From Thiobacillus sp. (GTDB taxonomy: Bacteria > Pseudomonadota > Gammaproteobacteria > Burkholderiales > Thiobacillaceae): DNA of 35,117 bases. A program made the translations under genes and the position numbers. Positions 1 through 35,117 of this stretch are shown piece by piece. The stretch covers positions 1 through 35,117 of the forward strand of contig JANJWF010000122.1 in NCBI GenBank assembly GCA_024709685.1. The letters run 5' to 3'. The notes below the pieces were generated by a model. The model searched no databases, was not told the DNA's origin, and saw nothing but the letters and a program-made list of their open reading frames with translations. Position 1 is the stretch's first letter; every line of letters starts with the position of its first letter.

Positions 1-7
1 TGCCTGC

Positions 8-1966
<1,959 letters not shown>

Positions 1967-2044
1967 GTCGCGCGTTACCTTTCGGGCTTGGGTTTTGCAG
2001 CGGCTCGCCTATGGTGAAAACTTCCCGCGCGTAAAGCTGAAAAA

Positions 2045-2890
2045 ATGCCGTCACACGATGCGTCGGAGCGCGGCCAGACCGCCTGGTACCTGCGGCATGC
2101 CTGGCCCATCCGCCTCATGCACTGGATCAATGTGCTCGCCTTCATGCTGCTGCTGATGAGCGGGCTACAGATATTCAACGCATACCCCGCGCTGAACTGG
2201 GGGAAATCTTCCTACACCGGCCGTCCGCCGATTCTGCAGATAGGCGCACGCATGGATGCACAGGGCAACCCGGTTGGCGTGACGCGCATCTTTGGGCATG
2301 AATTCAACACGACCGGTGTGCTGGGTTTGTCGGGCAGGGACGGCGAGCGGGTTCGGCGCGGATTTCCCGCGTGGATCACGCTGCCCGGCCAGCAATGGCT
2401 GGCGATGGGACGGCGCTGGCATTTTTTTTTCGCCTGGGTGCTGGTCGTCAATGGCCTCGCCTATATCGCCTACACGCTGGCAAGCCGCCACTTGACGCGC
2501 GACCTGATGCCCACCCGGTCCGACTGGCGATCCATCGGGCAATCCTTCAAGGACCATCTGCTTTTGCGACGTGCGCAGGGCGAGGCCGACAGGCGCTATA
2601 ACATCCTGCAGAAGCTCGCTTATCTCAGCGTGATATTCGCGCTGCTTCCGCTGCTGATCCTGATGGGCTGGGCCATGTCGCCGGGGCTGAACGCGCTGTT
2701 TCCAGGCTGGGTCGACGTGTTCGGCGGCCGCCAGTCGGCACGTACGATCCACTTCGCGGTGGCGTGGTTGCTGGTGGGGTTTGCTTTCATTCACTTGTTC
2801 GAGGTCGTCGTTTCCGGCTTCTGGAACAATCTGCGTTCGATGGTCACCGGCCGCTACCGGGTTGCTGACGAGGAGGACGGCCATGACTAG
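2045..2890 (+). CDS. Cytochrome b561-like membrane subunit, partner of a molybdopterin oxidoreductase
   Basis: A 281-residue integral membrane protein with about four to five hydrophobic helices. Histidines that could ligate b-type haem lie in or beside helices: RLMHWINV (about 25), RRWHFFFAW (about 122), ARTIHFAVAW (about 238) and FIHLFEVV (about 250). This is the pattern of the cytochrome b561/thiosulfate reductase cytochrome b superfamily. It overlaps the next gene, a periplasmic molybdopterin oxidoreductase, by 8 nt, so the two are almost certainly co-translated and form an electron-transfer pair between the quinone pool and the periplasm. It is not the MsrQ (YedZ) family usually paired with MsrP, which is shorter with six helices. 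No clear Shine-Dalgarno sequence precedes the ATG. Electron direction and substrate are unknown. Confidence 0.85.
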   Translation: MPSHDASERGQTAWYLRHAWPIRLMHWINVLAFMLLLMSGLQIFNAYPALNWGKSSYTGRPPILQIGARMDAQGNPVGVTRIFGHEFNTTGVLGLSGRDGERVRRGFPAWITLPGQQWLAMGRRWHFFFAWVLVVNGLAYIAYTLASRHLTRDLMPTRSDWRSIGQSFKDHLLLRRAQGEADRRYNILQKLAYLSVIFALLPLLILMGWAMSPGLNALFPGWVDVFGGRQSARTIHFAVAWLLVGFAFIHLFEVVVSGFWNNLRSMVTGRYRVADEEDGHD

Positions 2891-3653
2891 CCAGAAAAAC
2901 AGCCGCCGCCGCTTCTTGCAGCGTGTATTGGTCAGCGGCGGCGCGCTGCTCTTGTCCGGGTGCGACCAGCTGTCACGCAGCGAGTGGTTCGCAAAATTGC
3001 TGGGCAGTGCCGAAAGGCTGAGCTTTGCCGCGCAACGCCTGCTGCTGACGCGCAAGGCGATGGCGCAGGAATTCACCGAAGCGGACCTGTCGCCCGATTT
3101 CCGCAGCAACGGCACCAGCAACCCCGACAACCCGGAATACCAGGCCCTGGCGGCGGGTCGTTTCGCCGATTATCGGTTGCAGGTCGGGGGTCTGGTGGCG
3201 CGACCGCGCACCTATTCGCTCGACGACTTGAAAGCCCTGCCCAGCCGGACCCAGATCACCCGGCACGACTGCGTGGAGGGTTGGAGCGCGATCGGCAAAT
3301 GGAAAGGCGTTCAGTTGAGCCGCGTGCTGGAGCAGGTCGAGCCGCATGCGTCGGCCAGATACGTGGTGTTCCATTGCGCAGATCCGATGGACGTTTCGGG
3401 GGAGCGCTACTATGAAAGCATCGACCTGGAAGACGCCTGGCACGCACAAACCCTGCTCGCCTACGAGCTGAACGACGTGCCGCTCCCCATCAAGAACGGC
3501 GCGCCGGTCCGTGTGCGCGTCGAGCGCCAGCTAGGCTACAAGATGGCCAAATACATCATGCGCATCGAGCTTGTCGACCGGCTGGACCACATCGCAGGCG
3601 GCGAGGGCGGCTACTGGGAAGACCGGGGGTATGAGTGGTATGCCGGCATCTGA
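2883..3653 (+). CDS. Tat-exported sulfite oxidase-like molybdopterin oxidoreductase
   Basis: A 256-residue protein starting at the ATG inside the previous gene's stop region. An upstream in-frame start at 2781 would add 34 shadow residues and put the signal peptide in the wrong place. The N-terminus has a twin-arginine motif (SRRRFLQR), a hydrophobic stretch and a lipobox-like LLSGC, so it may be a Tat-exported lipoprotein. The rest is the oxidoreductase molybdopterin-binding (SUOX/YedY) fold. TRHDCVEGWSAIGKWKG carries Cys130, the expected molybdenum ligand, followed by GERYYESIDLEDA, LAYELNDVPLPIKNGAPVRV and a C-terminal GYEWYAGI. The family includes sulfite oxidase and MsrP, but the partner here is a cytochrome b561-like protein. 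The substrate is therefore open; a sulfur oxyanion or an S-oxide is plausible. Confidence 0.86.
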   Translation: MTSQKNSRRRFLQRVLVSGGALLLSGCDQLSRSEWFAKLLGSAERLSFAAQRLLLTRKAMAQEFTEADLSPDFRSNGTSNPDNPEYQALAAGRFADYRLQVGGLVARPRTYSLDDLKALPSRTQITRHDCVEGWSAIGKWKGVQLSRVLEQVEPHASARYVVFHCADPMDVSGERYYESIDLEDAWHAQTLLAYELNDVPLPIKNGAPVRVRVERQLGYKMAKYIMRIELVDRLDHIAGGEGGYWEDRGYEWYAGI

Positions 3654-3743
3654 TTCCCGCTAGGCAGGATGTCTGACGCCACGGGCGGCCTCGCCGGACC
3701 ACCCGGACTTTTCGGCGCTTCCTGGAAACCCCGCCGAGCACGC

Positions 3744-3749
3744 TAAAAT
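3744..3749 (+). promoter_or_regulatory. Possible -10 box upstream of glyQ
   Basis: TAAAAT lies 30 bp before the GTG start of glyQ in the only sizeable gap before this operon. A TTCCTG at 3719-3724 is a poor -35 candidate with a 19-bp spacer. The call rests on hexamer resemblance and position only. Confidence 0.35.
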
Positions 3750-3779
3750 GCGGGTTTCCCGAAAAGCCGCTCAGTCGCC

Positions 3780-4703
3780 GTGAAATCCACCTTTCAGGAC
3801 ATCATCCTTACCCTGCAACGCTACTGGGGCGAACGCGGTTGTGCGCTCCTGCAGCCCTACGACATGGAAGTCGGCGCCGGCACGTCGCATACCGCGACCT
3901 TCCTGCGTGCGCTCGGGCCCGAGCCATGGAAAGCCGCCTACGTGCAACCGAGCCGCCGCCCGAAGGACGGCCGCTACGGCGACAATCCGAACCGGTTGCA
4001 GCATTACTATCAGTTCCAGGTGGTGCTGAAGCCGGCGCCGGCCGACATCCTCGAACTCTATCTCGGCTCGCTCGAGGCGCTGGGGTTCGATCTGAAGAAG
4101 AACGACGTACGTTTCGTCGAGGACGACTGGGAAAACCCCACGCTCGGCGCCTGGGGGCTCGGCTGGGAGGTGTGGCTGAACGGCATGGAAGTCACCCAGT
4201 TCACCTACTTCCAGCAGGTCGGCGGCATCGATTGCAAGCCGATCACCGGTGAGATCACCTACGGCCTCGAGCGCCTGGCGATGTATCTGCAGGGGGTGGA
4301 GAGCGTGTTCGACCTGGTGTGGACCGACGGTTTGACCTACCGCGACGTCTACCACCAGAACGAAGTCGAGCAGAGCGCCTACAACTTCGAGCACAGCGAC
4401 GTCGACTTCCTGCTCACCGCATTCACCGCACACGAGAAGAAGGCACAGGAACTGATGACCGCCCAGCTCGCGCTGCCGGCCTACGAACAGGTGCTGAAAG
4501 CCGCACACACCTTCAACCTGCTCGACGCGCGCGGCGCGATCTCGGTGACCGAGCGTGCCGCCTACATCGGCCGCATCCGCAACCTCGCGCGCAGCGTGGC
4601 GAAGAGTTATCTCGACAGCCGCGCGCGGCTCGGCTTCCCGATGGCGCCCAGGGCGTGGGCGGATGAGGTCATTGCCCAACTCGACAAGAAGGCGGCGGCA
4701 TGA
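3780..4703 (+). CDS. glyQ: Glycine--tRNA ligase alpha subunit
   Basis: The catalytic subunit of the bacterial alpha2beta2 glycyl-tRNA synthetase, which activates glycine with ATP and charges tRNA-Gly. The 307 residues align throughout with E. coli GlyQ from memory. Conserved stretches include [84 protein letters not shown] and the C-terminal [15 protein letters not shown]. Translation starts at a GTG; no in-frame ATG lies nearby and the N-terminus then matches the family. The stop overlaps the glyS start by 4 nt (ATGA), which indicates translational coupling and balanced subunit production. Confidence 0.98.
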
Positions 4704-6811
4704 GCGCACGGAATCTGCTGGTTGAACTGTTCGTCGAGGAACTGCCGCCCAAGGCGCTGAAAAGGCTGGGCGAGGCGTTCGCTGCTGCGCTGGCGGAGAG
4801 CCTGGTGACGCAGGGACTGGCCGTCCCCGGGGCCGCTGTGAGCGACTTTGCCTCCCCGCGTCGCCTCGGCGTGCATGTTGCGGGCGTGCTGGCGCGTGCC
4901 GCCGACCGGCCGGTGTCGACCAAGCTGATGCCTGCGAGCGTCGGCCTCGATGCACAAGGCCAGGCCACGCCGGCGCTCCTGAAGCGCCTGGCGGCACTCG
5001 GCGCCGACGCGTCCGCAGTCGACACGCTGCGCCGCGCGGCGGACGGCAAGAATGAGGCACTGTTCCATGACAGCATCGCGCCGGGTATTGCGCTCGCCGA
5101 CGGCCTGCAGCGCGCGCTCGAAACTGCGATGGCGAAGCTGCCCATCCCCAAGGTGATGACCTATCCCAATCCGTCAGGTGACGGTTGGGAAACGGTCAAT
5201 TTCGTGCGCCCCGCACATGGCTTGATAGCGCTGCATGGCGCGGATGTCGTGCCGGTCTCGGTGCTGGGCCTGCAGGCGGCGCGCGCGACGCAGGGCCATC
5301 GTTTCGAGGCGCGCGTCAGCCCGCTGGTGATCCAGGACGCCGACAGCTATGCGGAGCAGATGAAAAACGAAGGCGCGGTCATCGCGAGCTTTGCCGAGCG
5401 CCGCGCCGAGATCGTGCGCCAGCTCGAGGCCGCGGCCGTATCGTTGGGACTGAAACCGGTTGAGGACGACGCCCTGCTGGACGAGGTCACGGCGCTGGTC
5501 GAGCGCCCCAACGTGCTGCTCGGGAAATTTGAGCAGGCCTTTCTCGAGGTGCCGCAGGAATGCCTGATCCTCACCATGAAGGCGAACCAGAAATATTTCC
5601 CGCTGCTGGATACAAGCGGCAAGCTCACCAACCAGTTCCTCATCGTTTCCAACATCTCGCCCAATGATGCCTCGGCGGTGATCCAGGGCAACGAACGCGT
5701 GGTGCGCCCGCGGCTGGCAGACGCCAAGTTCTTCTTCGACCAGGATCGCAAAAAGACACTCGATTCGCGGGTGCTGGGGCTGGCTAAGGTGGTGTACCAC
5801 AACAAGCTCGGCACCCAGGGCGAGCGCGTGACGCGGGTGCAGGCGATTGCTCGCGCCATCGGCCAGCAGTTAGGCGGCGAGGCGCTGGCGCTGAAAGCCG
5901 ACCAGGCTGCGCTCCTCGCCAAGGCCGATCTGCTCACCGACATGGTCGGCGAGTTTCCCGAACTGCAGGGCGTCATGGGACGTTACTACGCGCAGCACGA
6001 CGGACTGCCCGACGACATCGTCTTCGCTATCGAGGACCACTACAAGCCGCGCTTCGCCGGCGACGACTTGCCGCGCAACGATGTCGGCGTGTGCGTGGCG
6101 CTGGCGGACAAGCTGGAGACGCTCGTGGGCCTGTTCGGCATTGGCGAAAGGCCCACCGGCGACAAGGATCCGTTCGCATTGCGCCGGCATGCACTGGGAG
6201 TCTTGCGCATTCTGATCGAGAAAGCACTGCCGCTCCGCCTTTTCGATCTGATCGACATTGCCTTTTCCGCTTTCCCGAAAGGCATGCTTGTCGACGCCCA
6301 CACGGACGCGGAAATCTTCGTATATGAACGTCTGAGCGGCATGATGCGCGAACAGGGCTACTCGGCAAACGAGGTCGATGCGGTGCTCAGCCTCAATCCG
6401 ACGCAGATCTACCTGGTGCCGAAGCAGCTGGAGGCGGTGCGTGCCTTCGCTGCGTTGCCGGAAGCTGCTGCACTCGCGGCCGCTAACAAGCGGGTCGGCA
6501 ACATCCTGAAGAAAGCCGAAGGCGAGGCGGGCGGCGCGGTCGATCATGGACTTATTGGCGAAACAGCGGAAAAGGCTTTGTTCTCCGCGCTCGGCGACAT
6601 CGCACCGCGCGCCGACGCCGCGTTCGCCGCCGGCGACTATACGGCGTCGCTGCAAACACTTGCCGCGCTCAAGACGCCGGTCGACGCGTTCTTCGATCAC
6701 GTGATGGTCAACGTCGATGATCCCGCGCTCAAGGCCAACCGGCTGGCCCTCCTGAACCAGTTGCACCGGACCATGAACCGGGTTGCGGACTTGTCGCGTC
6801 TGGCAGCGTAA
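4700..6811 (+). CDS. glyS: Glycine--tRNA ligase beta subunit
   Basis: The tRNA-binding subunit of tetrameric glycyl-tRNA synthetase, 703 residues, close to the usual 690-700. It opens with the typical [23 protein letters not shown]. The family signature appears as [10 protein letters not shown]-like [10 protein letters not shown] near residue 155, then [50 protein letters not shown], and [23 protein letters not shown] near residue 485, with the anticodon-binding DALR-like region at the C-terminus. It overlaps glyQ by 4 nt and ends 10 nt before gmhB, so the operon continues. Confidence 0.98.
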
Positions 6812-6821
6812 TATTTCATCC

Positions 6822-7364
6822 ATGAAGCTCATCATTCTCGACCGCGACGGCGTCATCAACGTCTACTCGGAGCAGTTCATCAAGAGCCCGGACGAATGGA
6901 AGGCCATTCCCGGCAGTCTGGAAGCCATCGCGCGGCTGACTCGGGATGGCTGGCGCGTGGTGGTGGCAACCAACCAGTCGGGACTGGCGCGTGGGCTGTT
7001 CGAGATGGCGACGCTCAACGCCATCCACGCCAAGATGCACAAGGCGGTGGCGCAGGCGGGCGGGCGCATCGAGGCGGTGTTCTACTGCCCGCATGCAGCC
7101 GACATGGAGTGCGGCTGCCGCAAGCCGAAGCCCGGCTTGTTCGAAGAGATCGCTGCACGCTACGGTCGCGACCTGCACGACGTGCCCGCCGTCGGCGATT
7201 CGCTGCGCGACCTGCTGGCGGCGGCGAGCGTGGGCGCCCGCCCGTTGCTGGTGCGGACCGGCAAGGGTGAGAAGACCCTGGTGGCAGGAGGCCTGCCGGC
7301 GAACACGCCGGTGTTCGCCGATTTGAGCGAGGCAGTCGACTACCTGCTCAAGGCGGCGGCATGA
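6822..7364 (+). CDS. gmhB: D-glycero-beta-D-manno-heptose 1,7-bisphosphate 7-phosphatase
   Basis: A HAD-superfamily phosphatase of 180 residues that removes the 7-phosphate in ADP-heptose synthesis for the lipopolysaccharide inner core. The ATG at 6822 gives MKLIILDRDGVIN, so the catalytic DxD motif lies at residues 7-9 as in GmhB; an upstream in-frame start would add residues before it. ATNQSGLARG supplies motif II. A zinc-binding cluster CPHAADMECGCRKPKPG (about residues 88-104) is the GmhB hallmark, and VGDSLRDLLAAASVGA is motif IV. It overlaps the next gene by 4 nt. GmhB/HisB-N-type phosphatases are alike, but neighbours and zinc loop favour GmhB. Confidence 0.94.
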   Translation: MKLIILDRDGVINVYSEQFIKSPDEWKAIPGSLEAIARLTRDGWRVVVATNQSGLARGLFEMATLNAIHAKMHKAVAQAGGRIEAVFYCPHAADMECGCRKPKPGLFEEIAARYGRDLHDVPAVGDSLRDLLAAASVGARPLLVRTGKGEKTLVAGGLPANTPVFADLSEAVDYLLKAAA

Positions 7365-8083
7365 ATTTCGTCCGCTCGCTGATTTTTGCGGTCGTGCAGA
7401 CCGCGCTGACGATCTTTTTCAGCCTGGTCGCCTTGGCCAGCTTTCCGTTTTCGGCGCATGCGCGCTACCGCCTGATTACTGGCTACAACCGCACGGTGAT
7501 CTGGCTGGCGCGCTGGGTGCTCGGTATCCGCTATGTGGTGGAAGGGCGCGAGCATCTGCCGAAGCAACCCGCCATTGTCCTCGCCAAGCACCAGTCGGCC
7601 TGGGAAACGGTGGCTTTCCTGTTCCTGTTCCCGCCCGTCTCGCCGGTGATCAAGCAGGAACTGCTGAAGGTGCCGTTTTTCGGCTGGGCATTCCGGATGC
7701 TCTCGCCGATCGCCATCGACCGCAGTTCCGGTCGCGAGGCACTGAAGCAGATCGTGGCCCAGGGCCAGGACAAGCTCGCGCAGGGTTTCTGGGTGCTGGT
7801 GTTTCCCGAAGGGACCCGCGTTTCGCCGGGCGAGAAGGGCCGCTACGGAATCGGCGGCAGCTGGCTCGCGGCTGAATCCGGCGCGCCCATCGTGCCGGTG
7901 GCGCACAACGCCGGTGAGGTGTGGCCTAAGAATGCCTTCATCAAGCGGCCCGGCACCGTTACCGTGCGCATCGGTCCGGCGATCGAGCCAACCGGCAGAA
8001 GCGCGGCCGACCTCACCCGCGCGGTCGAGGCCTGGATCGAAACCGAAATGGCGAGGTTGCCCCCTGCTGCCGCACGCCAATAG
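7361..8083 (+). CDS. plsC: 1-acyl-sn-glycerol-3-phosphate acyltransferase family protein
   Basis: A 240-residue membrane-associated acyltransferase that adds the second acyl chain to lysophosphatidate in phospholipid synthesis. The N-terminus has a hydrophobic anchor of about 25 residues (LIFAVVQTALTIFFSLVALASF). The acyltransferase motifs are KHQSAWETVAF (motif I, H-x4-E, a variant of HX4D common in this subgroup), the motif II region PIAIDRSSGREALKQ, FPEGTRVSPGEKGRY (motif III) and IVPVAHNAG (motif IV). It follows gmhB with a 4-nt ATGA overlap. The strand of catalytic residues looks intact. The substrate is inferred from the family; lyso-ornithine lipid or other acceptors cannot be excluded. 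Confidence 0.92.
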   Translation: MNFVRSLIFAVVQTALTIFFSLVALASFPFSAHARYRLITGYNRTVIWLARWVLGIRYVVEGREHLPKQPAIVLAKHQSAWETVAFLFLFPPVSPVIKQELLKVPFFGWAFRMLSPIAIDRSSGREALKQIVAQGQDKLAQGFWVLVFPEGTRVSPGEKGRYGIGGSWLAAESGAPIVPVAHNAGEVWPKNAFIKRPGTVTVRIGPAIEPTGRSAADLTRAVEAWIETEMARLPPAAARQ

Positions 8084-8771
8084 CGGCGTCCTGCAGATCG
8101 GCGACGCTGCGGTCCCGTACCAGCTGCGGCGCTCGCGCCGCCGCCGCACCCTGGGGCTGACCGTCACCGCGCACGAAGTGCGCATCCACGCGCCGAGCTG
8201 GACCCCGCGCCCCGAAATCGAACGCTATGTACTACAGCAGCACGACTGGCTGCATCGCACCTGGGCCCGCCTGCAGGCGTGCACACCGCAGACGGATGCG
8301 GCGCCTGTCAGCGAGGTGCGCTATCTTGGGCGCGCACTCAGGCTCGACATCCACGCATCCCTGTTCGGTGGGGTGCAGCGCCACGGCGGCGTCCTGCGTG
8401 TTTATGCTCCGCCGGGGGGCGATGCGAGTGCGCTGGTCCGCGCCTGGCTGCTCGCCCGCGCCGAACGCTTGCTGGCCTGGCGACTGGCGCGCATCGCCCG
8501 TAAACTGGGGCGCGCACCCAGCCGCTTTGCGCTTTCCAATGCCCAGACCCAGTGGGGCAGCTGCACCCGGCGCGGCCATATCCGCCTCAACTGGCGGCTG
8601 GTGCAAGCGCCGCTTACCCTCATCGATTATGTCGCCGCCCACGAGCTCGCCCACCTCGTCCACCTCGACCACTCGCCGCGCTTCTGGACGCAGGTCGCAG
8701 CCTTGTGTCCCGATGTGTCGGCAAGACGCGCCGAGTTGCGTACCATGAGCCATTCTCTGTTCCGGATATAA
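8064..8771 (+). CDS. YgjP-like (COG1451) zinc metallopeptidase-fold protein, unusual start
   Basis: A M48/SprT-like protein recognised by AAHELAHLVHLDHSPRFW near the C-terminus (HExxH-type HELAH plus a third zinc-ligand histidine) and by the N-terminal domain wording VPYQLRRSRRRRTLGLTV. The conserved domain begins about codon 8091. No in-frame ATG, GTG or TTG lies between about 7932 and the middle of the domain; canonical starts at 7914 (GTG) and 7932 (ATG) would add about 50 residues that are only a shadow of plsC. I set the start at a CTG at 8064, which has GAGG 7 nt upstream and overlaps the plsC end by 20 nt; CTG 8091 is an alternative. The stop and domain are secure, the start is not. 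The biochemical role is not established here. Confidence 0.78.
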   Translation: MLPHANSGVLQIGDAAVPYQLRRSRRRRTLGLTVTAHEVRIHAPSWTPRPEIERYVLQQHDWLHRTWARLQACTPQTDAAPVSEVRYLGRALRLDIHASLFGGVQRHGGVLRVYAPPGGDASALVRAWLLARAERLLAWRLARIARKLGRAPSRFALSNAQTQWGSCTRRGHIRLNWRLVQAPLTLIDYVAAHELAHLVHLDHSPRFWTQVAALCPDVSARRAELRTMSHSLFRI

Positions 8772-8790
8772 CCCAGCATCGCAGCGAGGA

Positions 8791-8805
8791 GATTTGTCTA
8801 GACTC
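8791..8805 (+). promoter_or_regulatory. Repeated upstream motif of the first PA2779-type gene (putative promoter)
   Basis: GATTTGTC followed by TAGACTC lies 36 bp before the ATG of the first PA2779-type gene. Almost the same string, with one extra base, precedes the second paralogue at 9352-9367. TAGACT could be a -10 box, but no convincing -35 hexamer sits at the right distance. Conservation between two diverged flanks argues for function. Confidence 0.5.
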
Positions 8806-8841
8806 AGCGCGTGCATTTCCCATTTTTCACAGGAGATTGAA

Positions 8842-9240
8842 ATGCGTACATCCCGTTTGTTGAGGAAAACCGGTTCCTTGCTGCTGGCCGCTTCGCTGCT
8901 CGGCACATCGATTGCGCCAGCCCAGGCTGCCATGGTCGGCACCGCTCAAGTAATCGCTGCCGAGCAGGGCAGTCTGGATCGCGCCCGGCTGGTATCGCTG
9001 CTGGAGCGGGAAGACCTGCAGCGCCAGTTGACGGCCATGGGCGTCGATGTCCGGCAGGCCAGGGAACGGATCGCCAGCCTGACGGATGCCGAAGTCGCAC
9101 AACTCAATGTGCGCATCGGTGAACTGCCCGCAGGCGGCGCCACTGTCCTCGGGGTTTTTGTCTTGCTGCTCATCGTCCTCGTCATCACCGACGCCATGGG
9201 CGTGACAGATGTCTTCTCCTTCGTGCATCCCGCCAAGTAA
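8842..9240 (+). CDS. PA2779-family small membrane protein, copy 1
   Basis: A 132-residue protein starting at an ATG with AGGAGA 5 nt upstream. It has a cleavable signal peptide (MRTSRLLRKTGSLLLAAS, ending around APAQA), a polar helical middle with EQGSLDRARLVSLLERED and the phrase QLTAMGVDVRQARERIASLTDAEV, and a C-terminal transmembrane segment (about residues 98-117) followed by a short VFSFVHPAK tail. This is the layout of the uncharacterised PA2779 family named after Pseudomonas aeruginosa. It is a tandem paralogue of the next gene, and a PA2778-type cysteine peptidase follows. A GG pair lies just before the transmembrane segment (LPAGGATVLG). The function is unknown; being a peptidase substrate is only a hypothesis. 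Confidence 0.88.
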   Translation: MRTSRLLRKTGSLLLAASLLGTSIAPAQAAMVGTAQVIAAEQGSLDRARLVSLLEREDLQRQLTAMGVDVRQARERIASLTDAEVAQLNVRIGELPAGGATVLGVFVLLLIVLVITDAMGVTDVFSFVHPAK

Positions 9241-9351
9241 TTTGCACTGACGCGGTTCGCGAACGGTCGTCGAACCCGGACGAAAGGCCTTGGACGTTTC
9301 AGGCCGGGCGGTTATGCTAGCCGCGCAGTTCGAGGCGACGAATTATCATCG

Positions 9352-9367
9352 GATTTGTCGTAGACTC
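9352..9367 (+). promoter_or_regulatory. Repeated upstream motif of the second PA2779-type gene (putative promoter)
   Basis: GATTTGTCG plus TAGACTC, matching 8791-8805, sits 48 bp before the ATG of the second paralogue. The 175-bp gap between the paralogues is otherwise GC-rich with no gene or clear terminator. The second paralogue and the peptidase gene can therefore probably be transcribed from here. Confidence 0.5.
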
Positions 9368-9415
9368 GCCCCGGTGCGGCCTCATTCAAGATTCCATCCT
9401 TCTCAGGAGATTTAA

Positions 9416-9811
9416 ATGCGTACTTCCCGTTTGCTCAAAAAAACCGGCACCCTGCTGCTTGCCACTTCGCTGCTGGGTGCATCGATCGCGCCGGCACAGG
9501 CCGCCATGGTCGGCACAGCCCAAGTGATCGCCGCCGAGCAGGGTACCTTGAACCGCGCCCGCCTGGCTTCGATGCTGGAGCGGGAAGACTTGCAGAGCCA
9601 ACTGACCGCCATGGGCGTTGACGTCCAGCAGGCAAAGGCGCGCGTGGCAAGCCTGACGGATGCCGAAGTCGCGCGCATCAATCAGCAGGTCGAGAAGTTG
9701 CCTGCCGGTGCCGATGCCCTCGGGATCGTCCTGACGATCATCGTCATCTTCATCATCACCGATCTGGTGGGCTGGACGGACATCTTCCCCTTCGTTCATC
9801 CGATCAAGTAA
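9416..9811 (+). CDS. PA2779-family small membrane protein, copy 2
   Basis: A 131-residue paralogue of the preceding gene, with the same signal peptide (MRTSRLLKKTGTLLLATS), the same central MVGTAQVIAAEQGTLNRARL and LTAMGVDVQQAKARVASLTDAEVA, and the same C-terminal membrane helix with a IFPFVHPIK end. It starts at an ATG with AGGAGA 5 nt upstream. Divergence is greatest just before the membrane helix (LPAGADALG here, LPAGGATVLG in copy 1). It is followed after 7 nt by the PA2778-type peptidase gene, probably in one transcript. No function is known for the family. The tandem copies look like a local duplication that included the upstream motif. Confidence 0.88.
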   Translation: MRTSRLLKKTGTLLLATSLLGASIAPAQAAMVGTAQVIAAEQGTLNRARLASMLEREDLQSQLTAMGVDVQQAKARVASLTDAEVARINQQVEKLPAGADALGIVLTIIVIFIITDLVGWTDIFPFVHPIK

Positions 9812-9818
9812 ATTCCCC

Positions 9819-10811
9819 GTGTTGAGGGCTTCTCGCCCCGCCAGCTTGCTGGCGGGGCTTTCGCTTTTGTCGGTGCTTCTGCTCACGTCGTGTGCCCACC
9901 GGGTGCCCCTGATGGAAGAGCGGATTTCAAGCCTGCCTCCCAAGGCGGAACTGAGCGACACGCCTTTCTTTCCCCAGGAGCGTTATCAGTGCGGGCCGGC
10001 GGCGCTCGCCACCGTGCTCAATGCGCGCGGCGTGGCGGTCAGCCCCGAGGAACTCGTTCCCCAGGTCTATCTGCCCGCCCGCAAGGGCAGCCTGCAGGCA
10101 GAAATCGTCGCCGCCGTGCGCCGGCAGGGTCTGCTCGCCGTCGTGGCCGAGCCCCGGTTGGATGCCCTGCTGGAGGAAGTCGCTGCAGGCCATCCCGTGC
10201 TGGTGTTGCAGAACCTTGGACTCGACTGGCTGCCGCGCTGGCACTATGCGGTCGTGATGGGCTACGACCTCGATGCTCAGGAACTGGTCTTGCGTTCCGG
10301 AACCGAGCCGCGACGCATCACCCAATTCGGCGTGTTCATGAGCACCTGGAATCGGTCCGGGCGCTGGGGGATCGTCGTGCTGCCCCCCGGCAGCCTGCCG
10401 GCGCGCGCCGGGCCGGCCAGCTATCTCGAGGCAGTGAGCGGCATCGAGGCCCTCGGCAAACTGGAAGCGGCGCGCACGGGTTACCGCGCAGCCAGCGAGA
10501 AATGGCCAGACCAGGCGGTGGCCTGGCTGGGACTGGGTAATACCGGGTTCGCCCTGGGGCAATATCCGGATGCAGAGTCGGCATTCCGCCAGGCGATTGC
10601 CGTCAAGCCGGGTGAATACGCCGGCTGGAACAATCTGGCCTACGCACTGGCCGCTCGCCAGTGCGTTCGCCTGGCTCGCGAGTCTGCGCGCTGCGCAATT
10701 CGGCTGATGCCCGAGACCGCGGCAGCCGGGCAGACCCTCAGGGAGATGGAAGACCTTCCGCTGACGCAGACGGAAGCCTGCCAGCCCCTGCCGGCCTGTC
10801 CTAACCCATAA
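9819..10811 (+). CDS. PA2778-family C39-like cysteine peptidase lipoprotein with TPR repeats
   Basis: A 330-residue exported protein. The signal peptide ends in a lipobox (LLLTSC, Cys about residue 25), so it is probably a lipoprotein. A papain-like C39-type domain follows: FFPQERYQCGPAALATVL with the catalytic Cys about residue 58, and LPRWHYAVVMGYD with the catalytic His about residue 145, then RSGTEPRRITQFGVF. From about residue 215 the sequence turns into TPR-type helices (YRAASEKWPDQAVAWLGLGNTGFALGQYPDAESAFRQAIAVKPGEYAGWNNLAYAL). This architecture is the PA2778 family. The start is a GTG 7 nt after the upstream stop without a good ribosome site, so translational coupling is likely. Adjacency to two PA2779-type proteins suggests it processes or handles them; that is inference. 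Confidence 0.88.
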   Translation: MLRASRPASLLAGLSLLSVLLLTSCAHRVPLMEERISSLPPKAELSDTPFFPQERYQCGPAALATVLNARGVAVSPEELVPQVYLPARKGSLQAEIVAAVRRQGLLAVVAEPRLDALLEEVAAGHPVLVLQNLGLDWLPRWHYAVVMGYDLDAQELVLRSGTEPRRITQFGVFMSTWNRSGRWGIVVLPPGSLPARAGPASYLEAVSGIEALGKLEAARTGYRAASEKWPDQAVAWLGLGNTGFALGQYPDAESAFRQAIAVKPGEYAGWNNLAYALAARQCVRLARESARCAIRLMPETAAAGQTLREMEDLPLTQTEACQPLPACPNP

Positions 10812-10848
10812 TCCGGCTACCTGCCGTCTCGCCACCAAGGAGTTCAAC

Positions 10849-11928
10849 ATGAGCGATCTGTTTTCCCCGGCACGTTTTGGCGCCATCGAGCTTTCCAACC
10901 GCATCGTGATGTCATCGCTGACGCGCAACCGCGCCGGAGCCGGCAACGTGCCGACCCCGCTGACGGCCGAGTACTATCGCCAGCGTGCCTCCGCCGGCCT
11001 GATCCTGACCGAGGCGACGCCGATCTGCGCGGAGGGGCACGGCTACCCGCGCACCCCCGGCATCCATACCCCCGAGCAGGTCGCCGGCTGGAAGCAGGTG
11101 ACCGCCGCGGTGCATGACGCCGGTGGCCGAGTCGCCCTGCAACTGTGGCATGTGGGGCGGATTTCGCATCCCGACCTGCAGCCGGGCGGCGCCCTGCCGG
11201 TCGCTCCTTCGGCGATCCGCCCCGCGGGGCAGGTGTTCACCGGGCAGTCGATGAAGGATTACGTCACCCCGCGTGCGCTCGAATCTGCGGAAATCCCCGT
11301 GCTCGTTGCCAGCTACGCGAAGGCGGCGCGCAACGCAATGGAGGCGGGGTTTGACGGGGTGGAGATCCATGCCGGCAATGGCTACCTGCTGGATCAGTTC
11401 CTGCGCTCGTCCACCAACCGGCGTACCGATGCCTACGGCGGCAGCAAGGAAAACCGCGCGCGCCTGCTGCTCGAGGTGCTGGAGGCGGTGAACCGGGAGA
11501 TCGGCAGTGACCGCGTTGGCGTGCGGCTGTCGCCTGTGACGACGTTTGGCGATCTCAGCGACGAGGATCCGCAGGACACTTTCGAGTATGTCGTCACCCA
11601 GCTCAATCCGCTAAAACTGGCGTTCCTCGATATCCTGCAGGGGACCGGCGGCGCATCCAGGGAGCAGTGGGTCCCGTTCGACTACGACAGGCTGCGCGGG
11701 CTGTATGCGGGCAACCTGATCCGCAACAATGGCTACGATTTCGCGACGGCACAGCAGGCCGTTATTTCTGGCGCCGCCGACGCGATCGCGTTCGGCCGGC
11801 AACTGCTGGCCAATCCCGATCTGGTCGAGCGTTTCCGTCGCGGCGCACCGCTGAATGCGCCCGACTACGAAACCTTCTACCGCGGGGAAGAGAAGGGCTA
11901 TACCGACTACCCGTTTCTGCAGGACTAA
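10849..11928 (+). CDS. Alkene reductase, Old Yellow Enzyme family (NemA-like)
   Basis: A 359-residue FMN-dependent flavoenzyme that reduces activated C=C bonds of enals, enones, maleimides or nitro compounds with NAD(P)H. It is preceded by AAGGAG 6 nt before the ATG. Hallmarks in order are LFSPARFGAIELSNRIVMSSLTRNRA, LILTEATPICAEGHGYPRTPGIHT, LQLWHVGRISHPDLQP, VEIHAGNGYLLDQFLRSSTNRRTDAYGGS (substrate-binding His and Asn spaced as H-x-x-N), GVRLSPVTTFGD, and the C-terminal FGRQLLANPDLVERFRRGAPLN. Length and motifs match E. coli NemA. It is a stand-alone gene with no regulator of the NemR type beside it. Physiological substrate unknown. Confidence 0.93.
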   Translation: MSDLFSPARFGAIELSNRIVMSSLTRNRAGAGNVPTPLTAEYYRQRASAGLILTEATPICAEGHGYPRTPGIHTPEQVAGWKQVTAAVHDAGGRVALQLWHVGRISHPDLQPGGALPVAPSAIRPAGQVFTGQSMKDYVTPRALESAEIPVLVASYAKAARNAMEAGFDGVEIHAGNGYLLDQFLRSSTNRRTDAYGGSKENRARLLLEVLEAVNREIGSDRVGVRLSPVTTFGDLSDEDPQDTFEYVVTQLNPLKLAFLDILQGTGGASREQWVPFDYDRLRGLYAGNLIRNNGYDFATAQQAVISGAADAIAFGRQLLANPDLVERFRRGAPLNAPDYETFYRGEEKGYTDYPFLQD

Positions 11929-11950
11929 TCCGGGAGGCTTGGCTGACGAT

Positions 11951-12739
11951 CTATCCCGGCCGGTTGGCCAAGTGTCGGGTGATGGCTTCGTAGTCGGCGA
12001 TGGCGAGATTTTCGGCTCGCCTGCTTGAGTCGATGCCGAGTGCCGCGAAGTCCTCGGCCTTCAGCAGGCCGCCGAGGGTGTTTCTCAGCGTTTTGCGGCG
12101 TTGCGAAAACGCCGCCGAGACCACACGGGAAAGCAACGCTTCATCGAGCGCGACGATTTCAACGGGTGTTTTGGGGATCAGCCGCACCACTGCGGAATCG
12201 ACCTTGGGCGGCGGATTGAACGCGGTGGGCGGCACGTCGAGCAGCCATTCGAGGTGGAAGCGGCGCTGCAGCATGATCGACAGCCGCCCGTAGTCGGCGG
12301 TCGAGGGCGCGGCGACCATGCGCTCGACCACCTCCTTCTGCAGCATGAAAGTCATGTCGCGGATGTGCGCGCCGAATTCCATCAGCTGGAACAGCAGCGG
12401 CGTGGAAATGTTGTACGGCAGGTTGCCGACGATGCGCAGATCGTCACCCAGGCTGCCGAAATCGAACTTCAGGGCATCGCAGCTGTGCACGCTGAGACGG
12501 TCCGTCGGCCAGGTTCTTTGCAGGCGCGCGACAATGTCGCGGTCAAGTTCGACCACATGCAGGTGCGGCAGGCGCTCGAGCAGGGGCCTGGTCAGTGCCC
12601 CCAGGCCGGGTCCGATTTCGACGACGGTCTCGTCAACCTGGGGATGGATCGTATTGACGATGGCATGGATGACGCCGTCGTCGATGAGGAAGTTCTGGCC
12701 GAAGCGCTTGCGGGGCGTGTGGTTAATCGGTTTGGGCAT
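11951..12739 (-). CDS. rsmA: 16S rRNA (adenine(1518)-N6/adenine(1519)-N6)-dimethyltransferase
   Basis: The KsgA/RsmA methyltransferase that dimethylates two adjacent adenines in helix 45 of 16S rRNA using S-adenosylmethionine, a late step of 30S maturation. The N-terminus reads [16 protein letters not shown], the SAM site [12 protein letters not shown], and the catalytic motif NLPYNIS; the C-terminal domain has [13 protein letters not shown] chose the ATG at 12739 because GGAAG lies 5 nt upstream; the ATG at 12751, four codons earlier, lacks a ribosome site and sits in a hairpin arm. It is the last gene of the lptD-surA-pdxA-rsmA operon and converges on the OYE gene with a gap of 22 bp. Confidence 0.96.
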
Positions 12740-12749
12740 ACGATCTTCC

Positions 12750-12765
12750 ATGGGCTTCAGCCCAT
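12750..12765 (-). promoter_or_regulatory. Hairpin spanning the pdxA stop and rsmA upstream start
   Basis: On the coding (minus) strand ATGGGC, loop TGAA, GCCCAT forms a 6-bp stem. The loop holds the pdxA stop codon TGA, and the 3' arm contains the first two bases of the upstream rsmA ATG. Ribosomes ending pdxA would open the stem, which would couple the two genes. Seen in sequence; the role is inferred. Confidence 0.45.
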
Positions 12766-13824
12766 TGGAGAGTTGGAGTCCCCTTGCGGGGCATCTCGCT
12801 CGCCCCCTTCTCCGTCTGGGGGAGGGGTGGGGGAAAAGGGCAGGCTGCGCTTTGCCGCCATCTCAAGCGCCATCTCGATTGCCGCCAGCAGGCTGCCCAA
12901 GTCCGCCCGCCCTGTACCGGCGAGGTCGAGTGCAGTGCCGTGGTCGACCGAGGTGCGGATGAAGGGCAGGCCCAGCGTGACGTTCACGCCGCTGCCGAAG
13001 CTCGCGTACTTGAGCACGGGCAGGCCCTGGTCGTGGTACATCGCCAGCACGGCGTCGCAGGGGTGGTGGCGGATTCGCGAGAACAGGGTGTCGGCGGGTA
13101 GCGGCCCGACGAGGTCCATGCCCTCGGCACGCAGGCGCTTCAGTGTGGGCTCGATGACGTCGATTTCCTCGCGCCCCAGATGGCCGGCTTCGCCGGCGTG
13201 GGGATTGAGGCCGGCTACGAGAATGCGCGGCCGAATGATCCCGAACTTGCCGTGCAGGTCGGCGTGCACGATGCGCACCACCTCGATCAGCAGGGTCGGC
13301 GTGATCGCATCGGCCACCTCGCGCAGTGGCAGATGCGTGGTGGCGAGCGCGACCCGCAGACCGCCGCCTGCGAGCATCATCACGACCCTCGAGGTCCCGC
13401 TGTGGTCGGCCAGGTATTCGGTGTGGCCGGTGAAGGCGAAGCCGGCATCGTTGATGATGCCCTTGTGCACCGGCGCCGTGACCATCGCCTGATACGCGCC
13501 GTTCATGCAGCCCCCGAGCGCGGCGTCGAGCATGGCCAGTACGTGGGCGCTGTTGCGCAGATCGAGGATGCCGGCATTGACGGGCACCGCGACCGGGATG
13601 TGGTGCACGTGCAGGGTGCCGGCCCGGTGTTCGGGAATGGCTTCGCCAGTGATGAGGTCGAGTGTGATGCCGAGCTGGTTGGCGCGTGCGCGCAGCACGT
13701 CGGCGTCGCCCAGCACCGACAGGCGGCACGGTAATGACTGCCTCGACAGCGCGATGCAGAGGTCGGGGCCGACTCCGGCAGGCTCGCCTGCGGTGAGCGC
13801 GATGACGGGCAACTCCGGCGGCAT
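12757..13824 (-). CDS. pdxA: 4-hydroxythreonine-4-phosphate dehydrogenase with extended C-terminus
   Basis: A metal- and NAD-dependent enzyme of the DXP-dependent pyridoxal phosphate pathway, which oxidises 4-phosphohydroxy-L-threonine. It starts [19 protein letters not shown]. Metal-ligand histidines lie in [19 protein letters not shown] and [11 protein letters not shown]; other hallmarks are [23 protein letters not shown] and [21 protein letters not shown]. The protein has 355 residues against about 330 usual. The family-like part ends near [13 protein letters not shown], and the last 25 or so residues ([18 protein letters not shown] and on) come from a GC-rich palindromic repeat that replaced the original stop region. 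It lies 7 nt after surA and no good ribosome site precedes the ATG, so coupling is likely. Confidence 0.95.
12803..12840. repeat. GC-rich imperfect palindromic repeat inside the pdxA 3' end
   Basis: The plus strand has CCCCC, then TTCTCCGTCT, then a run of G tracts and AAAAGGG, which reads as an imperfect palindrome on either strand. It resembles the short C/G-tract repeats (CCCTCTCCC ... GGGAGAGGG type) scattered between genes in many beta- and gammaproteobacteria. It is translated as a proline/glycine-rich tail of PdxA. Identity as a dispersed repeat is from general knowledge and was not tested by counting copies. Confidence 0.45.
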
Positions 13825-13831
13825 GTTGGAA

Positions 13832-15139
13832 TCAGTCGATCGGGCGCAGTTCGACGTAGGCCTGATCGCGAATCTGCCGTATCCAGTCCTGGAAGGCCTC
13901 TTCAGCCTTGCGTTCGCGGATCGCCTGGCGCGCCAGCAGGCGCTGGCGTTCCTGCGTCACGTCCTGGTCGCGGCGTTCCAGCACCTGAATCAGATGCAGG
14001 CCGAAGGGTGACTGGACCGGAGCACTGAGCTCGCCTGGTGCCAGGGCGTCCATCGCCTTCTCAAAGTCGGGAACGGTATCGCCCGGGTTGATCCAACCAA
14101 GGTCACCACCTTTGGAGGCGCTGGCGTCCTCCGAATGCAGGCGCGCCAGTTCGTCGAATTTCACGCCATTGTCGATGCGATCCTTCAGTTGCAGCAGGCG
14201 GTTACGGGCATCGGATTCGGAGGTGAGTTCATTGGTCTTGATGAGGATGTGGCGCACGTGCGTCTGGGTCACCGTGAGGGTGGCGTCGAGCCCGCGTTTA
14301 TCGTTGAGTTTGAGAATATGGAAGCCGTTGCTGCTTTTCAAAAGTGGACTGATCTGGCCCGGCTGCAGTGGCTTCAGCGCATCGACAAACAGCGCCGGCA
14401 TTTTGCCGCTGGCGCGCCAGCCGAAGGCGCCGCCCTGCAGGGCGTTGGGCGCATCGGAATGGCTCGCCGACAACTGGGCGAAATCGACGCCGCGGGCAAG
14501 CTGGGCGAGGATGTCCTCGGCGCGTGCACGGCGCGCCTGGATCTGCTCGGGCGAGGCGTTCTCGGGCACGGTGACGAGAATGTGGGAAAAGTTGTATTCG
14601 GTTTCCGTACCCTGTTGCACCTGGGTCTGCAGATAGCCCTCGATCTCTGCATCGCTCACCGAAACCCGGTTGTCGACGTCGCGCTCGCGGGCGCGCGCGA
14701 TGAGAAGTTCGTTCTGGATCGTACTGCGCATGCTGTCGAGGCTCTGGCCTTCCTTTTCAAGCGCGGCGGCGAGGCTTGCCAGGTCGAGCTTGTTTTGTGC
14801 GGCAATGCGCTGCAGCGCGCGTTCGACCTGGATGGGATCGACGCGAATGCCGGTGTTGCGGGCATGCTGCTGCAGCGCCAGTTCGGTGACCATGCGCTCC
14901 AGGAGCTGTTTTTCCAGCACCTCGCGCGCCGGCAGCGGCGTGTTCTGGCGCGACAGGTTCTGTAACACTTCCGCATAGCGCTTGGACAGTTCCTGGCGGG
15001 TGATCACCTCGTCGTTGACGACGGCGACGACATGATCGAGCGGCAGGACGGCCGCATGCGCCGGCAATAGGGTCGAGACAGTGATCAGCATTGCCGCGAC
15101 CCACTGTGGGTACCATTCAGGGCGTTTGAGAAATTTCAT
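13832..15139 (-). CDS. surA: Periplasmic peptidyl-prolyl isomerase and outer-membrane protein chaperone SurA
   Basis: A 435-residue periplasmic chaperone for beta-barrel proteins on their way to the Bam complex. The chosen ATG at 15139 gives a signal peptide (MKFLKRPEWYPQWVAAMLIT, cleavage near PAHAA); a GTG at 15163 would extend it by eight residues and overlap lptD further. Next come the SurA N-terminal domain (VLPLDHVVAVVNDEVITRQEL) and two parvulin domains, starting at TEYNFSHILVTVPE and THVRHILIKTNE, each with GGAFGW or GGDLGW and PFGLHLI-type motifs. It overlaps the end of lptD by 23 nt. LptD is a known SurA client, so the order lptD-surA makes biological sense. Confidence 0.96.
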   Translation of the reverse strand: MKFLKRPEWYPQWVAAMLITVSTLLPAHAAVLPLDHVVAVVNDEVITRQELSKRYAEVLQNLSRQNTPLPAREVLEKQLLERMVTELALQQHARNTGIRVDPIQVERALQRIAAQNKLDLASLAAALEKEGQSLDSMRSTIQNELLIARARERDVDNRVSVSDAEIEGYLQTQVQQGTETEYNFSHILVTVPENASPEQIQARRARAEDILAQLARGVDFAQLSASHSDAPNALQGGAFGWRASGKMPALFVDALKPLQPGQISPLLKSSNGFHILKLNDKRGLDATLTVTQTHVRHILIKTNELTSESDARNRLLQLKDRIDNGVKFDELARLHSEDASASKGGDLGWINPGDTVPDFEKAMDALAPGELSAPVQSPFGLHLIQVLERRDQDVTQERQRLLARQAIRERKAEEAFQDWIRQIRDQAYVELRPID

Positions 15140-17309
15140 TGCTAGGCCTGTATCCGGGAACACTTTGTTTCAAAACGTCGAGCGGGTTGGCACCCAGGCG
15201 CCCCATGCCGGTGAGTTCCAGCTGCAGGAACAGGGCATCGCTGGACTCGTCTTCCTTGGTGGCCAGGTGCTGGATCATCGCGCGCACCGCCCAGCAGCCA
15301 CCATTGTACTCAAGCCCCGCCAGACCCTCGACCAGCTTGTCGTCCTGGAACGAATAGTTGTAGCGGAACATGCCGTACCAGCGGTTGGCCAGCGGCCACT
15401 GTCCGGACAGGTCGACCTGCTCGGATGCTTGGTCAATGAAGCGGTAGCCAAAGTTCACGGTGCGGCCGGGGGCGGGGCGATACGACGCGCCGAAATTCTG
15501 GCGGATGCTGGTGCCAGTCTGGGTATCGAGCTGCAAGGCGGCATCGAGGCGCCAGGCTGGCGTGATTTGTCCGCTGACGGCGGCGAGCAGGTCGGTGGTG
15601 TTGCTGGTGCGGGGCAGCACGTCGGGCAGCGTGACCCGCTGGTCGCTGAAGTAATAGCGCTGGCCGAACGTGAGCTGCAGGCGTTCCAGTCCGCTGGCTA
15701 CCTCGTTGAAGCGGCTGGTGACCGCGAGCGTTAACTGGTTGGCATCGTTGACGCGGTCGCCGCCGATGAACTGGTTTTCGGTGAACATCTGCGCATAGCT
15801 TAAATCCAGCATCGCGGTATCGAACACAGGAATTTCGTCCTGGTTGCGGTACGGAGCGTAGACATAATAGGCGCGCGGTTCCAGCGTCTGCTCGTAGTCG
15901 GTCCCGGCGATGCGGATCGGGCGGTCGAAGGTGACGCCGCTGTCGAGGCTGAAAATCGGGAGGTTGCGCGTGATGTGCTGCTTGGCCGCGCTGTCGTCCA
16001 GCGCGTAATAGCTACTGTGCCACCCGATCTGCGGCGTGAGGAAGCCGTAGGAATTGGTGAGTGGCAGCCTCAGCGTGGGGTAGGCCAGCACCCGGGTGCC
16101 TTCAGTCAGAGTGGGGTGGGCGAAGCGGGTGGCAGAACTGTCCAGCCCGAATTCCAGGCCGTTGCCGAAGGTCTGCGTCGTGCCAAGGCTGGCATGCGGC
16201 AGCCGCGCGTAGGGCTCGACGATCGGGTCGCCTATTGCGGTCGAGTCCTGCAGCGTCTGGAAGGACTGCGCCCGCAGTTCCGCATGCCAGGCACCTTGCT
16301 GCGTGGTCAGCCAGACTTCACGGTTGAGGTTCGAAAGCGACGTGGCGGAAATCTGGTTGGAAAGATCGCGGAAATAGTCGTCGTCGGATACTCGGTTGAA
16401 CAGTATGCCGGCCTGGGTGGTACCACTTAGCTGAAAAGTGTTGTTGAGCGCCATGCTCCAGCGCGAGCGCTCGGCTTCGCGATCGTCGGGCAGGTATTCG
16501 AGACGGTTGACGCCCTGGGACTGGTTCAGCAGATAGCGGAATTCGCCGCCCAGCTGCATGCCGCGTTTGGACAGCACGCGTGGGTACAAGGTGGCATCGT
16601 AGTTGGGCGCGAGGTTGAGATAGTAGGGCACCAGAATGTCGAGGCCGCTGCCGTCGGTAGTGCCGAGGGTGGGCGCCAGCACGCCTGTCTTACGCTCGTT
16701 GTTGAGCGAGAAATCCATCCAGGGCGAATACAGAATGGGGACGCCAAGAAAATGCAGCGAGGTGTTGCGTGCGGTACCGACGTTGCGGGTGCGGTCGATG
16801 TCGAGGTCGTTCACCTTGAGGTACCAGTCGTCATTGTCCACCGGGCAGGTGGTGTAGGTGGCGTCCTGCAACTGGAAGTGGTTTTCGTCGACAAAGTCGA
16901 TCCGCTCCGCGCCGCCGCGCCCCGGTTGGGTGGTGAAGCGGTAGACCGGCTGGCTGAACTCGCCGCTGTAGGTGTCGAGGTCGAGCTTGAGCGAATCCCC
17001 CGCCAGCTGCAGTTCGGGCTGTTCCAGCCGGACCCGGCCGCGTGCCTCGACCTCGTTCAGCGTCATGTCGTAGCGCAGCCAGTCGGCAAAGAAATTCTGC
17101 CCTGCCTGGCGCGCCTCCACCCGGCCGCTGGCTTCGACGACATTGGGTGCAGTCGATTCGATGCGGTCGGCCGACACGAACAGCGGCCCTTCCTTGTCGG
17201 CCACAGCCTTGCTCAGTTCCACGTCCCGTTTGAGCACGAGCCCGTCCGCGCCCGCGGAAAAGGCGGACAGCAGCAGCGCGACGAGGGCAAAGCCTGGCAA
17301 GGTGGACAA
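15117..17309 (-). CDS. lptD: LPS-assembly protein LptD
   Basis: The outer-membrane beta-barrel that, with LptE, inserts lipopolysaccharide into the outer leaflet. It has 730 residues. A signal peptide (LPGFALVALLLSAFSAGADG) is followed by an OstA/LptA-like periplasmic domain (LFVSADRIESTAPNVVEASGRVEARQAG) to about residue 170 and a long barrel domain with many aromatic alternating strands up to the end. Two cysteines, in TYTTCPVDNDDW and NGGCWAVRAMI, fit the interdomain disulfide that LptD needs; E. coli has four. The start is a TTG: an in-frame stop lies 24 nt upstream and no ATG or GTG lies between. The gene is divergent from amgK, with only 35 bp between start codons. Confidence 0.95.
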   Translation of the reverse strand: MSTLPGFALVALLLSAFSAGADGLVLKRDVELSKAVADKEGPLFVSADRIESTAPNVVEASGRVEARQAGQNFFADWLRYDMTLNEVEARGRVRLEQPELQLAGDSLKLDLDTYSGEFSQPVYRFTTQPGRGGAERIDFVDENHFQLQDATYTTCPVDNDDWYLKVNDLDIDRTRNVGTARNTSLHFLGVPILYSPWMDFSLNNERKTGVLAPTLGTTDGSGLDILVPYYLNLAPNYDATLYPRVLSKRGMQLGGEFRYLLNQSQGVNRLEYLPDDREAERSRWSMALNNTFQLSGTTQAGILFNRVSDDDYFRDLSNQISATSLSNLNREVWLTTQQGAWHAELRAQSFQTLQDSTAIGDPIVEPYARLPHASLGTTQTFGNGLEFGLDSSATRFAHPTLTEGTRVLAYPTLRLPLTNSYGFLTPQIGWHSSYYALDDSAAKQHITRNLPIFSLDSGVTFDRPIRIAGTDYEQTLEPRAYYVYAPYRNQDEIPVFDTAMLDLSYAQMFTENQFIGGDRVNDANQLTLAVTSRFNEVASGLERLQLTFGQRYYFSDQRVTLPDVLPRTSNTTDLLAAVSGQITPAWRLDAALQLDTQTGTSIRQNFGASYRPAPGRTVNFGYRFIDQASEQVDLSGQWPLANRWYGMFRYNYSFQDDKLVEGLAGLEYNGGCWAVRAMIQHLATKEDESSDALFLQLELTGMGRLGANPLDVLKQSVPGYRPSNEISQTP

Positions 17310-17344
17310 GCGATGTAAAATCCCGGTTCGTTATTCGGAGCAGT
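17310..17344. promoter_or_regulatory. Very short divergent lptD/amgK intergenic region
   Basis: Only 35 bp separate the TTG of lptD and the GTG of amgK. On the plus strand TAAAAT at 17316-17321 could be a -10 box for amgK, whose GGAG ribosome site lies at 17337-17340. No matching -35 box is evident. Promoters for both genes must overlap this gap or the opposite coding region. Confidence 0.4.
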
Positions 17345-20346
<3,002 letters not shown>

Positions 20347-20362
<16 letters not shown>

Positions 20363-21495
20363 ATGACGTGCTCATCGTCGGCGCCGGGCCGGTCGGCGCA
20401 GTGTGTGCGCTGGCGCTCATGCAACAGGGCGTCGCGGCGCACGTGCTCGAGGCGCAGCCGGAAGACGCGCGTGCCGACAGCCGGACGCTGGCGCTGGCGC
20501 ACGGCTCACGCCTGATCCTCGATCGCCTCGGCGTGTGGGAGCGATTGCAGGGTGTCACCCCGATCACCCGGATCCATATCTCGCAGCGCGATGCGCTGGG
20601 CGTGGCACGGCTCGCCGCCGACGAACTCGGGGTGCCGGCGCTGGGCTATGTGCTGCCGTACGCCGAGCTTGCCGCCGCGCTGAAACAGGCGCTTCGGGAG
20701 GCGGGCATCGCCGTCGAATACGGTGTCGCCGTGGCACGCATCGAATCTGCGGCCGATGCCGCGATCGTCCATACGGCCGACGCCCGCACGCTTGGCGCGC
20801 CGCTGGTGGCGGTGGCCGATGGCGGCCGCGGCAACGCGGTGCCGATACCCAGGTTCGAGCGCGACTACGGGCAGATAGCCGTGGTGTGCGACGTCGAGAC
20901 CGAGCTGCCGCACGCCAACCAGGCGTTCGAGCGCTTCACGCCCGACGGGCCGGCAGCATTGCTGCCCAAGGGTGATCGCTACGCGATGGTGTGGAGCGCG
21001 AGCAACGCCGATGCCCAGCGCATCGCTGCCCTGCCGGATGACGAATTCCTCGCCACGCTACAGCGCCATTTCGGCGGGCGCCAGGGCATGTTCCTGCAGG
21101 CCGGCCCACGCAAGACTTTCCCGCTTAGGCTTGCGTACACGGGCAGCGACACAGCCGGTCGCGTGGTGCGCATCGGCAACGCCGCGCAGACGCTGCACCC
21201 GGTGGCGGGGCAGGGCTTCAACATCGGCCTGCGCGACGCCTGGGAGCTGGCGAGCCTGTGCGGCGATACGCCGCGCGAGGCGCTCGGCAGCACTGCCATG
21301 CTGGCCGCCTATGCACGCGGCCGGCGCGACGACGTGATCGGTGGCCTTGGCTTCACCGACTTTCTGGTGTGTACGTTCTCCAATGATTTCGCGCCGCTGC
21401 GCCACGCGCGCGGACTCGGCCTTCTGGCGCTGGAGGCGGTCCCGCCGCTGAAGATCTTCGTTGCGCGGCGCATGATGTTCGGGGCACGCGGATGA
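20347..21495 (+). CDS. ubiH: 2-octaprenyl-6-methoxyphenol hydroxylase-type FAD monooxygenase
   Basis: A flavin-dependent ring hydroxylase of ubiquinone synthesis, 382 residues from the ATG at 20347 inside the pepP end. The Rossmann motif is VLIVGAGPVGAVCALAL; the second FAD motif GNAAQTLHPVAGQGFNIGLRDAWELA lies near residue 280, as in the UbiH/UbiF/VisC/COQ6 family. LADGGRGN-like VAVADGGRGNAV is the DG motif. UbiH normally hydroxylates C1 of the ring. Which of the two adjacent paralogues hydroxylates which carbon is assigned by gene order shared with E. coli (pepP-ubiH-ubiI), so regiospecificity is inferred. It overlaps the next gene by 4 nt. Confidence 0.92.
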
Positions 21496-22649
21496 ACAGC
21501 GAACACTATCAGGTCGTCATCGTCGGCGCCGGCCTGGTCGGCGTTGCCGCCGCCCTGGCGCTCGGTCGGCAGGGACTGCGGGTCGCGCTGATCGAGCGCC
21601 AGGCGCCAGCTTTGCCGGACGACGCCTGGGACACCCGCATCTATGCCATCAGCCCGGCGAGCCAGCGTTTCCTCGAACGCCTCGGCGCGTGGCAGCGCAT
21701 GGACGCCGGCCGCATCCAGCCGGTGTTCCGCATGGACGTGGCCGGAGACACAAGCGGCATGGTGCGGCTCGATGCCTACCAGGCGGGGGTGTCGCACCTG
21801 GCTGCAATCATTGAGAGTGGACGCCTGCAGCATGCGCTGTGGCAGGCAATCGAAGCCGACGGCAACGTTGCGCTCCACTACCCGGCGACGATCGAATCCC
21901 TCGCCGGAAGGGGTGCGTTCACGCGTCTGACACTGACCGACGGCAAGGTGCTGGAGGCAGACCTGATCGTCGGCGCAGACGGCGCGGCCTCGCGCATCCG
22001 CGAGTGGGCGGGGCTTGCCTCGACGCTGACGCCCTACGGCCAGAGCGGCGTGGTCGCCAATTTCGAATGCGGGCGACCGCACCGCGGCACCGCGTTCCAG
22101 TGGTTCTTCGAGGGCGATATCATGGCGTGGCTGCCGTTGCCGGGGAACCGCATGTCGATGGTCTGGTCAACCGGCACTGAGCATGCGGACGAATGGGTCG
22201 CACAGGAGGCGACGACGCTCGCCGAAAAGATACAGGCGGCTGGCCACGATAGATTGGGCGCGCTGCACTTGCTGACCCCGGCGGCGGCGTTTCCGCTGCG
22301 GCTGATTCGGGTCGAGGCGGCGGTCGCGCCGGGCGTAGCGCTGATAGGCGACGCCGCCCACGGGGTGCACCCGCTCGCGGGGCAGGGCGTCAACCTCGGG
22401 TTCGGCGACGCCGAAGTGCTGGCGGAGGTGTTGGCGCAGCATCGCCGTGCCAGTTGTGGCGACCTGCGCGTGCTGCAGGCGTATGCTCGGCAGCGTGCCG
22501 AGCCGGTGCAGCGCATGCAGGCACTCACGCATGGCCTGCATCATTTGTTCGCCGACGAACGCGCCGCGTGGCTGCGCAATGCCGGAATGAGCGTTATCGA
22601 TCGCCTGCCGCCGCTGAAGGCGGCGCTGGTGCGCGAAGCGATGTCCTGA
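21492..22649 (+). CDS. ubiI: UbiH/UbiF/VisC-family ubiquinone hydroxylase (UbiI-like)
   Basis: A 385-residue paralogue of the previous gene with the FAD motif VVIVGAGLVGVAAALALGRQGLRVALIER, WDTRIYAISPASQRFLERLGAW, the DG motif LIVGADGAASRIREWAG, and GDAAHGVHPLAGQGVNLGFGDAEVLAEVL. By order it is the UbiI (VisC) equivalent that hydroxylates C5 in E. coli, but betaproteobacteria vary in which paralogues (UbiF, UbiI, UbiL, UbiM) they use, so the specific symbol is tentative while the family is firm. Overlap of 4 nt with ubiH indicates coupling. Confidence 0.88.
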   Translation: MNSEHYQVVIVGAGLVGVAAALALGRQGLRVALIERQAPALPDDAWDTRIYAISPASQRFLERLGAWQRMDAGRIQPVFRMDVAGDTSGMVRLDAYQAGVSHLAAIIESGRLQHALWQAIEADGNVALHYPATIESLAGRGAFTRLTLTDGKVLEADLIVGADGAASRIREWAGLASTLTPYGQSGVVANFECGRPHRGTAFQWFFEGDIMAWLPLPGNRMSMVWSTGTEHADEWVAQEATTLAEKIQAAGHDRLGALHLLTPAAAFPLRLIRVEAAVAPGVALIGDAAHGVHPLAGQGVNLGFGDAEVLAEVLAQHRRASCGDLRVLQAYARQRAEPVQRMQALTHGLHHLFADERAAWLRNAGMSVIDRLPPLKAALVREAMS

Positions 22650-22675
22650 TTTTTGATTTTTTCCTGGAGCACCGA

Positions 22676-23386
22676 ATGAAATTCACCACCCTGGTCCTGG
22701 CCGCAACCCTGATGTTCGCCGCGACCGCGCAGGCCAACGAGAACGCCATTCGCAAGGCGCTGACCCAGCAGTTCCCGGGCGCCAACATCGCCTCGGTGCA
22801 GAAGACGCCCTACAGCGGGTTGTTCGAGGTCTACCTCGACGGTCAGCTTATCTACGTCGACGCACAGGCCCAATACGTGTTCGCCGGCGACGTGATCGAC
22901 CTGAAGAGCCGTGCCAACCTGACCCAGGCCCGGCTGAACCGCCTGCAAGCGGTGAAGTGGGAGACGTTCCCGCTGAACAATGCGCTGAAGACCGTGAAAG
23001 GCAAGGGCGAGCGCAAGCTGGTGCTGTTCTCCGATGTCGATTGTCCCTACTGTCGCAAGTTCGAGGCCGAGCTCGCCAAGGTGGACAACATCACCGTCTA
23101 CACCTTCCTTTATCCGATCGAGGGCCTGCATCCGAAAGCGGTACAGACCTCGAAACAGATCTGGTGCGCACCCGACCGCAACAAGGCATGGAACGACTAC
23201 ATCTCGCGCGGCACCGTGCCGGACAACGACGGCAAGTGCGCCAACCCCGTCGAGGCCACCATCGCGCTGGGTGGCAAGCTCAAGGTATCGGGCACGCCGA
23301 CGCTGTTCTTCGCCAACGGCGTGCGCGTGCCCGGCATGGTCCCCGCCGCGCAGCTGGAGCGCCTGCTCGCCACCAACGCCCAATAG
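22676..23386 (+). CDS. dsbC: Thiol:disulfide interchange protein DsbC
   Basis: A periplasmic disulfide isomerase, 236 residues, beginning at the ATG at 22676 with TGGAG upstream. A signal peptide (MKFTTLVLAATLMFAATAQA) precedes the N-terminal dimerisation domain (NAIRKALTQQFPGANIASVQKTPYSGLFEVYLDG). The thioredoxin domain follows: LVLFSDVDCPYCRKFEAEL with the redox pair at residues 123 and 126, a second cysteine pair (IWCAPDRNKAWND ... KCANP), and the cis-proline loop SGTPTLFFANG. The active site is CPYC; E. coli DsbC has CGYC. It lies 26 nt after ubiI. DsbC could help form the LptD disulfide, as known in E. coli. Confidence 0.95.
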   Translation: MKFTTLVLAATLMFAATAQANENAIRKALTQQFPGANIASVQKTPYSGLFEVYLDGQLIYVDAQAQYVFAGDVIDLKSRANLTQARLNRLQAVKWETFPLNNALKTVKGKGERKLVLFSDVDCPYCRKFEAELAKVDNITVYTFLYPIEGLHPKAVQTSKQIWCAPDRNKAWNDYISRGTVPDNDGKCANPVEATIALGGKLKVSGTPTLFFANGVRVPGMVPAAQLERLLATNAQ

Positions 23387-23429
23387 ACCGGTTCCGAGGT
23401 TCGGCCTGCGCGGCTGACAGCGCGGCCTG

Positions 23430-24293
23430 TTACTCGTTGCTGCGTGTTTCTTGTTCCTCGCGTGCCAGGGCGCGCAAGCCGTCGAGGGCACCCTTGAGCG
23501 TGTTGCTGTCGCTGTCGTGCGGGAACACCATGTAAGCGGATAGTTTGAACTCGGGGCTGTCGGGCACGCGCCACAGCAGCCCTGCCTCGAGATAGCGCCG
23601 CACCAGGCGCAGCGGAAAATACCCGCTGCCGCCGTAAGCGAGCAAATGCTGTACTCCCAGCCAGCCGATGTTGGCAACCAGCGTCGGTGTGGGGACTTCG
23701 GGGTGATGGTCGCTGAACTGGGCCTGGAATTCCGCCCCCCAATCGATGTGTATGTAGCCGGGATCCGGCCAGCCGCGTGCAAGGTCGCTGCTCGCCAGCA
23801 CCAGGGTTTCGTCGAACAGCGGTTCCACCACCAGTCCTGGGCGCGACGTCGGCGTGTACATCACCCCGATGTCCACCGTGCCCTCGATCAGGCCTTGCAT
23901 GATGTCGGATTCGAAGCCGATTTCCAGGCGCAGCGACACGTCCGGCGATGCCTCGCGCATCCACGCGACCCAGTGCGGCAGGAACCCCTCCCACACTGCG
24001 ATGCGCCCGCTGAGAGTCAGCACATCACGAAATCCCTCCGGCAGTCCGACATCGTGCCGGGCCTGTTCGACCGTGCGCACCAGGTGCTTGGCGTGACGCA
24101 GGAAGCGCTTGCCGGACGGCGTCAGTTCCGACCCGTTGCGGCCGCGCTGAAACAGGCGTGCGCCGAGCATGGTTTCCAGCGTATGGATGCGGGCGCTTAC
24201 GGTCGACTGCGTGACGTGCAGGCGGCTGGCGGCGGCGACGAAGTTGCCGGTGGCGGCGACCGTCAGGAAAGTGCGGGCAAGTTCGGTATCCAT
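23430..24293 (-). CDS. LysR-family transcriptional regulator divergent from dsrC
   Basis: A 287-residue LTTR. The N-terminal winged helix-turn-helix is typical (MDTELARTFLTVAATGNFVAAASRLHVTQSTVSARIHTLE), followed by a linker helix and a periplasmic-binding-like effector domain (LTLSGRIAVWEGFLPHWVAWM, GFESDIMQGLIEGTVDIGVMYTP). No cysteine pair of the OxyR kind is seen, and the effector is unknown. It is transcribed away from the dsrC-like gene with 109 bp between starts. That gap holds two dyads with LTTR spacing, and very similar sites occur at two other promoters in the window, so it is the best candidate regulator of all three. No Shine-Dalgarno sequence is visible before its ATG. Confidence 0.9.
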   Translation of the reverse strand: MDTELARTFLTVAATGNFVAAASRLHVTQSTVSARIHTLETMLGARLFQRGRNGSELTPSGKRFLRHAKHLVRTVEQARHDVGLPEGFRDVLTLSGRIAVWEGFLPHWVAWMREASPDVSLRLEIGFESDIMQGLIEGTVDIGVMYTPTSRPGLVVEPLFDETLVLASSDLARGWPDPGYIHIDWGAEFQAQFSDHHPEVPTPTLVANIGWLGVQHLLAYGGSGYFPLRLVRRYLEAGLLWRVPDSPEFKLSAYMVFPHDSDSNTLKGALDGLRALAREEQETRSNE

Positions 24294-24305
24294 GGTGCGT
24301 TTGAT

Positions 24306-24374
24306 ATATCGGAAACCCCGATATTAAACGACAAAATTTATCGTTGGATGGATATATAAGGATTCCCTAAACTA
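24306..24374 (+). promoter_or_regulatory. LysR-type operator/promoter of the dsrC-like gene
   Basis: A perfect 7-bp dyad ATATCGG, AAACC, CCGATAT (24306-24324) contains ATCG-N7-CGAT, i.e. T-N11-A. Centred 31.5 bp downstream is TATC-N8-GATA (24339-24354), which overlaps a TTGGAT -35 box (24344-24349). An 18-bp spacer leads to the -10 TAAACT (24368-24373). If transcription starts near 24380, the dyads centre at about -65 and -33, the textbook LTTR recognition and activation sites. The upstream dyad lies 13 bp from the lysR start and could also serve autoregulation. Confidence 0.72.
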
Positions 24375-24402
24375 GGCCCGTCACTAACAAGAGGAGCCTG
24401 CA

Positions 24403-24741
24403 ATGAAACAACCATCCGACCTCGCGACCTTGATGCCCGAACGCGATGCCGAGGGGTATCTGATCGAACCCGGTGACTGGAACGAAGAGGTTGCCAAAGT
24501 CCTCGCCCAAGGGGAGAACGTCCAGCTCGAGGATGACCACTGGGACGTTATTCGCTTCATGCGCGACTATTACGACGAGCACCAGATTGCGGTCGATGCC
24601 CGTTTCGTCATCAAGCATCTGGCCAAGCGCATGGGCAAGGATGCGCACAAGAAGCTGTTCGAACTGTTCCCCTACGGCTACGTCCAGCAGGCCTGCAAGA
24701 TCGCCGGCATGCGGCGTCCGCGTGCCTGGAGCACGGGTTGA
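24403..24741 (+). CDS. TusE/DsrC-family sulfur relay protein lacking the penultimate cysteine
   Basis: A small cytosolic sulfur-carrier-fold protein of 112 residues with GAGGAG 6 nt before the ATG. Family wording runs throughout: RDAEGYLIEPGDWNEEVAKVLA, LEDDHWDVIRFMRDYYDEHQIA, RFVIKHLAKRMGKD, and LFELFPYGYVQQACKIAGMRRPRAW. DsrC carries two arm cysteines 11 residues apart, the outer one next to last; TusE keeps only the outer one. Here the inner Cys98 is present, but the position 11 residues later is Trp109 and the chain ends STG. It therefore cannot form the DsrC intramolecular disulfide or trisulfide. It may bind sulfur at Cys98 or act as a regulator. It is controlled from its own LTTR-type promoter. 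Confidence 0.88.
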   Translation: MKQPSDLATLMPERDAEGYLIEPGDWNEEVAKVLAQGENVQLEDDHWDVIRFMRDYYDEHQIAVDARFVIKHLAKRMGKDAHKKLFELFPYGYVQQACKIAGMRRPRAWSTG

Positions 24742-24782
24742 TGCGCAGGTCGCCCTGCCCGGCAATCGCTAGAGGGTGATCT

Positions 24783-24800
24783 CGCCTGCTCGCGCAGGCG
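24783..24800 (+). terminator. Possible terminator hairpin after the dsrC-like gene
   Basis: CGCCTGC, loop TCGC, GCAGGCG forms a perfect 7-bp GC stem 41 nt after the stop. No T-run follows, so intrinsic termination is doubtful. Confidence 0.3.
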
Positions 24801-24874
24801 TAGATGCCGGTGGCCACACGATGAGGTGGTGCCGGCGAACCCGGTCTCTATCTTTTTGAGTCGACGCAATCCGG

Positions 24875-24948
24875 GGCTGACATCGATTTTCTCGATGTCA
24901 GCCAACAAAATATATCGTTGGATCGCTATATAAGGAAACTCTAAACTA
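24875..24948 (+). promoter_or_regulatory. Second copy of the LysR-type operator/promoter
   Basis: A perfect 12-bp inverted repeat with a TTTTC centre (24875-24903) contains the same ATCG-N7-CGAT core. Centred 31.5 bp downstream is TATC followed by GCTA (24913-24928), overlapping TTGGAT (24918-24923); then an 18-bp spacer and TAAACT (24942-24947). The 52 bp from 24906 match 24332-24383 at 45 positions by my alignment. It is a diverged duplicate of the dsrC promoter and now faces the HPP-family gene across a leader of about 300 nt. Confidence 0.68.
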
Positions 24949-24971
24949 GGCACGTCAAACAATGGAGTGCC

Positions 24972-25024
24972 ATCGACAGCCACGCCGACCTCGCACCTGA
25001 TGCCCGGAAGCCACAACGAGGGTT
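24972..25024 (+). pseudogene. Remnant of a second dsrC 5' end
   Basis: Just after the duplicated promoter the sequence still resembles the start of the dsrC-like gene. GACCTCGC occurs 15 nt after the start position in both, and TGATGCCCG follows. The start codon ATG has become ATC (24972-24974), and 2 nt are missing between the two shared blocks, which shifts the frame. Similarity fades after about 25024. The leader spacing is 5 nt shorter than in the intact gene. Interpretation: decayed tandem duplicate, probably non-coding now. Confidence 0.6.
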
Positions 25025-25271
25025 GTTTCTTTAGTACCACGCCCTCGCCGAGCACTCGCTGCCGAGAATGCCGACGCTGACTGATGCCCTGTGGTCGTCT
25101 GATTCTACGCGTGCCCGGCACATGGAAGTGTGCCGTGAGCGAACCGCGTGATCGGGCCGGCCAAGAGGATGGCGAATCGCCAAGCAATCCCTGTACGAAC
25201 CGTTTCCAGCATAGCTCTGGCTGTGCCGGTGTGCCCGCTTGTCTCATGAAAGTCAAACACAAGGTGCTGGT
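25025..25271 (+). other. Leader region before the HPP gene, no gene seen
   Basis: About 250 bp with no convincing coding frame on either strand. It contains a hairpin at 25116-25135 (CGGCACA, loop TGGAAG, TGTGCCG). If the duplicated promoter at 24875-24948 is active, this stretch is the 5' untranslated region of the HPP-family gene. Confidence 0.5.
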
Positions 25272-26009
25272 GTGAAGAGAATTGCATACGTGGTTTCGGA
25301 ACGCGAACACTGGGTCTCGGCCGGTGGCGGGCTCGCTGGCATGCTGGCGGTGTTGTGGGTGAGCCATTTCCTGCTGGGCGGCGGGCAGAACCACGCACTC
25401 ATCATTGCCTCGATGGGTGCGTCCGCCGTGCTGTTGTTCGCCGCGCCGCACGGTGCCCTGTCACAGCCGTGGCCGTTATTGGGCGGTCATGTCATATCGG
25501 CCCTGATCGGCGCCAGTTGTGCGCAATGGCTTGCCGATACCCCGATAGTGGCCGCATCGCTGGCGGTGGCGCTGTCGATCGGCGCCATGTACAGCCTGCG
25601 CTGCCTGCACCCCCCGGGTGGCGCCACCGCCCTGCATGCCGTGATCGGCGGCGACGCGGTGCATGCAATGGGTTACGGCTACGCGTTCAATCCGGTGCTG
25701 CTGAACGTTCTCGTGCTGCTGGCCGTGGCGGTGGCGTTCAACTATCCGTTCGCCTGGCGGCGGTATCCGCAGGTGTGGTGGCGCAAGGCATTGGTATGCG
25801 AAACGCCGGCGGCAGCTACCTCCGGCGCAGGCGAGAAATGCATGATTCCCCACAGCGACCTGGTTTACGCCTTGAGCCAGATCGACACATTCGTCGACGT
25901 CAGCGAAGAGGACCTGCAGAAAATCTACGCGCTGGCGCTGGGGCATCACAACCAGGTTGCCGAAGCTGCGGTGGGCTCGCCTGAGCCGGTCCCCGAGCCC
26001 GCAACCTGA
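25272..26009 (+). CDS. HPP-family integral membrane protein
   Basis: A 245-residue protein with about five hydrophobic helices and the family-naming motif LHPPGGATAL (about residue 114). The membrane part runs from WVSAGGGLAGMLAVLWVSHFL to LLNVLVLLAVAVAFNYPFAW; GASAVLLFAAPHGALSQPW is another family hallmark. The polar C-terminal tail of about 65 residues contains DLVYALSQIDTFVDVSEEDLQKIY, which looks like a small cytosolic domain. Some cyanobacterial and plastid HPP proteins transport nitrite; function in this lineage is unknown. I chose the GTG at 25272 because AAGG precedes it; a TTG at 25239 would add 11 residues. It lies downstream of the second LysR-type promoter. Confidence 0.85.
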   Translation: MKRIAYVVSEREHWVSAGGGLAGMLAVLWVSHFLLGGGQNHALIIASMGASAVLLFAAPHGALSQPWPLLGGHVISALIGASCAQWLADTPIVAASLAVALSIGAMYSLRCLHPPGGATALHAVIGGDAVHAMGYGYAFNPVLLNVLVLLAVAVAFNYPFAWRRYPQVWWRKALVCETPAAATSGAGEKCMIPHSDLVYALSQIDTFVDVSEEDLQKIYALALGHHNQVAEAAVGSPEPVPEPAT

Positions 26010-26116
26010 CGCGAAGGGCCCGCATAAGCCACGGCAACGGGCGGGGGGCCGTTGAGGTCTTTCAGCTGGTGGGGTCGGAAACCATTCGATGGCGGGGCGG
26101 AGTACTGGCTTCGGAC

Positions 26117-27034
26117 TTATCCAAGCACCGTATCCAGCATCATCATTACGACGAAGCCGCCGATGACGCCCAGCGTAGCGGCCTGCTCGTGCCCCTTGCG
26201 ATGGGTTTCGGGAATGATCTCGTGCGACACGACCCAGATCATCGCACCGGCGGCGAAACCGAGCCCGGCCGGGTAGAGCGGCGCGAAGCTGGCGGTGACT
26301 GCCACGCCGAGGATGGCACCCAGCGGTTCGGCCAGACCGCTGAGAGCGCCGGCGGCAGCGGCCTGCCAGGGTGCATAGGCCACGGTGCGCAGCGCCACGG
26401 CGACCACCAGGCCTTCCGGGATGTCCTGGAGGGCAATTGCCGCCGCCAGCGGGATGCCTACCGAGGTGTCCCCTGCCGAAAAGCCGACCCCGATTGCCAT
26501 GCCTTCTGGGAGGTTGTGCAGACAGATTGCAAACACCATTAGCCAGACGCTGCGTAGATGCACCCAATCGGGGCCATGACGGCCGGCACTGGGATGTTCG
26601 TGCGGTACCACCTTGTCGGCCAGTAGCAGAAACGCCGCGCCCAGCACCAGGCCCAGGGCAACGAGCGAGGCACCGGCTGGCTTGCTGCCGAGAATGTCGG
26701 TGCCAGCGACCACGCCGGGCAGGATCAGCGAAAAACACGAGGCGGCTGCCATCACGCCCGCGCCGAAGCCGAGCATGACGTCCTCCGAGCGCGGGGAAAT
26801 CCGGCGAATGAACAGCGCGGGCAGCGCACCCAGCGCGGTGGCGAGCGCCGCGATACCGGAACCGGCAAGCGCCTGTCCCATCGGCGTACCGATCCGGGTG
26901 CCGCCCTGCGCCACGGCCACCCAGACCAGCGCGCCGAGCACCACGACGAACAGCAACCCGCTGCCAAGCCGCGCCGCGTGAGCCCGGCGCGGGTCGCTGA
27001 AAAAATCCTGCAGGGTGCGCACGGCGGTGTTCAT
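26117..27034 (-). CDS. ZIP family divalent metal transporter (GufA-like)
   Basis: A 305-residue membrane protein with about eight helices. The metal-site helices carry the ZIP signatures FAICLHNLPEGMAIGVGF (about residues 170-187) and AIALQDIPEGLVVAVAL, with SHEIIPETHRKGHE near the C-terminus; VVPHEHPSAGRHGPD is a histidine-containing loop between helices. These fit the GufA branch of ZIP transporters, which move zinc or other divalent metals into the cytosol. It converges on the HPP gene with 107 bp between them; that gap is GC-rich and holds no gene. Its ATG faces oxyR across a 223-bp region. Metal specificity cannot be read from sequence alone. Confidence 0.9.
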   Translation of the reverse strand: MNTAVRTLQDFFSDPRRAHAARLGSGLLFVVVLGALVWVAVAQGGTRIGTPMGQALAGSGIAALATALGALPALFIRRISPRSEDVMLGFGAGVMAAASCFSLILPGVVAGTDILGSKPAGASLVALGLVLGAAFLLLADKVVPHEHPSAGRHGPDWVHLRSVWLMVFAICLHNLPEGMAIGVGFSAGDTSVGIPLAAAIALQDIPEGLVVAVALRTVAYAPWQAAAAGALSGLAEPLGAILGVAVTASFAPLYPAGLGFAAGAMIWVVSHEIIPETHRKGHEQAATLGVIGGFVVMMMLDTVLG

Positions 27035-27242
27035 GCATTCACTCTAGGACGTGTCCAGCCTGATTTCACGCTGTCCACGGCACTGCATCCCGCTGACGCT
27101 GGTTGCCGCCGATTATCCGGCGAAGGTGTCAGCCATGCTCATCGCAGCCATCTCCAGATCTGCATTCGGGCTGCGGTACTTCATCAAGAGCGATGCAGAG
27201 CGATTTGTCTCGTGAACAGCCTAGAATGAGCTGATTGACGAA
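27035..27242. other. ZIP/oxyR divergent intergenic region, largely featureless
   Basis: About 210 bp between divergent starts with no gene. TAGAAT at 27222-27227 is a possible -10 for oxyR, but no -35 box at normal spacing was found. Confidence 0.35.
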
Positions 27243-27256
27243 ATCGAACGTTCGAT
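27243..27256. promoter_or_regulatory. Perfect 14-bp palindrome at the oxyR start
   Basis: ATCGAACGTTCGAT is a perfect palindrome ending 1 nt before the oxyR ATG, where a ribosome-binding site should be. Its half-sites ATCG/CGAT resemble those of the LysR-type dyads near dsrC but with N6 instead of N7. It could be an autoregulatory operator or occlude translation initiation. Confidence 0.45.
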
Positions 27257-27257
27257 C

Positions 27258-28163
27258 ATGACCCTGCAAGAACTGAGGTACCTGGTGGCGCTGGCCGACC
27301 ACGGCCATTTCGGGCGTGCGGCCGAAGCCTGCTTCATCACCCAGTCGACGCTGTCGACCCAGATCAAGAAGCTGGAGGACTTTCTCGGGGTCACGCTGTT
27401 CGACCGCAGCCTGAAGCGCGTCACGCCGACGCCGATAGGCAAGGAGATCCTGCAGGCGGCGCGCAACATCGTCGAGGAAGCCGAGCGTATCCGCGAACTG
27501 GCGAAGCATGCGCAGAATCCGATGACGCGTACCCTCCATCTCGGCGTCATCCCCACCCTTGGGCCGTATTACTTGCCGCACGCGCTGACCTTGGCGCACA
27601 AGAAACACCCTGGCCTGCGCCTGCTGCTGCGCGAAGAAATGACGCCGCAGATCCTCGAGCATCTGGCCGATGGCAAGCTCGACGCCGGCCTGCTGGCGCT
27701 GCCGGTCGGCGACGAGGCCCTGCGCGTCGAGCCACTCTTCTACGAACCTTTCTATGCCGCACTGCCCGCGGGGCATGCGCTCGCAAAGCGCGCCGTGCTG
27801 AAGGTTGCCGACATCATGAGCGAGAAACTGCTGCTGCTCGACGAGGGCCACTGCCTGCGCGACCAGGCGCTCGATGTCTGCGGTGCGGGCACCGCAGGGC
27901 GCGAGGAAGTGCGGGCGACCAGCCTGGAGACCTTGCGCCAGATGGTGGGCATGGGGCTCGGGCTGACGCTACTGCCGGCGCTTGCGGTCGATGCGGCACC
28001 GCGCGTCGGCAAGAAGGCGGTCGAGATCCGGCCGTTCAAGTCGCCGCCGCCGGGGCGCACCATCGGTCTGGTGTGGCGCCGCCGCGCGCCGTTTCCCGAA
28101 ACTTTCGAGCGGCTGGCTGCCACGCTCAAGGCCGGTCTGCCGGCCGGAGTGGAGCCCGTCTGA
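27258..28163 (+). CDS. oxyR: Hydrogen peroxide-responsive regulator OxyR
   Basis: A LysR-type activator of peroxide defence, 301 residues. The HTH region reads MTLQELRYLVALADHGHFGRAAEACFITQSTLSTQIKKLE. The effector domain contains LLDEGHCLRDQALDVC with Cys199 and Cys208 at exactly the E. coli positions of the peroxide-sensing disulfide, so a redox switch is expected. VRATSLETLRQMVGMGLGLTLLP also matches OxyR. A perfect palindrome covers the region just before the ATG and no ordinary Shine-Dalgarno sequence is visible. The stop codon shares a base with the ATG of the next gene. No catalase or peroxiredoxin gene is adjacent in this window. Confidence 0.95.
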   Translation: MTLQELRYLVALADHGHFGRAAEACFITQSTLSTQIKKLEDFLGVTLFDRSLKRVTPTPIGKEILQAARNIVEEAERIRELAKHAQNPMTRTLHLGVIPTLGPYYLPHALTLAHKKHPGLRLLLREEMTPQILEHLADGKLDAGLLALPVGDEALRVEPLFYEPFYAALPAGHALAKRAVLKVADIMSEKLLLLDEGHCLRDQALDVCGAGTAGREEVRATSLETLRQMVGMGLGLTLLPALAVDAAPRVGKKAVEIRPFKSPPPGRTIGLVWRRRAPFPETFERLAATLKAGLPAGVEPV

Positions 28164-28528
28164 TGTCCAGGCTCGACGACCCGCGGGTCTTTTTCGCTGC
28201 CGAACGCACGCTGATGGCATGGAACCGCACCGGCCTCACGCTGATGGCCTTCGGCTTCGTGCTCGAGCGCTTCGGCCTGTTCCTCCACATGCTGCGCCAG
28301 GATCCCGGCCACGCCGGGCGCGACCTGTCGTTCTGGATCGGCATTGCATTCATCGCGCTGGCCCTGTGGGTGATCAGCTTTTCCATCGTGCAGTTCCGGC
28401 GTGTGCTGAAAACGCTGGAGCCTGTCGAAATTCCCGAGAACTACAGCACCTGGGTCGCGATGGCGATGAACCTGTCGGTCGTCGTGCTCGGTGTCGCACT
28501 CCTGGCGTACCTGTTTTCCGAACTCTAG
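28163..28528 (+). CDS. DUF202/YidH-family small membrane protein
   Basis: A 121-residue protein with three hydrophobic helices (about residues 24-40, 55-75 and 95-117). The N-terminal DPRVFFAAERTLMAWNRTGLTLMAFGFVLERFGL is the DUF202 (YidH) signature. The ATG overlaps the oxyR stop (TGATG), so it is translationally coupled; a further upstream in-frame start at 28073 would lie deep inside oxyR and is not preferred. The family has no firm function. Coupling to oxyR hints at membrane or redox stress, which is inference only. Confidence 0.9.
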   Translation: MSRLDDPRVFFAAERTLMAWNRTGLTLMAFGFVLERFGLFLHMLRQDPGHAGRDLSFWIGIAFIALALWVISFSIVQFRRVLKTLEPVEIPENYSTWVAMAMNLSVVVLGVALLAYLFSEL

Positions 28529-28555
28529 CTTCCCGTCGGCTCATCACCACGCTGA

Positions 28556-28576
28556 TCCCCCTCATTTCCGGGGGGA
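28556..28576 (+). terminator. Weak hairpin after the DUF202 gene
   Basis: TCCCCC and GGGGGA around a 9-nt centre lie 28 nt after the stop codon. No T-tract follows, so it is a poor intrinsic terminator candidate. Confidence 0.25.
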
Positions 28577-28608
28577 GGGCACAGATCGGTATCGGCCTGA
28601 GACTCGTT

Positions 28609-28614
28609 TAGAAT
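28609..28614 (+). promoter_or_regulatory. Possible -10 box close to the efflux operon start
   Basis: TAGAAT ends 9 nt before the TTG of the TolC-like gene. If used, transcription would begin about 3 nt before the start codon, giving a near-leaderless message. No -35 box is clear. Confidence 0.3.
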
Positions 28615-28623
28615 CCAATCACC

Positions 28624-30024
28624 TTGAAACCCGCCCTGTCCCCTCTTCTGCTGTGCGCCGTGTTGTCGCCGTTGCCCGGCCTGGCAGCGCCGCTCGACCT
28701 GCCAGAACGTCCCGGTACCTTCTGGCTGGGTCAGGATGCCCTGCCGGATGAGGCGCAGGCGCCAGCCGCCCAAACCGAACCCATCCGCTTCGACAGCCTG
28801 GCAGCGCTCACCGAGCACGCGCTGCGCGAACGCCCCGAATCGCGCGCCGCCTGGCTCGGCATCCAGGCCGAGGCGGCGCGTCTGGATGCCGCGACCGCGG
28901 CCAACTGGCCGAGGCTGACCGGGCAACTCAGTTTCACCCATAGCCGCTCGCTGTCGAGTTCGGGCGCCTCGACCCCCACCCAGAACCGCTACGGCCCGAG
29001 CCTCAGCCTCGCCTATGTGCTCTACGATTTCGGTGCACGCGCAGCCGACATCGACGCGCAGCACTATCAGCTCATCGCCAGCCTGCTGGGCAGCAACAGG
29101 ACCCTGCAGGACACGATCGCCGAAGTCGAGGCGGCCTACTACGCGCTGCTGGGCGTAAGCGCGCAGGTCGACGCGCTGAAGCAGCTCGAGGCCTCCTTGC
29201 GTGCAAGCCTCGATGCGGCCGAAGCCAGGCTGCAGGGGGGGCTGGCTTCGCGCGCCGACCAACTGCGTGCGCGTGCGGCGCTGGCCGAGACACAACTCGC
29301 GCGCCAGGCGGCCGAGCGTGACGAGGCCAAGGCCGAGGCCGCTCTGAAACAGGCTGCCAGCATTGAACAGGCGCGCGGACTGGTGCTCGACTGGAAAGCC
29401 CGGCTGCCCGCCGAACTGGAGGCTGCGGACATGCTCGCGAATTTGCTGGCCGAGGCACAGCGCAGGCGTCCCGATCTGCAGGCCTTGCGCGCGGCCGCCG
29501 CGAGCGCGCGCGCAGCGGCCGAACGTGCACGCGCGGCGCGCTGGCCGACCCTGTCGCTGGCCGCCAACGGGGGCCGTACCTTTTTTCTGGAGGACGAAAG
29601 GGTGCCTTCCACCAGCTACAGCGTCGGGATGAACCTTTCGATGCCGCTGTTCGACGGCGGCCGGCTGGCGGCCGAAGCGCGCGCGGCCGACCTCGATGCC
29701 GCGCGCCTCGCCGCCGAGGTGGAATCGCAGCGCAGCGTGGTGTCGCGCGAGGTGACCGAAGCCTACCTCGACGTGCGCCACGCACAGGCGCAGCGCGAGG
29801 GCGTGACGGTGCAGTTCGAGAGCGCCAGTGAATCGGCGCACGCCGCAGAAGCACGCTACACCACCGGCATCGGCAGCCTGCTCGAGCTGCTGACCGCACA
29901 GGCGGCACTGGCGCGCGCCCAGCAGGTCCAGTCACAGGCCGACAGCGACTGGCTGGCGGCATTTTCGCGTTTGAACCGTGCGCTGGGCCGGCTGCCCGTC
30001 GCTGTTTCCACTAGCCAACCATGA
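28624..30024 (+). CDS. TolC-family outer membrane efflux protein
   Basis: The outer-membrane channel of a tripartite efflux pump, 466 residues. A signal peptide (MKPALSPLLLCAVLSPLPGLAA) is followed by a variable stretch and two related OEP repeats rich in long alanine/arginine helices, for instance ALRERPESRAAWLGIQAEAARLDAATAANWPRL (first half) and LAEAQRRRPDLQALRAAAASARAAAERARAARWP (second half), each followed by beta segments such as SLSLAYVLYDFG and SVGMNLSMPLFDGG. The start is a TTG without a visible ribosome site, but it gives a well-formed signal peptide. It overlaps the adaptor gene by 4 nt. Confidence 0.92.
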   Translation: MKPALSPLLLCAVLSPLPGLAAPLDLPERPGTFWLGQDALPDEAQAPAAQTEPIRFDSLAALTEHALRERPESRAAWLGIQAEAARLDAATAANWPRLTGQLSFTHSRSLSSSGASTPTQNRYGPSLSLAYVLYDFGARAADIDAQHYQLIASLLGSNRTLQDTIAEVEAAYYALLGVSAQVDALKQLEASLRASLDAAEARLQGGLASRADQLRARAALAETQLARQAAERDEAKAEAALKQAASIEQARGLVLDWKARLPAELEAADMLANLLAEAQRRRPDLQALRAAAASARAAAERARAARWPTLSLAANGGRTFFLEDERVPSTSYSVGMNLSMPLFDGGRLAAEARAADLDAARLAAEVESQRSVVSREVTEAYLDVRHAQAQREGVTVQFESASESAHAAEARYTTGIGSLLELLTAQAALARAQQVQSQADSDWLAAFSRLNRALGRLPVAVSTSQP

Positions 30025-31133
30025 AACTTCGCATCCTTGTCATCCTGGTCGTGCTGGCGCTGATCGCCGGCGTCGCGTACCGCATCCAGACGCAGCAGGC
30101 GGGCGACGCGCGCCGGGGCGGCGACCGTGCCCTGGTCGTCAAGACCGTGCCCGTGACGGTGCGTGAATTTCCGCGCGTGCTCGATTTGCCCGGCACGCTG
30201 GAGGCGGCGCAGCAGGTGGCCATCGTCGCCCAGGTGAGCGGGACGGTCCTGAAGCAGCAGGCGCAGGAAGGCGACACCGTGCGTGCCGGGCAGGTCCTGT
30301 TCAGCCTGGATGCGCGTCCGGCGCAGGCGCGCATCGCGCAAAACCAGGCCACCCTGTCCGGTGCGCACGCCGAAACCACCGAGGCACAAAAGAAACTTGA
30401 TCGCCTCGCACCGCTGATGCAGTCGGGCTACATCAGCCAGCAGGAATACGACGATGCGCGACTGGCGCTGGAGGCCGCGCGCGCGCGCGCCGGCACCGCA
30501 CGTGCCGACCTGCAGGCGGCGCAGCTCGACGTCCAGTACGCGCAGATCCGCGCACCGATCGCCGGGCGGGTGGGACGCATCAATGTGCGCCCGGGCAGCC
30601 TGGTGCAGGCAGGGGGCGAGCCGCTCACCACCCTGATCGCCCCGGGTGCGCTCGACGTGCGCGCCAGCGTGGCACAGCAGGACTGGCCCGAGCTGGTGGC
30701 CGCGCGCGCGCAGGGCAAGGTGGCGGCCGAGGTGTCCGCCGATGCGGCCAGCTCGGTGCAGGCGCACGGCGAGCTGGTATTCGTCGACTCGCAGATCGAC
30801 GCCACCACCGGCGCGGTGCCGATCAAGGTGCGGCTCGTCGATACGCCGCCCGCGCTGCTGTCGGGACAGGGCGTGCGGCTGCGCCTGCTGCTCGGCGTCG
30901 AGCCCGATGCCAGGGTCGTGCCGGAAGCGGCGCTGCAGCACGCGCAGGCGGGCGATTACGTCTACGTCGTGCGCGACGGCCGCGCCGTGGTGCAGCCGGT
31001 CAGGCTGGTGCGCAGCCTGGACGGGCTGCTGATGGTGGAGGGTGAATTGCGCGCCGGCGAACCGGTGCTGGTCGAGATCCCGCAGCGCCTCAAGGCAGGC
31101 AGCGCGGTCAGGCTCGAAAGCGCAGCCAGATGA
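30021..31133 (+). CDS. RND efflux periplasmic adaptor (membrane fusion protein)
   Basis: A 370-residue HlyD/AcrA-type adaptor that bridges the inner-membrane pump and the outer-membrane channel. An N-terminal signal/anchor (MKLRILVILVVLALIAGVAY) lacks a lipobox cysteine. The lipoyl-like halves are TLEAAQQVAIVAQVSGTVLKQQAQEGDTVRAGQVLFSLD and IRAPIAGRVGRINVRPGSLVQAG, flanking an alpha-hairpin (QARIAQNQATLSGAHAETTEAQKKLDRL). The beta-barrel and membrane-proximal domains follow with VDSQIDATTGAVPIKVRL. It overlaps both neighbours by 4 nt, so all three pump parts are co-translated. Substrate unknown. Confidence 0.94.
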   Translation: MKLRILVILVVLALIAGVAYRIQTQQAGDARRGGDRALVVKTVPVTVREFPRVLDLPGTLEAAQQVAIVAQVSGTVLKQQAQEGDTVRAGQVLFSLDARPAQARIAQNQATLSGAHAETTEAQKKLDRLAPLMQSGYISQQEYDDARLALEAARARAGTARADLQAAQLDVQYAQIRAPIAGRVGRINVRPGSLVQAGGEPLTTLIAPGALDVRASVAQQDWPELVAARAQGKVAAEVSADAASSVQAHGELVFVDSQIDATTGAVPIKVRLVDTPPALLSGQGVRLRLLLGVEPDARVVPEAALQHAQAGDYVYVVRDGRAVVQPVRLVRSLDGLLMVEGELRAGEPVLVEIPQRLKAGSAVRLESAAR

Positions 31134-34100
31134 ACCTGTCGCGGCTCTTCATCGAGCGCCCGGTCGCCACCCTGATGCTGGTGCTGGCGATGGCGCTGTT
31201 CGGCGCGCTCGCCTATAAGCAGCTGCCGGTGAACGACCTGCCGCAGGTCGACTTTCCCACGCTGCGCATTTCGGCATCGCTGCCGGGCGCCAACCCCGAG
31301 ACCATGGCCACCACGGTGGCGACGCCGCTGGAGCGGCAGTTGGCGACGGTGGCGGGGATCGAGTCGATGAGTTCGCAGTCGGGCCAGGGCTCGACCAACA
31401 TCACCCTGCAGTTCGAACTCGCGCGGGACATCGACGCCGCCGCGCAGGACGTGCAGACCGCGATCGCGCAAGCGGCGCGCAACCTGCCCGCCGGCATGGA
31501 TCCGCCCCAATTGAGGAAGATCAACCCGGCCGATTCGCCCATCCTCTATCTGGCGCTGTCGGCCGAGCGCCTGCCGCTCACCGAGCTCGACGCCATCGCC
31601 GACTCGCGCGTGGCGCAGAAGCTGTCGAGCCTGTCCGGCGTGGCGCAGGTGCTGGTGTTCGGCTCGCAGAAGTACGCCTTGCGGCTGTATCTCGACCCCG
31701 CCAAACTGCAGCAGCGCGGGCTGACGTTCGCCGAAGTGATCGAGGCGGTGCAGCGTGCCAACGCCAACCTGCCGTCCGGTACGCTCGACGGCGCCACCCG
31801 TGCCTACACGGTAAAGGCGCCGGTGGCACTCGCCAACGCCAGGGATTTCGGCGACATCATCGTCGCGTACCATGACGGCACCGCGCTCAGGATAAGGGAC
31901 CTTGGCCGCGCCGAGGACGGCGTCGAGGACGACAAGCGCAAGACCTGGTACAACGGCACGCCCGCCATCGTGCTGGCGGTGCAGCGCCAGCCGGGCGCCA
32001 ATACGGTCGAGGTCGCCGACCGTATCCGCGCGATGCTGCCGCAGATCGAGGCCGAGCTGCCGGACGGCGTACGCCTGCAGGTGCATTCCGATCGCTCTCG
32101 CTTCGTCAAGGACTCGTTGCACGAGGTCAACTTCACGCTCATCCTCGCGCTGCTGCTGGTGATCCTCGTCATCTTCGCCTTCCTGCACAACGTGCGCGCC
32201 ACGCTGATCGCGGCGCTGGTGCTGCCGAGCTCGCTCCTCGGCACCTTCGCCTTCATGTACCTGCAGGGCTACAGCCTCAACAACCTGAGCCTGATGGCGA
32301 TCACGCTGGCGATCGGCTTCGTCGTCGACGACGCGGTGGTCGTGATCGAGAACATCACGCGCCATCTGGAAATGGGCAAGACCCGCATGCAGGCGGCGCT
32401 CGACGGCGCACAGGAGATCGGCTTCACGGTGCTGTCGATGACGGTCTCGCTCGCCGCGGTGTTCCTGCCCATCCTGTTCATGGGCGGGATGATCGGCCGG
32501 CTGTTCCAGGAATTCGCCGTCAGCATCGGTGTCGCGGTGCTGCTCTCCGGCGTGGTGGCACTGACCCTCACGCCGATGCTGTGCGCGCGCGGCCTGGTGC
32601 ACGAACCGCTCGCCAATCCCGTGTCGCGCGCGTTCGACGCCGGTTTTGCGCGCTTCCGCGATTTCTACGGCGAGACCCTGCGCGCCTCGATGCGCCATCG
32701 CGGTGCGATGCTGCTGCTGTCAGCCGCGGTGCTGGGGGCGATGGTGTGGCTGGCCGGGCAGGTGAAGCAGGGCTTCATTCCGCGGGTCGATTCCGGGATG
32801 GTGTTCGCCAACGTGCAGTACCCCGAAGGGATTCCGTTCGAGGAATTGAGCGCACGCCAGCAGCAGCTTGCTGCCATCGTGCAGCAGCATCCCGCGGTCG
32901 AGGGCCTGATGTCGTCGGCGGGGCAGGCCGGCGGCGGGGTGGCCGGCGGCAACGTCGGCCGGCTGGTGATCCGGCTGGCGCCGCGCAATACGCGTCCCGG
33001 CGCGGATGCGGTGATCGACGAGCTGCGCGCGGCCACGCGCAAGGTTGGCGGCGTCAACGTCACGTATCAAAACCCGGCGTCGATCAACGTCGGCTCGCTG
33101 GTTTCCAGCAGCGACTACCAGCTGACGCTGACCGCGGACGATTTCGAGGCGCTGACGACCGCTTCGGCGGCTGTCGAAAAGCGGCTGGAAGCGGTGCGCG
33201 AGATCGACGACGTCAACAGCAACCTGGAGCTGCGCAATCCCGAACTGCGCGTGTCCCTGGATGCCATCGAGGCCGCACGCCTCGGCATCACCGCGCAGCA
33301 GGTGCAGCAGACCCTGTACGACGCGCTCGGCGGGCGCCGCATCAGCGAAATCTACGGTGCCAGCGACCAGTACGTGGTGAGCATCAAGGCGCTGCCGGAA
33401 GCGCAGCTGAACCCTGCGCTCATCGGCCAGTTGCCGCTGAAGACCGCGTCGGGCGTGCTGACGAGGCTCGACGCGGTGGCAAGGGTCGAGGCCGGCGTGG
33501 GCCCGGTCGCGGTGCACCACTACGGCCAGCAGCCTGCCGTCACGCTGTCGTTCAACCTCGCGCCGGGCACCTCGCTCGATGCCGCGCTGGCGGCCGCCTA
33601 CCAGGCGGCGAGCGAAGTGGTGCCGCCGGAGGTGGCGCTCGAATTCACCGGCGCCGCCCAGAAGTACCAGGAATCGACGGTGCAGCTGCCGCTCCTGCTG
33701 CTGTTCACCGTCGTCATCATCTACATGGTGCTCGCGGTGCTGTACGAGCACCTCGGCCATCCGCTCACCATCCTCACCGCACTGCCGCTCGCCGGCTTCG
33801 GCGCATTGCTGGTGCTGCTGCTGACGGGCGAGGAGCTGAACATCTTCAGCTTCGTCGGCATCATCCTGCTGGTCGGCCTGGTGAAGAAGAACGGCATCAT
33901 GATGATCGATTTCGCGCTGACCCGGCAGCGGGCCGGGATGAGCGCCGAGGACGCCATCGTCGAGGCCTGCCTGGTTCGCCTGCGGCCGATCATGATGACC
34001 ACTTTCGCCGCCATCTTCGCCACGTTACCCATCGCCATCGGCTTCGGCGCCGGCGGCGAAGCGCGCCGTCCGCTCGGCATCGCAGTGGTCGGTGGACTGG

Positions 34101-34207
34101 TGTTCTCGCAATTCCTTACGCTCTATATTACCCCCACCTTCTACGTCAGCATGGCGCGCATGGAGGCTGCGTTCACACGGTGGCGCGCGCTACGCCCGAC
34201 TACATGA
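31130..34207 (+). CDS. RND family efflux permease (HAE1/MdtBC-like)
   Basis: The proton-driven inner-membrane pump, 1025 residues with the usual 12 helices and two large periplasmic loops. It starts MNLSRLFIERPVATLMLVLAMALFG. TM4 carries the proton-relay aspartates in ITLAIGFVVDDAVVVIENITRHLE, and TM10 has a lysine in LLVGLVKKNGIMMIDFAL. NPADSPILYLALSAERLPLTELD and LPSGTLDGATRAYTVKAP are porter-domain hallmarks near MdtB/MdtC. There is only one permease gene, so the pump is probably a homotrimer, unlike MdtBC. Drugs, detergents or bile-like compounds are typical substrates of the family; no heavy-metal (CzcA-type) motif was seen. The stop overlaps the convergent yqaA-like gene by 8 nt. Confidence 0.95.
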   Translation: MNLSRLFIERPVATLMLVLAMALFGALAYKQLPVNDLPQVDFPTLRISASLPGANPETMATTVATPLERQLATVAGIESMSSQSGQGSTNITLQFELARDIDAAAQDVQTAIAQAARNLPAGMDPPQLRKINPADSPILYLALSAERLPLTELDAIADSRVAQKLSSLSGVAQVLVFGSQKYALRLYLDPAKLQQRGLTFAEVIEAVQRANANLPSGTLDGATRAYTVKAPVALANARDFGDIIVAYHDGTALRIRDLGRAEDGVEDDKRKTWYNGTPAIVLAVQRQPGANTVEVADRIRAMLPQIEAELPDGVRLQVHSDRSRFVKDSLHEVNFTLILALLLVILVIFAFLHNVRATLIAALVLPSSLLGTFAFMYLQGYSLNNLSLMAITLAIGFVVDDAVVVIENITRHLEMGKTRMQAALDGAQEIGFTVLSMTVSLAAVFLPILFMGGMIGRLFQEFAVSIGVAVLLSGVVALTLTPMLCARGLVHEPLANPVSRAFDAGFARFRDFYGETLRASMRHRGAMLLLSAAVLGAMVWLAGQVKQGFIPRVDSGMVFANVQYPEGIPFEELSARQQQLAAIVQQHPAVEGLMSSAGQAGGGVAGGNVGRLVIRLAPRNTRPGADAVIDELRAATRKVGGVNVTYQNPASINVGSLVSSSDYQLTLTADDFEALTTASAAVEKRLEAVREIDDVNSNLELRNPELRVSLDAIEAARLGITAQQVQQTLYDALGGRRISEIYGASDQYVVSIKALPEAQLNPALIGQLPLKTASGVLTRLDAVARVEAGVGPVAVHHYGQQPAVTLSFNLAPGTSLDAALAAAYQAASEVVPPEVALEFTGAAQKYQESTVQLPLLLLFTVVIIYMVLAVLYEHLGHPLTILTALPLAGFGALLVLLLTGEELNIFSFVGIILLVGLVKKNGIMMIDFALTRQRAGMSAEDAIVEACLVRLRPIMMTTFAAIFATLPIAIGFGAGGEARRPLGIAVVGGLVFSQFLTLYITPTFYVSMARMEAAFTRWRALRPTT

Positions 34208-34604
34208 GCCAGGCGAGCGCCGCATAGCGCGCCAGCTTGCCCGCCGTCACCAGTAACAGAAAACTCGCCACGCTCACCCGTAGCACGCCGGCGACCAGGC
34301 ACAGCGGGTCGCCGATCACCGGGAGCCAGGCCAGCAACAGGGCGGGGCGGCCGAAGCGGGCGAACCAGCGTCCGGCACGCGCAACGTGCTGCTCGGCTTT
34401 TTCGCTGTGTTGCTGCACCGCGCGCCGGCCGAAGCGTCCCATGCCGTAGGTGATCAGGCTGCCGAGCACGTTGCCGGCGGTGGCGGCCGCCACGCTGGCC
34501 AACGGGTCGGCGCCCTGATGCAGGCGGTACAGCAGCAGCGCCTCGGACCCGCCGGGGAGCAGCGTCGACGACAGCAGCGCCGAGCCGAACAGCGTCCAGT
34601 CCAT
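34200..34604 (-). CDS. YqaA-family (DedA/SNARE-associated-like) small membrane protein
   Basis: A 134-residue inner-membrane protein with about four hydrophobic segments. SSTLLPGGSEALLLYRLHQGADP, AATAGNVLGSLITYGMGRFGRR and GRPALLLAWLPVIGDPLCLVAGVLRV match the YqaA branch of the DedA/VTT superfamily, which includes lipid scramblase-like and flippase-like proteins. A longer in-frame extension up to 34641 has no support. It converges on the RND permease with an 8-nt overlap. Function within this subfamily is not established. Confidence 0.88.
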   Translation of the reverse strand: MDWTLFGSALLSSTLLPGGSEALLLYRLHQGADPLASVAAATAGNVLGSLITYGMGRFGRRAVQQHSEKAEQHVARAGRWFARFGRPALLLAWLPVIGDPLCLVAGVLRVSVASFLLLVTAGKLARYAALAWLM

Positions 34605-34626
34605 CAGGCGCAGCCCGCCAGATCAC

Positions 34627-34694
34627 GATTGATATAGTCAATCACATTCATCCAGATTATCCGTTGGATCGATATATTGAGTCTCTCTAATATC
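34627..34694 (+). promoter_or_regulatory. Third copy of the LysR-type operator/promoter, before the rubrerythrin gene
   Basis: A perfect 6-bp dyad GATTGA, TATAG, TCAATC (34627-34643, again a 5-nt centre and T-N11-A) lies 31 bp upstream of TATC-N9-GATA (34658-34674). The latter overlaps TTGGAT (34664-34669) followed by an 18-bp spacer and -10 TAATAT (34688-34693). GTTGGATCG and GATATAT are shared with the dsrC promoters. The layout matches the two copies near 24.3 and 24.9 kb, although the upstream dyad has TTG/CAA rather than TCG/CGA half-sites. Confidence 0.62.
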
Positions 34695-34703
34695 GCTCAT
34701 GTC

Positions 34704-34724
34704 TTGATTGACATCGTAAATCAA
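34704..34724 (+). promoter_or_regulatory. Inverted repeat in the rubrerythrin leader
   Basis: TTGATT, nine bases, AATCAA forms a perfect 6-bp AT-rich dyad between the -10 box and the ribosome site (AGGAG at 34732-34736). It could be an operator just after the transcription start; it is too AT-rich for a stable terminator. Confidence 0.4.
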
Positions 34725-34742
34725 ACCACACAGGAGCGAACC

Positions 34743-35117
34743 ATGCAGAACACGAAGTCCCCCACCATACAGAACCTCGAAGCCGCCTTCGCCGGCGAGT
34801 CGATGGCCCACATCAAGTACATGTGGTTCGCACGCCAGTGCCGCAAGGCTGGCGACGAAGCCACCGCCAGGGTATTCGAGGACACCGCCGCGCAGGAGAT
34901 GCTGCACGCCTTCGGCCACGCCGAACTGCTCTTCGCCGACGAGACGATGACCCCGGCCAGGTGCCTGCAGTACGCGATCGAGGGCGAGACCCACGAGTAC
35001 ACCGAGATGTACCCGAAGTTCCGCCACGAGGCAATGCAGGAAGGCCATGACGCCGCCGTGGCCGAGATCGACGAACAGATCATCGAATCGAGGGAGCATG
35101 CCGAGACGTTCAAGGCG
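34743..35117 (+). CDS. Rubrerythrin-family di-iron protein, partial (runs off the window)
   Basis: An open frame of 125 codons without stop up to the window edge, starting at an ATG with AGGAG 6 nt upstream. The ferritin-like di-iron motifs are in order: NLEAAFAGESMAHIKYMWFA (first Glu), FEDTAAQEMLHAFGHAELL (E-x-x-H), YAIEGETHEYTEMYPKF (Glu), and IDEQIIESREHAETF (E-x-x-H type). Rubrerythrins reduce hydrogen peroxide in oxygen-sensitive metabolism; the usual rubredoxin-like CxxC tail, if present, would lie beyond the window. The gene has an LTTR-type promoter like that of the dsrC-like gene. Confidence 0.88.
   Translation, partial: MQNTKSPTIQNLEAAFAGESMAHIKYMWFARQCRKAGDEATARVFEDTAAQEMLHAFGHAELLFADETMTPARCLQYAIEGETHEYTEMYPKFRHEAMQEGHDAAVAEIDEQIIESREHAETFKA

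Follow-up and report, generated by a model that had tools for sequence, protein, structure and literature searches.

The 109-bp gap that separates a gene for a LysR-type regulator from a divergently transcribed dsrC-like gene in Thiobacillus sp. very probably contains, judging from its sequence, a divergent LysR-type operator-promoter that drives the dsrC-like gene and the hpp gene behind it, and the same regulator probably serves accessory sulfur genes elsewhere. The basis of this reading is observed directly and consists of the sequence of two sites, their conservation, their fixed spacing, the gene neighbourhood and the occurrence of further sites of the same kind before other genes. The gap lies in a contig of 35,117 nucleotides (the window, i.e., the whole stretch of DNA that was analysed) from a genome that is 79% complete, and its features, together with those of the adjoining genes, are as follows.

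23430-24293, minus strand: gene for the LysR-type regulator (lysR; 287 aa, domains HTH_1 and LysR_substrate)
24306-24324: site 1, perfect dyad with 7-bp arms (ATATCGG-AAACC-CCGATAT), centre 24315, about -65
24308-24322: conserved core of site 1, ATCG-N7-CGAT, of the T-N11-A type, exact in 46 of 49 distinct gaps
24321-24326, minus strand: possible -10 of lysR, TAATAT, overlapping the right arm of site 1; a good -35 was not seen
24332-24339: A/T tract CAAAATTT between sites 1 and 2, from per-position information content
24339-24354: site 2, here TATC-GTTGGATG-GATA, centre 24346.5, about -33, covering the -35
24340-24353: conserved core of site 2, ATC-N8-(G/A)AT, here ATCGTTGGATGGAT, from the aligned orthologous gaps
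24344-24349, plus strand: weak -35, TTGGAT, exact in 33 of 49 distinct gaps
24368-24373, plus strand: -10, TAAACT, 18-bp spacer to the -35, exact in 42 of 49; start inferred near 24380
24392-24396, plus strand: Shine-Dalgarno sequence AGGAG of the dsrC-like gene
24403-24741, plus strand: dsrC-like gene, type 1 (112 aa; Pfam DsrC, 113.2 bits)
24876-24902: second operator, site 1 ATCG-N7-CGAT (24882-24896) within a perfect dyad with 11-bp arms
24914-24947, plus strand: second operator, site 2 ATCGTTGGAT (24914-24923) and -10 TAAACT (24942-24947)
24963-25235, plus strand: decayed second dsrC-like gene, a type-2 relic (blastn)
25272-26009, plus strand: gene for an HPP-family membrane protein (GTG start inferred from relatives), the usual third gene of the module

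An initial annotation, made from the letters of this stretch, had placed a perfect dyad about 65 bp before the inferred transcription start and a TATC-N8-GATA dyad about 33 bp before it, over the -35 box. On direct reading the coordinates and distance of the first hold, the second is found where it was expected, over TTGGAT, and the two centres are indeed 31.5 bp apart. Because the start is inferred near 24380, the centres are given as -65 and -33.5. Counted from ATCG start to ATCG start, the ATCGTTGGAT of site 2 sits 32 bp past site 1. A generic sigma-70 scan of positions 22000-26000 returned 0 promoters (mean of shuffles, 0.8). The window has a third ATCG-N7-CGAT motif, at 12143, but no third copy of the complete two-site pattern was found in it. 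The Pfam TM_HPP match of the membrane protein gene lies on a longer frame (25239-26006), and in most named relatives an hpp gene stands behind the operator and dsrC. A second LysR-type open reading frame occurs in the window at 27258-28163 on the plus strand, with an HTH that is 38% identical.

Dinucleotide shuffling of the 109-bp gap (3000 rounds) produced a perfect dyad with 7-bp arms and a spacer of 0-12 in 7.2% of cases, TATC-N8-GATA in 0.3% and both dyads together in 0.1%. Dyad 1 alone is thus not striking, and the case for an operator is decided by comparative conservation and not by dyad statistics. A search at E <= 1e-40 recovered an orthologue of the regulator from 56 of 100 relatives, namely from 53 of the 56 members of the genus, one further member of the family and two of the order, and 59 lysR loci were examined. 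At 51 of these a divergent dsrC is present within roughly 100-160 bp, 50 of them in the genus and one (L064) outside it; 49 of the 51 lysR-dsrC operators are distinct. Among these 49 gaps, ATCG-N7-CGAT is exact in 46, the ATCG of site 2 in 48 and its longer form ATCGTT in 46. The initial annotation had suggested a search for the two dyads before orthologous lysR-dsrC pairs, and had named gaps lacking both of them as the finding that would speak against the idea; both sites are intact in 45 of the 49 gaps, at a fixed spacing of exactly 32 bp. The four that deviate (L029, L040, L049, L064) are one or two letters off, in one site. The proposed operator model survives in part: its first half, ATCG-N7-CGAT, stands as written, but the literal TATC-N8-GATA of site 2 is found in only 17 of 49 gaps, and this half is better given as ATCG plus ATC-N8-(G/A)AT, whose A-T and T-A pairs hold in 47 of 49 each. 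Across the alignment the mean frequency of the top letter is 0.99 at 26 core positions vs. 0.62 at 19 spacer positions, sets that were picked post hoc. The exact pattern is also kept in two named records (L143, L160) whose LysR is just 52-54% identical. The conservation in orthologous gaps supports the LysR operator geometry that had been proposed for this predicted site.

The eight lysR loci without a divergent dsrC are of several kinds. One lies at a contig edge (L052). In three genomes (L058-L060) the LysR is 73% identical and dsrC was not found (tblastn, 1e-8); the left half-site of site 1 is decayed there as well, which makes these loci a small natural control. At L063 and L065 an HPP-like frame, assigned by its HPPGG motif and not by a Pfam run, replaces dsrC. 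The remaining two, L066 (G047) and L067 (G020), carry LysR paralogues of 62-63% without a dsrC, and their gap only remotely resembles the operator.

The regulator itself belongs to the LysR type by both of its domains, HTH_1 (70.2 bits, cut-off 26.6) and LysR_substrate (64.1 bits, cut-off 28), and its residues 28-36 hardly vary across 56 aligned LysR sequences. Two features by which LysR-type operators are recognised are found with it, namely a T-N11-A inverted repeat before the divergent target, i.e., the core of site 1, and a second site near the -35 (of the inferred start) three helical turns further on. Its best-scoring NCBIfam model is HdfR, which it matches over nearly its whole length; however, its 114.5 bits fall short of the cut-off of 240, and it was not accepted as HdfR. 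Sites of OxyR (ATAG-N7-CTAT) share the 15-bp length of the inverted repeat (PMC5002191), but the LysR relatives studied here differ from OxyR in having no conserved cysteine: among 58 rows there is no conserved cysteine column, and three columns hold one cysteine each. For this reason OxyR-type thiol sensing is unlikely.

The neighbour had been described as dsrC-like, and the family assignment stands: the protein matches Pfam PF04358 with 113.2 bits (cut-off 24.9) and has relatives in the PDB. It is not a canonical DsrC, however, since the penultimate cysteine is absent. Like the DsrC of A. vinosum it belongs to the Pfam DsrC family and keeps the upstream cysteine equivalent to Cys100, which is its one cysteine (its C-terminus reads ..QQACKIAGMRRPRAWSTG); in A. 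vinosum the penultimate cysteine is the persulfide site and is called strictly conserved in PMC3397948, whereas it occurs in 0 of the 52 DsrC-like proteins compared here. Its absence makes it unlikely, as read from the sequence, that the neighbour performs canonical DsrC chemistry. TusE was rejected as an identity (79.2 bits, NCBIfam equivalog cut-off 191). The window genome also encodes a two-cysteine paralogue (L003), and extra DsrC-family genes have been known before, e.g., the four of A. vinosum (PMC3368242).

A second copy of the operator, beyond what the initial annotation had described, stands behind the dsrC-like gene. Its sequence from 24882 to 24947 is identical to the first at 49 of 66 bases, and the two copies have the same core, though two arm pairs differ, each of them changed on both sides. 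The dyad at 24876-24902 reads GCTGACATCGA-N5-TCGATGTCAGC, with arms longer than in the first operator. The DNA that follows was compared initially with type-1 dsrC and was assigned to type 2 after DNA comparison with all dsrC loci: blastn of 24870-25235 against the operator and type-2 dsrC of L037 gave 64.6% over 413 columns (E 2.8e-30), and type-2 loci are the best 11 of the 15 matches listed for the relic, the first seven extending over 381-413 columns. At the protein level the relic yielded a single weak match, over 12 residues (E 0.004). An intact version of the arrangement occurs in G011, in the order lysR, operator and type-1 dsrC, operator and type-2 dsrC, hpp; at the remaining loci one dsrC each was detected, of type 1 or type 2.

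The two-site pattern is not confined to this gap. An exact scan of 84,980 species returned 51 stretches, of which 39 adjoin a relative of the window lysR (37 with a divergent dsrC, one at a contig edge and one, at 59%, with another gene); the rest lie before cfa (nine), dsrA (two) and an unnamed betaproteobacterial gene (one). With three mismatches allowed, 54 of the 56 genomes of the genus contain a match, against one match in all of them for a reversed control pattern and none for a longer reversed control. At this setting the window genome contains just the two sites of the lysR-dsrC locus, and 12 further matches in the genus fall elsewhere. One site with two mismatches (L268) has no nameable gene behind it. 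Weaker or distant matches stand before an open reading frame that is rubrerythrin-like when judged by eye (L273, 1002, minus strand, G024) and before a gene that, likewise by eye, resembles a peroxiredoxin (L133, 703-748, Betaproteobacteria SG8_40). The Thiobacillus locus also turns up in L139 and L152, whose record titles (Gammaproteobacteria and Rhizobium) look wrong.

For the genes other than dsrC, a weight matrix built from the 51 lysR-dsrC operators only was applied to the upstream DNA, with DsrA and cfa (CFA synthase) identified by their NCBIfam equivalogs. The 85 dsrA matches gave 70 upstream stretches after 15 truncated or edge copies had been left out, and 63 of these could be scored (six had no clear start and one was too short). 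Five score between 3.9 and 22.2, L180 scores -42.3 and no other stretch exceeds -56.7; the top score among 315 shuffles, -46.8, is close to that of L180. On inspection L180 has ATCG-N7-CGAT followed by ATCGTTTGTTAAAT, with a one-base insertion that puts 33 instead of 32 bp between the two ATCGs. Among 30 DsrA proteins, those encoded by the six dsrA genes with the operator (L178-L182 and L184, from six Thiobacillus genomes) group together on a separate branch (100/100), and dsrB is absent within about 1.5 kb downstream of these genes and present for all 24 others in the set. The operator is therefore found before 6/6 of these orphan dsrA genes, once with the insertion, and is absent before the 57 other scored copies; the main dsr promoters have a different upstream sequence. 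A cfa gene matches in 19 of 56 genomes, and the operator precedes all 18 with a 5' end (scores 9.3 to 60.6) and is absent from the fragment without a 5' end in G031. In G048 the cfa is split into two overlapping matches (L225/L227, residues 1-188 and 185-390), perhaps through a frameshift or an assembly fault.

A 151-aa protein has matches in 49 of 56 genomes. Six genomes hold a second copy that is closer to the query (95-100% identity; the query is among these six), and the operator is present before 6/6 (scores 9.8 to 44.2), whereas it is absent before the 24 first copies that were scored, the best of which (L285, -45.9) shows no recognisable site pair. Since the protein matched no Pfam or NCBIfam family and its PDB match, to a sulfur oxygenase/reductase, is weak (E 0.17), no function is claimed for it. 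Several first copies (L281, L282, L284, L290, L291 and others) have another motif, TAGTTGACTAAT, at a similar distance upstream, possibly the site of a different regulator. In place of ATCGTTGGAT, most sites at cfa, dsrA and the 151-aa gene have ATCGTTTGTT or ATCGTTTGAT. A TA...T hexamer occupies the position that corresponds to the -10 of the dsrC operators in 27 of 30 distal sites (19 cfa, five dsrA, six 151-aa), and the distal sites of L099, L101 and L109 have TATCTT one base upstream of this position.

The best reading of these sequences is that of an ordinary LysR-type activator site with a small regulon of accessory sulfur genes. In the standard LysR activation model a tetramer covers two sites and a weak -35. 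Here, one dimer would grip site 1 tightly at -65 while the second dimer of the same tetramer would contact the weaker site 2 (ATCG...AT) at -33, three turns on, and the A/T tract between them would be bent by the tetramer. Without its effector the protein would occupy the poor -35 and cover its own promoter; upon effector binding it would shift, allowing RNA polymerase to use TTGGAT-N18-TAAACT and transcribe dsrC-hpp. The sequence CGATATTA is found in 43 of 51 lysR-dsrC gaps, compared with 3 of the 30 distal sites (those of cfa, dsrA and the 151-aa gene). A TAATAT that reads in the direction of lysR overlaps site 1, an overlap retained chiefly in front of a divergent lysR, and this suggests autorepression. 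Elsewhere in the genus the same protein probably switches the orphan dsrA, the CFA synthase gene and the second 151-aa copy. Binding, the tetramer, bending, activation, autorepression and a regulon under a single regulator are what we infer from this arrangement; the nearly letter-for-letter conservation and the recurrence of the same region before spare copies of sulfur genes indicate that it is probably the switch of one regulator.

That the protein bound at -33 acts as a pure repressor, which simply blocks polymerase until the effector releases it and never activates, is improbable. Site 2 does cover the -35 and an A/T-rich promoter could fire unaided; however, the -35 is poor (TTGGAT, TTTGTT, etc.) in all classes of sites, no match to the sigma-70 consensus was found, and the distal site is strictly kept at -65, as at the OccR promoter. 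A somewhat stronger contender, though still an unlikely one, leaves the operator of the locus to this LysR and assigns the distal sites (cfa, orphan dsrA, 151-aa gene) to another LysR of similar DNA preference. It draws on the different spelling of the distal class, on a second LysR with 41-43% HTH identity that in G016 and G044 lies some 1.6 kb away from cfa, on a second LysR with 72% HTH identity in G047, and on G001 (87% complete) and G008 (70% complete), in which a cfa site is present and the LysR orthologue was not found at 1e-40. Against it, in five genomes that are at least 99% complete (G011, G016, G024, G048, G051) one LysR was found with 90-94% HTH identity and the next reaches at most 44%, so that in G011, G024, G048 and G051 the sole close HTH found is that of this LysR. 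Moreover, ATCGTTTGTT also occurs in the own gap of the lysR of other genera (L063, L065), and one protein thus plausibly reads both spellings.

The dyads might also not be a protein site at all. An RNA hairpin (attenuator or terminator) would account for the perfect arms, which reach 11 bp in the second copy, but the inferred dsrC start is downstream of site 1, there is no T-run downstream of the dyad, and the three inner pairs are complementary in just 10-16 of 49 gaps while ATCG/CGAT and the flanking T/A stay complementary; because the inner pairs are not conserved, the hairpin is rejected as very improbable. The idea that the dyads arose by chance in an A/T-rich sequence can appeal to the frequency of 7-bp dyads in the shuffles and is the least credible of all, given a core that is conserved in nearly every distinct gap, duplicated in the window and recurring before unrelated genes, and reversed controls that yield next to no matches.

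LysR operators are well known as a kind. The activator reading has its closest parallel at occR-occQ of Agrobacterium, an experimentally studied system in which OccR has inverted-repeat sites at -64 (the strongest) and -33 of the occQ start (PMC5002191); two sites stand at about -65 and -33 of the inferred start here as well, with the different sequence ATCG-N7-CGAT. SoxR and sHdrR of Hyphomicrobium denitrificans are likewise regulators of sulfur-oxidation genes, but they are repressors of the ArsR type with two essential cysteines (PMC12423496), whereas the present regulator is of the LysR type, has no conserved cysteines and stands with paralogous genes. An earlier study of dsr regulation in A. 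vinosum is cited among PMC3753534, PMC12423496, PMC3368242 and PMC3397948. Neither a regulator of dsr-type genes in Thiobacillus nor the content of this regulon was found described in the part of the literature that was searched.

As for the signal, the best PDB match of the regulator by sequence is NtcB (E 3.6e-16). HPP membrane proteins are linked with nitrite. This match and the HPP gene in the module make nitrite a lead for the effector, and only a lead. There is about an even chance that one LysR runs a "second set" of proteins from near-identical promoters, i.e., DsrC-like proteins lacking the persulfide cysteine, the DsrA that lacks a DsrB, the 151-aa duplicate, the HPP protein and CFA synthase, and such a set may represent an alternative module for handling sulfur or nitrogen oxides, or for signaling, that is switched by a small-molecule effector. 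In all, a readable operator ties a regulator to unexplained Dsr paralogues, namely orphan DsrA and the DsrC-like proteins that lack the persulfide cysteine, and thereby offers direct access to the question of which of these paralogues respond, and to what signal.
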